DNA of 64,000 nt from Cytophagaceae bacterium (GTDB lineage Bacteria > Bacteroidota > Bacteroidia > Cytophagales > Spirosomataceae): NCBI GenBank assembly GCA_027486845.1, contig JAIXOL010000001.1:62001-126000 (forward strand), written 5' to 3'. Below, piece by piece: positions 1-64,000 of this stretch. The notes under the pieces were generated by a model. It was not told the DNA's origin, did not search any database, and saw nothing but the letters and a program-made list of their open reading frames with translations. Position 1 is the first letter of the stretch, and each line of letters opens with the position of its first letter. The position numbers and the translations under genes were made by a program.

Positions 1-494
1 TGAAGCAAGCTATTCAAGCTGCGGTTCGTGTTGGTGCTCAAGGTATTAAAGTAAAACTTGGTGGTCGTTTAGCAGGAGCTGAAATGGCACGTAATGAAAT
101 GTATAAAGAGGGACGTATCCCTTTGCATACGTTGCGTGCAGACATCGATTATGCAATTTCTGAAGCCCTCACCGTTTATGGAAAAATCGGTATTAAGGTA
201 TGGATTTTCAAAGGAGAGGTTTATGGTAAGCGTGATTTAACCCCGGCAGGTGGTGGTACTGCTCAATCGAATAACGAGAGAGGCGGTGCAGATGCTCAAG
301 CTGGAGGACGTGGAGGTCGTGATGATCGTAGAGGTGGAGGTCGTGATGACCGCAGAGGCGGTAGTCGTGACGATAACAGAAGCGGTGGTGGCGGTGGTCG
401 TAACAATAGCAACAACAATAATAATCGTGGTGGTGCTGCTGGCGGAAATCGCAATAACAATAATAATAGAGGTACAGGTCCAAATAAGAGATAA
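1..494 (+). CDS. rpsC: 30S ribosomal protein S3, C-terminal part (cut by window edge)
   Basis: The reading frame is already open at the first bases, so the N-terminal half lies upstream of the window. The visible part has the conserved S3 C-terminal domain ([17 protein letters not shown], then [15 protein letters not shown] and [13 protein letters not shown]). S3 sits on the head of the small subunit near the mRNA entry tunnel. After [11 protein letters not shown] the protein continues for roughly 75 residues of low-complexity sequence: RGGRDD repeats, then Gly, Asn and Arg runs. The tail is basic and looks disordered, in the manner of RNA-binding RGG tails. It is in frame and ends at a normal stop, so it belongs to the protein. 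S3 in this phylum often has extra C-terminal sequence, but I cannot say how common this composition is. rplP follows after a structured 112 bp gap. Confidence 0.97.
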
Positions 495-502
495 GCATCT
501 AA

Positions 503-589
503 CTTAGTTTCAAGTTTACTTCTCGAAAACTTTTGATGTAATCATTGAAACTTTAGAAAAATTTTACTTGAAACTAAGCACTTAGTGCT
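503..589 (+). promoter_or_regulatory. structured rpsC-rplP intergenic element
   Basis: A perfect 13 bp inverted repeat, CTTAGTTTCAAGT at 503-515 and ACTTGAAACTAAG at 566-578, encloses 50 nt. It is followed directly by a small hairpin AGCAC-TTA-GTGCT (577-589). There is no T-run, so it does not look like an intrinsic terminator. It could be an RNA processing site, a stability element or a binding site. Function unknown. Confidence 0.6.
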
Positions 590-606
590 GAAAATATAAC
601 ATCGTC

Positions 607-1035
607 ATGTTACAACCAAGAAGAACTAAATTTCGTAAGCAACAAAAAGGCAGAATTAAAGGTCTTGCCACTCGTGGACATGAGATAGCTTTCGGAACAT
701 TCGCTATTAAATCCTTAGAGCCAGGTTTTATTACCTCTCGTCAGATTGAAGCAGCACGTATCGGTGTTACCCGTGCAATGAAACGTGAAGGTCAGGTGTG
801 GATTCGTATTTTTCCAGATAAACCAATCACTAAGAAGCCTTTAGAGGTACGTATGGGTAAAGGTAAGGGTGCACCTGAATATTGGGTTGCCAGTGTTAAA
901 CCGGGTACAATTTTATTCGAAGCAACTGGAGTTCCAGTAGAAGTAGCAACAGAGGCTTTACGCCTAGCTGCTCAAAAACTTCCGGTTCAAACAAAGTTTG
1001 TAGTACGTAAAGACTACCAAGAAGGAGCTGAATAA
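607..1035 (+). CDS. rplP: 50S ribosomal protein L16
   Basis: 142 residues, the usual L16 length, beginning [19 protein letters not shown]. The protein carries the conserved [21 protein letters not shown] and [13 protein letters not shown] segments typical of L16. L16 binds 23S rRNA beside the peptidyl-transferase centre and helps organise the A-site tRNA region late in 50S assembly. It lies between rpsC and rpmC as in the standard S10 operon order. A roughly 100 bp spacer follows, containing a weak inverted repeat (AACTTAA 1092-1098 and TTAAGTT 1118-1124) just before rpmC. Confidence 0.98.
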
Positions 1036-1135
1036 TAACAATAGTTCTGAGTGCTGCGTTACGAACATCCGTTAAAGGTATATATTGCCTAAACTTAATT
1101 CTTAATTCCTAACTCAGTTAAGTTCAAATAATAAA

Positions 1136-1318
1136 ATGAAACAGTCAGAAATTAAAGCATTGTCACTTGAGCAGTTAGAGCAAAATATTGCTGTTGAAAA
1201 AGATAGAATCTTGAAATTACAGTTTGCTCACGCCATTACACCCATCGAAAATCCGATGCGTATTCGTCAGTCTCGTAGATTGATAGCTCAATTGATGACC
1301 GAATTCAACGCAAGATAA
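1136..1318 (+). CDS. rpmC: 50S ribosomal protein L29
   Basis: 60 residues, starting MKQSEIKALSLEQLEQNI and containing the conserved two-helix coiled-coil pattern of L29 (IENPMRIRQSRRLIAQLMTE). L29 lies at the exit of the nascent-peptide tunnel, near L23, where targeting factors dock. It occupies the expected place between rplP and rpsQ, with a 45 bp gap to rpsQ. Confidence 0.97.
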   Translation: MKQSEIKALSLEQLEQNIAVEKDRILKLQFAHAITPIENPMRIRQSRRLIAQLMTEFNAR

Positions 1319-1363
1319 ATTATAGCAATCCCTGTAAGTAACAGGATATCAAGTATCTGAACA

Positions 1364-1621
1364 ATGGAAGAAAGAAATCTCAGAAAAGAGCGTATCGGAA
1401 CGGTAGTAAGCAACAAGATGGATAAATCAGGTGTTGTAACTGTTGTTCGTAAATTGAAGCATCCGAAATACGGAAAGTTTATGCTCAAAACCAAGAAGTT
1501 TATGTTCCATGACGAGAACAATGAAGCTGGTATCGGTGATACTGTTAAGATTCAAGAAACTCGTCCATTGAGCAAAAACAAAAATTGGAGATTAGTAGAA
1601 ATCGTAGAAAAAGCGAAATAA
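1364..1621 (+). CDS. rpsQ: 30S ribosomal protein S17
   Basis: 85 residues with the S17 OB-fold signature: [19 protein letters not shown] near the start and [19 protein letters not shown] near the end. S17 is a primary 16S rRNA binder in the body of the 30S subunit. Gene order rpmC-rpsQ-rplN is canonical. A 117 bp structured gap separates it from rplN. Confidence 0.98.
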
Positions 1622-1633
1622 TAGCCCCAATTT

Positions 1634-1716
1634 TATTCTCCTCAACTGGAGAATGCTATTAACTTAATTATCTCTTGAGTTGGACGAGTCCTTAGGGGCG
1701 TCGAATCAGACTTAAG
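1634..1716 (+). promoter_or_regulatory. structured leader region before rplN
   Basis: Three consecutive hairpins lie in the rpsQ-rplN gap. ATTCTCC (1634-1640) pairs with GGAGAAT (1647-1653) around the loop TCAACT. GACG (1683-1686) pairs with CGTC (1699-1702), with GTCC/GGGG pairing inside. AGAC pairs with GTCT at about 1708-1716. Five loop bases of the first hairpin (CAACT) can pair with AGTTG at 1678-1682, giving a possible pseudoknot. No TAnnTTTG box is evident. A regulatory RNA role for the rplN-rplX-rplE-rpsN segment is possible but unproven. Confidence 0.45.
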
Positions 1717-1738
1717 GGTCTTAAAAATTCATAAGACA

Positions 1739-2107
1739 ATGTTACAGCAAGAATCAAGAGCAGGTGTTGCCGACAACAGTGGTGCAAAAGAAGTGCTTGT
1801 TATCCGTGTATTGGGTGGCACGCGTAAACGATATGCATCAATCGGCGATAAAGTTGTCGTAACGGTGAAATCAGCCCTTTCATCTTCAAATATGAAGAAA
1901 GGAACTGTATCCAAGGCTGTTGTTGTGAGAACTACTAAAGAAGTTCGCCGCAAAGATGGTACTTACATTCGTTTTGAAGACAACGCAGTCGTATTATTAA
2001 ACAATCAAGATGAGCCACGTGGCACTCGTATTTTTGGACCTGTTGCTCGCGAGTTGCGTGAGAAACAATTCATGAAAATCGTTTCTTTGGCTCCAGAGGT
2101 TCTTTAA
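1739..2107 (+). CDS. rplN: 50S ribosomal protein L14
   Basis: 122 residues, exactly the usual length, beginning [20 protein letters not shown]. It has the L14 signature region ([21 protein letters not shown]) and the terminal block [21 protein letters not shown]14 binds 23S rRNA and forms the intersubunit bridge B8 with 16S helix 14. The next gene is rplX after 91 bp. Confidence 0.98.
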
Positions 2108-2198
2108 TTTGAAGGCAGGCTTGGAAAATTCTCTTTTGGGAGTTTAGCCATAATCTTAGTTCAAATTTTAAAATTTCCAAATTTTCAAATTCAAAGTA

Positions 2199-2537
2199 AT
2201 GGAAAGAAAATTCAATAAGCAGCAAAAACAACATGTTCGCACTGGCGATACTGTTGAAGTTATTGCAGGCAATGCTAAAGGGAAGCGTGGCGTTATAAGC
2301 GAGGTAATTGCAGCTAAACAACGTGTTGTTGTTAGTGGTGTAAATATCATGAAAAAGCACGTCAAACCTTCCGCTCAATCTCCTCAAGGGGAAATTCGTG
2401 AGTTTGCAGCTCCTGTTCACATTAGTAATGTTATGTTGGTGGACCCAGCAACTGGCGGGACAACACGTACAGGTCGCAAGGAAAACGACAAAGGAAAGTT
2501 ACAAAGATTTTCTAAGGAAACTGGAAAGTTTATTTAA
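2199..2537 (+). CDS. rplX: 50S ribosomal protein L24
   Basis: 112 residues. The KOW motif is clear (GDTVEVIAGNAKGKRGVIS), followed by VVSGVNIMKKHVKPS and the conserved PVHISNVMLVDPATG. L24 is one of the two proteins that start 50S assembly and lies by the tunnel exit. It sits between rplN and rplE as expected. Confidence 0.97.
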   Translation: MERKFNKQQKQHVRTGDTVEVIAGNAKGKRGVISEVIAAKQRVVVSGVNIMKKHVKPSAQSPQGEIREFAAPVHISNVMLVDPATGGTTRTGRKENDKGKLQRFSKETGKFI

Positions 2538-2618
2538 TTAATTACCATTTGATTTTCGTTTCTGCCGAAACTTTTATCAATAAATATGAGGGTCGGAAAT
2601 CCTCCTATTAAGAAACTA

Positions 2619-3167
2619 ATGGCACGTTTAAAAGACAAATACACTAAAGAAATTGTACCAGCTTTAAAAGAAAAGTTCGGATACAAGTCAGTAATGCAGG
2701 TTCCAGCATTAAAAAAAATTGTAGTGAACCGTGGGGTTGGAGCTGCAACTGGGGATAAGAAATTAATTGACAGTAGTTTAGAGGAAATTACTACAATTAC
2801 AGGTCAAAAAGCAGTAGCTACTCTTTCTAAGAAAGCCGTATCTAACTTTAAACTACGTGAAAATATGCCGATTGGTGTAAAAGTTACTTTACGTGGTGAT
2901 AAAATGTACGAATTCTTAGATCGTTTGACTGCCATTGCTCTTCCACGTGTTCGTGATTTCAAAGGTATTAGTGATAAGGGCTTTGATGGTCGTGGCAACT
3001 ACACTTTTGGTGTCAAGGAACAAATTATCTTCCCTGAAATCTCTATTGATAAAATCTCTAAGATTCAAGGTATGGATATTACGTTCGTTACATCAGCAGG
3101 AACGGATGCCGAGGCATACGAGTTACTAAAAGCAATGGGAATGCCATTTGCTAGCATCAAGAAATAA
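2619..3167 (+). CDS. rplE: 50S ribosomal protein L5
   Basis: 182 residues from the chosen start, ATG at 2619 ([20 protein letters not shown]), which matches the normal L5 N-terminus. An in-frame ATG at 2586 would add 11 residues ([11 protein letters not shown]) that are not part of typical L5, so I reject it. Conserved L5 blocks include [26 protein letters not shown] and [19 protein letters not shown]5 binds 5S rRNA and contacts the P-site tRNA region. In E. coli the S8 operator sits at the start of rplE; here an S8-like hairpin is instead found before rpsH. Confidence 0.96.
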
Positions 3168-3201
3168 TATAAGGTTTCGATATTTATAATTCAGTCATAC
3201 A

Positions 3202-3471
3202 ATGGCAAAAGAATCAATAAAAGCAAGAGATAGAAAGAAAGCAGCTTGTGTTGCTAAATATGCTGTAAAGCGTGCTGCTTTGAAAGAGGCGGGTGACCTA
3301 ATCGGCTTAGACAAACTACCTCGTAATGCTTCACCTGTACGTTTACATAATCGTTGTCAATTGACAGGTCGTCCGAGAGGATATATGCGTAAGTTCGGTA
3401 TCAATCGTGTTACTTTCCGTGAAATGGCAAGCAAAGGGTTAATACCAGGAGTTACTAAAGCATCTTGGTAG
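3202..3471 (+). CDS. rpsN: 30S ribosomal protein S14, zinc-independent form
   Basis: 89 residues. The C-terminal half [26 protein letters not shown] is the S14 signature. The longer length and the absence of the paired CxxC motifs of the short zinc-ribbon form put it in the zinc-independent class. S14 sits in the 30S head. It ends the first transcription block; a 200 bp gap with a promoter and an RNA hairpin separates it from rpsH. Confidence 0.97.
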
Positions 3472-3591
3472 TTTCAGATATAGTATTTATTGTGATGTGA
3501 ATATTCAAAGTTATTTTATAATATATTTAAGAATATTTAGTCTTCAACATAAAAACTGTCTCAGTTATTACTTTTTATAAAAAATATTTTC

Positions 3592-3599
3592 TAATTTTG
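3592..3599 (+). promoter_or_regulatory. Bacteroidota -7 box upstream of rpsH
   Basis: TAATTTTG fits the Bacteroidota consensus TAnnTTTG. It is the only clear match in the 200 bp rpsN-rpsH gap. No good TTG -33 element is seen at 19-21 bp spacing. The implied transcription start, at about 3605, would put the hairpin at 3601-3646 at the extreme 5' end of the message. Confidence 0.6.
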
Positions 3600-3600
3600 C

Positions 3601-3646
3601 AGCCCAGTTAAGAAAGTCGTGCTTACGATACTGCTTAACGCTGGCT
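3601..3646 (+). promoter_or_regulatory. putative S8-binding leader hairpin (16S helix-21 mimic)
   Basis: The element folds as one nested stem: AGC(3601-3603)/GCT(3644-3646), CAG(3605-3607)/CTG(3641-3643), TTAAG(3608-3612)/CTTAA(3634-3638), AG(3615-3616)/CT(3631-3632), bulged TA at 3629-3630, and TCGT(3617-3620)/ACGA(3625-3628) closed by the loop GCTT. The strands AGTC and GATACT are the same as the core S8-binding strands of 16S helix 21 (E. coli 596-599 and 639-644), including the bulge. The rpsH start codon lies 25 nt downstream. S8 is a known autoregulator of its own operon in E. coli, so this looks like an S8 feedback leader. Sequence and fold are seen; binding is inferred. Confidence 0.7.
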
Positions 3647-3671
3647 AGGTATCCAAAATTAAATATCAAAA

Positions 3672-4073
3672 ATGATTACAACGGATCCAATAGCAGACTT
3701 CCTTACCAGAATCCGAAATGCCATAAAGGCACGTCATAGAGTGGTAGAAATTCCTGCTTCGAACATCAAAAAAGCGATTACTCAAGTACTTTACGATAAA
3801 GGCTTTATTCAAAGTTATAAATTCGATGAAGTTGCTCCTCAAGGAGTAATCAAAATTGCATTAAAGTACAATCCAGTTACCAAACAATCGGCAATTGTAG
3901 AATTGAAGAGAGTTTCTAAGCCGGGCTTACGTAAATATGCAGGTACTACTGATATTCCACGTGTTTTAAATGGTTTGGGTATTGCTATCGTCTCTACATC
4001 TAAAGGTGTAATGACAGATAAAGAAGCTCGTGCATTAAAAGTGGGTGGTGAAGTCCTATGCTACGTATACTAA
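3672..4073 (+). CDS. rpsH: 30S ribosomal protein S8
   Basis: 133 residues beginning [20 protein letters not shown], the S8 hallmark, with the C-terminal signature [20 protein letters not shown] and the final [10 protein letters not shown]8 is a primary binder of 16S rRNA helix 21 in the 30S platform. It is the first gene of the second block of the superoperon and has its own candidate promoter and leader hairpin. In Enterobacteria S8 represses the spc operon translationally by binding an rRNA-like site in the mRNA; the leader here suggests the same logic with a different location. Confidence 0.98.
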
Positions 4074-4219
4074 TACGATTTATTTTTCAGGTTTTGTGTG
4101 TATGAAATGCATATAAAAACTTTTATTTAAGTAAATTATTTGTTGACCGCTCCTAATACTCTGAGTTTCCTAATTTGAAATTCAGTTGTGTATTTTGAAG
4201 CCTTAAACTATTCAATAAA

Positions 4220-4780
4220 ATGTCAAGAATTGGTAAAAAACCAGTTACCCTTCCAAGTGGTGTTAGTATTTCAGTTGATGCACAAAACATTGTTACTGTC
4301 AATGGACCAAAGGGTACACTAACTCAGAAAGTTGACCAAGATATAATTGTTTCTATAGACGGAAATGAACTTAAAGTTGATAGACCAACTGAGCAAAAAA
4401 GACACAAAGCCCTACATGGTTTGTATCGTTCATTAATCAATAATATGGTTATTGGTGTTAGTACTGGCTACAAGGCTGAAATGGAAATTGTTGGTGTTGG
4501 TTACAAAGCTACCAACAATGGTAATGTACTGGATTTGAGCCTAGGTTTCTCGCATAACGTTTATTTTGTTGTTCCTTTGGAATTGAAGGTGACAACTGCG
4601 ATGGAAAAAGGTAAAAATCCTATGGTAATGCTTGAAGGTACAGATAAGCAATTAGTAGGCTTGGTTGCTTCAAAAATAAAGTCACTTCGTAAAGTTGAGC
4701 CATACAAAGGTAAAGGTATAAGATTTGTTGGTGAAGTTATTCGTCGTAAGGCTGGTAAAACATCTGGTAAGAAGAAATAA
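4220..4780 (+). CDS. rplF: 50S ribosomal protein L6
   Basis: 186 residues beginning MSRIGKKPVTLPSGV, with both halves of the duplicated L6 fold and the C-terminal signature VEPYKGKGIRFVGEVIRRKAGK. L6 binds the sarcin-ricin loop region near the factor-binding site. The 146 bp gap before it is AT-rich with no clear promoter box. rplR follows after 83 bp. Confidence 0.98.
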   Translation: MSRIGKKPVTLPSGVSISVDAQNIVTVNGPKGTLTQKVDQDIIVSIDGNELKVDRPTEQKRHKALHGLYRSLINNMVIGVSTGYKAEMEIVGVGYKATNNGNVLDLSLGFSHNVYFVVPLELKVTTAMEKGKNPMVMLEGTDKQLVGLVASKIKSLRKVEPYKGKGIRFVGEVIRRKAGKTSGKKK

Positions 4781-4863
4781 TCATTAGACACAAGACGTAG
4801 GAGAAACAAGAAGGATTAATTATCAAACTTGCTGCTCTGAAAATCACAAAATTATCAAATACA

Positions 4864-5211
4864 ATGTCAAGTGTAAAAACTGATAGGAGACAAAAAATTA
4901 AGTGGAGTATCCGCAGAAAGATCTCTGGTACAACTGAGAGGCCACGTTTGTCGGTTTTCCGTTCAAATACTGCCATCTACGCTCAATTAATTGACGATTC
5001 TAAAGGTGAAACTTTAGCCGCTATTTCAACTACCGAATTAGGTTTGAAAGGTGTGAAAGTAGATAATTCGAAAGAAGTGGGTAAAAAATTAGCTGAAAAA
5101 GCGGCCGAAAAAGGAATTCTTGCCTGTGTATTCGATCGTAATGGCTATTTATATCATGGTAATATTAAGGCTGTGGCTGAAGGAGCCAGAGAAGGCGGTT
5201 TGAAATTCTAA
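4864..5211 (+). CDS. rplR: 50S ribosomal protein L18
   Basis: 115 residues. It contains the conserved [20 protein letters not shown] and the C-terminal [21 protein letters not shown]18 binds 5S rRNA with L5 and anchors it in the central protuberance. It is only 18 bp ahead of rpsE, so the two are probably translated together. Confidence 0.98.
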
Positions 5212-5229
5212 TCTCGAAATTCTGAATCA

Positions 5230-5733
5230 ATGAACAAAGCAAAAGTAAACGAGGCAGAACTCAAAGAAAGAGTAGTCGCCATCAATCGTGTAGCAAAAGT
5301 AGTAAAGGGTGGACGTCGTTTTAGCTTCTCAGCTATCGTTGTTTTAGGCGATGGTAAAGGAGTAGTAGGTCAAGGTTTAGGAAAAGCTCTTGAGGTAACT
5401 GAGGCTATTGCCAAAGCTATAGAAGATGCTAAGAAAAACTTAGTTACTGTGCCTATTATTAATGATACAGTACCTCATGAAATTCACGGAAAATATTCTG
5501 GAGGTTTTGTGTTTGTTAAGCCAGCAGCTCCTGGTACAGGAATTATTGCTGGTGGTGCGATGCGTGCCGTTTTAGAAGCAGCCGGTGTTCATAATGTATT
5601 GGCGAAATCTAAAGGTTCATCAAATCCTCATAATGTAGTAAAAGCTACTATCGATGCTCTTAGTCAAATGAGAGCTCCGCATACAATAGCTTTCCAACGA
5701 AGTGTTAAAATGACTAAAGTATTCAACGGATAA
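5230..5733 (+). CDS. rpsE: 30S ribosomal protein S5
   Basis: 167 residues. The dsRNA-binding-like N domain shows [20 protein letters not shown], followed by [19 protein letters not shown] and the C-terminal [21 protein letters not shown]5 lies at the mRNA entry tunnel with S3 and S4 and influences decoding accuracy. It sits between rplR and rpmD, as in other spc operons. Confidence 0.98.
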
Positions 5734-5817
5734 ACTGCTAGGAGCTTTAAGTTTGCTATTCATACTTGCTTTGTATGGAAGTTGGCTTAGGGCTTGTTGC
5801 ACTTAGCTAATAAAAAA

Positions 5818-5997
5818 ATGGCAAAGGTAAAAATTACTCAAGTAAGAAGTATCATTGGAAGGCCTGAAACTCAGAAACGTACTATTGCAGCTCTGGGTCT
5901 TGGTAAACTTAATCGTACTGTTGAAAAAGAACTAAATCCTGCGATGCAAGGGATGATTAATTCGGTTAAACACCTGTTAGTTATTGAAGAAGTGTAA
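5818..5997 (+). CDS. rpmD: 50S ribosomal protein L30
   Basis: 59 residues from ATG at 5818 ([16 protein letters not shown]). An upstream TTG at 5794 is in frame but would add eight residues absent from normal L30, so it is not used. The conserved [18 protein letters not shown] is present. L30 is a small peripheral protein of the 50S body. A 165 bp gap with a small inverted repeat precedes rplO. Confidence 0.96.
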
Positions 5998-6109
5998 GCT
6001 TTTTTAAAGTTTTGTTTTCAAAATTGTCAATTATTAATCCAAAACAGTCATCAATATATTTTTAATTGATAGTTGTTTAGTGGTAATTTTCATAGGCATA
6101 GCCGAGTAG

Positions 6110-6124
6110 GTCTGATGGTCAGAC
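6110..6124 (+). repeat. short GTCTGA/TCAGAC inverted repeat before rplO
   Basis: GTCTGA (6110-6115), three bases, then TCAGAC (6119-6124) form a perfect 6 bp inverted repeat in the rpmD-rplO gap. The same GGTCAGAC/GGTCTGAC core appears several times in the intergenic region at 17356-17418, so this may be a copy of a small dispersed repeat. No function is visible. Confidence 0.4.
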
Positions 6125-6162
6125 TTGCGTATTATTAACCCGATTTATTTAATCGAATTACA

Positions 6163-6957
6163 ATGAAATTAGAATCTCTAAAGCCTAATAAAGGTTCAGT
6201 AAAAGCAAATGACAGAGTAGGTCGTGGACACGGTTCTGGTGGTGGTGGTACTGCTAAGCGTGGTCACAAGGGTGCAAAGTCTCGTTCAGGTTACAGCCAG
6301 AAGCGTGGTTTTGAAGGTGGTCAAATGCCCTTACAACGTCGTGTTCCTAAGTTTGGTTTCAAAAATATCAATCGTGTTGAGTACAAAGCTATCAATTTGG
6401 ATACAATTCAATCATTATTTGATAAAACTGGTATTTCTGATATTGATTTAGGTGTATTGTATAGTAATGGTCTTATCTCTAAATCTGATTTGGTAAAAGT
6501 ATTAGGTCGTGGTGAGTTGACTGCAATGGTTAATTTACGTGCAAATGCTTTCTCTGCATCTGCAATTGCAGCTATTGAGAAGGTAGGTGGTACCGCTAAT
6601 GTAGATGCTACATTAAATAGAGATACTGCTACTTTAGTTGAGCAAACAGTTGCCGAAGTTATTGTTACTGAAAAGCCGACAAAAATAAAAAAAAAAGTTG
6701 AAGGTGACGATTTAAAATTAATTGAAGGAGTTGGTCCGAAAATTGCAAATTTGTTAATTAATGCAGGAATTGTTACATTTGCAGATTTAGCAGCAACTTC
6801 TGCTGAGAAAGTTTCTGAAATTCTTAGTGCAGCAGGTTCGAACTTTGCTTCACATAACCCTGCTACTTGGGCAGATCAAGCCTCTTTGGCTCGTGATTGT
6901 AAGTGGGATGAGTTAAAAGAATTGCAAGACAGACTCAACGGAGGTAGAGCTGAGTAA
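6163..6957 (+). CDS. rplO: 50S ribosomal protein L15 fused to a helix-hairpin-helix domain
   Basis: 264 residues, against about 145-150 for a normal L15. Residues 1 to about 150 are a complete L15 (MKLESLKPNKGSVK, GRGHGSGGGGTAKRGHKGAK, GFEGGQMPLQRRVPKFGF). A basic linker (residues about 160-178, KPTKIKKKVEG) leads to a C-terminal domain of about 80 residues containing LKLIEGVGPKIANLLINAG and FADLAATSAEKVSEILSAAG. This is a helix-hairpin-helix domain resembling one that, from memory, is fused to L21 in many Bacteroidota. The linker is encoded by a run of ten A residues (6687-6696). L15 helps late 50S assembly; the HhH domain may add RNA or DNA contact. rplO is directly followed by secY. Confidence 0.95.
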   Translation: MKLESLKPNKGSVKANDRVGRGHGSGGGGTAKRGHKGAKSRSGYSQKRGFEGGQMPLQRRVPKFGFKNINRVEYKAINLDTIQSLFDKTGISDIDLGVLYSNGLISKSDLVKVLGRGELTAMVNLRANAFSASAIAAIEKVGGTANVDATLNRDTATLVEQTVAEVIVTEKPTKIKKKVEGDDLKLIEGVGPKIANLLINAGIVTFADLAATSAEKVSEILSAAGSNFASHNPATWADQASLARDCKWDELKELQDRLNGGRAE

Positions 6958-6989
6958 TTTCACTAAAACGCCTTGTTTTTCCTATCAAA

Positions 6990-8324
6990 ATGAACAAATT
7001 CATTACGACACTCCGAAACATTTGGTCAATAGAGGAGCTGAGAAAGAGAATTCTCCAGACTATATTGATTATCTTAATTTTTAGAATTGGTTCACACGTG
7101 GTTTTGCCAGGTGTTGATGTAGCAAAATTAAAAGACCTAACTGAATCTAATGGTTTGTTGGGTTTATTAAATACCCTAGTCGGTGGTGCTTTCCAAAATG
7201 CCTCAATTATGGCACTTGGAATTATGCCTTATATTTCAGCCTCAATTGCAATTCAATTGCTCACCCTTGCGCTACCATATTTTAGTAAGTTGCAAAAAGA
7301 AGGGGAGTCTGGTCGTAGAAAATTGAATCAAATTACCCGTTGGTTGACAATTATAGTAGCTGCAGCACAAGCATTAACTTATGTAAAAGCTACGATTCCA
7401 ACAGATGCGATTACAATCAGCCAGGGATTGTTTTACTTTAGTTCTGTAATTTTAATCGTGTCTGGTACTGTCATGTGTATGTGGTTAGGTGAGAGAATGA
7501 CAGAAAAAGGTGTTGGTAATGGAATTTCAATGATGATTATGATTGGAATTGTTTCAAGATTTCCCGGTGCAATTATTGGTGAAGCTCAATCAAGAGGCGG
7601 TAACGGTCAAATTCTTTTCTTTGTACTTGAATTAGTAGCTTTATTTTTGGTTGTTTTATTTGCAGTTGCTATTACGCAAGCCACAAGACGAATACCTGTG
7701 CAATATGCAAAACAGATTGTTGGTAACAAGGTAGTAACAGGTCAGCGTCAGTATTTACCATTAAAGTTAAATATTGCTGGTGTAATGCCAATTATTTTTG
7801 GTCAGGCATTAATGTTTATACCTGGTTTAGTGTTAACATATTTGGCTGAAAGTACCAAAAGTGATACTTTTCAAAGCTGGGCTATTATTATGAATAGTCC
7901 AACCTCATGGCAATATTGTTTAATTTATGCAATTTTGATTATTGGTTTTACATTTTTTTATACGGCAATTTCGATTAATCCTAATCAAATAGCTGATGAT
8001 ATGAAGCGTGGGGGTGGGTTTATTCCTGGTATAAAGCCTGGTCAACCAACATCTGATTTTGTAGCAAATGTTTTAGATAGAATCACTTTGCCAGGTGGTG
8101 TTCTTTTAGCTGTGATTGCGATCTTACCTGCATTTGCTGGTTTATTAGGAATGACTCAAGGCTTTGCATCTTTCTTTGGTGGAACTTCATTATTGATTCT
8201 AGTTGGTGTTGTTTTAGATACATTGCAGCAAATTGAGAGTTATTTATTAATGAAGCGTTATGAAGGTTTAATGCAATCTGGACGTGTTCAGGGTCGTCAA
8301 ATTGATGCTGGTGTTACGGCCTAA
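6990..8324 (+). CDS. secY: protein translocase subunit SecY
   Basis: 444 residues with about ten hydrophobic membrane segments. Typical SecY features are the N-terminal WSIEELRKRILQTILII, the plug-region ALGIMPYISASIAIQLLT, and the cytosolic loop GGGFIPGIKPGQPT. SecY is the channel of the Sec translocon with SecE and SecG. Here it presumably exports the many signal-peptide proteins of the downstream PUL as well. It sits in the standard place after rplO and 20 bp before map. Confidence 0.98.
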   Translation: MNKFITTLRNIWSIEELRKRILQTILIILIFRIGSHVVLPGVDVAKLKDLTESNGLLGLLNTLVGGAFQNASIMALGIMPYISASIAIQLLTLALPYFSKLQKEGESGRRKLNQITRWLTIIVAAAQALTYVKATIPTDAITISQGLFYFSSVILIVSGTVMCMWLGERMTEKGVGNGISMMIMIGIVSRFPGAIIGEAQSRGGNGQILFFVLELVALFLVVLFAVAITQATRRIPVQYAKQIVGNKVVTGQRQYLPLKLNIAGVMPIIFGQALMFIPGLVLTYLAESTKSDTFQSWAIIMNSPTSWQYCLIYAILIIGFTFFYTAISINPNQIADDMKRGGGFIPGIKPGQPTSDFVANVLDRITLPGGVLLAVIAILPAFAGLLGMTQGFASFFGGTSLLILVGVVLDTLQQIESYLLMKRYEGLMQSGRVQGRQIDAGVTA

Positions 8325-8344
8325 AAATTATAGACATTTCAGTC

Positions 8345-9154
8345 ATGGGTAAAAAAGATAAAATAATTTATCTAAAGTCTGAAGAGGAATTAGAGATTAT
8401 TAGAGTTAATGGACAGATTTTAGGTAAAGCTCATGCCGAAGTTGCTAAATTAGTAGAACCTGGTGTTACAACTAAAGTTCTTGATAAAATAGCTTTTGAA
8501 TATATCAAAGATAATTCTGCTAAACCATCTTTTTTGAATTACAATGGTTTTCCTGCTAGTCTGTGTATATCAGTTAATGATGTAGTTGTTCATGGGATTC
8601 CGAGTAATAGAGAATTAATTGATGGAGATATTGTTTCTGTTGATTGTGGGGTATATAAAAACGGTTTTCATGCTGATAGTGCTTATACCTACACTGTCGG
8701 AGAAGTTCAAAGTGATGTACTTGATTTATTGAAACATACTTATCGTTCTTTGTTTAAAGGTATTGAACAGGCCAAAGTTGGTAATCGAGTAGGTGATGTA
8801 AGTTTTGCTGTTCAAAACTATGCTGAAATACACCGCTACGGTGTTGTTAGAGAATTAGTTGGTCATGGAGTTGGAAAGTACTTACACGAGTCTCCGGAAG
8901 TTCCTAACTTTGGTAAACGTGGAAATGGTCCAAAACTTCTCGAAGGAATGGTAATTGCTATTGAGCCAATGATTACTTTGGGTAGACGAGCCGTTGTTCA
9001 GGAAAATGATAATTGGACAATTCGTACAGAGGATCGTAGACAGGCAGCTCATTTTGAGCATACAGTAGTTGTTAGAAAAAACACTGCTGAAATTTTGACT
9101 ACTTTTCAATATATTGAGGAAGTTTTATCAAGGAAAAACTTAGTAATTGTATAG
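8345..9154 (+). CDS. map: methionine aminopeptidase, type I
   Basis: 269 residues, the size of type I enzymes. The pita-bread fold motifs are present: VHGIPSNRELIDGDIVSVD with the first metal Asp, FHADSAYTYTVG with the second, GHGVGKYLHESPEVPNFG with the metal His, and VIAIEPMITLG and HFEHTVVV with the Glu ligands. It removes the initiator Met from nascent proteins in the cytosol. It is commonly found between secY and infA. Confidence 0.97.
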   Translation: MGKKDKIIYLKSEEELEIIRVNGQILGKAHAEVAKLVEPGVTTKVLDKIAFEYIKDNSAKPSFLNYNGFPASLCISVNDVVVHGIPSNRELIDGDIVSVDCGVYKNGFHADSAYTYTVGEVQSDVLDLLKHTYRSLFKGIEQAKVGNRVGDVSFAVQNYAEIHRYGVVRELVGHGVGKYLHESPEVPNFGKRGNGPKLLEGMVIAIEPMITLGRRAVVQENDNWTIRTEDRRQAAHFEHTVVVRKNTAEILTTFQYIEEVLSRKNLVIV

Positions 9155-9210
9155 TACAAATACACATGGACTTTGATTCTAATATTATCAGAGTCAGCAT
9201 ATTAAATTAA

Positions 9211-9429
9211 ATGGCAAAACAATCAAATATCGAAGTTGACGGCATCATTACTGAGGCTCTTTCAAATGCAATGTTTCGTGTGCGTTTAGAGAATCAGCAT
9301 GAATTAATTGCTCATATTTCGGGTAAAATGAGAATGAATTACATTCGTATTTTGCCAGGTGATAAGGTAAGACTAGAAATGTCCCCTTATGATTTAACAA
9401 AAGCTCGTATTACGTATCGTTATAAATAA
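9211..9429 (+). CDS. infA: translation initiation factor IF-1
   Basis: 72 residues, the exact IF-1 length. The single S1/OB-fold domain is clear: [39 protein letters not shown] and the C-terminal [15 protein letters not shown]-1 occupies the 30S A site during initiation. The 87 bp gap to rpmJ begins with the palindrome TTGGTTAACCAA (9437-9448), which has no evident role. Confidence 0.98.
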
Positions 9430-9516
9430 TGCTGAATTGGTTAACCAAATGCTTGTATGAATGTTTTTCTATATTCATCAACATAAACGTTTCCCATTTC
9501 AATAATTCAAAAAAAA

Positions 9517-9633
9517 ATGAAAGTAAAAGCGTCGGTTAAGAAGCGTAGTGCTGAATGTAAAGTTATCCGTAGAAAGGGTAAAATTTATGTTATTAACAAA
9601 AAGAATCCTAAGTTTAAACAAAGACAAGGCTAA
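9517..9633 (+). CDS. rpmJ: 50S ribosomal protein L36
   Basis: A 38-residue gene from ATG at 9517 to TAA at 9631-9633: [20 protein letters not shown], then [18 protein letters not shown]. The length, basic character and terminal KFKQRQG are diagnostic of L36. Only one of the Cys ligands of the zinc form remains (C14), so this is the non-zinc type. It ends 5 bp before rpsM, the usual arrangement. Confidence 0.97.
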
Positions 9634-9638
9634 TTTCT

Positions 9639-10013
9639 ATGAGGATTGCAGGTGTTGATATCCCAGACAAAAAGAGAGGCGAAATCGCCCTTACGTACAT
9701 CTACGGTATTGGCCGTAGTGCCTCACAAAAAATTCTAACAAAGGCTAATATCAATTACGATAAAAAAGCTGGCGAGTGGAATGACAGTGAAGCTAATGCC
9801 ATTCGTGGTATCATTACGGAAGAAATGACTGTTGAAGGTCAGTTGCGTTCAGAAGTACAACTTGCTATCAAGCGATTGATGGACATTGGTTGTTATCGTG
9901 GTGTTCGTCACCGTAAAGGTCTACCGCTTCGTGGTCAACGTACCAAAAACAACTCACGTACCCGTAAAGGTAAGCGTAAAACTGTTGCAAACAAGAAGAA
10001 AGCAACTAAGTAA
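9639..10013 (+). CDS. rpsM: 30S ribosomal protein S13
   Basis: 124 residues beginning [20 protein letters not shown], with [12 protein letters not shown] (helix-two-turn-helix region) and the signature [21 protein letters not shown]13 lies in the 30S head, contacts P-site tRNA and forms bridges with the 50S subunit. It starts the alpha-operon part: rpsM-rpsK-rpsD-rpoA-rplQ. Confidence 0.98.
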
Positions 10014-10074
10014 ACCTTAGCTCATGATTGAGTTTAAAGATGGATTTTTTATAATAGGGTAAAAAGTCGAACAG

Positions 10075-10094
10075 AGTACAGGTTTTTCTGTACT
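10075..10094 (+). promoter_or_regulatory. hairpin in the rpsM-rpsK gap
   Basis: AGTACAG (10075-10081) and CTGTACT (10088-10094) pair perfectly around the loop GTTTTT. No T-run follows, so it is not a simple terminator. It sits 29 bp before the rpsK start and could affect message stability or translation. Confidence 0.4.
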
Positions 10095-10123
10095 GCCAAT
10101 CATTTTAACAATGTTTTGTCACA

Positions 10124-10519
10124 ATGGCACAAGCAAAAAGAAAAGATAAAGCCAAAAAGAGAGTTGTGATTGTTGAGCCAGTAGGTGAAGTACATATCAG
10201 AGCTTCATTCAATAACATCATTATTTCTGTTACAAACAGCCAAGGTCAAGTTATTTCTTGGGGTTCAGCGGGTAAAATGGGTTTTAAGGGTTCAAAGAAA
10301 AATACACCTTACGCTGCACAAATGGCAGCTCAGAGTTGTGCTCAAGTAGCTTACGAAGCAGGAATGCGTAAAGCTGAAGTTTTTGTAAAGGGACCTGGTT
10401 CTGGGCGTGAGTCTGCAATCCGTACTATTCAAAACTCTGGTATTGAAGTTACCACAATTACTGATGTGACGCCACTTCCACATAATGGATGTCGCCCACC
10501 GAAGCGTAGAAGAGTTTAA
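10124..10519 (+). CDS. rpsK: 30S ribosomal protein S11
   Basis: 131 residues. The S11 signatures [40 protein letters not shown] and the C-terminal [17 protein letters not shown] are all present. S11 forms part of the 30S platform near the E-site mRNA. A 235 bp gap with several hairpins separates it from rpsD. Confidence 0.98.
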
Positions 10520-10631
10520 TAGATTACAAAAGAATTTAAACATTAATTTTAGATTTACTGTTTTTGCATTTAAATTTAATATTTAGCGTTTATATTCTTT
10601 TGTTATAATAGTATATAATAATTTTCAATTG

Positions 10632-10726
10632 TTCTCGTTTTTAGACGAGAAAAGAAATAGAAGGCAGATTATTGCGATTTTGATTTTCAAAATGATTGAT
10701 AGTTTGGACATTGGGGCTAATCAATC
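10632..10726 (+). promoter_or_regulatory. three-hairpin leader before rpsD
   Basis: Three perfect 7 bp hairpins follow one another in the rpsK-rpsD gap: TTCTCGT (10632-10638)/ACGAGAA (10645-10651), ATTTTGA (10677-10683)/TCAAAAT (10687-10693), and GATTGAT (10694-10700)/ATCAATC (10720-10726). The last ends 28 nt before the rpsD start codon. S4 is a classic translational autoregulator of this operon in other bacteria, so a leader target for S4 is plausible here. Hairpins are seen; the regulatory role is inferred. Confidence 0.5.
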
Positions 10727-10754
10727 TCTATTTCATTTTAACAACCAATATAAA

Positions 10755-11360
10755 ATGGCAAGATACACAGGTCCAAAAGTAAGGATTTCAAGAAAATTCG
10801 GTGAACCAGTAATGGGAGCCCACAAAGCATTAAGTAAAAAAGCTTATCCTCCAGGTCAACACGGTAAGGGTCGTAAAAGTAAAAAATCTGAATACGGTCA
10901 GCAATTAATTGAGAAACAAAAGGTTAAATATACTTATGGTATATTGGAGCGTCAATTTGCTCGTTTCTTTCATTTGGCCTCTGTTAAAGAGGGACGTACT
11001 GGTGATAATTTATTGAAACTTTGTGAGGGTCGCTTGGATAATACAGTTTTTCGTTTAGGAATTGCTCCTACTCGTCGTGCGGCTCGTCAGTTGGTGACGC
11101 ACTGTCATATTACGGTTGATGGAGTTGTTTTAAATGTTGCATCGTTTATTTTAAAACCAGGTCAAATTGTTGGTGTGCGTGAGAAATCTAAGGCATTACT
11201 TACAATTTCTGATAGTTTAAAGGCACGTAATTCAAAACGTTATAATTGGTTAGAATGGGATGCTACTGAAATGGTTGGTAAATTTATTAACTACCCAGAG
11301 CGTGACCAAATACCTGAGAATTTCAACGAACAGGCTATCGTCGAATTATATAACAAATAA
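10755..11360 (+). CDS. rpsD: 30S ribosomal protein S4
   Basis: 201 residues from ATG at 10755 (MARYTGPKVRISRKFGEP), the normal S4 start. The frame runs open upstream to a TTG at 10629, but that extension is non-conserved and overlaps the hairpin leader, so it is not used. The S4 RNA-binding domain is visible at LCEGRLDNTVFRLGIAPTRR and ARQLVTHCHITVDG. S4 starts 30S assembly at the 16S five-way junction and often regulates its own operon. A terminator-like hairpin pair follows before rpoA. Confidence 0.97.
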   Translation: MARYTGPKVRISRKFGEPVMGAHKALSKKAYPPGQHGKGRKSKKSEYGQQLIEKQKVKYTYGILERQFARFFHLASVKEGRTGDNLLKLCEGRLDNTVFRLGIAPTRRAARQLVTHCHITVDGVVLNVASFILKPGQIVGVREKSKALLTISDSLKARNSKRYNWLEWDATEMVGKFINYPERDQIPENFNEQAIVELYNK

Positions 11361-11376
11361 TATTTGTACAGTGGTT

Positions 11377-11447
11377 ATGCCATTACTGTTAATAGCGGTA
11401 ATGGCATCACTACGTTTTTTTATTGGTGGTGTTGCTAACCACCTTTT
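11377..11447 (+). terminator. terminator-like hairpins between rpsD and rpoA
   Basis: ATGCCATTAC (11377-11386) pairs perfectly with GTAATGGCAT (11398-11407), with CACT/AGTG extending the stem. Seven T residues follow at 11415-11421. A second hairpin, GGTGGT (11425-11430)/ACCACC (11438-11443), is followed by TTTT. Because rpoA lies only 31 bp further on in the same direction, this is more likely a partial terminator or attenuator than a full stop. Confidence 0.6.
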
Positions 11448-11477
11448 AGTTAACGAAAACAAACACACTGCATACGT

Positions 11478-12467
11478 ATGTCAATATTAGCATTTCAAAT
11501 GCCTGACAAGGTTGTCATGGAAAAGGCTGACGACTTCCATGGCTTTTTCGAGTTTAAACCACTCGAAAGAGGATATGGTGTGACCATCGGAAACGCACTT
11601 CGTCGTATTTTGTTATCTTCTTTGGAAGGTTATGCAATTACATCGGTAAGATTCCCGGGGGTACTACACGAATTTTCGAGCATTGATGGAGTAGTTGATG
11701 ATGTTACAGAAATCATCCTTAACCTTAAAATGGTTCGTTTCAAAAAAGTTTCTGATTACGTAGATAATAAATTTACGGTTAGAATCAAAAACCAAGGTGT
11801 TTTGACTGCTGGTGATCTCGGTAAGTTTACACAAAGTTTTCAAATTTTAAATCCTGATTTGGTTATCGCTCGTTTAGACGACCAAAAAGAATTAGAGATT
11901 GAAATCATTGTTGATAAAGGACGTGGTTATGTTCCTGCTGACGAACAAAAACAAAATGATTTGCCAATTGGGTTTATTTCGATTGATTCTATTTTTACAC
12001 CAATCAAAAATGTTAAATATAGCATTGAGAATACGCGTGTAGAACAAAGAACAGACTACGAGAAACTCTTGCTTGAAATCAAAACGGATGGTTCAATACA
12101 TCCTGAGCGTGCTTTACAAGAATCTGCTCATATTTTGATTCAACACTTTTTGAAGTTTACGGACGAAAATATGGTATTTGATACCAAAAAAGATGACGAG
12201 GATAATATTGTTGATGAAGAATTCCTACACATGCGTAAGCTATTGAAGACTTCATTGCAAGATTTGGATTTGTCAGTTCGTGCGTACAACTGTTTAAAAT
12301 CTGCTGATATTCGTACATTGGGCGACTTGGCAAGACTTGAAGTAGCTGATATGATGAAGTTCCGTAACTTTGGTAAGAAATCTTTGACGGAATTGGAGCA
12401 ATTAGTTGCTGATAAAGGCTTACATTTCGGAATGGATGTATTGAAATATAAGCTTGATGAAGATTGA
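11478..12467 (+). CDS. rpoA: DNA-directed RNA polymerase subunit alpha
   Basis: 329 residues. The N-terminal dimerisation domain shows [20 protein letters not shown] and [16 protein letters not shown]; after a linker at about 230-245 the C-terminal domain shows [16 protein letters not shown] and [19 protein letters not shown]. The alpha dimer nucleates RNA polymerase assembly and its C domain contacts upstream DNA and activators. Both flanking gaps contain hairpins with T-runs (11377-11447 and 12479-12509), which would let its expression differ from the ribosomal genes beside it. Confidence 0.99.
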
Positions 12468-12478
12468 CATTAAACAGG

Positions 12479-12509
12479 TCTTCTTTCCATATGGGAGGAA
12501 GATTTTTTT
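12479..12509 (+). terminator. intrinsic terminator or attenuator between rpoA and rplQ
   Basis: TCTTCTTTCC (12479-12488), loop ATAT, and GGGAGGAAGA (12493-12502) form a 10 bp stem with two G-U pairs, followed by seven T residues (12503-12509). This is a textbook intrinsic terminator shape. It starts 12 bp after the rpoA stop, yet rplQ continues in the same direction after it, so read-through or a further promoter must serve rplQ. No clear TAnnTTTG box was found in between. Confidence 0.7.
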
Positions 12510-12617
12510 ATAGGTTATCGAATCGCAGTTATCGAGTAAATTTAATTAACAATCGTAATAGGTGGAATTGCCAAGACTGCGTAGGCTTTTTTGACCGTTA
12601 CTTACGAAATAATAACA

Positions 12618-13199
12618 ATGAGACACGGAAATAAAATCAACCATTTAGGGAGAACTCATTCTCACAGAGAAGCGATGTTGAAAAACATGGCGATTTCATT
12701 AATTCAATACAAGCGTATCGAAACAACTTTGGCCAAAGCTAAGGAATTGCGTAAATATGTTGAGCCTTTGATTACGAAATCGAAAAATGATAGCACGCAT
12801 TCACGTAGGACTGTATTCTCTTATTTGCAAGACAAAGAGGCTATCAAAACTTTATTTGGTGAAATTGCCGAGAAAGTTGCTACTCGTAATGGTGGTTATA
12901 CTCGTATCATCAAATTAGGTACACGTTTTGGTGATAATGCTGAAGTTGCCTTGATTGAATTGGTTGATTATAACGAAGCTTTATTGACTTCAGTAGAAGA
13001 AAAATCTACTAAGACACGTCGTAGCCGTCGTGGTGGTAAGAAAGCTGATGGTACTGCTGAAACTGCTGCTGTTGCTGATGAATCATCAGTTGAGGTTGTA
13101 GAAGATACTCTTGCTGTTGAGGAAGTAGTTGAAGCTAATCCTGCGGCAGAGGAAGCTACAGAAGCACCTGCTGTGGAAGGCGAAGAAGCAAAAGCGTAA
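12618..13199 (+). CDS. rplQ: 50S ribosomal protein L17 with acidic C-terminal extension
   Basis: 193 residues from ATG at 12618 ([17 protein letters not shown]), the conserved L17 start; an upstream TTG at 12591 is rejected. Residues 1 to about 120 are the L17 fold ([40 protein letters not shown]). A basic patch ([11 protein letters not shown]) is then followed by about 50 residues rich in Glu, Ala and Val, ending EGEEAKA. This extension is longer than the classic 120-130 residue L17 but occurs in frame. L17 lies near the peptide exit tunnel. It is the last gene of the superoperon. Confidence 0.96.
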
Positions 13200-13218
13200 T
13201 TGCTGAAAAGTTTCAAAT

Positions 13219-13250
13219 AAAAAACCTCAAGCGATAGTTTGGGGTTTTTT
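13219..13250 (+). terminator. terminator of the ribosomal superoperon
   Basis: AAAAAACCTCAA (13219-13230) pairs with TTGGGGTTTTTT (13239-13250), with one G-U pair and an eight-base loop. The right arm ends in a T-run. It lies 20 bp after the rplQ stop and closes the + strand block. Confidence 0.85.
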
Positions 13251-13387
13251 TATGTATTACTTTTTTGAAGTTTTAAGTATTTATGATAATCCTATATCAT
13301 TTTACAGTTACGATTCACTTTGATTACTTAATTGAGAAACATTTGTATTCGTAAAAATCAAATTCGTGCGGATAATATTTAAATTTA

Positions 13388-13783
13388 CTACCTCAAATCT
13401 TCCAACTGTTTGTTTATCCATGCTTCGGCTTTACTGGCATCTTCACAAATTATGTATGGAACGGGCTGATTTTGAAAACTAAAAATAGCTTTCAAAACAT
13501 TCCTAATGATGATGTTTGGAATTATATAAGCAGTACCTGCACAAAAATCTTTCATTAATTGAGTATTATCTTTCAGCCATTGAGCCTGCATTTGTTGAAA
13601 AGATAATGGAGGAAGCACCGCATTAGAGGCATCGAAGATAATGGCTAATTTTTTTTTGTGGTTGTAGGTTTGTTTTACTTCGGATAGATATAACGGAAAA
13701 TTTTCGCTGTCGGCTGATTTACCCGTGAAAGTAACTTTAATGATTGGAAATTGAGCTTCGTCAATAATAGCGTATTTTTTCAT
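13388..13783 (-). CDS. STAS-like small cytosolic protein of unknown function
   Basis: 131 residues from ATG at 13783 (MKKYAIIDEAQFPIIKVTF). A further in-frame start 14 codons upstream would add a non-conserved Ser/Asn-rich leader and is less likely. No signal peptide or membrane segment is seen. The pattern of short beta strands and helices (FPIIKVTFTG, KKKLAIIFDASN, PYIICEDASKAEAWINKQL) resembles STAS/SpoIIAA-like domains that include small phosphorelay or polarity proteins, but no catalytic or phosphorylatable Ser can be assigned. It stands alone between the superoperon terminator and a pseudogene. Confidence 0.65.
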   Translation of the reverse strand: MKKYAIIDEAQFPIIKVTFTGKSADSENFPLYLSEVKQTYNHKKKLAIIFDASNAVLPPLSFQQMQAQWLKDNTQLMKDFCAGTAYIIPNIIIRNVLKAIFSFQNQPVPYIICEDASKAEAWINKQLEDLR

Positions 13784-13986
13784 AGAATTTTGTGAGTTTT
13801 GACTGTGGCTGGATATTTTAAACACTTAACTTGAATAAACAAGCTCATTGAGTCATCCAAATATATATTTAGTTCTTTAACTTAAAAACGCACATTCTGC
13901 TTCGATTGTTTTCAGTAGTTTAGCAGTTTTTATTTTACTAAAGTATTTTTCGATTCTTTATAACCTTTCGTACATACTTTTTGTAA

Positions 13987-14658
13987 ACTCCATCTAAGCA
14001 TCTTAAAAATAAGCCAGTTTTTACCTTTGAAAAACCACAAAGAGAACGTTTGGTATTTATTCAACCAACCGAAATTTATGCCAACGTAAGTCCGATGTTG
14101 AGTAATTATGTTTTTTCACCAAATAGAACTGATAATTTTGTTATAAAAGATTTCAATAGTTCATCTGATCGACTAAGTTTTGCGGCTCAATTGGGCGTTG
14201 TTTATCCATTAAGTAAAAAACTTGATATTCGCACTTGGCTTAGTTTTATGGCTGGAAAATCTAATTTTAGTTATGGATCTTTGAATAATAGCCAAAAAGT
14301 TGTGAAAGTGATAGATGAACTAAATATTGAAGTACAGCTTGTAAATAGTGTAAATATTGAACAGCGAAATTGGCAGTATTTAGAACTTCAAAGTGATTAA
14401 TTGTATGCCTTAAAGCGGCTTCACGCTGTTTCGATTGGTTTTCGGGCGTGGGTTCAAACTTAGGCTTTGAATAAACCAGTCATTAATGGTCGAATCGGCT
14501 ATCGTATCAGTAAACCAGTTAATAATCGAGTTGCTTTGTGGCTTGAACCTTCGGTTGTGATTTCGCTTTCTTCACAAGCGTCTATCAAAAATCATTTCTT
14601 TTACCATTCAACTGGTTTTAGTCTGAATATGGGGATGAGTTTGTTGAGACAAGATTGA
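13987..14658 (+). pseudogene. decayed outer-membrane beta-barrel-type protein
   Basis: One + strand frame is coding-like from about 13987 to 14658 but has no ATG start, and stops at TAA 14398-14400 and TAG 14461-14463 interrupt it. Segments before, between and after the stops read as one protein: KPVFTFEKPQRERLVFIQP, RLSFAAQLGVVYPLSKKLDI, NGRIGYRISKPVNNRVALWL and FSLNMGMSLLRQD. Alternating hydrophobic strands and aromatic ends are typical of outer-membrane beta-barrel proteins. The N-terminal part, including any signal peptide, is missing. Two internal stops and a lost start indicate a dead gene. The exact family is not recognised. Confidence 0.65.
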
Positions 14659-14729
14659 TAAAACAAAAACTTATAAGGAGCAGCGTTTCGCACCCCTTAC
14701 AGATTTTATGTAGAAATTTGTATTCTTTC

Positions 14730-17315
14730 TTAATTTCCAGACTTAACCCTGCTTTGCTCTGCTTCGGTGGCTGTACTACGGCGGCGAGCTGCTTTTACAT
14801 TTTGATTACCAAATTTGTAAGTAAACGTTAAACGTGCAGCACGGCTATCCCAACGGTTGCTTATTGTCATTTTTACTCCTCCAAAGTCAGTTTTGCCTTT
14901 GAATCTATTGTTCAAGAAAATATCATTAATGTTTAATCTCAAATTGGCTTTTTTGTTCCAAAAACTCTTCTGTAAACCCGCATTTACAGCATATTGAGCA
15001 TTTCCATGCATCATACCGTAAAGGTTTGGTGAGTTGTACCACATCGAAATTTCGGCTGTCAAGTTCTTTGGCAATTTCAGACTATGGTTTGTATAAGCGT
15101 TGTAGGCAAATTGCCCTACATTGAGATTTTGGTCCAATAATTGTCCCGAATAGCTATTATAGAAAACTGAGATATTATTTTGGGCTTTCCACCATTTTGT
15201 AATCGGAATCGGTACGCTGAAATTGACATTGATGTTTTCAAATTTTGCGATATTCTCACGAGTGGCAAAAGTAATTTTCTCAGGGTCAATTCCTTGAATA
15301 TTATTGTATTTCTTGATTTTAGCCAAAACCTCAGTGTCATTCACCGCATTTTTGATAACTTCAATCATATAATCGTTGGTTCTGCTATATCCAAGGCTCG
15401 TTACAAATGCTTGTTTGAAAGTATGCGTTAGCTCAAATGAGTTGGTATATTGTGGTTTCAAATAGCCATTACCGAGTTGATAAGTATATGGGTCAAGGAA
15501 ATATACAAATGGGTTAAGCGACTCATAATCAGGGCGTTCGATGCGGCGGCTATACGAATATGAAAGCTGATTATCTTTATTAATCGTCTGATTCAAGAAA
15601 ATACTCGGGAATAATTGTGCGTAATTACGTTCGCGTTTTTCGTCCAAAGTAACCGATTTTCCTACTGAATGCGTGTGTTCCATGCGTAAACCTACTTGAA
15701 TATTAAATTTCTTGCTCAATTCTTTGCTAAAATTTGCGTAAGCTGCATTGATGTTTTCGTCATAAATAAAGTAGTTTGTACGTCCTTTATCGACTTCGCC
15801 ATTCTGGAAAAAACGAATATCATTGTCAGATTTCACCCAGCTGCTTTTCGCTCCAAATTCCAATTTTGCCTTACTTTTTGGCAACGGATGTACATAATCA
15901 GCTTTCAACGCAATGATATTATACTGATTTGGTGTATTGCTCGTAATATTTAGCGGTGCGTTTGATTCTACTTCTTTTAGGTCGATGTACTTATAAAATC
16001 TTGAAACCATTCCACGTTCAATGCCCAAGTTTTGGTAAGTCGAATAATCAACATCGGCTGTTAGTTCTTTACCAGTCGAATCAAAAGTGTGCTTAAAGTT
16101 AGCGTTTACCGTAACATTTTGCCAAGTTCTCAACGTACTTGCCGTAGTCACTAAACTCGAATCTGGCACATTGTTTCCTGCACGTTTGATGTAAGTTGTG
16201 TTTACGTTCGGTGTATTTGGTTTGTTTTGAAATGAACCAATACTTCCATTTACCAAAACACCCAATGTTGTTTTCTTGGTAGCATAGAAATCAGTTCCTA
16301 ACTTATAGCTAAAGTTTTGATTGGCATTGTAGCGGTAGGCATACTGCTCGAAGATTTTGCCGCCCAAATCACGGGTGAAAATATTATTATTGAAACGCTG
16401 ATTATCTGAAAAAGTAAGGTTAGCAAAAGTATTAAATTTTCCTTGGCGATTGTTGAGATTTAAGCTTGTATTGTATTTTGGCATAATACCAGGCTTTACC
16501 GTTTCAACTTTACTGAAATCTTCGTTCAAACCTTTTGATAAATATGGCGGAAAACTGGCCGAAAATCCTGCCGAAATGCTTCCATTTGTGCCAAAATTCT
16601 TATTTTTCTTCGTAATGATATTGATTACGGCTTTTCCTGCGGCATCATAGCGAGACGATGGATTCGAGATAATTTCAATCTTTTCGATTTGGTCGCTACT
16701 CATGTTTTTGAGTTGATTTGTCAAATCACTCTGTGACATATACGTAGATTTACCGTCCATAATAACTAATACGCCTTGTTTACCTTTTACGCTAATATTG
16801 TCATTATTATCAACCGTTACGCCTGGCGATTTTTGCAAAACCTCCAAAACCGTGCTTCCAGTAGCCACAATGCTACCTTCAACGTTTACGATTAGTTTAT
16901 CGGCTGCTTGCTCGATGAATGGCTTTTTTGCCGTTACGGTTACTTCTTTAAGGTTTTGAGTATCTAAATTTAGCTGAATTGCCAAAAGTTTTACTTCAAG
17001 ATTTACGTCATTCAGAATAATTTTTGGCGAAAAATACTTCTTATATCCCACCATCGAAACCGACACGATGTACTGAGCATCGTTACCGATTGCAATTTGC
17101 TCGAAACTAAATTTTCCATCTAAATCACTTACAGCACCTTTGGTAAGCGTTGAGTCTTTGGCTTTTAATAATAAAACATTGGCGAAGGGGAGGGATTGTT
17201 TTTTTTCATCGAAGAGGCTTCCCGAAATTTTACCTTTGTACGCAACTCCGTTAGTTTGGGCAAAAGTAAACACGCTCGCAAATGCGAGTAGCATTGTAAA
17301 TAATAACTTTTTCAT
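14730..17315 (-). CDS. outer-membrane beta-barrel receptor (TonB-receptor-like, OMP_b-brl_3 type)
   Basis: 861 residues with an N-terminal signal peptide (MKKLLFTMLLAFASVFTFAQ). Residues about 28-110 form a carboxypeptidase-regulatory-like domain (SGSLFDEKKQSLPFANVLLL), followed by a plug-like domain (GSTVLEVLQKSPGVTVDNND, DQIEKIEIISNPSSRYDAAG) and a long barrel ending in RLTFTYKFGNQN. This architecture is the outer-membrane beta-barrel family protein common in Bacteroidota. No SusD partner lies nearby, so it is not a SusC-type glycan importer. The last 20 residues are Arg/Ser-rich and follow the barrel, which is unusual because the barrel strand normally ends the protein. The substrate is unknown. 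Confidence 0.88.
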   Translation of the reverse strand: MKKLLFTMLLAFASVFTFAQTNGVAYKGKISGSLFDEKKQSLPFANVLLLKAKDSTLTKGAVSDLDGKFSFEQIAIGNDAQYIVSVSMVGYKKYFSPKIILNDVNLEVKLLAIQLNLDTQNLKEVTVTAKKPFIEQAADKLIVNVEGSIVATGSTVLEVLQKSPGVTVDNNDNISVKGKQGVLVIMDGKSTYMSQSDLTNQLKNMSSDQIEKIEIISNPSSRYDAAGKAVINIITKKNKNFGTNGSISAGFSASFPPYLSKGLNEDFSKVETVKPGIMPKYNTSLNLNNRQGKFNTFANLTFSDNQRFNNNIFTRDLGGKIFEQYAYRYNANQNFSYKLGTDFYATKKTTLGVLVNGSIGSFQNKPNTPNVNTTYIKRAGNNVPDSSLVTTASTLRTWQNVTVNANFKHTFDSTGKELTADVDYSTYQNLGIERGMVSRFYKYIDLKEVESNAPLNITSNTPNQYNIIALKADYVHPLPKSKAKLEFGAKSSWVKSDNDIRFFQNGEVDKGRTNYFIYDENINAAYANFSKELSKKFNIQVGLRMEHTHSVGKSVTLDEKRERNYAQLFPSIFLNQTINKDNQLSYSYSRRIERPDYESLNPFVYFLDPYTYQLGNGYLKPQYTNSFELTHTFKQAFVTSLGYSRTNDYMIEVIKNAVNDTEVLAKIKKYNNIQGIDPEKITFATRENIAKFENINVNFSVPIPITKWWKAQNNISVFYNSYSGQLLDQNLNVGQFAYNAYTNHSLKLPKNLTAEISMWYNSPNLYGMMHGNAQYAVNAGLQKSFWNKKANLRLNINDIFLNNRFKGKTDFGGVKMTISNRWDSRAARLTFTYKFGNQNVKAARRRSTATEAEQSRVKSGN

Positions 17316-17693
17316 TTTTGTAATTGTTAAGTAATAGCTTTTTCTTTGGTAATGCTCTGACCGAAGGTCTGACCCGTTATGTACTTTTAATATTATGGTC
17401 AGACGTGCTGTCAGACTTGTAATTAGATGTAAAAAATATCTTGCGGGTTACAATCTCTAAAGATTTTGATAAACTACCCCAAAAGTTTTGAGGTAGTTTT
17501 GACTTCTTCAATTGTATAATGTTTGCTTCTTCATAATTTATGTTACAAATATATCGGTACTTTGTAATACAAGGTAATTGTTATTACATAAGTGGTTTTT
17601 ATCTTAGGATGAACGGTTTGGCATTCAAAATGTAGCTTTTGAGTAGAAAATGTAAAATTGAAAAGGGGAGTTGTGTGGGTTTTTAATTTTTTT
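17316..17693. other. intergenic stretch with short inverted repeats
   Basis: 378 bp without a gene. It holds a cluster of TCTGAC/GTCAGA words (17356, 17368, 17398, 17411), including GTCTGACC (17367-17374) facing GGTCAGAC (17397-17404). A hairpin AAACTACC (17471-17478)/GGTAGTTT (17492-17499) with an inner CAAAA/TTTTG lies next, then a candidate - strand promoter box at 17546-17553. The rest is AT-rich and shows nothing else. Confidence 0.5.
17546..17553 (-). promoter_or_regulatory. candidate -7 box for the beta-barrel receptor
   Basis: On the - strand the bases read TATATTTG, matching TAnnTTTG. A TTG lies 16 bp upstream (plus-strand CAA 17570-17572), a little closer than the usual 19-21 bp. 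It would give an untranslated leader of about 220 nt that contains the AAACTACC/GGTAGTTT hairpin. Confidence 0.4.
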
Positions 17694-17915
17694 TTAATAT
17701 TGGTTATTGTTCTCAGGTACAAATTCTAATATATCACCAGGTTGGCAATTTAGTGCTTCGCAGATGGCTTCCAAGGTAGAAAAACGAACTGCTTTGGCCT
17801 TTCCTGTTTTTAAAATAGAAAGGTTTGGAAGTGTAATATCTACCTTTTCGGCCAATTCTGAGAGCTGCATCTTTCGTCGGGCAAGCATTACATCAAGGTT
17901 TACTACGATGGGCAT
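17694..17915 (-). CDS. Xre-family helix-turn-helix regulator
   Basis: 73 residues. A compact Cro/C1-type HTH occupies residues 9-60: MLARRKMQLSELAEKVDITL, PNLSILKTGKAKAVRF and LEAICEALNCQPGDILEFV. This is the small YozG-like class that pairs with DUF2975 membrane proteins. The gene lies 12 bp after the DUF2975 gene on the same strand, so the two are almost certainly cotranscribed from the promoter at 18624-18653. A role in regulating the pair or responding to envelope conditions is a guess; no target is visible. Confidence 0.88.
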   Translation of the reverse strand: MPIVVNLDVMLARRKMQLSELAEKVDITLPNLSILKTGKAKAVRFSTLEAICEALNCQPGDILEFVPENNNQY

Positions 17916-17927
17916 ATTGATAGTTTT

Positions 17928-18458
17928 TTAAACAGTTAATTCGTTTTCTTCTTGTAATTCAACGCCACGCTTGAAAATTTGGGATACTATATAGACTATT
18001 CCTGCATTAAAAAGATAAAACAGACTCACATTGAAATCTTTTTTTATGCCTTCAATTTGCTTTGATATGTAACTAATATAGCCATCGGAAGAGAACTCGA
18101 TAATCCAAATACCGATTAATAAAAAGCCTATTCTTTCTATTATGATAGCAATTCCCATAGAAAAAGGCTTTTTTAAGTTGATGTTATATAAAACACTTTT
18201 TACATTTTTCCATAATTGAATATTTAAAAAAGCCCAAATAAGTGTACACAAAAGAATCAATAAGTAAGAAGCTAAATATGTTTTTCGTAACTCCATTTGA
18301 TTCATGGCTAAGCCACTAAAGTTGACTTTTATCTCAGGCGAAATGAAACTTAGCACGACTGAGGCGATTATGAGGCCAAAAATCACATTCGAGCCAACAT
18401 AGCCAATCCAAGCAATAACTCTTAAAACATTTAAGATTTTTTCGGTTTGTGTTTTCAT
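17928..18458 (-). CDS. DUF2975 membrane protein
   Basis: 176 residues with four hydrophobic segments: about 14-38 (VIAWIGYVGSNVIFGLIIAS), 63-82 (YLASYLLILLCTLIWAFLNI), 102-122 (IAIIIERIGFLLIGIWIIEF) and 143-160. The tail is VELQEENELTV. Length and topology fit DUF2975, whose function is unknown and whose genes usually neighbour a small Xre regulator, as here. A truncated second copy lies immediately upstream (18471-18593), showing past tandem duplication. Confidence 0.82.
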   Translation of the reverse strand: MKTQTEKILNVLRVIAWIGYVGSNVIFGLIIASVVLSFISPEIKVNFSGLAMNQMELRKTYLASYLLILLCTLIWAFLNIQLWKNVKSVLYNINLKKPFSMGIAIIIERIGFLLIGIWIIEFSSDGYISYISKQIEGIKKDFNVSLFYLFNAGIVYIVSQIFKRGVELQEENELTV

Positions 18459-18470
18459 AATTTTAGTTTT

Positions 18471-18593
18471 TTAAACAGTTAATTTGTTTTCTTCTTGTAA
18501 TTCAAAGCCACATTTGAAAATTTGGGCAATAATATTGACAGTGAGAGCCAAGTATTTAATAATCTCTAAAATTGTTTTGGTTTACGTTTTCAT
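18471..18593 (-). pseudogene. internally deleted remnant of a second DUF2975 gene
   Basis: Reading from ATG at 18593 on the - strand gives MKT, a stop, then TKTILEIIKYLALTVN joined to IIAQIFKCGFELQEENKLTV and a stop at 18471-18473. The first part matches the start of the intact neighbour (MKTQTEKILNVLRV) and the second matches its end (IVSQIFKRGVELQEENELTV). About 135 central codons are missing and codon 4 is a stop. It is a dead tandem copy reduced to its two ends; the promoter at 18624-18653 sits directly before it. Confidence 0.85.
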
Positions 18594-18623
18594 AAAAATG
18601 GATATGAAATTAGATTGATAGCA

Positions 18624-18653
18624 CAAATGTAAAGTAAAATTATTGATAAACAA
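18624..18653 (-). promoter_or_regulatory. promoter for the DUF2975-Xre pair
   Basis: On the - strand, TTG (18653-18651) and TACATTTG (18631-18624) are separated by exactly 19 bp, matching the Bacteroidota -33/-7 consensus. Transcription would start near 18617, pass through the deleted DUF2975 remnant and continue into the intact gene and its regulator. Confidence 0.7.
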
Positions 18654-18791
18654 TAAATATGTTGTGTTTAATGATAAATAAATATTGATAAACAGTTTTT
18701 GTGTTGTATTATTGGTGCGTTTTTAGGGTCAGATATTTAGAAAATGTTTGATAAACAAAATGTATGTAAACGCTGCACCCACAGTTTTTGT

Positions 18792-18799
18792 TATCTTTG
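18792..18799 (+). promoter_or_regulatory. candidate -7 box for nadE
   Basis: TATCTTTG matches TAnnTTTG and lies 81 bp before the nadE ATG. No TTG at the right spacing is seen upstream, so only half the promoter is supported. Confidence 0.5.
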
Positions 18800-18880
18800 C
18801 ACGAGAGGTTTATTTGTTGAAAATATACACTAAATTTTAGAAACCGAGTGGAAATATTCACTCATTCACTCATTAATTTA

Positions 18881-20908
18881 ATGAAACTCATAAAAGTAGC
18901 GGCAGGAACACTCAACCAAACACCTTTGGCGTGGGAGCAGAATCAGAAAAATATTATTGATTGTATCAAAGAAGCTGATAGACAAGATATTAGCTTGTTA
19001 TGTCTGCCCGAATTGTGTATTACGGGTTATGGCTGCGAAGATGCCTTTTACTCATGGGATTTAGTAGAACAGGCCAAAGAAAGTCTTCTCGAAATCGTTC
19101 AACATACATCGGGAATGATTGTTTCGGTAGGTTTGCCGATTCGATTCAATAATAAAGTTTATAACACAGCGTGTCTGATTGCCAACAAAAAAATATTGGG
19201 ATTTGTCTGCAAACAACATTTGCCAAATTATGGGGTATTTTACGAAGATCGTTGGTTTCATCGCTGGCAAGCAGGTGTGCGTGATGAAATTGAAATCGAC
19301 GAATTCAAATATCCGATTGGTGATTTAGTTTTTGAACTGAGCGGCGTTCGTATCGGTTTCGAGATTTGTGAAGATGCTTGGGTGGCCAATCGCCCGGGTC
19401 GTGCGATGTTTGATAGGGGAGTAGATATTATTCTCAATCCAAGTGCGAGCCCATTTTCGTTTTCAAAATTTGTAACGCGTGAACGCTTCGTAATTGATGG
19501 CAGTCGCTCGTTTGCGTGTAGCTATATTTACACAAACTTACTTGGAAATGAATCTGGACGCTTGATTTTCGATGGCGATGCCATGATTGCTTCTGATGGA
19601 AATTTATTGGTTTCTTCACCACGTTTTGGCTATGAAGATTTTTACGTTACATCGGCCGTTATTGATGTTGAAATGCCAAAAGTTAATCATTCACAAGTAA
19701 AATCACCGATTACACAAGGAAATTGGAAAGTTCCAGCATTGTTTGATTTTCCAGAAATCAAGCCAATTGCCCCACAAACTGCCGAACTCGAAAAGTTTGA
19801 GCGTGGAGGATTTCTAAAAGAAGAAGAGTTTGCACGTGCAGTAAGTTTGGCATTGTTTGATTATTTACGTAAATCTCGTTCGCAAGGATTTACAGTTTCA
19901 CTTTCTGGTGGAGCAGATTCTTGTGCATGTGTGGCACTTTGTGGCTTGATGATTCGTTTAGCCGACGAAAGTATTGGTTTAGATGCTTTTAAGAAAAAAC
20001 TTTCTTTCATCAAGAAAATACAAGATTGCACAACGGTTGAGGAAATTGCCGAAAAGATGATTCATAGTATTTATCAAGGCACAGAAAATAGTTCGACCGA
20101 TACTTATGAATCGGCTGAAAGTTTGGCAAAAAATATCGGAGCAACTTTCTATAATGTCAATATTAATGGACTCGTAGAAACTTATAAAGACTTGATAGAA
20201 AAGCAGATAGGTCGAGATTTAACTTGGGAAACTGACGATTTATCACTACAAAATATTCAAGCACGAGTGCGGGTTCCAAGCGTTTGGTTACTAACAAATT
20301 TACATAATCACCTACTTTTAGCAACGTCTAACCGCTCAGAAGTAGCCGTTGGTTATTGCACAATGGATGGTGATACGGCAGGAAGTATCAATCCGATTGC
20401 AGGAATCGATAAGTTTTGGTTGAAAAAATGGTTAGTTTGGCTCGAAACCGTAGGTTGTGATGTAAAAGGAAAGCATATAAAAATCGAAGGATTAAATAAA
20501 GTAAATAGCCTACAACCGACGGCTGAACTTCGTCCGCTCGAAACAAAGCAAACCGACGAAAAAGATCTAATGCCTTATGAAGTGCTAAACTCAATCGAAG
20601 GAATTGCTATCAGAGACAAAAAACCACCTTTAGAATGTTTACTTTTCATGGAGGCTCAATACGCTGACAGGTTTGACCAAGCAACTTTAGCAAACTGGGT
20701 AGAGAAATTTTTTAGAATGTGGAGTAGAAGTCAGTGGAAGCGTGAGCGTTACGCACCGAGTTTTCACTTGGATAGTTATAACCTTGATCCACGAGGCTGG
20801 TGCAGATTTCCAATTTTATCAGGAGGATTTGAGAAGGAATTAGCCGATATGCGAGAATATATCGAAAAAGGTGAACGCCGAAAATCGAGAAGCAGAATTG
20901 GATTTTGA
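18881..20908 (+). CDS. nadE: glutamine-dependent NAD+ synthetase
   Basis: 675 residues from ATG at 18881 (MKLIKVAAGTLNQTPLAWEQ); a GTG at 18848 in the same frame is rejected because the family starts at KVAAGTLNQ. Residues 1 to about 290 are a nitrilase-type glutaminase with the catalytic Glu44 (LCLPELCITGYGCED), the Lys in CKQHLPNYGVFYEDRW and the Cys in GFEICEDAW. The C-terminal synthetase has the ATP-binding SLSGGADSCACVALCG and NIQARVRVPS. It amidates deamido-NAD+ with ammonia from glutamine, the last step of NAD synthesis in the cytosol. It stands alone, convergent with the PUL. Confidence 0.98.
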   Translation: MKLIKVAAGTLNQTPLAWEQNQKNIIDCIKEADRQDISLLCLPELCITGYGCEDAFYSWDLVEQAKESLLEIVQHTSGMIVSVGLPIRFNNKVYNTACLIANKKILGFVCKQHLPNYGVFYEDRWFHRWQAGVRDEIEIDEFKYPIGDLVFELSGVRIGFEICEDAWVANRPGRAMFDRGVDIILNPSASPFSFSKFVTRERFVIDGSRSFACSYIYTNLLGNESGRLIFDGDAMIASDGNLLVSSPRFGYEDFYVTSAVIDVEMPKVNHSQVKSPITQGNWKVPALFDFPEIKPIAPQTAELEKFERGGFLKEEEFARAVSLALFDYLRKSRSQGFTVSLSGGADSCACVALCGLMIRLADESIGLDAFKKKLSFIKKIQDCTTVEEIAEKMIHSIYQGTENSSTDTYESAESLAKNIGATFYNVNINGLVETYKDLIEKQIGRDLTWETDDLSLQNIQARVRVPSVWLLTNLHNHLLLATSNRSEVAVGYCTMDGDTAGSINPIAGIDKFWLKKWLVWLETVGCDVKGKHIKIEGLNKVNSLQPTAELRPLETKQTDEKDLMPYEVLNSIEGIAIRDKKPPLECLLFMEAQYADRFDQATLANWVEKFFRMWSRSQWKRERYAPSFHLDSYNLDPRGWCRFPILSGGFEKELADMREYIEKGERRKSRSRIGF

Positions 20909-20920
20909 TGAATTTTAAAC

Positions 20921-20961
20921 TTTTCAATATCGCAGTAAAGAATTTACTACGATATTGAAAA
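20921..20961. terminator. bidirectional terminator between nadE and the PUL
   Basis: TTTTCAATATCG (20921-20932) pairs perfectly with CGATATTGAAAA (20950-20961). After one C-A mismatch, AGTAAA (20934-20939) pairs with TTTACT (20943-20948) around a 3-base loop. The A/T-rich outer ends give T-runs in both directions, serving the convergent nadE and sulfatase genes. Confidence 0.85.
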
Positions 20962-20968
20962 ATATCAA

Positions 20969-22480
20969 TTACTTACCAAGCCAAGTCAATTGACTCCAAT
21001 AAGCGGGGCCTTCATTGGTTTGGTTTTTGCCTTTTGTGCTTCTACCGTCTTGAATTTGCTTTGTAAGTAAGGCCGTTAATTCTTTTACAATTTCTGGATG
21101 TTGGGCATAAACATTTTGAGTTTCACCAATATCAGTTGATAAATCGTATAATTGAATAGGGGGGAGGGTTTTAGCTTCTTGGCTTATTTCTTTGGGCTTT
21201 CCATTTCCACCCGAATGTGAACACATAATCAATTTCCAATTATCTTTACGAATCGCAAAAAAACCATCAGATGAATGATGGATTCCCGATTTACGAGCCT
21301 CATAAGTTGTTTTTTTGCCAGTAATTTCACTTAAAAAACTAAAACTATCTTCTGCTATATTATCGTTTAGTTTTTTATTATTCAGCTCTGCAATCGTTTG
21401 GAAAAAGTCGGTGGTACAAACTAATTGTTTACTTACTTTCGGCGATAGGATGGCTTTTTTCCAAGAAACAATAAATGGTACATGATGCCCTCCCTCAAAA
21501 ATATCAGTTTTTAGCCCTCTGTATATCATAGAAGGATTATGCCCTTTGCTAAGTTGTGCTTGAAGGTCGGCGGGGTTGGCAAAACCATTGTCAGATGCAA
21601 AAACAATGATAGTATTTTCGTAAACGCCATTCTTTTTTAGGGTTTCAACAACTTGTTTTACTACATCATCGACCATCAATACAAAATCAGCGTAGGGCGA
21701 GATATTACTTTTGCCTACAAATTTACCGATAGGTAAAATGGGCGTGTGTGGTGCCGCCAATGGGAAATACAAAAAGAAAGGCTTCTCTTTATTAGAATTT
21801 TTATTGATAAAATTGAGTGCTTTTTCGGTGAATTTTCCTAAAACTTCCTCCGGCTGAAAATCAGGTGCAATAATGCCCGCACGAAATAATTCAATACCTT
21901 TTCGGCCGATACAAGTATCTTTTGGTATGGAAGTGCAAAAACCGTTTTCTACATAAGCGTAGGGTGGCATATCGAGCGAGGCAGGAATACAAAATGAATA
22001 ATCGAAACCATATGTGTTTGGGCTATTTTTTATCTGTTTTGTAAAATCAACCTTTTTTTCTCCTGCTTCAATATTTCCCCAAGTCCAGCCCAAATGCCAT
22101 TTGCCGACAATTCCTGTATTATAGCCTTGTTTTTGTAAGAAAGAAGCTACAGTTTCTCGTTTTGGGTCAATTAATGGCGTGTCATAACCATGTAAAACAC
22201 CTTTTTTAAGTGTGGTTCGCCAGTTATATCGTCCAGTCATGATTCCATAGCGAGTAGGAGTACAGACTGCTGAGGTTGTATGAGCATCTGTAAACTTTAC
22301 ACCATTTTGAGCTAATTGGTCAATGTTTGTTGTCTGAATTTTTCCTTCTGGATTATAAGCTGACACATCGCCAATGCCTAAATCATCGGCAAGTATATAA
22401 ATTATATTGGGCTTTTGTGCAAAACTTCTAATACTGAACGTCATGCAAATAAGGCTTAAGAAAATTAAGTTTTTTTTCAT
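20969..22480 (-). CDS. arylsulfatase (S1 family), last gene of the PUL
   Basis: 503 residues with a Sec signal peptide (MKKNLIFLSLICMTFSIRSFAQ). The sulfatase metal site is at NIIYILADDLGIGD, and the formylglycine motif CTPTR has its modified Cys at residue 73, followed by the family's GIMTGRYNWR. Further S1 landmarks are VGKWHLGW and VFASDNGFANPA. Such enzymes remove sulfate esters from glycans in the periplasm or at the cell surface. The gene ends just before the bidirectional terminator. The exact position of sulfate it attacks cannot be read from the sequence; the ADDLGIGD-type start resembles arylsulfatase A/GalNAc-6-sulfatase-like groups. A GH92 gene lies 20 bp upstream. Confidence 0.93.
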   Translation of the reverse strand: MKKNLIFLSLICMTFSIRSFAQKPNIIYILADDLGIGDVSAYNPEGKIQTTNIDQLAQNGVKFTDAHTTSAVCTPTRYGIMTGRYNWRTTLKKGVLHGYDTPLIDPKRETVASFLQKQGYNTGIVGKWHLGWTWGNIEAGEKKVDFTKQIKNSPNTYGFDYSFCIPASLDMPPYAYVENGFCTSIPKDTCIGRKGIELFRAGIIAPDFQPEEVLGKFTEKALNFINKNSNKEKPFFLYFPLAAPHTPILPIGKFVGKSNISPYADFVLMVDDVVKQVVETLKKNGVYENTIIVFASDNGFANPADLQAQLSKGHNPSMIYRGLKTDIFEGGHHVPFIVSWKKAILSPKVSKQLVCTTDFFQTIAELNNKKLNDNIAEDSFSFLSEITGKKTTYEARKSGIHHSSDGFFAIRKDNWKLIMCSHSGGNGKPKEISQEAKTLPPIQLYDLSTDIGETQNVYAQHPEIVKELTALLTKQIQDGRSTKGKNQTNEGPAYWSQLTWLGK

Positions 22481-22500
22481 ATTTTGAAAATTGATTATTT

Positions 22501-24771
22501 TTATTTAGAAAAAGAGTAAGGTCTTGATGCTGGCAAAATTCCACGTTTGAAATTTGGTTTTTCAGACATATTAAATGTTATTTTTCCGCCTTTCAAAATA
22601 TCAAAATGGTTTAAAAAATTCTTGTCGTAATTCATTCCATTTAAAGTAGCAGACTGAATATAGATAGTTTTTGACGTATTTTTAGGAGCTTCTACGACGA
22701 ATTTCTTTCCATTTTCTAGGCTCAAAGTAACTTTTTTGAAAAGTGGAGAACCAATGACATATTGCTGAGTACCTGGGCAAACCGAATAAAACCCCAATGC
22801 ACTAAATACATACCAAGCACTGGTTTGGCCATTATCTTCATCGCCGCAATAGCCATCGGGTGTTGGGCGATATAACTTATCCATTGCTTCCCGGACGTGC
22901 ATTTGTGATTTCCAAGGCACTCCACAAAAATTATAAATATAGGACATGTGCTGTATCGGTTGATTTCCGTGGGCGTATTGACCCATATTCATCACTTGCA
23001 TTTCGGTCATTTCATGAATTGCCCCTTTATAAAAACTCGACTCAACAATTGGCGGCAAATTATAAACGCTATCAAGCATCATTTCCATTTTTTTATAGCC
23101 ACCCATGAGGTCGGATAAACCTTTAAAATCGTGCAAAACACTCCAGCTGTAATGCCAACTATTGCCCTCAACAAATTCGTAACCCCAGCTGAAAGGGTCG
23201 AAAGTTGTCGGAAATGTACCTTCCTTGTTCTTTCCACGCATAAGATTATAGGTGGGGTCGAACATATTTCGGTAGTTTTGAGAGCGGACGGCAAATTTTT
23301 CAATTTCTTCTTTAGGTTTATTTAAAGCAATTGCCAATTGATTTAGGTTGAAGTCGGCGTGTGCATACTCCAATGTGCGAGCCGTACTTCCTACAAAACC
23401 TTCGATAGGTACATAACCCAGCTGATTATACTCCTTCACACCGTTTCTACCCAATGTTTTGATTGGACCTTGATTCTCGGTATTTTTAATGAGAGCTTCA
23501 TACAAAACATTAATATCGTACCCTTTCACACCTTTTAAGTACGCATCTGTAATGACAGATGCTGAGTTACTTCCTATCATGCTACCTTTATGCCCAGGAC
23601 TAGCCCATTCGGGTAGCCAACCACTTTCTTTGTAAGTATTGGCTAAACCATCTAAAATATGCCCGTCCATTTCGGGGTACATGAGCGTAAGAAATGGAAA
23701 CAAAGATCGAAAAGTATCCCAAAAACCAGTATCGGTAAACATATACCCTTTTTCGACTTTGCCATTATATGGGCTGTAATGCACCATCTGATTTTGAGCA
23801 TCGAATTCGTAAAATTTTCGAGGAAACAAAAGCATTCTGTAGAGGCATGAGTAAAATGTTTTGAGTTGCTCGTCCGTTCCTCCTTCAACCTTTACTTTAA
23901 TTAGTTCATTGTACCATGCCAACTTTGCTTTTGTATGAATTTGGTCGAAAGTTTGCTTGCCAACTTCTCGTTTTAGGTTTAATTCTGCTTGTTCGGAAGA
24001 AATAAATGATGAAGCGATTTTTAGATGTACTTTTTCACCTTTTTTCGTAGAAAAACCAATAATTGCTTGGGCATGGCTGCTTGTTATCTCGTTTTGTGAT
24101 TTAACTAAAACACTATCATTGACAGTCCATGTGAGCGTAAATTTTTTATCACATTCTATTACAAAATAGTTTTTAAAATTGGCCGGAACACCCCCTCGAT
24201 TTCTAGTTGTATAACCAATAATTTTGTTTTGTTCGGGTAAAATTTTGACATACGAACCTCTATCGAAAGCATCGACAAGTATAAACGAACTGTCAGATTT
24301 TGGAAAAGTAAAGCGAAAAATGGCCGCTCTTTCAGTTGGTGTAATTTCAGTTAATACATCATGATCTGAAAGATATACACTATAAAAATATGGTTTTGTA
24401 ATTTCACTTTTATGCGAAAACCAACTGCTTCTTTTCTCCTCCCTGAAATTCAATTTCCCAGTAAGTGGCATGACCGAAAACTGCCCATAGTCTCCAATCC
24501 AAGGTGAAGGTTGGTGGGTTTGTTTGAAACCATTAATTTTATCGGCAGTATATTGGTAAAGCCAGCCGTCAGCTATTTTGCCAGTTTGTGGAGACCAAAA
24601 GTTCATTCCCCACGGTGTTGCAATGGCTGGGTAAGTATTGCCATTTGAATAACTTCTTTTAGAATCAGTACCAATGATTGTATTGACTAATTCTTCAGGA
24701 CGAAATTGCTCTTGAGCGAAAACCGAAAAAAAACAACTGAAACAGACAATTAGGAATATATTTTTTATCAT
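22501..24771 (-). CDS. GH92 family glycosidase with Gln in place of the general acid
   Basis: 756 residues with a signal peptide ending FSVFAQ. GH92 landmarks are PAIATPWGMNFWSPQTG, HQPSPWIGDYGQFSV, the central GFWDTFRSLFPF and the calcium/catalytic-base loop GYCGDEDNGQTSAWYVFSAL with D644, E645 and D646. GH92 enzymes are calcium-dependent exo-alpha-mannosidases. The expected general acid lies in a GNEP-type motif; here it reads GNQP, with Gln at residue 604. In a characterised GH92 mannosyl-phosphodiesterase the same Glu-to-Gln change is found, because a phosphate leaving group needs no acid. The substrate may therefore be a phosphodiester-linked or otherwise activated mannoside, or another leaving group. 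Follows the ceramidase-like gene. Confidence 0.9.
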   Translation of the reverse strand: MIKNIFLIVCFSCFFSVFAQEQFRPEELVNTIIGTDSKRSYSNGNTYPAIATPWGMNFWSPQTGKIADGWLYQYTADKINGFKQTHQPSPWIGDYGQFSVMPLTGKLNFREEKRSSWFSHKSEITKPYFYSVYLSDHDVLTEITPTERAAIFRFTFPKSDSSFILVDAFDRGSYVKILPEQNKIIGYTTRNRGGVPANFKNYFVIECDKKFTLTWTVNDSVLVKSQNEITSSHAQAIIGFSTKKGEKVHLKIASSFISSEQAELNLKREVGKQTFDQIHTKAKLAWYNELIKVKVEGGTDEQLKTFYSCLYRMLLFPRKFYEFDAQNQMVHYSPYNGKVEKGYMFTDTGFWDTFRSLFPFLTLMYPEMDGHILDGLANTYKESGWLPEWASPGHKGSMIGSNSASVITDAYLKGVKGYDINVLYEALIKNTENQGPIKTLGRNGVKEYNQLGYVPIEGFVGSTARTLEYAHADFNLNQLAIALNKPKEEIEKFAVRSQNYRNMFDPTYNLMRGKNKEGTFPTTFDPFSWGYEFVEGNSWHYSWSVLHDFKGLSDLMGGYKKMEMMLDSVYNLPPIVESSFYKGAIHEMTEMQVMNMGQYAHGNQPIQHMSYIYNFCGVPWKSQMHVREAMDKLYRPTPDGYCGDEDNGQTSAWYVFSALGFYSVCPGTQQYVIGSPLFKKVTLSLENGKKFVVEAPKNTSKTIYIQSATLNGMNYDKNFLNHFDILKGGKITFNMSEKPNFKRGILPASRPYSFSK

Positions 24772-24936
24772 TTTGACTAATATTTTATTGACTTTGAGTA
24801 CTTCTTTTTTCTAAGATTCTGCTTTATCTATGTGCTTTTCTTGACATCAAATATTCGTAAACTACAGTTAATAAATAAAATCATTCAAGGTAAAAGAAGG
24901 TCTTAGATAAAGACCAATATACTGAATATTAGACAG

Positions 24937-25785
24937 TTAATTTTTACTAGTTTGTTTATAAACTTGAATTTTGGAAAATCTATAAAAGGCGTAGCTACAA
25001 AAACTACTCATAGCCGTAAGCAAGTGCCAAATCGAATGTCCTTGATAAAATGAGTGTGGGTGGCAGTTAATTTTTTGCACATCTAAGGTACGAATATTGA
25101 CTGCCACAAACATTAAAACAAAACCTAAAATCGCCAAAATAAATGATTTGTGTTTACGGAATTGAATATAGTGAATGACAATGTTTAGTAGTAGCAGAAA
25201 AATCATTGCGGGCAATAATTTACTACTCGAAATCATGAGTGAAATTGGTAGAAAAGCTATAATAATTACTAATAATCCTCCAATCCAAAGTTTTTTAGCT
25301 GTTTCTGAAAAGACTATTTTATGAAAAAAATGATAAAAACCAATTCCTAATAAAGCGATAGAAATGCTGTAAGTCCCGTTCATGTCAACTCTTTGACCTA
25401 AATAGGTAAGTGAGGCGTGGAAAAATGCACTTCCAAAACTCAAATAAATAAAACAAAAACCCATTAAAGCCGATAGTAAGGGGAATTTTTCAAGCCTATT
25501 TTGACCAGCATTTTCTTTGTTATTGAAATCATATTTGGCGATTTGAAGAATCAAAATTCCAAAAAAGAAATACGCTAAATTGGAATAAGTATTCATTGAT
25601 TGATGAAAAAGTTTTTCGGTATTGTTAAACTCGCAATACTCAACCGTCAATGCTGATTTACTTATTGTCATTCCATTCCAAATATTTCCAGTCAACCATG
25701 TGTTTAGGCACGCCCAAACTGCTATCATTCCGATGGTAAAAATGAATGCAGTACCTAAAAATTTGAGAATTAATTGCTTACTCAT
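24937..25785 (-). CDS. ceramidase-family integral membrane protein (CREST-like)
   Basis: 282 residues with about seven membrane segments. Polar motifs fit the ceramidase/CREST superfamily: CEFNN near residue 51, then MNTYSNLAYFFFGI, then SFGSAFFHASLTYLGQRVD with Ser119, His123 and Asp134, and near the C terminus HSFYQGHSIWHLL with an HxxxH pair. These are the Ser/Asp/three-His metal-site residues of alkaline ceramidases, which hydrolyse the amide bond of ceramides. The gene lies on the PUL strand, 5 bp after an unknown secreted protein, so it belongs to the transcript. An amidohydrolase for a lipid or N-acyl group is possible; the substrate is unknown. Confidence 0.75.
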   Translation of the reverse strand: MSKQLILKFLGTAFIFTIGMIAVWACLNTWLTGNIWNGMTISKSALTVEYCEFNNTEKLFHQSMNTYSNLAYFFFGILILQIAKYDFNNKENAGQNRLEKFPLLSALMGFCFIYLSFGSAFFHASLTYLGQRVDMNGTYSISIALLGIGFYHFFHKIVFSETAKKLWIGGLLVIIIAFLPISLMISSSKLLPAMIFLLLLNIVIHYIQFRKHKSFILAILGFVLMFVAVNIRTLDVQKINCHPHSFYQGHSIWHLLTAMSSFCSYAFYRFSKIQVYKQTSKN

Positions 25786-25790
25786 GAGGT

Positions 25791-27329
25791 TTATTTTTTC
25801 GGTGTAATTTCAACTAAAGGCTTTGAAATGTCCCAATTGGCAGGAATTTCAAAAATAATATTCATGATATACGGAAAATCTTTTGTGCCAACTCCTTCCG
25901 AATTAATCATTTCTTGAGATAAAACCTCGACATTCTTATTAGTCAAAACCGTTTTTACTTTTAAAACCATATTTGGAAGTTTCCAAATTTCTTCTTGAAA
26001 GTTTTTAGGACTAAGATTGTTTTCATAAACAAAAATTTGAAAAGTCTTGGCGAGCGTATCAGCCAGAAAAATCTGCATTTTTGTGTCATCTACTTTTACA
26101 TTTGTTTTGCCTTCACCCGGCACAAAAAGCCAACCAATATCGCCATTTTTGGCTTTCCAATGCATTGTTCCAGTTTTCAGAATGTGTGAAATTTTTCGGT
26201 TTCCCCAAAGTCCACCCATCATCCAATCTTTTTGAATATTGGCAGTCACTTTTTTTAGTCTGTCTCCTTCATAATAATTTGAAGTAGTTCGAGTAATAAA
26301 CCTTGGCTTATCAAATTTTTTAAACTGAGCAAGTGCTTTTTCGGGCATTGAAATACCCATTTCTACAATCGGGACTATAAATTCACGCTCATGATGCACA
26401 CCATTTTGTCCAGGAATCGTTGCAATTTTTGGATTGTTTAAAGCAACGGCTATCCAAGTACCCACAATAGCGTGTGTTTTTTTCATATCAATTCCGTATG
26501 CTCGTAAATATGGGCCACAAATATTTTGTAGATTTGCATTATAAAATGTCGCTACATCTAACCAAAGTTCTTTTTCAAGTACTTTGCTCATGTCTTTCAT
26601 TTCTGGAGAAAACGATAATTCTCGCCAAAGTGCCAAGCCTACAAAGTCAACACCATAGTAAGTAGGCGAGTTGTATTCGCATAAAGTATTGTATTTGAGG
26701 AAGTTAGTGTAAATCGCTCGTGCTTTTTCTAAACCAGCATTTTTGTAAGCAGGGATATTAAATGTTGTGCCTACATATTCCATCATGAATGAACTCATGA
26801 TAGAAATATTATTGTAATCGGGGTTTACATTGCGTTTAATTGCTCCTTTTACAGTCCGAATTAAACAGGTTTCTAATTCTTTTCTTACATCTTCGGGCAG
26901 TTTTTGCTTGTATTTATGATAAATACTAATCAAATCAGTACCGATAAATTCTCGCATATTTTGGTCATAATTGCCCGTTTGTTTACTAGTTCCTCGCCAA
27001 ACCGCAAAATCTTGGCTTGTTTCATCCAAATTTTGAAGTGTAAAAATCCATTTGATTATTTTTACGGCATTCTCAATATCTCCTGTTTCGTTTCTATAAA
27101 ATAATGCACAAGCCAATCGCATTATACCTCTTGCAGAGGTATTTTCATCTAATTTTAACCCAGTGGCTTTAGGCATTTGCTCTTCGATAAAATCATCAAA
27201 TAACGTTTTTTGATATTTTGTGAGCGTTTGATAGGTAAACTTTTTGGTAAAAATAGATGTATCTTCAACCTTTTGTGCAAAAAGCACTGTTGAGAAAAGT
27301 ACGACGATAACCGTCATTAAAATTTTCAT
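25791..27329 (-). CDS. secreted protein of unknown function, tandem paralog B
   Basis: 512 residues with a signal peptide (VIVVLFSTVLFAQ). The first 250 residues look all-helical, like an incomplete alpha-toroid (RGIMRLACALFYRNETGDIE, REFIGTDLISIYHKYKQKLP). Conserved islands shared with the next gene upstream are NISIMSSFMMEYVGT, EYNSPTYYGVDFVGLALWRE, MKKTHAIVGTWI and DWMMGGLWGN; the C-terminal part reads like beta strands. I do not recognise the family. Secretion, fold pattern and company of sulfatases suggest a polysaccharide lyase or glycosidase; conserved Tyr, His and Asn residues would suit a lyase. Its start overlaps the upstream gene's stop by 4 bp. Confidence 0.7.
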   Translation of the reverse strand: MKILMTVIVVLFSTVLFAQKVEDTSIFTKKFTYQTLTKYQKTLFDDFIEEQMPKATGLKLDENTSARGIMRLACALFYRNETGDIENAVKIIKWIFTLQNLDETSQDFAVWRGTSKQTGNYDQNMREFIGTDLISIYHKYKQKLPEDVRKELETCLIRTVKGAIKRNVNPDYNNISIMSSFMMEYVGTTFNIPAYKNAGLEKARAIYTNFLKYNTLCEYNSPTYYGVDFVGLALWRELSFSPEMKDMSKVLEKELWLDVATFYNANLQNICGPYLRAYGIDMKKTHAIVGTWIAVALNNPKIATIPGQNGVHHEREFIVPIVEMGISMPEKALAQFKKFDKPRFITRTTSNYYEGDRLKKVTANIQKDWMMGGLWGNRKISHILKTGTMHWKAKNGDIGWLFVPGEGKTNVKVDDTKMQIFLADTLAKTFQIFVYENNLSPKNFQEEIWKLPNMVLKVKTVLTNKNVEVLSQEMINSEGVGTKDFPYIMNIIFEIPANWDISKPLVEITPKK

Positions 27330-28882
27330 TTGTTTATGGTATTAGGTGTGATTCCTACTAAAGGGCTTTCGAGGCTCCAGTTTGATGGAATTTCAAAAGT
27401 AACTTTCATAACCGAACCGATATTTTCAGAAATTGCCAACAGATTATTAAAATCTTTAGGTTCAACCACCTCTGTTTTAAGCATTTTTAAGTTAGTTTCG
27501 AGGTTTAGCGTCATTCCAGATAAATTCCAGTTTTTGTTATTAAAAGCCTCAGTTGTTATATTTTTTGTATAAATAAATACTTCAAAACTACTTGGTTGGG
27601 TATTATTAGCAAAAATGCTCATTTGGGTTTTTGATACTTTTACATTTGTTTTTCCGTCGCCCAATATCATTAGCCAAGCAATATCTCCATCTGGCGTTTG
27701 CCAATGAATCGTTCCTGTTTTTATTTGCTCCCATACTCGTTTATTGCCCCATAAGCCACCCATCATCCAATCTTTATTTATCATGACGGTTACTTTCTTA
27801 ATACTATCACCTTTATAATGATTTGGAACGTTACGAGTAATAAATTGAGGTTTTGAGAAAGATTTCAGCTTAGCCAAGTCGGCCTTAGGAATTGACAATC
27901 CTAAATTAAAAATGGGAGCGAGGTTACTCATTTCACCATATTTTGGGCCATTTTTCGGAGGTAGTGGGGCGAATTTTTCGTCGTCAACAGCGAGGCCAAT
28001 CCATGTACCAGTAATAGCAAAATATTTGTTCATGTCCATACCATAAGCTCTGAAATACGGACCAGGCATATTTTTTAACTTAGGATTATAGAAGTTGGTT
28101 GTTTCATGCCAAAAATCTTTTTCAAGTACTTTTCCCATTTCTTGAATTTCTTTTGAAAAGGCCAGTTCTCGCCATAAGCCAAGCCCAATGAGCGTCACTC
28201 CATAATAAGTTGGCGAGTTAAATTCACTAAAAGTTTTATTGGTTTGGTAAAGTTTGAAAATATCTCGGGCTTTTTTCAAACCAGCAGTTTTGATTTCCAC
28301 TAAACCAAACTCTGTTCCAACATATTCCATTAAAAAAGCACTCATAATCGAAATATTGGTATATTCGGGCACAACATTTCTTTTGAATGCTCCTTTTGCC
28401 GCATGAATAATACCAGTTTCGATATCTTTGATGATATTTTCTGGTAAAAGATTTCTGAATTTTTTTCGAATGATAATCAAATCACAACCAATGAATTCTC
28501 GCCAGTTTTGGTCAAATTTGTCATTTGCGATAGCCGTTTTCCAAATACCATAGATTTTAGTATTTTCGTCTTGGTATTGGTTTTTTAAAATCCATTGTAG
28601 TATAATTACGGCTTTTTCTTTATCTCCGGTAGCATTTCTAAACAAAAGTGCTTCCGCTAAACGAGTTTTACTTCGTAAACTAGTGTTGTCAGTCAAAACA
28701 TCTTCAATCTTAGCTCCCGCAGGAATTTCATTCTCCAAAAACGTATCAAAAAGTTGTTTTTGGTAGATAGAAAGGGTTTTGTACGAATATTTTTTTGAAT
28801 AAATATCATTTTGAGCATATAGATTAAACATGCTCATTAATGAGAATAGGCTAATAAATAGACCTTTTTTTAGTATTTGCAT
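27326..28882 (-). CDS. secreted protein of unknown function, tandem paralog A
   Basis: 518 residues with a signal peptide ending LYAQ. It is clearly homologous along its whole length to the gene at 25791-27329: NISIMSAFLMEYVGT, EFNSPTYYGVTLIGLGLWRE, MDMNKYFAITGTWI and KDWMMGGLWGN. A helical N-terminal half and a strand-rich C-terminal half suggest an alpha/alpha-toroid followed by a beta-sandwich, as in several polysaccharide lyase families, but no known lyase signature is evident. The ATGA overlap with its paralog implies translational coupling, so both are probably needed together. It follows the PhoD gene by 13 bp. Confidence 0.7.
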   Translation of the reverse strand: MQILKKGLFISLFSLMSMFNLYAQNDIYSKKYSYKTLSIYQKQLFDTFLENEIPAGAKIEDVLTDNTSLRSKTRLAEALLFRNATGDKEKAVIILQWILKNQYQDENTKIYGIWKTAIANDKFDQNWREFIGCDLIIIRKKFRNLLPENIIKDIETGIIHAAKGAFKRNVVPEYTNISIMSAFLMEYVGTEFGLVEIKTAGLKKARDIFKLYQTNKTFSEFNSPTYYGVTLIGLGLWRELAFSKEIQEMGKVLEKDFWHETTNFYNPKLKNMPGPYFRAYGMDMNKYFAITGTWIGLAVDDEKFAPLPPKNGPKYGEMSNLAPIFNLGLSIPKADLAKLKSFSKPQFITRNVPNHYKGDSIKKVTVMINKDWMMGGLWGNKRVWEQIKTGTIHWQTPDGDIAWLMILGDGKTNVKVSKTQMSIFANNTQPSSFEVFIYTKNITTEAFNNKNWNLSGMTLNLETNLKMLKTEVVEPKDFNNLLAISENIGSVMKVTFEIPSNWSLESPLVGITPNTINK

Positions 28883-28895
28883 TTGTAAAGATTTT

Positions 28896-30362
28896 TTAAA
28901 ATTTTAGCTCCTCACCCCATTTATAAACTATTTTGCCATTAGTATCATGGTGAGAAAATTCGATACGGCTGGTATTTCCTGTACGCATTACATCCACAGA
29001 CATAAAACCACCTTTTACCAAGTGAAAACGGTGATATTTTTTATTTTCGCCTGGGGTACCACCTGCGTGTTCATCGCTTGCTGCACCGATGCTAAATTCA
29101 TGAAGACCCGTTTCAGGATGAACAGAATGGTATTGCCAATGACGATCGCCACAAATGACGAAGAAGTTATTTGGTACATTGTTTTTGAGCCAGTTACGTA
29201 GTTCATCGCCTTCGTGCTTGAAACCTATATTGCTGTGGTTGTCATCTTTTTGAACTCTGTCAGGCCCTACTAAGGGCGTTGGGCTTACCAATATTTTCCA
29301 AGTAGCGGTGCTTTCTTTTACTGTTTTCTTGAACCATTCTTTCTGTTTTTTTCCCCAAATGGTTTTGTCAGAGCCATCAGGCATTTCATTAGGCGAACGA
29401 AAATCTCGCCCTTCCGATAGCCAAATTTGTAAATCTTTTCCCCATCGAAAAGTACGGTAACTTGGGCCATCATTTAAGGGGGCTTGTTGTCTGAAAATTT
29501 GTTGTCCTTGAGCAAACGTAAATTCACCCATTTGTGCTCCTGGCTCTGAGTCGTTATCAAGTGTATCATGGTCATCCTTCAACCAATAAGTGCCGACGTT
29601 TCTATTAAACTCTATTAAACGAGGTAAACTAAACATGCGTTCCCAATGATAGCGAGCCAAACGTACGTTTTTGGCACGAGGCATATCGTTGTCATAATAA
29701 ACCAAATCACCTGTAAGACAAGCAAAATCAGGTTTTAATGATAACATAGATGGATAAATAGTGTGTCCATCAATATGCCCACGATCAGGATAACCTTGAC
29801 AGGTCATCAAGCAAAAACGAATATCCGCAATGACATCCGGCTTAGGTGCGGTTTTGAATTTACCTTTAAACTTTACAGAATTTGACTTGTTTTTATTGGT
29901 CGTTGTTTCACTTTCAAAATAATATGTACTGAATGAATCTAAATTTTTTAAATGAAACTGATGAATAAAATCTGTTTTTTCCGAAACTTTCACCCAAGGA
30001 ATTACTTTTCCATTTTTCAATGATTCTTCTGTACTATACTTTAATCTCACAAATCCTTTGATACCTGGACAAGCCCCTTCTAGCTCTTCAATTGGAACTT
30101 TTGGTTCTGGCAATTGATCTATCTTATAGTTTTGTGCTCGACCGGGGATAATAATGCCTTTGTTGTTTCGTTCTGGCGTGGCGGTTATCCTAGCCCAAAC
30201 TATTGCTGACGAGGAAGATATCTCTCCAACTCGAGTTCCCATGGCCTGATAGGCATTAATTGCCTCCTTATTTGTAATCCATGCTGGATAAGCCAAAGAG
30301 GTCAAAGCCAAGGCAGCGGAATCTTTTACAAACTTTCTACGGGTTTTATTTTCTATTTCCAT
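28896..30362 (-). CDS. PhoD-like phosphatase/phosphodiesterase with Tat-type signal
   Basis: 488 residues. The N terminus TRRKFVKDSAALALTSLAYP is a twin-arginine-type signal. After an immunoglobulin-like N domain (about 40-170) comes a metallophosphatase domain with DIRFCLMTCQGYPDRG, the metal motif LTGDLVYYDND, the PhoD-type WLKDDHDTLDND and GDRHWQYHSV. PhoD enzymes bind Fe/Ca in the periplasm and cleave phosphomono- or diesters, including teichoic-acid-like polymers. Its presence within a sulfatase-rich PUL, with two GH92 enzymes lacking the general acid, suggests the glycan carries phosphate. It is 1 bp from the sulfatase gene upstream. Confidence 0.85.
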   Translation of the reverse strand: MEIENKTRRKFVKDSAALALTSLAYPAWITNKEAINAYQAMGTRVGEISSSSAIVWARITATPERNNKGIIIPGRAQNYKIDQLPEPKVPIEELEGACPGIKGFVRLKYSTEESLKNGKVIPWVKVSEKTDFIHQFHLKNLDSFSTYYFESETTTNKNKSNSVKFKGKFKTAPKPDVIADIRFCLMTCQGYPDRGHIDGHTIYPSMLSLKPDFACLTGDLVYYDNDMPRAKNVRLARYHWERMFSLPRLIEFNRNVGTYWLKDDHDTLDNDSEPGAQMGEFTFAQGQQIFRQQAPLNDGPSYRTFRWGKDLQIWLSEGRDFRSPNEMPDGSDKTIWGKKQKEWFKKTVKESTATWKILVSPTPLVGPDRVQKDDNHSNIGFKHEGDELRNWLKNNVPNNFFVICGDRHWQYHSVHPETGLHEFSIGAASDEHAGGTPGENKKYHRFHLVKGGFMSVDVMRTGNTSRIEFSHHDTNGKIVYKWGEELKF

Positions 30363-30363
30363 T

Positions 30364-31929
30364 TCACTTTTCTTTGTTTATTACTCCTACGCTTTTTGCC
30401 CATTGTTCATATTCAAACTTCATTTCTGCTACTTTTTGAGTCAATTCTTTGGCAAGATTTTTCGTCTCGCTTGGGTCTCTGCCAAGGTCATACAGTTCCC
30501 AATTGGCATCTTCCAATTCTTTAACTAATTTCCAATTTCCTTTTCGCATGGCTTTATTGCCTTCATGTTCCCAAAATAGCGTTCTTTTGGGCATTTTTGT
30601 TCCGTTCCAAATATAACTTAGACTTTTACCATGAACTTCGGAAGGCTGTGTTTGTGCCAATTCGAGACTCGTTGGTAAGAGATCAATTACGTGGCTTGGG
30701 GCATCAATAAACTCCTTTTTAGGTTTTATTTTAGCTGGCCAATGAATGATACACGGACTAATGATGCCGCCTTCGTGCATGTATTTTTTATAAAGTTTGA
30801 ATGGAGTGTTCGATACATTTGCCCACTGGAAATCGTAGGTGCCATAAGATCCTCTTTCTCCAATGCGTTTGTTAGGTTCGCCTAGTTTTCTATCATCTAC
30901 ATTTTCGGGACTACCACCATTATCTGCCAAAAAGATGATAAATGTATTGTCTAATTGTTTATTGTTTTTTAGATATTCAACCAGTTTTCCTATGTTTTTA
31001 TCCATTCTATCAATCATTGCTGCATAAACTGCCATTTTTCTTGCCCATGATTTTTTATCGGAAACTGTATTCCAATCTTGTATATCATTAGGTCGAGGCG
31101 TAAGTTGATATCGACTATCGAGCAAGCCAATTTTTTGCATTTTTTTGAAGCGGTCAGCACGAGTTTTATCCCAGCCTTGAAGGTAGAAGTTTTCGTATTT
31201 CGCAATATCTTCTTCATAAGCATGGAGTGGAAAATGAGGAGCAGTATAAGCCAAATATAAGAAAAAAGGATTATTTTGTCTATCGTTTGATTTGACAAAT
31301 TCAATCGCTTTATCAGTAAAAGCATCGGTTGCATAATAACCTTCTTTCGGTAATACATACTCTTTGTCGTCTTGAACCACAAACCTTTTTCTTTTTTCTT
31401 GCAATACTTCAAAAAAACTTGAAGCCCCCGAAATCAAACCAAAATACCTATCAAATCCTCGTTTCAATGGCCAATATTGTGGACTTTCACCTACGTGCCA
31501 TTTGCCAGTCATATAGGTGTTATAACCAGCCGTGCGTAAGTCTTCTGCTATTGTTGGAATACTTGGGTCGAGATAGCCTTGATAGTTTCCTTTAGGTACT
31601 TTTTGGTCTTCAAAAGTTACCATATTTCCCATTCCAACTGCATGAGAATATTTACCCGTCAATAATGATGCTCTTGTTGGGCAACAGCGACCTGCATTAT
31701 AAAAATTACGTAGTTTAAGACCATTTGCTGCTAATTTATCAAGATTAGGCGTACTTATTTCGCTGCCATAACAACCAATATCCGAAAAACCCATATCATC
31801 GGCCATGATGAAAATGATGTTTGGACGGTTAGAAATTGCTTGTTTATTAGTCAAAGCCAATAAACTTAGAAATACGGTTAATCTTATTAAAAGGCTAAAA
31901 AAAGAAATTCTATTTCTGAATGTTTTCAT
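30364..31929 (-). CDS. arylsulfatase (S1 family)
   Basis: 521 residues with an N-terminal hydrophobic signal segment (residues 9-27). NIIFIMADDMGFSDIGCYGS carries the first metal Asp pair; the formylglycine site is CCPTR with Cys82, followed by ASLLTGKYSHAVG. Other S1 blocks are MTGKWHVGESPQYW, FIIFLADNGGSPENVDD and a C-terminal NWELYDLGRDPSETKNL. It resembles the large arylsulfatase A-like (AtsA-type, S1_4-like) group, which I judge by its WPLKRGFDRYFGLISGASSF segment. It probably removes a sulfate ester from the glycan in the periplasm. Located between the GH95-like and PhoD genes with spacings of 12 and 1 bp. Confidence 0.93.
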   Translation of the reverse strand: MKTFRNRISFFSLLIRLTVFLSLLALTNKQAISNRPNIIFIMADDMGFSDIGCYGSEISTPNLDKLAANGLKLRNFYNAGRCCPTRASLLTGKYSHAVGMGNMVTFEDQKVPKGNYQGYLDPSIPTIAEDLRTAGYNTYMTGKWHVGESPQYWPLKRGFDRYFGLISGASSFFEVLQEKRKRFVVQDDKEYVLPKEGYYATDAFTDKAIEFVKSNDRQNNPFFLYLAYTAPHFPLHAYEEDIAKYENFYLQGWDKTRADRFKKMQKIGLLDSRYQLTPRPNDIQDWNTVSDKKSWARKMAVYAAMIDRMDKNIGKLVEYLKNNKQLDNTFIIFLADNGGSPENVDDRKLGEPNKRIGERGSYGTYDFQWANVSNTPFKLYKKYMHEGGIISPCIIHWPAKIKPKKEFIDAPSHVIDLLPTSLELAQTQPSEVHGKSLSYIWNGTKMPKRTLFWEHEGNKAMRKGNWKLVKELEDANWELYDLGRDPSETKNLAKELTQKVAEMKFEYEQWAKSVGVINKEK

Positions 31930-31941
31930 TGATTTAATAAG

Positions 31942-34278
31942 TTAATTCATTTTCATACCCCAACTATTCATTTCTTCTTTTTTTACGGGCAAAGGTGATA
32001 TTTCGAAAGTATTTGGCCTTTTACCTGTATAAATAATGGCAGATTGCCCTTTTTTTAAATTCAGTTCAATGAAACCTGCTTGAGGTTTTATTTTGACAGA
32101 TTTTGGAGCAACTATTTTTAAATCACCTTCAAAATCGGCTTTAATGATGCAAGGTTCACCTGCCAAACTTTCAATTTTCATAAATTTTGTTTTTCCCTCT
32201 TTTCGCATAGCACTTATCAAAAATGCACCTTCGGTTCTTAAATTATAAAAACTGGCTTCTGTCCAAGTAGAAGGCATCGCTGGGAAAACACGGATTTTGC
32301 CACCCCAATCCTGCAAATACATGTCTAACATACTTCTTGAAGCCGAAATTGGTGATTCAAAAGTTGGATTTTCTCTTTCGCTGTAAAAGGTATTTGGCGT
32401 GGCCGTTGGTGTACGTTTAGGTGCTGGAGGTTCAGCAAATCGTGGAAGTAATTCAAGCGACCTCTTGAGCCATTTCAAGGCATTGTCGCCTTCGCCAACG
32501 GCTGCCCATAATGAAGATGCCCCTGAAAATTTATAGATACAGTTATCACCATCTAAATCAGTAAAGTGTTGGATAGATTTTTTCATCATCGAAATTCGCT
32601 CTGTTTCGTTTTCAACATTCATGTCAAAAAGTGGAAAAATAGCAAAAAGATGGCTATAATGCCGATGAGGTTTATCAAAAGGAACATTTTTGCCAATCAT
32701 TATGCCATTTTCATTGATGTTATAATCTTGTATTTTGGATAGCATTTCTTTCCAACGCGGGAGCAATGGTTCTTCAATTTTTAAACGTTCGGCAGTGCCA
32801 ATTAAAGTTTTAAAACCCCAACGTGCCAATGCTATATTTAGACTAGTTTCTTTGGCATTACCGTATTCGTCTGAATAAGTATAGGGAATATGATAAAGTC
32901 CATCTTCGCCCAAATACAATATCCGCATATAAACATTGAATGCTCGTCGCATGAGTGGATAAATTGAATCTCTCAATTGTTTTTCATTTATACTTCGCTG
33001 ATTATGAAGATAATACATCTGCATAAGCCAAGGCAAAACGATGATATTCAATTCTTTATCATTATTTTTATCGTCTGACAAAAACAAAGGTGCGTACAAA
33101 TCATCATAAGCAACAGGATTTCTTATTCCTGCACAATCTTCCTGAAATTCAGGTGGGACATTCGCAATCATTTGGTCTTGGTGCCTTTCGAGCAGTTGAT
33201 ATAGATTACTTTCTAAATCAAGATGATTGGTAATTCCAAAAGTAAAATAAGTAAGCTGTACATTGAGATTCATCCATAACATTGGCCATGAGGTAGGTTT
33301 AAACCAAGGCCCTAAAAGGTCAATGACGGGACGATTCGGATGAGTCGCACTACCTAATTTGTATAGTTGAATCCAATAAAAACTCTCCAAATGAGCATCG
33401 GGAAAAGTAGCGAAACTTGCAGGGTAGTAATTATGCCACCATTTTCGGTGTGATTTTTCTAATTCTGAAATTGATTTTTTTTGGCCAGCTTTGATGGTAG
33501 CCATGGCATCAATTGCTGAACCAGAGGCAGGCTTTCGGTATTTCCCCCATCGGTTGGCGACTGACAATAAAATAGTTCGAGAACTATCAGCATTTGTATC
33601 ATCACTCCACGAAGTGGCATAATCATCACCCATCAATAATGGTTGGGTCACTGTTTCAATACCATTACTTCTTTCAACCAAAAATGGTGGATTTTGAACA
33701 TAAGGTACATTCAGCTCCAAACCCATTGCACGCTTGGCAATATACCTTGCACTTTGAGCCAATTGAGGACGAAACTTTATCTTTACAGCCTTTTCGCCAC
33801 CTGTAGTTTTTATATTTAAAACTATCAACTCATCATCTGATGGAACAAAACAACGAAACGAAATGCTACCCAGAGTAGTGACTAATTCACCTCTGATTTC
33901 AGCATTCCACAGGTCGCAACGAAAATCAGACTTTGTAATTTCTCCTTTGGGCGTTAGTAGCAATTGGCCGATTGGTAATCTACTGGTTTCATAAGCACTT
34001 GAACCTTTCGTTCGATGGTCATAGACGTCTGTCCTTCCGATTTCAAAACGCAAAGAGTTTGCTTCAATATCGTCTTTGAAAACAATTGCCCCTAAAAGAC
34101 CATTGCCAATAAATGCTCCTTCAAAATAATCAGCAGGAAGTTTGTTCCATACCAAATCATGCTGAGCCATAAATTTAGGCCAATCAACATTTAATTTTAC
34201 AGAAGTACTTTGTTGAGCCAAACATGTTGATGATATAAATTCTACGAGAAGATATAAGATTATTATTGTTTTTTTCAT
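31942..34278 (-). CDS. GH95-like glycosidase (alpha-L-fucosidase/galactosidase type), divergent
   Basis: 778 residues from ATG at 34278 (MKKTIIILYLLVEFISSTCL), which gives a clean signal peptide; an upstream in-frame ATG at 34335 would add 19 residues and is less likely. The fold follows GH95: an N-terminal beta domain (EGAFIGNGLLGAIVF), a toroid with the Asn pair in WMNLNVQLTY, PHRHYSHLFAIFP and a C-terminal beta domain with VFPAMPSTWTEASFYNLRTE. Where GH95 usually reads QIDGNFGG, this protein reads TFESPISA, so the Asp there is apparently Glu. It may hydrolyse an alpha-fucoside or alpha-L-galactoside, or belong to a sister family. Confidence 0.78.
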   Translation of the reverse strand: MKKTIIILYLLVEFISSTCLAQQSTSVKLNVDWPKFMAQHDLVWNKLPADYFEGAFIGNGLLGAIVFKDDIEANSLRFEIGRTDVYDHRTKGSSAYETSRLPIGQLLLTPKGEITKSDFRCDLWNAEIRGELVTTLGSISFRCFVPSDDELIVLNIKTTGGEKAVKIKFRPQLAQSARYIAKRAMGLELNVPYVQNPPFLVERSNGIETVTQPLLMGDDYATSWSDDTNADSSRTILLSVANRWGKYRKPASGSAIDAMATIKAGQKKSISELEKSHRKWWHNYYPASFATFPDAHLESFYWIQLYKLGSATHPNRPVIDLLGPWFKPTSWPMLWMNLNVQLTYFTFGITNHLDLESNLYQLLERHQDQMIANVPPEFQEDCAGIRNPVAYDDLYAPLFLSDDKNNDKELNIIVLPWLMQMYYLHNQRSINEKQLRDSIYPLMRRAFNVYMRILYLGEDGLYHIPYTYSDEYGNAKETSLNIALARWGFKTLIGTAERLKIEEPLLPRWKEMLSKIQDYNINENGIMIGKNVPFDKPHRHYSHLFAIFPLFDMNVENETERISMMKKSIQHFTDLDGDNCIYKFSGASSLWAAVGEGDNALKWLKRSLELLPRFAEPPAPKRTPTATPNTFYSERENPTFESPISASRSMLDMYLQDWGGKIRVFPAMPSTWTEASFYNLRTEGAFLISAMRKEGKTKFMKIESLAGEPCIIKADFEGDLKIVAPKSVKIKPQAGFIELNLKKGQSAIIYTGKRPNTFEISPLPVKKEEMNSWGMKMN

Positions 34279-34376
34279 AGAAAATATTGATAAGTTAAGA
34301 AAATAAAGATAAAAAAAGAGGGTTTTACCATACAAACCGATTGGATTAAAGTTTCTTTTTTTAAAATATTTTCAAT

Positions 34377-36380
34377 TTATTTGACAGGAAACATTCTCAA
34401 CATCACAACTCCATGATGGCGAATTTCAGTTGTGAAAGAGCCATTAAACGAACCTAATTCTTTTTGACGCCAAACATCATACAATTTAAACTTACCTTTT
34501 AGTCCGATTTTAGTAAAATCAAATGTATAATTCTTAGCTTTTTCGTCGCCCCAGCGAAAATATGTTTCGGGAGTTTTACCAAAATTGGCAATATTAAATA
34601 ATCCAACTGTATATGAGCCATCTACTAAATTTTTTAACCAAACCTGTACACCATCTTCATCAGATAAAAGTCTGGCAGGCTTACCCAAAGGGTCCTGATT
34701 TATTTCAATTACTTCGTCATTTGTCAGTAAGTTGAGGGTAAAAGCGTCTAATTGTTCAATCGGGCAACCAATCAGCAAAGGTGCTGATAGTAAGCTAAAT
34801 AGGCTTACATGGCTATACTGCTCATCGGGGGTTAGGCGGGTCGGATGAAGTTCAGAGCCGGTCGTGACATTTCCTAAAATCATCATATCAGGGTCGAGCC
34901 AATGCCCATGTCCACCGTAAGGACTCCATTTATCAAGTGTAAAAGCCGAAACATAAAGACTTAGCCAAGAATCTCGAATATCAGGGCCTGTTCGGTAAGT
35001 ATTTGTCAATCTTACCCAATCTTTCACATTTGCAAATGGTGCAGAATTTGAAATACTATAAACAATATCTCGTCCCGAATTTTTTAGGGCTGACGACATC
35101 CTTTCGGTCGATGGTACTTCGATTCTCCAATCGTATTTTAAATAATCTACTCCCCATTCAGCCATTTGTTTGGCGTCGTTTTCTTCAAAACGATATTTTC
35201 CGACATAGCGAAAGTCTCGCTTATTTTTCTTAATGGAATCTGTTATTTTTCCATCGGCAAAATCTGATGTACCGCCTATGTATCCTGCATAACTTGTTAT
35301 CATTGGTGTAGAATAAACCCCAAGTTTTAAACCCAAACCATGAATATAATCTGCCATTTCCTTAAAGTTTGGAAATTTTTCGTTGGGCTGAATAGCATTA
35401 AAAGTTCCTCCTCGTTGGCCTTGCCATGCATCATCAATGTTAATGTAAGTCCAACCATGTTGGTTGAGTCCCATCTTTACCATGGCATCGGCTGAGGCTA
35501 TTACTTTTTCTCGGTCAATATTTCTTGCCCAAGAATTCCACCCATTCCACCCAATTGGGGGAGTAAGTGCAATTGTATCGCCGATAATAATTTTTAATTC
35601 TTTTGTGGCTTCACCGAAGGCATTTTTAGCCGTTAGAGTACTTATATAAGTACCTTTTTTCGATACTTTTCCAGTAATTAGTCCAGTTTTTGAGTCAAAT
35701 GAAAGGCCTTGTGGTAAGTTTTTTGCCAAAAAGCTCATTGGTCGTTCGCCAGTTGCAGCAATTGTATAAAGGAATGGATTATTGGGTCTTGCCCCAAAAA
35801 GTTTTGGTGAATTGATTTTAGGTTTTTTGTCAGGTTGAGGCGTTAAAATATATTTTTCATCAACATTAGGCGTATTTTTCGGAATAAAATCATCTTTCAT
35901 TTTAAACTGTGCATCCGCCCAATTGGAATAAGACCTGTTAAATCCTTTTTCTTCAATAGTTACCAAAAGACCTAAACGTTTAATTCCTGTCAAATTAACT
36001 TTTACAGTTTTTGGTTTATCACCTAAATTCATTTCACCACTTTCAAACAAAATTTTTCTATCGGCAATTACATAAAATTTGAGTGGTAAATCTTTTACGC
36101 CTTTATCATCCACGCCAACAATTGCTGAAAACTCAGTTGCATGTCCATCCAAGAAAAATGACAAAACGCTGGTTGAACTTACACCAATACCATGTTTAAA
36201 AAGTTTTCCATTCATCCGAATAGAATCTCCTCCCGCATTTGTTTTGGCCAAAACCGACGGAATTCCTTCCGAAAACGACTTAATTGGTAAATCATCTAAC
36301 CAAATTGCCTTTGGCTTCTGGGCAAAAAGGTTTATTTGATAAAGACAAGATATTAGGAGAATTAAAACAAATCTATTCAT
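34377..36380 (-). CDS. GH27 alpha-galactosidase with N-terminal NPCBM (CBM51-type) domain
   Basis: 667 residues with a signal peptide ending NLFAQ. Residues about 22-165 form an NPCBM-type carbohydrate-binding domain (MNGKLFKHGIGVSSTSVLSF, WADAQFK). Residues about 190-268 form an Ig-like putative-Ig domain (LPQGLSFDSKTGLITGKVS). The GH27 barrel runs from 273 (PPIGWNGWNSWARNID) through YLKYDW with nucleophile Asp417, GPDIRDSW with acid/base Asp467 and HGHWLDPDMM; a C-terminal beta domain follows. GH27 retaining enzymes remove terminal alpha-galactose or alpha-N-acetylgalactosamine. The domain order is common among Bacteroidota alpha-galactosidases. Next in the transcript is the GH95-like gene. 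Confidence 0.94.
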   Translation of the reverse strand: MNRFVLILLISCLYQINLFAQKPKAIWLDDLPIKSFSEGIPSVLAKTNAGGDSIRMNGKLFKHGIGVSSTSVLSFFLDGHATEFSAIVGVDDKGVKDLPLKFYVIADRKILFESGEMNLGDKPKTVKVNLTGIKRLGLLVTIEEKGFNRSYSNWADAQFKMKDDFIPKNTPNVDEKYILTPQPDKKPKINSPKLFGARPNNPFLYTIAATGERPMSFLAKNLPQGLSFDSKTGLITGKVSKKGTYISTLTAKNAFGEATKELKIIIGDTIALTPPIGWNGWNSWARNIDREKVIASADAMVKMGLNQHGWTYINIDDAWQGQRGGTFNAIQPNEKFPNFKEMADYIHGLGLKLGVYSTPMITSYAGYIGGTSDFADGKITDSIKKNKRDFRYVGKYRFEENDAKQMAEWGVDYLKYDWRIEVPSTERMSSALKNSGRDIVYSISNSAPFANVKDWVRLTNTYRTGPDIRDSWLSLYVSAFTLDKWSPYGGHGHWLDPDMMILGNVTTGSELHPTRLTPDEQYSHVSLFSLLSAPLLIGCPIEQLDAFTLNLLTNDEVIEINQDPLGKPARLLSDEDGVQVWLKNLVDGSYTVGLFNIANFGKTPETYFRWGDEKAKNYTFDFTKIGLKGKFKLYDVWRQKELGSFNGSFTTEIRHHGVVMLRMFPVK

Positions 36381-36583
36381 TTTGATAATTATTTTATTAT
36401 TTAAAGTACTGCCTACTATGACTATTAGTTCTTACATTATTCCAAGCCAAAAATTTTAGAATCAGGAGAGTTGGTGAATTAATCCACAAAAACTGAGCGT
36501 TTTTAATTTATCAGTTGCTTTCATAATCAGCTGGATTCAAATCTCATATTCATCTTTTTTGTATTGGAATATAATTTTTTTAA

Positions 36584-38122
36584 TTAACGACTATTTTTGA
36601 ATGTTTCTAATAATTTGTTTTTCAAATCCTTAATAATCAGTTGATTACTTAAATTTTCTGCAATATTTTCATTCTCTTTTGGATCTTTTATATGGTCAAA
36701 TAATTCATTGGTTAGATATTCACCACGTTTATCATTTTCCCAATTGTACCATTCAACATACCGATATTTATCTGTGCGTATCGCATAGCCCATTTTTTCA
36801 TCAACAGAAATTTGTTTTTTGGGAAATCTACCTAATAAAAACTGACTAAATGCGGCATCTTTTGTTCTATTTTTGGAATTTTGAAGCATAGGGTAGAAGC
36901 TTTTACCAGCTAAATTTTTAGGAATTGGCAAACTTGAGAGTTCACACAATGATGGAAAAACATCAATAAATTCTACCAATGACGCCGATTTTTGACCTTT
37001 CGCTTTGATACCTTTGCCTGAAACAATCAAAGGAACGCGTGTGTCAATTTCATAATTGCTTTGCTTCGCCCAACTGTTGTGTTCTCCCAATTTCCATCCA
37101 TGATCACCCCACAAAACTATAACGGTATTTTCTGCCAACCCTAAGGCCTCCAAAGCATCAACAAGTCTTCCAATTTGTGCGTCTATATATGATACGCAAG
37201 CGTAGTAGCCGTGCAACAACTCCCGTTGGCGAGTTTCTGAAAGTTTACCATCTGTCGGTTTAGGTAAATCTTTGAAATCATCGTATGAGCGTAATTCTTG
37301 GTCACCATGAACGGCAAATGCAGGGCTTCCTTTTGGTATATATTGATTGTCTGATAGTTGAATTTTATTTTTATCATATAAATCCCAATATTTTTTTGGT
37401 GCATTAAATGGCAAATGCGGTTTATAATAGCCAACAGATAGAAAAAATGGTTTACCATTGGTTTTCAATTGTTGCAATTGTCGAATGGCTTCGGTGGTTT
37501 GTACACCATCGTAATATGCATCGTCTGAAACGTTAGTATTTTCGGTTGCATTGGCTTTAATGTACCAAATTCCATATTTATCAATGCGTGTTTGATTATT
37601 TTCAGTGATAAATTTTTGTTTTTTTGTTTCAATAATTTTCAAGTTTTCTTCGCTGAAATACATTGCATCGGGGTCAAACGGATAATCTTTTATGTAAACA
37701 TCTTTTGTCCATGAAAGGCTATCAGGAAATATATTATGAAATGCCTTCCCTAATCCAATAGTTGTGTAGCCATTTTGCTTGAAGTATTGAGGTATAGTTA
37801 CGACGTTGGGCTTGTTTTTACGAAAGGGTGTTTGCAAATCCCACACCTTCAAATCATCAGGACGTAAGCCTGTTAATAGGCTCGCCCTTGATGGATTACA
37901 TACAGCTTGCTGACAATAAGCTTTGGTAAAAGTTACTCCTTTATTTGCTATACGAGTGATATTAGGTGTTTTTATTGCTACATTTCCATACGTTTCAAAG
38001 TCAGGGCGTAAATCATCAATAGGAATAAAAAGTATGTTTGGTTGATGTTTTTCAGTGACATTATCAGTAAAAGCTACTATTAAAAAGCATGAGCTTACTA
38101 TAAAAAGAATAGTTTTTTTCAT
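36584..38122 (-). CDS. sulfatase, iduronate-2-sulfatase-like (S1 family)
   Basis: 512 residues with a signal peptide. The start NILFIPIDDLRPDFETYG and the formylglycine motif CNPSR with Cys75, then ASLLTGLRPDDLKVWDL, are typical of the iduronate-2-sulfatase-like S1_7 group. Further blocks are FLSVGYYKPHLPFNAPKKYW and VIVLWGDHGWKLGEHNSW. S1_7-like enzymes act on 2-O-sulfated uronic acids or other sugars, but the specificity cannot be fixed here. It lies between the esterase and GH27 genes, with gaps of 155 and 203 bp that may hold internal signals; none was clear. Confidence 0.93.
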   Translation of the reverse strand: MKKTILFIVSSCFLIVAFTDNVTEKHQPNILFIPIDDLRPDFETYGNVAIKTPNITRIANKGVTFTKAYCQQAVCNPSRASLLTGLRPDDLKVWDLQTPFRKNKPNVVTIPQYFKQNGYTTIGLGKAFHNIFPDSLSWTKDVYIKDYPFDPDAMYFSEENLKIIETKKQKFITENNQTRIDKYGIWYIKANATENTNVSDDAYYDGVQTTEAIRQLQQLKTNGKPFFLSVGYYKPHLPFNAPKKYWDLYDKNKIQLSDNQYIPKGSPAFAVHGDQELRSYDDFKDLPKPTDGKLSETRQRELLHGYYACVSYIDAQIGRLVDALEALGLAENTVIVLWGDHGWKLGEHNSWAKQSNYEIDTRVPLIVSGKGIKAKGQKSASLVEFIDVFPSLCELSSLPIPKNLAGKSFYPMLQNSKNRTKDAAFSQFLLGRFPKKQISVDEKMGYAIRTDKYRYVEWYNWENDKRGEYLTNELFDHIKDPKENENIAENLSNQLIIKDLKNKLLETFKNSR

Positions 38123-38277
38123 AATTTTTAGGAATATATAATGGCTGATGAAAAATTAATATTATTCAATAAACTTTGTATTTTTTGCTTTATAAATGCC
38201 TAAAAATTACTGCCAATTAGGAATGCTTGTAACTACAATTTCATACCTTTCAATCAATTTGATAGTTTCAATAACGC

Positions 38278-39795
38278 TTATTTTTTAGCAACTTTCTCGG
38301 CAATCAATGACAAAACCGCCTTATCGCTCCACTCTTGTCCATGCCCAGCCATCGCCGTAAACGAAATCTTAGCGTCAGATTTTGGATTTTCTGTTTTATC
38401 TATGAATTTCTGTAAAAACCTCGTAGCTACATTTGAATAAAGTCCATCCATATCGCCCATCCAAATCCATATTTTTCCTTGCAATTTAGTGCCGAGAGTT
38501 GACCAGTTTTTTTCTAAAACCTTCTTCAAATCATACTTTTCCCATTGTTTTGCAATGCTGTGGTCAATTTTGCCAGTGATTGGGTCAAACATCAACGAGG
38601 GTAGTACGTCTTTTCCTTTAGGACTAAAAACCGCATTGTACGCTCCAAATTGCCCACCTGAAACCAAGTAGTTACCCGTGCGACTATTGAGGTTTTCGCC
38701 CGCAATCCAATCTTTCATTGATAAGGTGGGTTCGCCATAAATTGTTCTTCGACCTGGTTGTAAGTAGCCGTAACGATTATAAAAAATGGACTCATCTTCG
38801 TAAATATTTATTAATCCATAATGCTCAAAATCAACGGGGTCAGGACTATACGACCATGTGCCATCAAAGAAATCGGGATAGAAAATTTGTAATCCCAACG
38901 AAACCCATCCTCCGGTAGAATTACCGGTCAAAAAACGCATTTTAGATTCGGGTTTGTAGCGAAATTGTTTTTCAATTTCTGGAATTAACTCTTCTGTTAA
39001 AGCTTTGCCACAAGGTCCATTGTTTTCTGAATCAACTTGATATGTATCACCATAAGGGCCTTGCGAATCAAGAAATACATAGATGATTTGGGGTGCTGTT
39101 TTGGTAAACCACCACTCTGTAAAATCTTTGTTATTTATCAAACTATTGATGGCAGTGTAACGCCCGTTCAAACCCGCCGCTCGGTAACAAATCGGGTAGG
39201 TTTTATCAGGATTTTCAAAATAACTTGACGGTAATAAAATGGCGGCCTTCAAAAAACGAGACTTGCCCGAAAAATCAGAGAGAAGTTGACTTTTTATCTC
39301 AATCGTTTTGACAAAATTATGTTTGATAATGGTAGTTGGGGGAATGATTTTGTTTAATGTTAAATTAAGTTGAAGCGTGTTAGAATAATAAAGAGAATCG
39401 ATATTGCTGTACAAATTTCCCGCGACATTTTCGAGTCCATCATCAATGTTTTGCTTGTAAACAACTTGAAAATAATACTTTTCTGAAGAATGTAGTTTTA
39501 ATTGATTTAAGCCAATATTTAAAACATTTTCAGCTTTTGAGTCAAAAATAAAAGGCAAATTAGCCTCCCAATTTTGAGGAGTTACGCCAAAAGTAATTTC
39601 TGAACGAAAGCGTGGTTCTCGTTCATGCTGTTTGGTTACGTGTAAAATTAATCTTCCACCTTTGATAAAAGATTGTCTTATTTCTGGAGTAATTGCAATT
39701 CGGAATTTCCAAGAAATTGTTTCTTGGGCATAAACAAGATTGCTTATAAGAATTAAAAATAGGAAAATGAGGTTAACTCTTTTCATGTTGCTCAT
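38278..39795 (-). CDS. secreted esterase (alpha/beta hydrolase, esterase-D-like)
   Basis: 505 residues; ATG at 39795 follows the previous stop directly, while ATG at 39786 (MKRVNLIFLFLILISNLVYA) gives the tidier signal peptide. An N-terminal beta-rich domain (about 25-160) precedes an esterase domain beginning near YPICYRAAGLNGRYTA. The nucleophile motif is GNSTGG with Ser293; FDGTWSYSPDPVDFEHYG and the late AMAGHGQEW with the probable catalytic His complete the picture. It resembles feruloyl/acetyl esterases of the esterase-D family. A likely job is removing acyl groups from the glycan so that sulfatases or glycosidases can act. Confidence 0.82.
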   Translation of the reverse strand: MSNMKRVNLIFLFLILISNLVYAQETISWKFRIAITPEIRQSFIKGGRLILHVTKQHEREPRFRSEITFGVTPQNWEANLPFIFDSKAENVLNIGLNQLKLHSSEKYYFQVVYKQNIDDGLENVAGNLYSNIDSLYYSNTLQLNLTLNKIIPPTTIIKHNFVKTIEIKSQLLSDFSGKSRFLKAAILLPSSYFENPDKTYPICYRAAGLNGRYTAINSLINNKDFTEWWFTKTAPQIIYVFLDSQGPYGDTYQVDSENNGPCGKALTEELIPEIEKQFRYKPESKMRFLTGNSTGGWVSLGLQIFYPDFFDGTWSYSPDPVDFEHYGLINIYEDESIFYNRYGYLQPGRRTIYGEPTLSMKDWIAGENLNSRTGNYLVSGGQFGAYNAVFSPKGKDVLPSLMFDPITGKIDHSIAKQWEKYDLKKVLEKNWSTLGTKLQGKIWIWMGDMDGLYSNVATRFLQKFIDKTENPKSDAKISFTAMAGHGQEWSDKAVLSLIAEKVAKK

Positions 39796-41397
39796 TTATT
39801 TTGAAATTCTAGATTCATCATTTATCAATGCCCATTTACTAAAATCCCTTTCTACCGATTTGCCATCTATAGATTTTATAACCCATTTATTTAGAGGGGC
39901 ATTGACATCGTAAGTGATGATTTGACCACCAAGGAATTGAAATTGGGTTTTTAATTGCTCATCACTCGGATTGAATTTTTCAAGATTTGCCAATAAATCT
40001 TCTGCTTTCATATCTTCAAAAATTAGCATCAAACCTAAATCTTCAGTTGAGTAAACTACGATTTTGATATTGTTTTTTCCTTCGTAAATTGCCCAATTAT
40101 TCCTTTCTAAAATGGGCTTAAACGCTTTAGGTACAAATACTTTTCCCGAAGCACATGCAAAGTTTTTATAAACACCCGTATTATTCCATTTCATAAAATC
40201 GTTTCCTTTTCCTGTCAAATGAAAGGTTTCGGGTAATTTATCGGCCTTGTCATTTAGAAATAGCGTAGTTGGGCGTGCTATGACTAATGAGTTTTTGCCT
40301 TGGTTGGCTCCACCTGCTGAAAGCAAAAAGTGCTCACTCGCCGTGAATATTTCTGGACAAGACTTTTTGCCATGGCCTAATTTTACGAAATAGCCATCAC
40401 CTTTGTTAAAAATAATCTCTACAATTTTATCAGCTGGTCGATATGGCATGCACGAACCAACTAAGGCGTGAACTTCTGCATTTGAAATATCCGTATTAAA
40501 TGGCTCTATGGGTGCATAACTCAACCAAGATTTGACAAAAATAGACTGATAGTCAGTGGTTAATTCTTGAATTTGTGCTTTTTCATAACGCCTTCGCATG
40601 GGTGGATAATGCCTTAATTTGTAAGTTCCCAAGGCATAAGTCCAATTCATGTAATCCAATACATTGCGGGCTTCAGCACTCACTTTTTCAGAAGCAAAAG
40701 CTTCTAAGTTAAGCAGTGCAGCGATAGTATAACCAATATATGGAATCGAATTGTATTCGTACAAACCATTGGTTTTCATGCGGTTTAAATACGCTAAAAT
40801 TTTTACCTCCATGCCATTTGCCACATTGTCGTAGGTTGGTGACAAATTACCATGAAGCCTCTTCCAACGGTTTTTTAGATAACGAGAACCTTCGGTCATC
40901 AAAATATGATTTTCGGTATCGGCTACTAAACCCAAAGTACGTGGCGTGGCTCTTCGGTATTTACTACCTTCCTCGGTGAGCAATGTGTTTACCAAATGCT
41001 CTTTCGTTTTTGGGTAAAGTAAATCCGGTTGATTGTCGAACAAAAACAGGATGGTGGTCAGGGGCATGAGCGTAAAATCATAATCACCTTTGGGGTTCAG
41101 TGCCCAATGCGAACCCGTTACGCCCCGAACTCTCATTTGTTGGATTGCATTGTTTACAGTCTCGATGTCTTGTTTCAGAAGTAGTTTTGCTAGCAGAATT
41201 CTGGGTGTATTACCCCGTTCGCTCAATTTATCGAAATTGATTTTTTTGCTGGCAAAGGATTGATAAACTTTATTTGCCAAGTCAGCGTTTTTCTTCCACG
41301 CAATAGTTCTTTGATGCGGTATTTGCACCATTGTCTGACTATTACTTTGTAATGAAAACAATGAAATAGTTAAGTAAGTCAAAAGGATAACTCTCAT
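39796..41397 (-). CDS. secreted protein of unknown function, toroid-like
   Basis: 533 residues with a signal peptide (LLTYLTISLFSLQSNSQ). Mostly helical N-terminal part with TENHILMTEGSRYLKNRWK and LYEYNSIPYIGYTIAALLNL; the second resembles the EYNSPTYYG block of the paralog pair at 25791-28882, so a distant relationship is likely. The C-terminal half is beta-rich (FHLTGKGNDFMKWNNTGVYK, NWAIYEGKNNIKIVVYSTED). An alpha/alpha-toroid plus beta-sandwich is typical of polysaccharide lyases such as heparinase II/III types. I do not recognise a named family. It ends directly at the start of the esterase gene, so the two are coupled. Confidence 0.68.
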   Translation of the reverse strand: MRVILLTYLTISLFSLQSNSQTMVQIPHQRTIAWKKNADLANKVYQSFASKKINFDKLSERGNTPRILLAKLLLKQDIETVNNAIQQMRVRGVTGSHWALNPKGDYDFTLMPLTTILFLFDNQPDLLYPKTKEHLVNTLLTEEGSKYRRATPRTLGLVADTENHILMTEGSRYLKNRWKRLHGNLSPTYDNVANGMEVKILAYLNRMKTNGLYEYNSIPYIGYTIAALLNLEAFASEKVSAEARNVLDYMNWTYALGTYKLRHYPPMRRRYEKAQIQELTTDYQSIFVKSWLSYAPIEPFNTDISNAEVHALVGSCMPYRPADKIVEIIFNKGDGYFVKLGHGKKSCPEIFTASEHFLLSAGGANQGKNSLVIARPTTLFLNDKADKLPETFHLTGKGNDFMKWNNTGVYKNFACASGKVFVPKAFKPILERNNWAIYEGKNNIKIVVYSTEDLGLMLIFEDMKAEDLLANLEKFNPSDEQLKTQFQFLGGQIITYDVNAPLNKWVIKSIDGKSVERDFSKWALINDESRISK

Positions 41398-41549
41398 TTA
41401 CTGCTGATTCTTTTTTATATTATTTTATTTACCATGTGGTTGAATTGTGCCCATTAATGAGCAACTCAACTCAGCAGCTCGTCTTCAACATTCTTGATTT
41501 TGAAATCAATCGTGATTATATCAAAGAAAAAGTATAAGATTTTTTTGTA

Positions 41550-42887
41550 TTATTTCTTGTTTTTTTGCTCCCAAATTTGGTATTGTTTTTTTAAATCTCT
41601 CACGAGTTCTGGATGAGCTGCAGCCAGATTTTTGGTTTCGCTAGGATCTGCTTCTAAATCCACTAAAAAAAAGTTGTCCGCATCTGTCAATGTTCCTTTT
41701 TTGCTGGTATCTTCAGGATTTGCATGTAACTTCCATTTTCCTTTTCGAGCTACCCACGACTTTCTGAAGGCCCAACAATAGCCTTCTTCATGCTTAGAAG
41801 TTTCTTTTGAGTCATTTATAACAGAAACCAAACTTTTTCCATCTAAATCTTTTTGCTGAATTTCGATATTACAATATTCTGCCAAAGTTGGAAACCAGTC
41901 AGTATTGACGGCCATTTGATTTCTAATTTGTCCTTTTGAAATTTTGCCCGGCCAACTAATAATTGATGGTACACGAATTCCACCTTCAAAAAGACTAGCT
42001 TTTGCACCTCTATAAATACCAGCATTTCCTCCGCCAAAATGAGCTCGTTCTTCGGTAGAATAGCCATTGTCTGATTGAAAAATAATAATGGTATTTTCTG
42101 TTAGTCCAAGGTCCGAAACCTGTTTGAGTAATTGACCTACTTTATCATCTAAGGTGGACATAAAAGCTGCATACAAATCTCTCGGATAAGCGAGCCCTTT
42201 TTTCTGATAATAATTCAGCCATTTGGGGTCACCTTGGTAAGGATAATGAGGAAGATTTATAGCAAAATACATAAAAAACGGGCTTTTATTTGTTTTTTTC
42301 ATAAATTGACTTGCCTCTTTCACCATTAAATCAGGAAAAAATTGACCAGGATAATGTACCTCCTTTCCATTTCTATATAAGTCGTGCTTGTTAGGGCCAT
42401 TCCAATAAAAAAAGTGTGAATAGTTATCAATGCACCCAGCTAAATGTCCAAATGAATAATCAAACCCTTGTGCATTCGGACTCATTTCGGGTGTGTATCC
42501 CAAGTGCCATTTGCCAATATGAGCGGTTTTGTAACCTGCACTTTTAAAAAGTTCGGCCATAGTTATACGATTACCTGGCAATCCATCAGCTTTATTTGTT
42601 TCTGAGGCATTGTTGGGTAATCCTGCCCTTTGAGGATTTAGACCTGTGAGCAATGAAGCTCTTGAAGGCGAACATACTGGCGAAGCATAGAATTGCGTAA
42701 ACATCGTTCCATTTTTTGCCAAACGGTCAATATTGGGTGTTTCTAAATCCTTTGAACCATAACAGTTGAGATCGATTGCCCCTTGGTCATCGGAATAAAT
42801 GATAATTACGTTAGGTTTAATTTGTGCATTGGCTATTGAAATGGTTAAGCATAATAAATAGGAATGTATTATTGTTTTTAAACTCAT
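41550..42887 (-). CDS. arylsulfatase (S1 family)
   Basis: 445 residues from ATG at 42887 (MSLKTIIHSYLLCLTISIAN), which creates a signal peptide; an upstream ATG at 42983 adds 32 unlikely residues. NVIIIYSDDQGAIDLNCYGS carries the metal ligands, and CSPSR holds the formylglycine Cys72, followed by ASLLTGLNPQRAGLP. Other blocks are AHIGKWHLGYTPEMSPNAQG and IIIFQSDNGYSTEERAHFGG. This SDDQG-type start is common in the S1_16/S1_19-like sulfatases of Bacteroidota that act on algal or host glycans; the exact subgroup is a guess. It follows the enolase-superfamily gene. Confidence 0.93.
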   Translation of the reverse strand: MSLKTIIHSYLLCLTISIANAQIKPNVIIIYSDDQGAIDLNCYGSKDLETPNIDRLAKNGTMFTQFYASPVCSPSRASLLTGLNPQRAGLPNNASETNKADGLPGNRITMAELFKSAGYKTAHIGKWHLGYTPEMSPNAQGFDYSFGHLAGCIDNYSHFFYWNGPNKHDLYRNGKEVHYPGQFFPDLMVKEASQFMKKTNKSPFFMYFAINLPHYPYQGDPKWLNYYQKKGLAYPRDLYAAFMSTLDDKVGQLLKQVSDLGLTENTIIIFQSDNGYSTEERAHFGGGNAGIYRGAKASLFEGGIRVPSIISWPGKISKGQIRNQMAVNTDWFPTLAEYCNIEIQQKDLDGKSLVSVINDSKETSKHEEGYCWAFRKSWVARKGKWKLHANPEDTSKKGTLTDADNFFLVDLEADPSETKNLAAAHPELVRDLKKQYQIWEQKNKK

Positions 42888-43070
42888 TTTTAAAATATTG
42901 TTTTGTTTAAAATTAAGGGTTTTTGCATAGTACAATCCAGATACTTTTTGCCAATTTCTGATTGTTTCTAAATCTCTTTTCATAGCTTTAATAATATCTT
43001 TCTTATCAATCTTTGGATTTCTATCCCCACATTCCTTGTTTAAAAGCCAACTGTACTAAAAACTCTTTTT

Positions 43071-44471
43071 TTAATTAGAAAATAAGTCCATATAATGTTG
43101 AGGGGTATCAAAAATGCCACCGCTTTGATCATAAAAAGTGTCATCTATTTTGTAAACACCATTTTGAGACTTAATCCAAGAGGCATTTGCTTTGGGGTGG
43201 TAAGTCATCAAAGTTTCCCATCGTTTATAATATTGATGACCATTTGTTTCTTGTAAACCAATTTCCATACCTGGAAATGGAAGTAAACGAGCAGCAATTG
43301 TTTTATTCCAATCTACTAAAATAGGGTTTACTGTGAGGTCTGCACAAAAGCAAGGTACATTTTTTTCATTGGCATAATCAATTATTTTCAAAGTCATACT
43401 AAGTGTTTTTGCAATTGATTTTACCACGATAGCAGAATAACCTTGCTCAATTCGGCGGGCGGTTTCCTCAACCGTATGTGCACTTTCGTCAGCAGCTATT
43501 CTAACCCCCAAATTACCCACATAACTTTCGTTACTTTCAGGCAAAGGCTCTTCTATAAGAGCGATTTGTTCGAGTGCCCCAATTTTATTTGCATGGTCTA
43601 TGAAACGCAAAAGCGTTTCTTTTTCCTCATATCGACCATTGGGGTCAAAATAATAGGGTAGCTTCCCACTTTTGGTATAAGGGGTTTCAAAATGTCCAAT
43701 TGCTTTATGAACTTGAGTTAAAAATTCAAGGTCTTTTTCTAACATTTCTTTTTGTGTACCAGCTGAACCCGTTTTTAATTTCATAATAAAATAGCCATTC
43801 TCCGCGGCAGCCTTGATTAGTTGTGGGTTAGAGCCTACACTAAATGATGGAATACTAGCTACTTTTGTATGTTTGTAAGAAAGCCCTTTACGATATTGAT
43901 CGGGAATCAATGTATTGAAATTAGAGATATTGTTTTCTGCGGCATAAACCAACCAAGCTGCATTATCTACTGCTACCAATGAATTGAGAGCGAAGGTTTT
44001 GCGGAGGTCTGAAATGCTGGTTATTTTTTTGCCATATGCTAAAACTTCAGGCAAAATTTGTTCTAGAAGATCAATTGGATTGGTAAATACCGTCCCCTTG
44101 ATGATTTGCAAGGCGTACTCGGTCATGGCAAACATCAAAGAATTACCTGCACTTTCTGAATGAGAGGCCGCCACTCTTGCGTCAGACCATAATACGCCTT
44201 GGGTTGCCAATCCAATTTTTTTTATACCTGATTCTGTTTCCAGCAAAGCAACAGATTGCCAGCTATCTGTAATTGCACTTCCTTTAAATCGGTATGGATT
44301 TAAAGGCTCTCTTTCAAAATTAGAATCAACTCGCTTGATTTTAATCGGTTTAGTTACATTCACTTGAGCACTTGAATCAATTGGCATTCCAGCAGCACCC
44401 AAAATGATAGCAGCACCAGTAGATTTTACAAATGTGCGGCGATTAATGCCTATATTTTTTATGTCTTTCAT
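43071..44471 (-). CDS. exported enolase-superfamily enzyme (mandelate racemase/MLE-like)
   Basis: 466 residues. NRRTFVKSTGAAIILGAAG is a Tat-type signal. The barrel shows the enolase-superfamily pattern: a KxK pair (MKLKTG, Lys231 and Lys233), metal ligands Asp276 (YYFDPNGRY), Glu307/308 (ALIEEPLPES) and Asp328/Glu329 (IAADESAHT), and Lys351 (VVKSIAK). These enzymes abstract a proton alpha to a carboxylate, as in racemases, epimerases or sugar-acid dehydratases. Export of such an enzyme is unusual; it may process uronic or aldonic acid units in the periplasm. The intact residue set argues against a dead enzyme. It lies 3 bp after the cytochrome gene. Confidence 0.82.
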   Translation of the reverse strand: MKDIKNIGINRRTFVKSTGAAIILGAAGMPIDSSAQVNVTKPIKIKRVDSNFEREPLNPYRFKGSAITDSWQSVALLETESGIKKIGLATQGVLWSDARVAASHSESAGNSLMFAMTEYALQIIKGTVFTNPIDLLEQILPEVLAYGKKITSISDLRKTFALNSLVAVDNAAWLVYAAENNISNFNTLIPDQYRKGLSYKHTKVASIPSFSVGSNPQLIKAAAENGYFIMKLKTGSAGTQKEMLEKDLEFLTQVHKAIGHFETPYTKSGKLPYYFDPNGRYEEKETLLRFIDHANKIGALEQIALIEEPLPESNESYVGNLGVRIAADESAHTVEETARRIEQGYSAIVVKSIAKTLSMTLKIIDYANEKNVPCFCADLTVNPILVDWNKTIAARLLPFPGMEIGLQETNGHQYYKRWETLMTYHPKANASWIKSQNGVYKIDDTFYDQSGGIFDTPQHYMDLFSN

Positions 44472-44474
44472 ATT

Positions 44475-46802
44475 TTAAATTTCTTTTGGAATAGCATTTA
44501 AAGTGTACCAAGCTTCTCCTGACCAAAGGCTTTGATTTTTTTGGTTTTTGATTTGATTAGATAAGCTAAAATAGATAACATGCTTTGGTTTCAAGTTTGA
44601 CAATTTTACATATACTTTCTTTCTGTCTTTTGAAATAGTGATTTGGGTTGGGCTGAGGTTTACTAAATCCATTTTGGGTCCACCGTAATTTTTGGTTGGC
44701 AAGTACCACCACTGTTGAATATTAAGATCTGTCTCTTTTAAGGTTAAATTAGTCTTCAGAGGTTGAGTAAATTCAATTTCGAAACCATCACGCTTAGCTT
44801 TTATGGAAAGCATTTCAAAAGTAGGTTTATTATTGAATTTCATACACTGGAGTCCACTCAACCTATTGTTCCAGCTCCAACCTCCTCCCATCATTCCTAC
44901 TTCACCGATATATAAATTTCCGTCGGGGCCCCAACGAAGACGATTAACTCCTGCTTCAAATCCCTGCGAAAATCGGAAAACAGCTCCTTGATATTGCCCA
45001 TTAATTTTTTCTAAATAATCTCGATTGATACCTCCAAAGGTAACATCACCATGGAGCATTTGACCTTTATATGTGCCTTGGTGAATGAGAACAGGTTCTG
45101 AAGGCGAGTTTCCTATTTCATGTTCTGGTAACCATATAGCAGGCATGGCCATTTCAGGTGCTGGAGCATTGCTTAACCATCCCCAAAACATACCATGATA
45201 ATCCCCTTTTTTTACATGTATAAGTTTATTGGCAGGAAGCCATTGCCCTTGATTATCAGTGATAAAAATTTCATTTTCAAGGCCTAAACCAATTCCATTT
45301 GGGGTTCTTAATCCAAAATTTACCACTTCAAAACTTCCATTTTTTGAAATCTTTATTGTTTTTCCTCGATCTGGCAATTGTTTCTCTCCAGGCTTTAGTC
45401 GCATGGCCATAGATAGTGTAGCATAAAAATATCCGTCTTTATAGACCAAACCAAAAGCAAACTCATGAAAATCTGCAGAAACGCTCCAACTATTACAAAC
45501 TACTTGATATTCATCAATTATCTCGTCACCATCTAAATCTATTAATTTTGTTAACTCTTGTTTTTGTAAAACATAAATTTCACCATTTACTACTTCAATA
45601 CCCAAAGGCTCAGCCAAACCAGAAGCTATCCGTTTGACTTTTAATTTACTAGAGTCATTGGAAGATAAACCATCAATTATATACACCCCCCCAATTTTAT
45701 CCCAAGTTGTGACTAATAAACGTCCATCAGGCAAAAATGCCAATCCACCAACTCTTGGCTTGAACGTAGAATTATGTAATGAAATTAAATCAAAACTGGG
45801 GTGAACTCCTTTAAGTGGTGCCCCAAAACCAGGTGAATTTGGAACCGAAGTCTTTATGTTAGTATTTTGATTTAAACTTTTAATGCTAGTAGTTTCTTTA
45901 GGCTTCAGAGTGAAAACAAAATCAATCATTTGGTTGAGTTCATTCTCAGTTAGGCTAGGATGCGGACTCATCCTGCCATTGCCCCAAATGCCTGTACTTC
46001 CTTTTTTTATTTTAATAGCCAGGTCTTGTTTTGACTCTTTGGTATTTTTATATTTTTGTGCAATTCTTTGAAATGATGGGCCGACTTCATCAGTATCTAG
46101 TTGATGACAGGTAAAGCAGTCATTTTTATTCATTAAGACCTTACCTTCATGAATATTTGATAGTTTTGAAATAGGTGGGGATTGTTCTGGAAGTAAATTA
46201 TAATTAACAGTTAAAGCAGAGGTTCCATTTGGTTTTAATAAAAAAGAAGTGTCAGGTAAGGTTAGAAAAACTTGTGTCTCTAAAGGCATTTTTGAAGTTG
46301 TAAATTTTCTTTCAAAAGCTATTTTACTTTGGTTATGAAAAACATCAGGGCACTCTTCGACTTTTAAGGTATCGTTGGTGGTTAAAATTAAAGCATATTT
46401 TATGAAAATTTTATTATTTTTTAAAGTATATCCTTCATAGATGGCATTTGAAAAAACGCTCTTACCTTTCATATTTACCTGCCATTTCTGGTTATGTAAA
46501 GTATCTAAAAAATAAGGCGTTCCCCAAGAGCTTGGTTGTATATCCTTTTGGTCGTTGTAAGCCGCACCCTCAAGAGAAACGCCGCCTTTCCAAGCTTTAT
46601 ATAATTTGCAATGAGCTAAATCGTATGCGATATAACACTCGGAATCTAATGCTACAGTCAACATACGAGGCTGCAAATCTAGGACAGATCTAAATGCCCA
46701 GACATCCAGAGGGCGTTTTTCAAAGTTAGATGGCAAACGATAGCCAGAAGCAAAAATTATTACTCCCACAAGAAACAGCCACAATATATTTTCCTTTCTC
46801 AT
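44475..46802 (-). CDS. cytochrome c/beta-propeller oxidoreductase-like protein
   Basis: 775 residues with an N-terminal hydrophobic segment (WLFLVGVIIFASG) serving as signal or anchor. Residues about 30-205 are a beta-rich domain. A class I cytochrome c domain (about 215-300) has CFTCH (Cys229, Cys232, His233) and a likely axial Met278 in GNGRMSPHP. From about 325 to 690 a six-bladed propeller follows (GGLAFLPDGRLLVTTWDKIG, NGIGLGLENEIFITDNQGQW, DGNLYIGEVGMMGGG). Together these resemble PVC/Bacteroidota sugar-dehydrogenase-like proteins with heme. It may oxidise a sugar and pass electrons to the respiratory chain. No cofactor ligand for PQQ could be assigned. Confidence 0.8.
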   Translation of the reverse strand: MRKENILWLFLVGVIIFASGYRLPSNFEKRPLDVWAFRSVLDLQPRMLTVALDSECYIAYDLAHCKLYKAWKGGVSLEGAAYNDQKDIQPSSWGTPYFLDTLHNQKWQVNMKGKSVFSNAIYEGYTLKNNKIFIKYALILTTNDTLKVEECPDVFHNQSKIAFERKFTTSKMPLETQVFLTLPDTSFLLKPNGTSALTVNYNLLPEQSPPISKLSNIHEGKVLMNKNDCFTCHQLDTDEVGPSFQRIAQKYKNTKESKQDLAIKIKKGSTGIWGNGRMSPHPSLTENELNQMIDFVFTLKPKETTSIKSLNQNTNIKTSVPNSPGFGAPLKGVHPSFDLISLHNSTFKPRVGGLAFLPDGRLLVTTWDKIGGVYIIDGLSSNDSSKLKVKRIASGLAEPLGIEVVNGEIYVLQKQELTKLIDLDGDEIIDEYQVVCNSWSVSADFHEFAFGLVYKDGYFYATLSMAMRLKPGEKQLPDRGKTIKISKNGSFEVVNFGLRTPNGIGLGLENEIFITDNQGQWLPANKLIHVKKGDYHGMFWGWLSNAPAPEMAMPAIWLPEHEIGNSPSEPVLIHQGTYKGQMLHGDVTFGGINRDYLEKINGQYQGAVFRFSQGFEAGVNRLRWGPDGNLYIGEVGMMGGGWSWNNRLSGLQCMKFNNKPTFEMLSIKAKRDGFEIEFTQPLKTNLTLKETDLNIQQWWYLPTKNYGGPKMDLVNLSPTQITISKDRKKVYVKLSNLKPKHVIYFSLSNQIKNQKNQSLWSGEAWYTLNAIPKEI

Positions 46803-46976
46803 TAAACTATTTTTTTAAGTATTTAAATATAGTTATTTTTGATTCATTTCTAAACGTACCTTTACTATTTTGTTTACTTTTAGATTCAATTTTAAAATAA
46901 GGTTTTTAGTTAATCAAGCAACCAAAATGTGCCGTTTTAGTTAATATTATGAATATATTTTTTAAATAAAAATTAG

Positions 46977-48572
46977 CTACTTCATCAACTTTGTGTTGTA
47001 TTTTCCTTGTTTTTTAAATCCGTCAAAGGGTCGCATTGCTCCGAAACGAGGATAAGTGTCGAAAATATCGCCATTTATCGTCATTCTTGGGTCGTTTTGC
47101 TCAATTAACTTTTGCTCTAACTCTCTGCTTAATTTCTGCAAAATTGGCTTCATTTTCTTGGATTTTGAAAGGTCATTGAGGCAAAATGGGTCTTTTTTGA
47201 TGTCATACAATTGCTCGGAATCCCGTTTTTCAAAACCAATTTTAAAAAGTAATGCATAAGCAACTTTCTCTTTAATCATCCATGTTTTGGTTGGCGAATC
47301 GTCAATATCTTCATAACCTTCCAAAATGGGTTTCATACCTTTTACACCAGTTGTCGATGCTGATATCTCTGGGGCAGGGTCGCCCAGTGGCCAACGCTCA
47401 GTCTTGAAATTTTTGATATACAGGTATTCTTTTGAACGAATTGCACGAGCTGGATAACCCAAATTGTCGGGGCGAGCATGGGTATGCCTTTCTCTGCCCG
47501 AAAATACATATTTGCGAGAAGCATCAATATAGCCAGACTTCGGACTTTTAAAAATGGGCATTAATGTTTTACCTGAAATGCCTTCAAAATATTTGATTCC
47601 TGCTACATCTAAAAAAGTAGGGGCTAAATCAATCAGACTAATGAGGTCGTCTATTTTTCTGTTTTTCCCTATTATCATCGGGCCAGAGATTGCCAATGGA
47701 ACGTGAGTTCCATATTCTTGTAAATTGGCTTTGGCATAAGGGAATGCCATGCCGTTGTCGGCAGTGACCACAATAATGGTATTGTCTAATTCGCCTGCCT
47801 CCTTTAAAATTTGCAACATTTTACCCAATTGAGTATCAAACCACTTTATTTCTAAGGCATAATCAAGCAAATCGTTTTTTACTAAATCTGTATTTGGTAA
47901 AAAGGATGGTACTTTTAAGTTTTTTTCAGAAAAACCAGCTACTTTACCTGATCCTTCTTCATATTCTCGATGTGGTTCTTGTCCACCATACCAAAAGAAG
48001 AAAGGCTTATCTTTGGGTTTTTCGTTTAAAAAATCGTTAAAATTGGCGGCATAATCTGTTTTGCTGATACCTGATGTTGGTACTTTTTCGAACTTTCGAG
48101 AATTAAATTCTGAACCAACTGGGTTTCTTTTCCAGCCCGAATCTATAAAATTGCCTGGTGCCCAAGGTTTGCCTGTAAAGCCTAATGCATAGCCTGCATT
48201 TTCAAGTGCATCTGTAAAAACAGGGAATTTTTTAGGAAATAAACTGCTATGCGTACCTGCCTCTTCCAATTGCCAAATTTGTTTGCCTGTTAGAATGGCA
48301 GCTCGTGATGGGCTGCATTGAGGTGCTGCCACAAAAGCATTATTAAAAAGTAAACCTTGTGCGGCAATACTATCAAAAGTAGGCGTTTGAAAAGTGGATT
48401 GACCATAAGCCGAAGCATGAGGAAACGAATGGTCATCGGCTATGGCGAAAAGGATATTTGGTTGGCGTTTTGTCAGTGGCTTTGCATCATTTTGTTTCTG
48501 AAATGAAGATAAAACCACCAAAAAAAAACCCAAAATCAATAAAGTTTTTTTGAAAAGTGTTAGGTTTTCCAT
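46977..48572 (-). CDS. sulfatase, N-sulfoglucosamine-sulfohydrolase-like (S1 family)
   Basis: 531 residues from ATG at 48572, 1 bp after the upstream sulfatase's stop; ATG at 48605 would overlap that gene. A signal segment at residues 9-24 is followed by NILFAIADDHSFPHASAYGQ and the formylglycine motif CSPSR (Cys86) with AAILTGKQIWQLEEAGTH. The ADDHSFPHA start and the LEEAGTH block are typical of the heparan N-sulfatase-like S1_8 group. The C terminus is longer than in its neighbours. It completes a run of three sulfatase genes. Whether it acts on N- or O-sulfate cannot be told from the sequence. Confidence 0.92.
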   Translation of the reverse strand: MENLTLFKKTLLILGFFLVVLSSFQKQNDAKPLTKRQPNILFAIADDHSFPHASAYGQSTFQTPTFDSIAAQGLLFNNAFVAAPQCSPSRAAILTGKQIWQLEEAGTHSSLFPKKFPVFTDALENAGYALGFTGKPWAPGNFIDSGWKRNPVGSEFNSRKFEKVPTSGISKTDYAANFNDFLNEKPKDKPFFFWYGGQEPHREYEEGSGKVAGFSEKNLKVPSFLPNTDLVKNDLLDYALEIKWFDTQLGKMLQILKEAGELDNTIIVVTADNGMAFPYAKANLQEYGTHVPLAISGPMIIGKNRKIDDLISLIDLAPTFLDVAGIKYFEGISGKTLMPIFKSPKSGYIDASRKYVFSGRERHTHARPDNLGYPARAIRSKEYLYIKNFKTERWPLGDPAPEISASTTGVKGMKPILEGYEDIDDSPTKTWMIKEKVAYALLFKIGFEKRDSEQLYDIKKDPFCLNDLSKSKKMKPILQKLSRELEQKLIEQNDPRMTINGDIFDTYPRFGAMRPFDGFKKQGKYNTKLMK

Positions 48573-48573
48573 A

Positions 48574-49959
48574 TTATTCTTCGGCTTTACCACCATTATT
48601 GCCAACTCCTTTTTTCTCAGTTTTGGGCATCAATTTAGATAATTCGTTTTTTTGAGCAAGAATGTTTTTATCGTTAATTATATTTACCCATTCATAAGGG
48701 TCATTCTTTTCATCGTAAAATTCTTCCCCGCCTTTCGCATATCTGATGTACCGATAGTTTTCTGAACGCACCGCATGGTTTCCTTCTTTATAAGTTGTTA
48801 ATGCGGGAATATTCCATTCAGCATTGGGATTGACCAATAATTTTTTGATGCTTTTACCTTCCACATGCGTAGGCGTTTTGAGTCCATTAAGTTCAGCCAA
48901 AGTGGGGTAAATACTCATAAAGTCAATGGTTTTACTACATTTAGAGCCAGGCTTTGTAAGATTTGGCACTACCCAAATCAATGGCGAACGGGTGGCTTCT
49001 TCCCACAGAGCGAATTTACGCCAATGGTGCTTTTCGCCTAAATGCCAACCATGGTCGCCCCATAAAACAATCATCGTGTTTTCTTTCTCCGGACTTTTTT
49101 CGTAAGCATCCAATATAATTCCTATTTGGGCATCGGCATAAGAAATAGTAGCTTGGTATGCTTGAATAGCTTCACGCCATTGGGTTTCAGATTGAATTTG
49201 AGCATGGGTGTTTTTCGACATTTTTTTACCTTCTTCTGGCATATCTTCCAAATCGTCTTCTTTGTAAGGCGGCAAAACAATTTTGTCAATTGGGTATAAA
49301 TCAAAATACTTTTTTGGAACATGCCAAGGCAAGTGAGGTTTAAAAAGCCCAGCTGCCAAAAAGAGGGGTTTGTCGTGTTTTTTCAACAATTCGGAAGCTG
49401 CCCATTTTGCGACATGAAAATCGGCCAAAGCATCATCTTCTGCATCTAATTGAGCCCATTTTATGCCACCAAAATTTCCTTTTTTTGTGATATTTTTATT
49501 TGGATTATTGGTTGGACTATGAAAATAATAATCATATTCTTCTTCACGATCATACTCCACATGATAGATTTTTCCACCTCCTAAAACAGCATATCCGTTT
49601 TTTTTGAAAAAAGAGGGTAATGTTATTTCTTTCGGAATTGCTTTACGCCAATCATCGTCATTATCATACACCCCTGAGGTACTTGGGCGTAGGCCAGACA
49701 TCAATGCTGCACGGGAAGGGCAACACACTGGTGCAGCACAATAGGCATTTGTAAAACTCAGACCCATCGCCGAAAGTCTATCCATATTGGGTGTTTTTAC
49801 CTGATTATTTCTTCCAAAATAACCAATCCAATGATTTAGGTCATCAACAGGGATAAATAAAACATTCATCTTTTTGGACTCGACTCTTTGCTTTACATTT
49901 ATCTGAAATGACATAAGAGATATAATTGTCAAAATCAGGATTGCCAAATGTTTTTTCAT
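48574..49959 (-). CDS. sulfatase, iduronate-2-sulfatase-like (S1 family)
   Basis: 461 residues; the N-terminal hydrophobic stretch (residues 5-20) is the export signal. NVLFIPVDDLNHWIGYFGRN and CCPSR with Cys79, then AALMSGLRPSTSGVYDNDDD, resemble the S1_7-like group. FLAAGLFKPHLPWHVPKKYF and MIVLWGDHGWHLGEKHHW are strongly similar in pattern to the sulfatase at 36584, so the two are paralogs within the locus. The tail is Lys/Gly-rich (KKGVGNNGGKAEE). It lies 50 bp after the first sulfatase of the trio and 1 bp before the next. Confidence 0.93.
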   Translation of the reverse strand: MKKHLAILILTIISLMSFQINVKQRVESKKMNVLFIPVDDLNHWIGYFGRNNQVKTPNMDRLSAMGLSFTNAYCAAPVCCPSRAALMSGLRPSTSGVYDNDDDWRKAIPKEITLPSFFKKNGYAVLGGGKIYHVEYDREEEYDYYFHSPTNNPNKNITKKGNFGGIKWAQLDAEDDALADFHVAKWAASELLKKHDKPLFLAAGLFKPHLPWHVPKKYFDLYPIDKIVLPPYKEDDLEDMPEEGKKMSKNTHAQIQSETQWREAIQAYQATISYADAQIGIILDAYEKSPEKENTMIVLWGDHGWHLGEKHHWRKFALWEEATRSPLIWVVPNLTKPGSKCSKTIDFMSIYPTLAELNGLKTPTHVEGKSIKKLLVNPNAEWNIPALTTYKEGNHAVRSENYRYIRYAKGGEEFYDEKNDPYEWVNIINDKNILAQKNELSKLMPKTEKKGVGNNGGKAEE

Positions 49960-50008
49960 ATTTAATGACTCAATTGAAGGTAATTATTGCAAATTAAAAA
50001 GCTAAAAA

Positions 50009-51394
50009 TTATTTGGAAAATTGGCCTATCAAATCGGCATTGTGTTTAGCAATGTAACTCATCAATGTGCTATCCAATTCTTTTACCTTGGTTTTTTCCA
50101 CCTTCGAAATATCATTTAGCTCACCCAAATCTTTGGAAATATTATACATCTCTATTTTATTTGTTTTCCAAAACTTTATCAATTTGTAATCACCCATTAT
50201 CACCGCAGAATGAGGATAAGCCTTCGCAAACCTATGAAAGAAAAATGCCTTATTTCCTCGCTCTACTACACCTTTTCCCTTGTTTTTTAAAACATTTGCA
50301 AAACTTCCTCCATCTAAATTTTCTATTGATTTTTTACCACCAGCCAGTTCGCTAAAAGTGGGCAATAAATCCCATCCAGCCACTGGCACATCCGACAGGG
50401 TGTTTTTTTGAATACTTGGTCCTTTCACAATAAAAGGTACTCGAATGCCGCCTTCATATAATGTCCATTTGCCTCCTCGAAGTGGGAAGTTTCTCATTTG
50501 TTTCCCAAAAGATGATGGCAAGTCTAGTTTGTTATTTACAGGTGGAATAAATTCAACTGCACCATTATCAGCCATCAAAACAATGTAGGTGTTATCTGCG
50601 ATGCCTAAGCTTTCCACCATTCTTTCCAACTCTCCAATTTTGGTATCTAAATCATAAATCATTCCTGCCCAAGCTGGATTGTCATGCTTTTTTCCCACAG
50701 GTTTTACTTTGAATTTTTCATAACTATTTTGTTGTGTAACGAAATCTACATGAGTGGCGTAATGAGAGACCTGCAAATAAAAAGGGTTTTTAGCATTCAC
50801 TTGATTTTTCATGAATTTTATCGCACGAGCATTTAAGCTGTCCATTTGTTTAGGATTTTCAGAAAAATAATGTTTTTCCCATTTTTCTTCTTTTCTTTGA
50901 CCAATATTTCCATTTCCATTTCCTGTATCGCCATCGCTTACGTCATAGCCCAGTTGTTCGGGGGTAATTTTTGCACGTAAATCCCATTTACCAAAATGGG
51001 CGGCTTTGTATCGATTATCAATTGATTTTAATACTTGAGGAATAGTTCGTAAATCCGTGGTATATTTTTGAGGAAAATCATCATCATCCCCCATTTTAAT
51101 AGAAGTTCGTCCAAATTGAATACTTCTGCGTGTAGGGGAACAGATGGGGTCAGGTGCATAACCTTTTGAAAACCTCATACTTTTTTTAATAAATAAATCT
51201 ATGTTGGGCGTTTCATAATAATCGCTTTTTGAATCATTTATACGATCATCCATTTTTGATGAAAAGCACGACCAACCCAAATCATCCGTCAAAATCAAAA
51301 TAAAATTTGGACGCTTTTCTAATTGCTTTTTTGAAGGTACGCTCAAATTGCTAACTCCAAAAATTAGATATATTAGTAAAAATAACCTTGCCAT
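50009..51394 (-). CDS. arylsulfatase (S1 family)
   Basis: 461 residues with a short signal peptide (LFLLIYLIFGVSNLSV). NFILILTDDLGWSCFSSKMD carries the metal site and CSPTR the formylglycine Cys85. The Ser/Thr-variable position is occupied by Thr and the next residues are RRSIQFGRTSIKMG rather than the usual ASLLTG, a subgroup mark. It retains AHFGKWDLRA and VLMADNGAVEFIPP. It begins the sulfatase trio after the esterase gene, with a gap of 106 bp. The sulfate position is undetermined. Confidence 0.92.
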   Translation of the reverse strand: MARLFLLIYLIFGVSNLSVPSKKQLEKRPNFILILTDDLGWSCFSSKMDDRINDSKSDYYETPNIDLFIKKSMRFSKGYAPDPICSPTRRSIQFGRTSIKMGDDDDFPQKYTTDLRTIPQVLKSIDNRYKAAHFGKWDLRAKITPEQLGYDVSDGDTGNGNGNIGQRKEEKWEKHYFSENPKQMDSLNARAIKFMKNQVNAKNPFYLQVSHYATHVDFVTQQNSYEKFKVKPVGKKHDNPAWAGMIYDLDTKIGELERMVESLGIADNTYIVLMADNGAVEFIPPVNNKLDLPSSFGKQMRNFPLRGGKWTLYEGGIRVPFIVKGPSIQKNTLSDVPVAGWDLLPTFSELAGGKKSIENLDGGSFANVLKNKGKGVVERGNKAFFFHRFAKAYPHSAVIMGDYKLIKFWKTNKIEMYNISKDLGELNDISKVEKTKVKELDSTLMSYIAKHNADLIGQFSK

Positions 51395-51500
51395 TTTTTG
51401 CTTAAATTAAAAAATAAAAACTTCTATTCTCTCATAAATTGATACACCTTTAGGGCATTCTAGCATCAAAATGCGATGACTATTTTAGATATCAATGATA

Positions 51501-52340
51501 TTAAGGCTTCAAATAGGCTATAGATTGAAGAAAAACATCAGCTTTCAAAATTGTTTCTGACAGAAAAGGCTCTTTATTAAAAAAACCATGTGCTTGATTT
51601 TTAAACAAATAAAGGTCGCACCGACTACCTACCTCTTCAATTTTGTTCTTGAATTTCTGAGCCGTTTCCACTGGAATAAGGTTGTCGTTTGTTCCCAAAA
51701 AGAAAATTGTGGGTGGAAAACCTTTTTGGATGTTGTGCATTGGCGAAAACTCCATATATCTATCTCCAATTCGCTCAAAGCCATAACCGTCAATTCCGTT
51801 GTCAATGACAGGATTGAACAAGACTAAGGCATTTGGCTTTGCACTTATTGTCAAATCGTCATCAGTTTCATTAATAGATTCATTTGTAAAACAGGCTGCA
51901 GCTAAATGCCCTCCCGCAGAACCGCCCGACCCGACGATTCGATTGGCATCAATACCCAAATTAGGGGCATTTTTTCTCAAATATCGAATTGCTGATTTCG
52001 CATCTTTTAAACTTTCAAATGGCGTGGTATTATGTCTTGTTTTTACCCGATAATCTGCCAAAACCGTAATGAAATTCTTTGCAGCATAGTGCAAGGCATG
52101 GGTTTCAAATTGTTTTATAGAACCCCCGTTCCAACCGCCTCCAAAAAAGAAAACGATGGTTGGATATTTTAGTTCTTTCTGTAAAGATGCTGGATAATAG
52201 ATTTTTAAGCCTAACTTTAAAGTATCCACCTGCTTATACATCAACTCTGCCAAATTACTCTTTTCTTGCGAAAAACAATTCAAGCATAAGAGAATAGGTA
52301 AGGAGAATAAAATGAACCGAAAGTTTTTAAAACATCTCAT
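51501..52340 (-). CDS. secreted carbohydrate esterase (alpha/beta hydrolase)
   Basis: 279 residues with a signal peptide (FILFSLPILLCLNCFSQ). The oxyanion loop is FFFGGGWNGGS, the nucleophile elbow is GSGGSAGGHLA with Ser141, and the acid and His lie in FFLGTNDNLIP and FKNQAHGFFN. This is the pattern of BD-FAE/acetyl-xylan-type esterases, in which a Gly-rich loop precedes the elbow. It probably removes acetyl or similar esters from oligosaccharides in the periplasm. It follows GH92 by 29 bp. Specificity is unknown. Confidence 0.86.
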   Translation of the reverse strand: MRCFKNFRFILFSLPILLCLNCFSQEKSNLAELMYKQVDTLKLGLKIYYPASLQKELKYPTIVFFFGGGWNGGSIKQFETHALHYAAKNFITVLADYRVKTRHNTTPFESLKDAKSAIRYLRKNAPNLGIDANRIVGSGGSAGGHLAAACFTNESINETDDDLTISAKPNALVLFNPVIDNGIDGYGFERIGDRYMEFSPMHNIQKGFPPTIFFLGTNDNLIPVETAQKFKNKIEEVGSRCDLYLFKNQAHGFFNKEPFLSETILKADVFLQSIAYLKP

Positions 52341-52369
52341 AGTTTTTACTCAAAATACTGCTGTTATAT

Positions 52370-54745
52370 TTATTTTATCGTCATTGAAGGTGGAGCTTGC
52401 TCTGGCTTACTACCCCATGCTTTGTTGGGTTTTTCACCCATATTTAAGGTCAATTTTCCGCCTTTTACAACGGTTTCATGCAAAATCCAAGGTTTATTCA
52501 ATGATTGATTATTCAATTGAGCAGATTGAATATATAAATTTTTTGAAGAATTGTTTTTGGCTTCAATGGTAAATGTCTTGCCAGAATAATATTTTGGGTT
52601 TAGATGAAAAGTAATTTTATTGAAAATAGGGCTACTGATTTCATAAAATGGCTCAGAAGAAGTGCCGCCATTCGTAGAAAAAATACCCGATTTCATTAAA
52701 ACAGACAAACTTCCCATCAGACCTTGGTCTTCGTCGCCGCTATAACCAAATTGAGGTGAAATGCCGCTATAAACTTTGTCAATTACTTGGCGTGACCAAT
52801 ATTGAGTCAGCCACGGAGAGCCAGCATAATTAAACAAAAAGGCAGTTTGAATGCTTGGCTGATTTCCATAATTGATATAAACTCGACGTAATTCCTCCAA
52901 AGTTTCTTTATCGTGCGATTTTCCTGAAACAAAATCATGTTTTTGTGCTTTTTCAAATGAAGTATTTAGCTTAGTCGAAAATGCTTCCCGGCTTCCCATC
53001 AAGTTTATCAAACCTTGAACATCATGCGGTACAAACCATACATATTGAGCGGCGTTGCCTTCTTCCCAACCATTATCATAGCGTAAAATGTCAACTGGTT
53101 CTGCCCATTTTCCATCGAGAGTTCTATTCCACATCCAGCCAATGTCAGCGTTCCAAATGTTTTTATAGTTGGTGGCACGTTTCATAAATAACTCATAATC
53201 ATCGTTTTTACCCAATTTTTTAGCCATTTGTGCCAATGTATAATCTTGATAGGCATATTCTAAGGTTTGAGTAGAGCCATCTTGGTGAAAACCATATTTG
53301 GTTTTACTCAAAGGGTGAGGCACATAACCCCGCTCTAAATAATATTCAATCCCACCGCCTTTGAAGGTATTATGTTCGTAGCCTGCTTTGCTCATCATTC
53401 CGCCTGGGAAATGATTTTTTCGTAGGCCTTCATAGGCTTTCTCAATATCAAAACCTTTGATTCCTTTTAAATAAGCACTGACAATAAAAGGTGTTGTTGC
53501 CGCACCTGTCATCACGTAAGTATAATTTCCGCCTGCAGGGCCACGAGGAATAAGTCCGCCATCCTGGTACATCATCACCATCGAGTTGACAAATGATTCT
53601 GTAACTTCGGGGTAAACTAAATGCCAAAGCGTATTAATAGTCCATTGTGCCCCCCAAAACGAGTCTGAATTATGGTGATTGTACTTGGGCTTTCCTTGGG
53701 CATCCAACGGAATTTGTTTGATGAGACGTTCGGGGCCTGTCATGTCAGAATATTTGCCATTCACATCCGAAATAATACGTCTTCCTTGTAAAGCATGCCA
53801 TAAATCACTATAGAATCTTCTTTTTTCAACATCAGTTCCGCCTTCAATTTCGATTCTGCTAAGCCATTTGTTCCAATCTTCTCTGCTATCTTTTACCGTT
53901 TTTTCAAAATCCCAATGAGGCAATTCACTGTTCAAATTCAATCGTGCCTGTGCTTCGCTTACGTACGAAATGGCTACTTTCATTTTTCTAACTTCGCCAG
54001 CTTTTGTTGTAAAATTTACATACGCTCCAATTTTTTCGCCTTCAATACTATTATTTATTTCTTCTAATTGTCCTTTTCGCCAACCCTTCAGTGAATCAAA
54101 TGCCTTATCGAATTGAGCCACGAAAAAAACTGTCAAGGTTTTAGGTCGGCGAATAGTTGGTGCCATGATAGCATAGCCTTCAATCTCTTGGTTATTTACT
54201 TTTTTTACAAAACCTTTTTGAGTATCTGATGGGCCAAGAAAAGTAGAAAAATCGAAGAGGATTTGACTTTTTTCGGATTTAGGAAAAGTATATTTATGAA
54301 AGCCAACTCGCGTTGTTGAGGTCAACTCAGCTGTAATACGGTAAGCATCTAAAACAACTTTATGATAGCCTGCCTTAATAGTTTCGGTTGTATGTGAAAA
54401 CTTAGAACCATATTGATTTGAGCCTAAATGTCCTTTAAAATCACCAGTTGTGGGCATAACAGGAATCCCGGATAATTGCCAACCATGTATATGGCTAAAA
54501 CATTTAATACTGTCTTTTTCATAACGATAACCTGCATTCCAGTCGGCATCAATGGCATTATCTGGACTTAAATTAACCATGCCGAAAGGGCGAGTAGCCG
54601 AATTGAAGAAAAACCAACGCGAGTTAGCGGCATCGACCAAAGGATAAACCAAATCAACAGGTTCAACTTTAGCTTTTTGTGCGTATGAAAAACTTGTTGT
54701 TATGCTTATTACCAATAAAAATAGAGTGATTCGTAACAAATACAT
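52370..54745 (-). CDS. GH92 family glycosidase with Gln in place of the general acid
   Basis: 791 residues with a signal peptide (LFLLVISITTSFSYAQ). GH92 landmarks include the N-terminal RPFGMVNLSPDN, the calcium/base loop GYSGDEDQGLMGSL with D671, E672 and D673, and a late LTLNMGEKPNKAWG. The sequence is divergent: the first motif reads PTTGDF rather than HQPSPW, and the general-acid motif reads YGNQPSIQT, with Gln at 629. This repeats the substitution in the other GH92 of the locus, and both retain the base loop. They likely share a substrate with a good leaving group. A structured CACGGAG-type repeat lies upstream. Confidence 0.87.
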   Translation of the reverse strand: MYLLRITLFLLVISITTSFSYAQKAKVEPVDLVYPLVDAANSRWFFFNSATRPFGMVNLSPDNAIDADWNAGYRYEKDSIKCFSHIHGWQLSGIPVMPTTGDFKGHLGSNQYGSKFSHTTETIKAGYHKVVLDAYRITAELTSTTRVGFHKYTFPKSEKSQILFDFSTFLGPSDTQKGFVKKVNNQEIEGYAIMAPTIRRPKTLTVFFVAQFDKAFDSLKGWRKGQLEEINNSIEGEKIGAYVNFTTKAGEVRKMKVAISYVSEAQARLNLNSELPHWDFEKTVKDSREDWNKWLSRIEIEGGTDVEKRRFYSDLWHALQGRRIISDVNGKYSDMTGPERLIKQIPLDAQGKPKYNHHNSDSFWGAQWTINTLWHLVYPEVTESFVNSMVMMYQDGGLIPRGPAGGNYTYVMTGAATTPFIVSAYLKGIKGFDIEKAYEGLRKNHFPGGMMSKAGYEHNTFKGGGIEYYLERGYVPHPLSKTKYGFHQDGSTQTLEYAYQDYTLAQMAKKLGKNDDYELFMKRATNYKNIWNADIGWMWNRTLDGKWAEPVDILRYDNGWEEGNAAQYVWFVPHDVQGLINLMGSREAFSTKLNTSFEKAQKHDFVSGKSHDKETLEELRRVYINYGNQPSIQTAFLFNYAGSPWLTQYWSRQVIDKVYSGISPQFGYSGDEDQGLMGSLSVLMKSGIFSTNGGTSSEPFYEISSPIFNKITFHLNPKYYSGKTFTIEAKNNSSKNLYIQSAQLNNQSLNKPWILHETVVKGGKLTLNMGEKPNKAWGSKPEQAPPSMTIK

Positions 54746-54784
54746 TTTAGAATTTAAAGTTATCTTTTGTAAATAAATTGTTTA

Positions 54785-54867
54785 CCACGGAGTTAATTAC
54801 CTACGGAGTTGCACAGAGAAAAAAACATTTTGAGTAACTCCGTGATAAACTTCTTGAAACTCCGTGG
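54785..54867. repeat. nested CACGGAG inverted repeat
   Basis: Outer arms CCACGGAGTT (54785-54794) and AACTCCGTGG (54858-54867) and inner arms ACGGAGTT (54803-54810) and AACTCCGT (54836-54843) form a nested inverted repeat between GH92 and the toroid gene. The words match a small dispersed CACGGAG repeat type that I recall from other Bacteroidota genomes. It may fold into a cruciform or an RNA stem that attenuates the PUL transcript. Confidence 0.55.
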
Positions 54868-54875
54868 TTAATAAA

Positions 54876-56582
54876 TCAACTTAGTTTTAAAATATGTTGA
54901 AAAGGCGTAAAACCTGTCAAATAAACCGTTGGAGCATCCATTGCTGGCAAAGCTCCACGCAACTGAATATTCTTGTGTTCGACTTTGCCTGAGCTAAAAT
55001 TAATGCTATCGTTGCCAACTGTGTAGCTGCCTTTTTGCTCAGAAAATAGATAAGCATTTTCGTTTTTAGGTGATTTTGTCACACCAGAAAAGGAACCACC
55101 AGCTCTAAAAATTAATTCAAGAGAAACTGGAACACCTTCTGTGCCACTCATATTGATTTCAATTTCAAGTCCGTTATTTGCTTCCTTGATTTTTACAGTT
55201 GTTTCGAGTTTTTGGATTTCGCTTTGTTTGCGGAGTGTTCTTGGCATTTTATCTAAATCACCATCAGGAGATATTTTGTCTTTGTCAAGTGGTTGATAAT
55301 AAGGGCCTTCGAGTGATTTTCTAAAAATCCACGTATCGCCTTGTTGTTCAATTTTTTCTGACTGAAATTGTCCTTTTCCAAAGAAAGAACTAGCCACTCG
55401 CATGGCTTGCAAAACTGCATTTCCTTTATGAAAAGTAAGCCAACTAGTATTATTTGATAAAAACGTAGTATCCCAATTTCCACGTCGGATACGCACTACT
55501 CCTGAATAAGGAAAATTTTTTGCGTAATTAATTGGTAATGGTTTATCGGCAGGTAATTCTTTCCAAAGCGTTGGGTCTTCTAAAAAATAGTTAAGATAGC
55601 CAGCCAATTGCTCCTTAGTACTAGTTTTTTCAATTTGCCGAGCCATTGCTGCCATTTCACCATTGTTTTTCTGCAATGCCATGAAACGATAGCAATAATA
55701 ATATCTCGACATGTTGCCGATTGTCCCTTTGTCTTGTCTGTTCGATGCCTCCGTAACAACCTCACCGTTCGGGTGAACATAGTACAATGTCATTTCGAGG
55801 TTTTTAAACACCGGCTCTAATAATTCGGGCTTATTAAGTCCTTTTGCCATGATAATCAATGAGCGATTGACAATAGGAGAGTAGCTATTGGTACTTTTCT
55901 CTGTATATTGTCCATCTGGGTCGAGGTCGATATGCTCTGCAAGCCATTGGTCGATGCGAGCGACATATCGTTTGTCTGGAAAAATCTCATTCAATTTTGT
56001 CAAAGCCGCCGATACCACCCAACGATGATTTGGCGTGTGAATTCCTCCTACTATAAGCCCTTCTCCTGCATTTTTTAAGAATTTTTGCAATAAATCAAGT
56101 GCATTTTCTGAGCCTTTCGTGTTTGATTGTTTCAAAAATTTATAAGCAGGAATAATGTTTTCTAAAACAAAAGCCGTATCAGGTGTTGAATGGAAATTAG
56201 TTGCAAGTAAATCAATTGTTCCATCACTGTGTTGAAACTGTAGCATGGCTTTGGCAGCAGCTTCTACTTCTTTCAAAACATCGCCTGATTGATAAAACGT
56301 AGACTCAGGACATGACATAAGCATACAAGCTTTACCGATAAATCCACCCGTTGAGTGTGGATTTGGAATCTCAACATCATCCATGTAGCCACCCACATAT
56401 TTATGCTTTGGGTCAGAAATTTTTAATGCTTTGAATCCTGGCAATTGTTTGTCATGAATCTTAATCCATTCGAGTAACCAAGCTGGTTTAACTTCTGATT
56501 TTTGTTGAAATGAACTAAATCCAACGAAAGGCAATGTACAAAGCGAAGTAGCTCCCATTGCTACAAAATTTCTTCTATTCAT
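54876..56582 (-). CDS. exported toroid-like protein of unknown function with Tat-type signal
   Basis: 568 residues. NRRNFVAMGATSLCTLPFVG is a Tat-type signal. The next 330 residues look like an alpha/alpha-toroid (VEAAAKAMLQFQHSDGTIDL, GGIHTPNHRWVVSAALTKL, TEKSTNSYSPIVNRSLIIMA, YVHPNGEVVTEASNRQDKG). The rest is beta-rich (GVVRIRRGNWDTTFLSNNTS). Toroid plus beta-sandwich is typical of polysaccharide lyases and glucuronyl hydrolase relatives; conserved Asn-His-Arg (TPNHRW) and Tyr/Arg-Gln motifs would suit a lyase active site, but I do not recognise a named family. It sits directly after the DUF1080 gene, near the SusCD pair, a position often taken by the main depolymerase. Confidence 0.68.
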   Translation of the reverse strand: MNRRNFVAMGATSLCTLPFVGFSSFQQKSEVKPAWLLEWIKIHDKQLPGFKALKISDPKHKYVGGYMDDVEIPNPHSTGGFIGKACMLMSCPESTFYQSGDVLKEVEAAAKAMLQFQHSDGTIDLLATNFHSTPDTAFVLENIIPAYKFLKQSNTKGSENALDLLQKFLKNAGEGLIVGGIHTPNHRWVVSAALTKLNEIFPDKRYVARIDQWLAEHIDLDPDGQYTEKSTNSYSPIVNRSLIIMAKGLNKPELLEPVFKNLEMTLYYVHPNGEVVTEASNRQDKGTIGNMSRYYYCYRFMALQKNNGEMAAMARQIEKTSTKEQLAGYLNYFLEDPTLWKELPADKPLPINYAKNFPYSGVVRIRRGNWDTTFLSNNTSWLTFHKGNAVLQAMRVASSFFGKGQFQSEKIEQQGDTWIFRKSLEGPYYQPLDKDKISPDGDLDKMPRTLRKQSEIQKLETTVKIKEANNGLEIEINMSGTEGVPVSLELIFRAGGSFSGVTKSPKNENAYLFSEQKGSYTVGNDSINFSSGKVEHKNIQLRGALPAMDAPTVYLTGFTPFQHILKLS

Positions 56583-56627
56583 GGGTGGTAAATATGATAA
56601 TATATTTTTTTAATAAAGTGTATTTGC

Positions 56628-58004
56628 TTAAAATTCTCTGATTTTGATACTTCTGAAATGAACCTCATCACCGTGGTCTTGTAATAAAATATGACCCGAA
56701 ACAGCTTGTGCGAAATTTGGATAAGTGTTGTATTTGCTTTTTGCAACGAGGTTACGGAATATCTGAGAATGTCGGTCGTATTCAACCATTTTTAGATTAT
56801 TAAGCCAATGCTCTACATGCCCATCCTTCGAGACAATGCGTAGTTTATTCCATTTTCCTGGTGGATTCATTCTTTTATCCTTATTTCCTTCCGAAAGATT
56901 TTCGGCTGTGATTAGGTCATAAAGCGATCCTGTCGTTCGGTTACCATTTACACCCGCTTTGGCATCGGGATGTACTTTATCATCTAACATTTGAAATTCA
57001 GGACCAGCACCCGTACCTGCTCGCTTCTTGCGGTCTTCAACTACAAAATATTTCAGTCCGCTATTTGCACCAGTAGTTAGTTTAAAGTCCATTTCGAGTT
57101 CAAAGTTTGAAAACTCTTTGTCGGTGATTATGTCACCACTTTTCACCAAAGAGTCTTTTTTTGTGCCTAAAACTTTCAATACTCCATCTTGAACTGCCCA
57201 ACCTACTGCTGGAAATTTATCATAATTGGCTAGACGCCAGCCTGCAGTAGTTTTGCCATCCCAAAGTAATCGCCAGCCTTTTCTGATTTCATTTTCTGAT
57301 AATTTATTTACCAAATAACTTACTTCTGGAGCTTCTTCCCCGCCTTTCCATACAACCTCCTGCAAATTTTCAGTAGCAATTTTTATATTTTTCCATTGTA
57401 CTGTCAGCCCAACTTGTTCCTCACGCTTGATTTGATGCACTTGTAAAGCTATAAAACCACGAGCAGTTTGTGGGTCTAAAAGATTTGTACAAGGAATACC
57501 GTTTACCCAAGTTTTGATACTATTGCCAATAGCCTCTATATGGTATTTGTTCCATTGACCCATTCTAAAAGCGGTTCTACCTTTTTGATTAATAGATAAA
57601 GGATATAACCAACCATTGCGTCCTTCGTCGAAGACTCCTCCACTCCAAGCTCTATCGCCTGGGTCGATTTCTACTTGATAGCCATGCACTTTCCCAGCTT
57701 GAAAGTTTGGGTCGCTGATACTTCTGATTTGTATGCCAGAGTTTAAGCCTGCTTCAACTTTTAGTTCCAACTCTAGTACAAAATCACCGTAGGTTTCTTC
57801 GGTGCATAAAAAAGAATTAGGTGTATTGAGTTGCGAAACTCCAATGATGGTTTTGTTGATGATTTTGTATTCTGCATTACCATTTTTCTTAGTCCAGCCT
57901 TTTAAATCTGTACCATTGAAAAGGTCTTTCCATTGTGCTTGTGCCAGCAAACAACAGAAAAGTAGTAGGATAGTGGTTTGGATTGCTAAAAAATGTTTTT
58001 TCAT
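56628..58004 (-). CDS. double DUF1080 (3-keto-disaccharide hydrolase-type) protein
   Basis: 458 residues from ATG at 58004 (MKKHFLAIQTTILLLFCCLL), which gives a signal peptide ending AQAQ; an upstream TTG is rejected. Two concanavalin-like domains are in tandem: about 25-225 (WKDLFNGTDLKGWTKKNG) and about 245-455 (RLLWDGKTTAGWRLANYDKF), each with the family's YFVVED/GPEFQMLDD-type strand motifs. The DUF1080 domain cleaves glycosides of 3-keto sugars, products of sugar C3 oxidation. A heme-containing dehydrogenase-like protein lies in the same locus (44475-46802). It follows SusD by 93 bp and may also bind glycans. Confidence 0.85.
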   Translation of the reverse strand: MKKHFLAIQTTILLLFCCLLAQAQWKDLFNGTDLKGWTKKNGNAEYKIINKTIIGVSQLNTPNSFLCTEETYGDFVLELELKVEAGLNSGIQIRSISDPNFQAGKVHGYQVEIDPGDRAWSGGVFDEGRNGWLYPLSINQKGRTAFRMGQWNKYHIEAIGNSIKTWVNGIPCTNLLDPQTARGFIALQVHQIKREEQVGLTVQWKNIKIATENLQEVVWKGGEEAPEVSYLVNKLSENEIRKGWRLLWDGKTTAGWRLANYDKFPAVGWAVQDGVLKVLGTKKDSLVKSGDIITDKEFSNFELEMDFKLTTGANSGLKYFVVEDRKKRAGTGAGPEFQMLDDKVHPDAKAGVNGNRTTGSLYDLITAENLSEGNKDKRMNPPGKWNKLRIVSKDGHVEHWLNNLKMVEYDRHSQIFRNLVAKSKYNTYPNFAQAVSGHILLQDHGDEVHFRSIKIREF

Positions 58005-58097
58005 AGTTAGGGTTGAATAAGGGTTTGAGTAGAAAAAAGAGAAGAAGAAAATTCCTCCTCCCTTTCTGATTATATTTATTAACAAATCTACTATTAA

Positions 58098-59960
58098 TTA
58101 ATATCCTGCATTTTGCTTCATAGCAGGAAACGATAAATCAATTTCACTTTGAGGAATTGGTCGTAAATAATGCTTATCGGCAATTGCTTGGCCTTTCACC
58201 CAAGGGTTAAATTTCTTGACTCTATCAACCAGTTTTCCTGTTCTTTTTAAATCAAACCATCGGCTATATTCGCCCATAAATTCTCTTGCTCTTTCATCCA
58301 AAATCAAATCTATTGTTACATTCGAAGCAGTTGCTCTATATGATGCCGTTTGGAGTGATTTTTGGTTTTCTGGGGCAGCCGCACATTTCGGGTCTGTTCC
58401 TTTTTTTGTACCCAAAGCACGGTCGAGAATTCGATTATAATATACCTCAGCACCGCCCAATTTGCCACCTTTTGCACCTTTTACGATAGCTTCGGCTGCT
58501 ATTAAATAGGCTTCAGCAGAACGGAAAATACATTCGTTAAAAGTTCCGAATGCATCGCCATATGGAATACCTGGCTGCCAAAACTTCCACATTAATGGGG
58601 CTTGAATATTCAAACCTGAATTATCAATCGGATATCCGCCACCATATTCATCAGTATTTACGACTGCGTAGTTTTTCTTTCCTCCTAAATCAATGCCTCT
58701 TTCTGACAGTGTAGTAGCTGGTTTGTTCCAAGGACGGCAAAGTAATACTGTATCGCCAGCAGCGAAAGATACTTTCAAGTTGGCATTACTTAAAGGTAGA
58801 GGTTTGAAATCTTTCACTGCAGCAAGTGCATAGCCTACACTTACAAAATTATGTGCATAACGAGTATCATTCTCTGGGTCGAAGAAGCGATAAGTGGCAG
58901 TATTGATTTGGTGAACTCCAAGACAACGGTTATAGTCTGTTGTACGACCTTTACTACCAATAAAACCTTCACCACTCGGGCCAAATTTTGAGTGCAAATC
59001 GTTTCCACCTGCCGCATCGGGTGAGAAAGCGGCGTCGGTTTTATTTGTCAAAACATCAGTATTATATTGAACTGCGAATATAATTTCGGCATTTTTATCA
59101 TTTTGAGCTCCAGTGTATTGGGTCAAAGGATTATTTGAACGCTTCGGAAATAAATCACTATAATTTGCCGCTAAAGGGTAAGTATCAATTACTTTGTCGG
59201 CATAAAGTAGTGCAGAATCAAAATCAGCGTTTGTTCCGCCAAGCGAACTATTATAGTTCCAACCCCTTGTTAAATATACACGAGATAATAAAAACTGGGC
59301 TGCCCCTTTCGAGACACGTCCATAATTTGAGGCAACCGCAGGTAATTTTGCTTCACAATCAATTAAATCAGCAATGATTTGTTTGTAAACATCAGCCGCA
59401 GGAACGCGAGGAAAATCTTTGCTTGGCGTTGTAACCTCCGACAATGGCATTGGAATATCTCCCCATTGCTGCACAGCATAAAACAAACACAAAGCTCTTA
59501 AGAATTTCGCTTCCGAAATTCTTGTGTCTTTCAATGCCGCTGCCATTGTGGTAATGCCATCTGCACGAGAAACTACTGTATTTGTTCGAGCAATTTCAGC
59601 ATATAATAATTGCCATAAATTTTGAATTTCGGGCAAAGTTGCATTAAATCTTGAATCATAAACATCGTATAAACTTGGTAGATTTTCTTTGCCATTGACA
59701 GCCGAAGGATTCCAACCACCTTGTGCAGAAAAAATGTCTGTTCCATTCAGAACTAAAACTCTATTTTGGTGAATATTTCTTAATAATGGATAGCAAGAAC
59801 GTACCAAATCCTCAAAACCAGCCTCAGTTTTATAATAAACATCAGTGGTTAATGTTGTTTTTGGAATTTCGTCCAAAAATTTATCTTTACAGCCCGATAG
59901 CACAAGAAATAAACTTGTAACTAGCCAAAAATTATATCGTTTAAATAATATTGATTTCAT
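58098..59960 (-). CDS. susD: SusD/RagB family glycan-binding lipoprotein
   Basis: 620 residues with a lipoprotein signal: FLVLSGC with Cys24 as the lipid attachment site, followed by KDKFLDEIPKTTLTTDVYY, the classic SusD start. Helical TPR-like repeats continue (FLLSRVYLTRGWNYN) and the C terminus includes IDLILDERAREFMGEYSRWF and RLRPIPQSEIDLS-type ends (HYLRPIPQSEIDLSFPAMKQ). SusD proteins form a lid on SusC and capture oligosaccharides on the outer membrane. SusC lies 20 bp upstream. No binding residue can be assigned. Confidence 0.97.
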   Translation of the reverse strand: MKSILFKRYNFWLVTSLFLVLSGCKDKFLDEIPKTTLTTDVYYKTEAGFEDLVRSCYPLLRNIHQNRVLVLNGTDIFSAQGGWNPSAVNGKENLPSLYDVYDSRFNATLPEIQNLWQLLYAEIARTNTVVSRADGITTMAAALKDTRISEAKFLRALCLFYAVQQWGDIPMPLSEVTTPSKDFPRVPAADVYKQIIADLIDCEAKLPAVASNYGRVSKGAAQFLLSRVYLTRGWNYNSSLGGTNADFDSALLYADKVIDTYPLAANYSDLFPKRSNNPLTQYTGAQNDKNAEIIFAVQYNTDVLTNKTDAAFSPDAAGGNDLHSKFGPSGEGFIGSKGRTTDYNRCLGVHQINTATYRFFDPENDTRYAHNFVSVGYALAAVKDFKPLPLSNANLKVSFAAGDTVLLCRPWNKPATTLSERGIDLGGKKNYAVVNTDEYGGGYPIDNSGLNIQAPLMWKFWQPGIPYGDAFGTFNECIFRSAEAYLIAAEAIVKGAKGGKLGGAEVYYNRILDRALGTKKGTDPKCAAAPENQKSLQTASYRATASNVTIDLILDERAREFMGEYSRWFDLKRTGKLVDRVKKFNPWVKGQAIADKHYLRPIPQSEIDLSFPAMKQNAGY

Positions 59961-59980
59961 TTTATGTCAAATTTAGGAGA

Positions 59981-62900
59981 TTAGAAACTTACATTAAGAC
60001 CAACACTTACGGTCATTGAAGGCACATCGTCTTGATAAATAGCTGAGTTAAACTCTGGGTCGAATCCTGTGTATTTGGTGAATATAAATGGATTTATCAC
60101 TTGTGTATAAATACGAGCATTCGACATTTTAAACTTATCCAGTTTGTCTTTTGGTAGTGTATATCCAAATGTTATGTCTGAAATTCTTAAAAAACTGGCA
60201 TCCTGATAAGTAATCGCTGCACGATAAGGGTTAGCCGCAACTACACCAAAATAAGTATTCGATGGGTTGTCACTTCTCCAATAATCTAATGAGGCTAAAC
60301 TATTGTAACGAGTGCCGATATCACCGAATGTACCCGATAATGTATTGTTTTTGTACTCTGTTCCGTTGCGATAGTAGGCAAAGAAAGATAAGTCAAAACT
60401 TTTGTATTTAAAACGGTTTGTCATTCCCATCAAGAATTTAGGTAATGCTGTTCCTAAAATCATTCTATCGTCAATACCCTCGGTTGAAGAGATTTGTCCG
60501 TCATTGTTTGAGTCAACAACTCTTACCGAACCTGGCACTTGCTTGTATTTGGTGGCTAAATCTTTATCGGCTGTTTGCCAAATTCCATCGAATTTATAAT
60601 CAAAATTTGACCTAATCGGGTAGCCAACAAATAGTTTGTTGCCTTTATCAACCGTTTGTCCTTCACCGTATAATGAAAGTAATTTGTTATTGTTTTTAGT
60701 AAACGTTAGGGTTGTATTCCAAGTAAAGTTTGAGGTTGCAACATTGACCGTATTTAATAAAATCTCAATACCCTTGTTCTGAATTTTACCAACATTTGAA
60801 GTTACTTGAGAAAAACCTGAAGCCGTAGGTATTTTTTGATTCAGAATCAAGTCAACTGTTTTTCTATCATAGACCTCCACTGTTCCAGTAATTCTGTTTC
60901 TGAAAAAACCAAAGTCTAATCCAAAATTAAGTTCTTTACTTCTTTCCCAACGTAAATCTTTATTGCCTAAATTCTGTGGTGCGAAACCATAAGCGGCTGC
61001 TCCATCAAAATCATAGCCAGTATTTAAAACACCTGCTTGAGTACTGTATGGATTTACGGTTGAGTTTCCAACTTCTCCATAACTAGCTCTTAATTTTAAA
61101 TTAGAAAGTACTTTTGCGTTTTGCAAAAACGATTCGTCAATCAATCTCCAAGCAAACGCTACCGACGGGAAAAATGCCCATTTGTTACCAGGAGCCAATT
61201 GAGAAGCTCCATCCGAACGACCTGTTAGTGTCAATAGGTATTTATCGTTAAATGAATAATTTAATCTTCCCATGTAAGAGGCAATCGAACGTTCAACCAA
61301 TGAACTACCAAAGCCTGTAACCGTACCTGTATTCAAAGCATACCAGTCAGATTCGTAAGGAAGGTCTTTTACTGCGACCGTATAAGATTCGTTTCTCTGA
61401 TAAAATGCACTCTGTAATCCGGTAACAGTGAACTTATGTTTTCCCAAATCAAGGTTATAGTTAATAATGTTATCAAGGGTATAACTCCCAACTAAGCGGC
61501 TATCAAATTGTGTACGTGGTTTTGACCCAATTTGTGCTTTTGACCATTGACCTCTAAAATCCCCTATACGAGATGAGCCATAAGTTGCCGATAGTGATGA
61601 ACGAATACTTAGACCTTTAATTGGCGTATATTCTACATAGGTATTACCCATGATATTTGCATTAGTCGTTTGTAATTTTGATACATTTGGGTCTGTATCA
61701 CTCAAAGGGTTAGGTACTTGTTTATCATTAATACCCATCCAAATTGCCAATCCATTATAGTTTATGTCTTGGTTTTCACTTGGATTTGCTATGTCTGCAT
61801 AATATGGTGTGCCCGTTGGTCTTGCACGATAGGCACCTCTCAAAGATTCTTGTGAGCCTAAGTTTTGGTCAGAATATGTTACATAAGAAGTAAATCCAAC
61901 TTTGAAATGCTCACCTAATTTGCTATCAAGACCTGCATTTAGGTTATATCGTTTATAGTCTGTACTTATTACATTTCCTTGTTCTAATAAATATCCTCCC
62001 GAAAAACGATAGGTTGTTTTTTCTGTTCCACCTGCAACGCTAATATTATGATTAGTTTGTGTTGCTGGTTTGGTTACCAATCCTACCCAGTCAGCTGTTA
62101 CACCATTTTTAATATTTGCCATTTCGGCTGCTGTGAAGGTAGCACCAGTCGAACCTTCCAACACTCTATCGGTGTAGGCAATTTTATAAAACTGCTCGCT
62201 TGTTAACATTTTAGGTAAATGTGCTGGATTTTTTACACCCACATACGAGTCATAACTTACTCGTGGCTTACCCGAAACGCCTTTTTTGGTTGTTATAATT
62301 ATCACGCCATTTGCCCCTCTTGCACCATAAATAGCGGTAGAAGATGCATCTTTCAATACATCCATTGATTGAATGTCATTTGGATTAAGGTTATTCATAT
62401 CACCTCCCATCAAGCCATCAATTACAACTAAAGGAGCGGTTGAGTTATTTATCGTATTTTCACCTCTAATAGTTATATTGTAACTGCTACCCGGTCTGTT
62501 ATCAGATTTTGTGATGGTTGCACCTGCGACTTGACCTTGTAGAGCTTTAGCTGCCAATGTTGGGTTTCCTCTAACAATGTCTTTCGACTGAATTGACGAC
62601 AATGCCCCTGTTAAATCTCTCTTTTTTTGCTCACCATACCCAACTATCACTACCTCGTCAAGGGCTTTATCATCTGGAGTGAGCGAAATATCAATTATTG
62701 TGCGGTTGCCTACAACTACTTCTTGGGTGGTATAACCTACAAAGCTAAATACCAATATTGCTTGATTGCTCGGAACATCTAAACGATACATTCCTGAAAT
62801 ATCAGTATTGGTGCCTTTTGTGGTGCCTTTAATGGCCACACTTGCACTTGGAATAGGCTCTCCTTTTTCGTCAGTTACTTTTCCTGTTAGTATCTGAACT

Positions 62901-63325
62901 GTTTTTATAGTTTCGATGCTACCACTTGGTAATGACAGTCGAGGCTCGGTAATGATTCCAAGGGAGTTTTTGAATAATAAAATTTGCTTACCATTTACCT
63001 CGTATGAAATTTGTAAAGGCTTAAAGATTTTTTCCAATACTTCTTTCAATGACTCGTTTTTAATTTCTACTGATATCTTTTGTCCAATCTTAATCTCCCT
63101 TGGATTATAGACAAATCGTACGCTTGTAGTATTCTCAATTATATTGAGTGTTGCTTTTAGATTATCATTGCTTGCTTTTATGCTTATTTTTTGCTCAAGA
63201 ACATCTTGTCCTGTGGCTGGGTGGGCATAAGATATTCCGAAACCTACCAGGCTTATTAGCAATTGTAGAAATGAAACTTTCATAAGTTTCTTTATTAATT
63301 GAGGGTGAAAATACTCATTTATCAT
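59981..63325 (-). CDS. susC: SusC-type TonB-dependent receptor with STN signalling domain
   Basis: 1114 residues. The start at 63325 gives a Lys-rich n-region before the signal core (VSFLQLLISLVGFGISYA); a second ATG at 63283 (MKVSFLQ) is equally possible. Residues about 45-115 are an STN domain (KISIKASNDNLKATLNIIEN), which contacts an inner-membrane FecR-type regulator. A carboxypeptidase-regulatory domain (about 145-220), plug (DEVVIVGYGEQKKRDLTGAL) and barrel ending SMTVSVGLNVSF follow. SusC imports oligosaccharides together with SusD. The STN domain plus a FecR gene directly upstream implies ECF-sigma/anti-sigma induction by the imported glycan. No TAnnTTTG box lies in the 262 bp upstream. 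Confidence 0.97.
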   Translation of the reverse strand: MINEYFHPQLIKKLMKVSFLQLLISLVGFGISYAHPATGQDVLEQKISIKASNDNLKATLNIIENTTSVRFVYNPREIKIGQKISVEIKNESLKEVLEKIFKPLQISYEVNGKQILLFKNSLGIITEPRLSLPSGSIETIKTVQILTGKVTDEKGEPIPSASVAIKGTTKGTNTDISGMYRLDVPSNQAILVFSFVGYTTQEVVVGNRTIIDISLTPDDKALDEVVIVGYGEQKKRDLTGALSSIQSKDIVRGNPTLAAKALQGQVAGATITKSDNRPGSSYNITIRGENTINNSTAPLVVIDGLMGGDMNNLNPNDIQSMDVLKDASSTAIYGARGANGVIIITTKKGVSGKPRVSYDSYVGVKNPAHLPKMLTSEQFYKIAYTDRVLEGSTGATFTAAEMANIKNGVTADWVGLVTKPATQTNHNISVAGGTEKTTYRFSGGYLLEQGNVISTDYKRYNLNAGLDSKLGEHFKVGFTSYVTYSDQNLGSQESLRGAYRARPTGTPYYADIANPSENQDINYNGLAIWMGINDKQVPNPLSDTDPNVSKLQTTNANIMGNTYVEYTPIKGLSIRSSLSATYGSSRIGDFRGQWSKAQIGSKPRTQFDSRLVGSYTLDNIINYNLDLGKHKFTVTGLQSAFYQRNESYTVAVKDLPYESDWYALNTGTVTGFGSSLVERSIASYMGRLNYSFNDKYLLTLTGRSDGASQLAPGNKWAFFPSVAFAWRLIDESFLQNAKVLSNLKLRASYGEVGNSTVNPYSTQAGVLNTGYDFDGAAAYGFAPQNLGNKDLRWERSKELNFGLDFGFFRNRITGTVEVYDRKTVDLILNQKIPTASGFSQVTSNVGKIQNKGIEILLNTVNVATSNFTWNTTLTFTKNNNKLLSLYGEGQTVDKGNKLFVGYPIRSNFDYKFDGIWQTADKDLATKYKQVPGSVRVVDSNNDGQISSTEGIDDRMILGTALPKFLMGMTNRFKYKSFDLSFFAYYRNGTEYKNNTLSGTFGDIGTRYNSLASLDYWRSDNPSNTYFGVVAANPYRAAITYQDASFLRISDITFGYTLPKDKLDKFKMSNARIYTQVINPFIFTKYTGFDPEFNSAIYQDDVPSMTVSVGLNVSF

Positions 63326-63482
63326 ATTTTGATAAAATTTAGAGTTAATGTATGTATTATCAAAGAAGAAATATAATTATTTGTTTTTTTTGTTAAAATA
63401 TGTGTAAAGTGTGAGTTATCCGCTAAAAACCTTTATCGACAAGGGGCGGACTGAAACAATAAGATTAAATTGAGGTTTTCGT

Positions 63483-63520
63483 AAAAAAATATCCATAGAA
63501 TTAAGGGTTTAACTATGGAT
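63483..63520 (-). terminator. terminator between the FecR gene and susC
   Basis: ATCCATAG (63491-63498) pairs with CTATGGAT (63513-63520), with TTAA/TTAA pairing inside. On the - strand seven T residues follow the stem at 63489-63483. It lies about 70 bp after the FecR stop and would separate the regulator transcript from the PUL structural genes. Confidence 0.75.
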
Positions 63521-63587
63521 GGCAGGAAGGTGATTTAGATACTTATTTAAATCAAATTTTTTTTTGAAATAATGCAAAATTATTTTT

Positions 63588-64000
63588 TTAACAGCCTTTG
63601 CTATGGATAATTATTTGAGCATCAACTATTTCGTAGGTTGAATGAGTGATTTTGCAAATCAATTTTAGCTTATCATAAAGCGATTCATCAGAAAATGACG
63701 CAGTCAAATAACAATTCTCCATATTTTTTTCATCGAAAATTATATTGATTCCATATATTTTTTCGAGAATACCAAAAACTTCTGCAATAGGAGTTTCGTC
63801 AAAATTAAAATGATTTGGTGAATTAGCTACTAAAACCTCTGGTCGATTAATGATTGATTTTAGTAAACGTGCCTCTGCAATTGAATAATCTACCTCTTGA
63901 TTTGGTGTGAGAATGATACCAACTAATTCGTTTTTTTGTTGAAGTTTAGCTTTTTCGAGGTCTTCTCTACGATAAACGGATACTTTTCCAGAATGTACTT
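63588..64000 (-). CDS. FecR-type anti-sigma factor, C-terminal part (cut by window edge)
   Basis: 136 codons are visible before the stop at 63588-63590; the N-terminal part lies beyond the window. The visible sequence holds the C-terminal half of a FecR-type protein: VHSGKVSVYRREDLEKAKL (end of the FecR domain) and a DUF4974-type domain with FNFDETPIAEVFGILEKIYG, INIIFDEKNMENCYLTASFS and DKLKLICKITHSTYEI. FecR proteins span the inner membrane, hold an ECF sigma factor, and receive the signal from the STN domain of the TonB receptor. The companion sigma factor gene is expected just outside the window. Confidence 0.9.
   Translation of the reverse strand, partial: VHSGKVSVYRREDLEKAKLQQKNELVGIILTPNQEVDYSIAEARLLKSIINRPEVLVANSPNHFNFDETPIAEVFGILEKIYGINIIFDEKNMENCYLTASFSDESLYDKLKLICKITHSTYEIVDAQIIIHSKGC

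Follow-up and report, generated by a model that had tools for sequence, protein, structure and literature searches.

The window, as we call the whole 64,000-nt stretch of DNA that was analysed, belongs to an Emticicia-like genome of the Cytophagales and carries a ribosomal protein gene cluster in the order rpsC, rplP, rpmC, rpsQ, rplN, rplX, rplE, rpsN, a 200-nt gap, rpsH, rplF, rplR, rpsE, rpmD, rplO, and secY. Gene names were assigned to open reading frames by inspection, with Pfam checks for S8, the rpsC tail, and rplO. Intergenic gaps among the ribosomal protein genes between 1035 and 6163 are often long (e.g., 100, 117, 200, 146, and 165 nt), unlike those of tightly coupled operons. The gene of main interest is rpsH (3672-4073, plus strand; Ribosomal_S8, PF00410, E 1.5e-51), which encodes ribosomal protein S8, the proposed ligand and target of the element described below. 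The predicted protein is 97% identical to S8 of two Emticicia strains and 99% identical to that of a Cytophagaceae MAG, and its sequence retains the S-T-S tripeptide by which S8 stacks on A642 (PMC4176348).

Within the gap before rpsH, the sequence TAATTTTG at 3592-3599 (plus strand) has the form of the -7 type promoter box of Bacteroidota, TAnnTTTG (consensus from PMC6847099), and lies just upstream of a hairpin, as the reading made earlier from the sequence alone (hereafter the sequence-only reading) had noted. In F. johnsoniae this box spans positions -12 to -5 (PMC6847099), which would put the transcription start at 3604 on the plus strand, give or take a few bases, and make the hairpin the 5′ end of the mRNA. 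The box is found 7 nt upstream of the aligned leader in all 18 distinct leaders of the window's own type (type I, below). More broadly, of the 70 distinct regions at order level, 61 have a TAnnTTTGC within the final 140 nt upstream of rpsH, as have 55 of the 75 named regions, compared to 0.7 and 0.55, respectively, in letter shuffles; at class level it precedes rpsH in 8 of 40 regions, and at phylum level in none of 12. Based on this conservation, rpsH seems to open its own transcription unit in Cytophagales, and the earlier suggestion that a second unit begins at this gene thereby gains support. As seen by eye, a short GC hairpin often comes directly after the Cytophagales box before rpsH, including in regions that lack an S8 core.

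The leader hairpin proper occupies 3607-3639 on the plus strand, as delimited by folding, RNAalifold, pair counts in 18 relatives, and a covariance model. It consists of an outer helix (3607-3612 with 3634-3639), a core resembling the S8-binding site of 16S rRNA, two inner pairs (3619-3626 and 3620-3625), and a GCUU loop. The 5′ strand of the core, AAGUC (3614-3618, plus strand; invariant in all 18 relatives), corresponds in E. coli numbering to A595, A596, G597, U598, and C599, and the 3′ strand, GAUACU (3627-3632, plus strand), to G639, A640, U641, A642, C643, and U644, so that the two strands and the bulge claimed by the sequence-only reading are confirmed at the level of the core letters. 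In the S8 register A596 pairs with U644, G597 with C643, U598 with A640, and C599 with G639, while U641 and A642 are bulged and A595 is present. The lowest-energy fold comprises 3607-3612/3634-3639, 3616-3620/3625-3629, the GCUU loop, and an additional stem at 3601-3604/3643-3646, and it differs from the S8 register in pairing G3616 with U3629; the S8 register was imposed on the alignment, with A3615-U3632 and G3616-C3631 paired and U3629-A3630 bulged. The hairpin had originally been drawn from 3601 to 3646. Its inner part, 3607-3639, is supported, but the possible outer clamp of GCC (3602-3604) with GGC (3643-3645), which spans 3602-3645 on the plus strand, comes from the single-sequence fold, does not vary in any of the 18 relatives, and lies across the predicted start, so that with a start near 3604 it may be largely untranscribed.

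Depending on where its 3′ end is placed, the hairpin stops 26-32 nt before the rpsH ATG (32 nt for the supported hairpin ending at 3639), and C643 lies 40 nt upstream of the ATG. No T-run follows on the 3′ side, and hence no intrinsic terminator is evident. The fold energy is unremarkable (-16.0 kcal/mol vs. -11.7 ± 3.3 kcal/mol for shuffled sequences, z = -1.3; 20 of 200 shuffles fold equally well), and the case is decided by conservation.

The S8 site has been described as containing the base triples A595-(A596-U644) and (G597-C643)-U641 along with an invariant A642, with any nucleotide at 641 in natural sites (PMC4176348). By sequence comparison, all of these elements are found in the window hairpin. 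Since the window's own assembly gave no 16S match, helix 21 was taken from five other genomes; the core AAGUC/GAUACU is identical, letter for letter, to helix 21 of a genome of the same genus (L224), and no shared sequence was seen outside the core. A further difference from helix 21 is that the inner stem of the type I hairpin comprises two or three pairs and ends in a short loop.

Short words alone are no evidence of such a site, as the bare words occur near background: AAGTC followed after 4-60 nt by GATACT is found 66 times on the forward and 62 times on the reverse strand genome-wide, compared to 58 and 63 times for the reversed pattern, with no clear excess. A second perfect-looking copy with a matching inner stem, on contig C48, reads as coding sequence on the opposite strand and was taken as chance. 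The picture changes as the pattern is tightened, with the caveat that all scan patterns were composed after the leaders were known and accepted inner pairs leaving a two-base loop. A loose core pattern matched 16 times on the plus strand of the 64-kb window and 7 times on the other, the same pattern with A595 matched 5 times vs. 0, and the consensus core (AAGTC or AGGTY) once vs. 0, the single match being the rpsH leader. In the 269,696 bases of the 80 named loci, the consensus core occurs 8 times on the coding strand, always 48-60 nt upstream of rpsH, and 3 times on the other strand. Among 197 distinct regions upstream of rpsH (210 fetched, with 13 duplicates dropped before counting), 49 contain the loose core, vs. 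an average of 4.7 and a maximum of 7 in 20 rounds of dinucleotide shuffling.

Leaders of the window's type (type I) are present in 6 of the 80 named relatives: a Cytophagaceae MAG (L009), two Emticicia (L010 and L011), two Lacihabitans (L033 and L038), and MAG LEAD1 (L046). With further genomes of the same family the set grew to 28 leaders, from which 10 duplicates were removed to give 18 distinct sequences. Apart from position 641, with 14 U and 4 A, the core is invariant across all 18, although the types were collected with core-containing patterns, so that the fixed core is partly a product of selection. Around this fixed core, compensatory changes occur at 7 pairs among the 18 rows, or 6 if the innermost pair (columns 23-27) is left aside; that pair is doubtful because closing it would shrink the loop to two bases in 17 of 18 rows, and without it the double changes number 36 cells in 6 pairs. 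Overall, 99.3% of cells are paired. Double changes are seen in 37 cells, compared to 13.1 in shuffled alignments (none of 500 attains 37), and slid controls never exceed 8. Of the five covariation measures, two come out weak in type I: 42 of 500 shuffles contain at least as many double-change pairs (7), and all 500 at least as many further pair types. Neither the core pairs nor the outer GCC/GGC clamp varies at all across the type I rows. Because there is next to no variation in the core pairs within any one type, the evidence that they pair comes from the 16S match and from the changes between types.

A covariance model built from the 18 rows (R1) scores 77.4 bits at 3599-3654, and the next best match in the window scores 13.5 bits. 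Searched against 150 genomes of the family, R1 matched 25, once each, and 24 of the 25 matches end 16-21 nt upstream of the S8 match; the remaining one (G014) sits at the extreme end of a contig, directly after rpsN. Every one of the 24 S8-holding genomes in six genera (g1, g20, g22, g23, g34, and g35) is among those matched; together with the compensation at 6-7 pairs in 18 relatives, these matches bear out the conservation and covariation of the stem that the sequence-only reading had proposed as a check. No R1 match was found upstream of S8 in the other 113 of the 137 S8-holding family genomes (best 37 candidates per genome scored), nor was an alternative S8 site found for these 113. At class level R1 matched 6 of 395 genomes, five of them (E 0.005-0.06) without S8 nearby. 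All genome-wide model searches scored the best 14-77 first-look candidates per genome under strict filters, and a missing match is thus no proof of absence.

The sequence-only reading had caught part of the picture: the same core occurs before rpsH in other scaffolds in other Bacteroidota families. In Sphingobacteriales, type II leaders carry the core AGGUC/GAAACC upstream of rpsH, within the sequence GATAG-CAGGUC-loop-GAAACC-ACTATC or variants of it, in all 17 named Sphingobacteriales-type loci and all 6 regions of family f23. RNAalifold, run without a given structure, pairs the core as G-C, G-C, U-A, and C-G and leaves 641-642 unpaired. In 22 rows, 99.0% of cells are paired and 8 show double changes, vs. 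2.3 in shuffles; the weak measures are the number of double-change pairs (reached by 70 of 500 shuffles) and of further pair types (284 of 500).

Type III leaders, whose host family is probably Flavobacteriaceae, have the core AGGUU/AAAACC upstream of rpsH, in which 599-639 is U-A. The sequence GGUU-AGGUU-stem-AAAACC-ACC, or variants, was found in 19 of 22 regions of family f26, and the three lacking it have a very short gap. Two rows with long loops (L173 and L212) were excluded, leaving 17 of 19 aligned, for which 96.6% of cells are paired and 30 show double changes compared to 7.9 in shuffles; again the number of double-change pairs (reached by 23 of 500 shuffles) and of further pair types (1 of 500) were the weaker measures. 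In the RNAalifold structure the partner of U598 is the final A of the run, not A640. We read the type in the S8 register because L203, with GAAUACC, has a U exactly at 641; the other 16 of the 17 rows have A there.

Models of types III and II (R2 and R3, respectively) each matched 15 of 395 genomes of the class, with S8 at the match in 13 genomes for R2 (2 without) and 14 for R3 (1 without). In searches of single families, R2 matched 46 of 80 genomes (family of G261) and R3 58 of 81 (family of G242), and of these 104 matches, S8 was located at the match in all 49 newly fetched loci, which were drawn from the 30 best matches per model. The alignments fitted to these models favor the modeled structure by construction, and with that reservation type III shows 55 double-change cells vs. 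15.1 in 30 rows (54 vs. 14.4 in the 29 rows left after excluding one identical to a model row) and type II 18 vs. 4.6 in 28 distinct rows (16 vs. 3.5 in 25 rows after excluding three such rows); with the identical rows excluded, 0 of 500 shuffles reached the observed number in either type. The 596-644 pairing fails in 2 of the 30 type III rows.

Across types, 596-644 is A-U or G-C, 599-639 is C-G or U-A, and 641 is U or A, whereas 642 is A in every aligned row; in types II and III, unlike helix 21, 596-644 is a G-C pair and 641 is mostly A. Judged from the aligned letters, this pattern of variation suits an S8 site. Among 53 of the 80 named loci and the window, R3 had no match to type I, and R2 none to types I or II, so that only the core appears to be common to the types. 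Because at least two other scaffolds before rpsH carry this core, the leaders look like a family of S8 leaders. A fourth form, AGGUC-stem-GAAACC, is present in 3 of the 6 regions of family f19 (L162, L272, and L273; genera g54 and g80), where it comes after rpsN and ahead of a promoter-like TATCTTTG box, some 100 nt upstream of rpsH; being upstream of that box, the core would occur only on read-through transcripts. One region of family f27 (L194) shows a weaker likeness to the S8 core by eye. A different small hairpin in the rpsN-rpsH gap of Bacteroidales-type genomes, roughly TGTCnGG...CCnGATnAA (L050, L077, L088, L179, and L199), was rejected by eye as an S8 core, since 642 is not A in all. 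No core was seen in the remaining fetched upstream regions.

The core, its conservation, the covariation surrounding it, and its fixed place before rpsH are thus direct observations. Three features by which ribosomal leaders are recognized were found here: a consistent place upstream of the gene for the proposed ligand, a covarying secondary structure (with two of five measures weak for types I and II), and an S8 core as in helix 21 (G597-C643, U598-A640, N641, A642, and the triple 595-596-644). What we infer is that S8 binds the leader, that translation is the step repressed, and how far the control extends. Taken as a whole, the comparative evidence makes it very probable that the hairpins are S8-binding leaders that mediate autogenous control.

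Under the mechanism we propose, the mRNA would begin at the TAnnTTTG promoter between rpsN and rpsH, with the hairpin at its 5′ end. When S8 exceeds its binding site on 16S rRNA, free S8 would bind the copy of helix 21 in the leader. In Bacteroidota, start regions do without a Shine-Dalgarno sequence, upstream adenines help initiation, and structure between -20 and +20 tunes it (PMC6847099). Bound S8 may hinder loading of the 30S subunit on the A-rich start region of rpsH, which has no Shine-Dalgarno sequence, and S8 synthesis would then fall. Expression of rplF and later genes could perhaps be lowered as well, through mRNA decay or polarity. The long gaps before and after rpsH (200 and 146 nt) make coupling in the style of E. 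coli doubtful, however, and control from rplF onward is a guess.

We lean toward translational repression of rpsH as the main step. A variant of the same explanation, in which the S8-bound leader acts chiefly on transcription or mRNA decay, seems a less likely but serious candidate. Type I leaders lie farther upstream, with C643 40 nt and the hairpin end 32 nt from the ATG, outside the -20 to +20 zone of low pairing in F. johnsoniae (PMC6847099), so that for them S8 might also act on mRNA decay or on early transcription, and in the three f19 genomes the core precedes a promoter-like box about 100 nt before rpsH. Against this variant, the missing T-run offers no sign of a terminator, and types II and III are only about 19-27 nt upstream of the start of the protein match, where a bound protein would be near enough to the start to interfere.

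It is improbable that the 5′-end hairpin merely protects the mRNA or reflects promoter structure, with letters like those of the S8 site present by coincidence or descent. The ordinary fold energy of the window hairpin and the core-less GC hairpins seen by eye after the same box in many other Cytophagales would agree with such a role. Yet it does not require a fixed asymmetric AAGUC/GAWACU core amid changing helices, and in the scaffolds of other families the same core mostly stands without an adjoining box (7 of the 22 type II leaders and 6 of the 19 of type III have a box within 70 nt of the hairpin). Least probable of all is another ribosomal protein or factor as the ligand: the flanking genes up- and downstream also encode ribosomal proteins, and the gene adjoining a leader is often not that of its ligand (PMC7247131), but what is conserved are the letters of the S8 site, the one site used for comparison, and the element is directly before rpsH in the checked members of all three types.

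Autogenous control by S8 through a copy of helix 21 is known in E. coli, at rplE, and is presumed in V. cholerae (PMC10931766). Like the spc operator of E. coli, the leader S8 sites described here have the helix-21 S8 core stem in an mRNA that carries rpsH and would share its feedback by mimicry (PMC10931766); the leader should work like that operator but is a distinct element. The E. coli operator coincides in part with the start of rplE, which stands two genes before rpsH, and it uses coupling and retroregulation, whereas the Bacteroidota leader is directly before rpsH and after rpsN, with its own promoter box and a different scaffold. The leader does not overlap the rplE start, and scanning for the consensus core gave nothing around rplE, either in the window or in the named loci, which mostly extend 1.5 kb upstream of rpsH.

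Other candidate leaders have been reported from this phylum. Those for L13, S4, S15, and S16 in Bacteroidia and Flavobacteria (Eckert and Weinberg, 2020; PMC7247131) are likewise conserved hairpins before ribosomal protein genes and candidates for autogenous control; Table 1 of that survey has 20 leaders and no S8 entry. A transcriptome of F. psychrophilum lists 64 structured 5′ regions (PMC9723704). Rfam 15 gave no match at gathering score in the 64-kb window, and within 3450-3800 the only match was to a snoRNA on the other strand at chance level (E 9.5). In the open-licence literature, supplements excluded, we found no description of a Bacteroidota S8 leader. We see about even chances that S8 feedback at the rpsN-rpsH boundary is both widespread and undescribed in Bacteroidia, with a core of some 10 nt built into several scaffolds by repeated origin or by rapid turnover of its surroundings. 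Outside bacteria, the RPS22B intron of yeast (Rps22 is the S8 homolog) also serves autogenous control by a protein of the uS8 family, but through splicing, and its likeness to the bacterial S8 site is left open by the source (PMC13232506).

According to a 2024 review (PMC10931766), it is not known how the spc operon is controlled in B. subtilis and other species, and phylogenetic work on the question has not moved forward. For several families of a phylum in which translation starts independently of Shine-Dalgarno pairing, the leaders give a testable answer on this point. In addition, these presumed S8 sites make up a natural series in which A642 is fixed, while 641 (U or A) and 596-644 (A-U or G-C) are free to change, and they may show how often a mimic of rRNA can arise in mRNA.

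Type I leaders share one more element, a GGnAUCC located 3′ of the hairpin (3648-3654, plus strand), which could pair with GGAUCC in codons 4-6 of rpsH. It is present in all 18 leaders, the pattern used to collect them having itself contained GGnAUCC. The pairing, in which the variable middle base becomes a bulge, would close a loop around the rpsH start codon; of 16 extended leaders folded, 9 have it in their lowest-energy structure. Threonine codon 4 of rpsH is ACG, although ACG accounts for 11 of 139 threonine codons in 15 genes of the stretch; however, Dyadobacter has ACG at the same codon without a GGnAUCC partner. Pairing of GGUAUC with the core strand GAUACU was considered and rejected by eye, as it fails in leaders with GAAAC or GGCAUC.

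Two other products of the cluster were noted for their C-termini. The rpsC product (84-494) has a long tail rich in Gly, Arg, and Asn after the S3 C-terminal domain (Pfam: residues 1-41 of the 136 aa in the stretch), and rplO (6163-6957) encodes an L15 with an additional C-terminal helix-hairpin-helix domain (PF14520, residues 183-220; PF14229).
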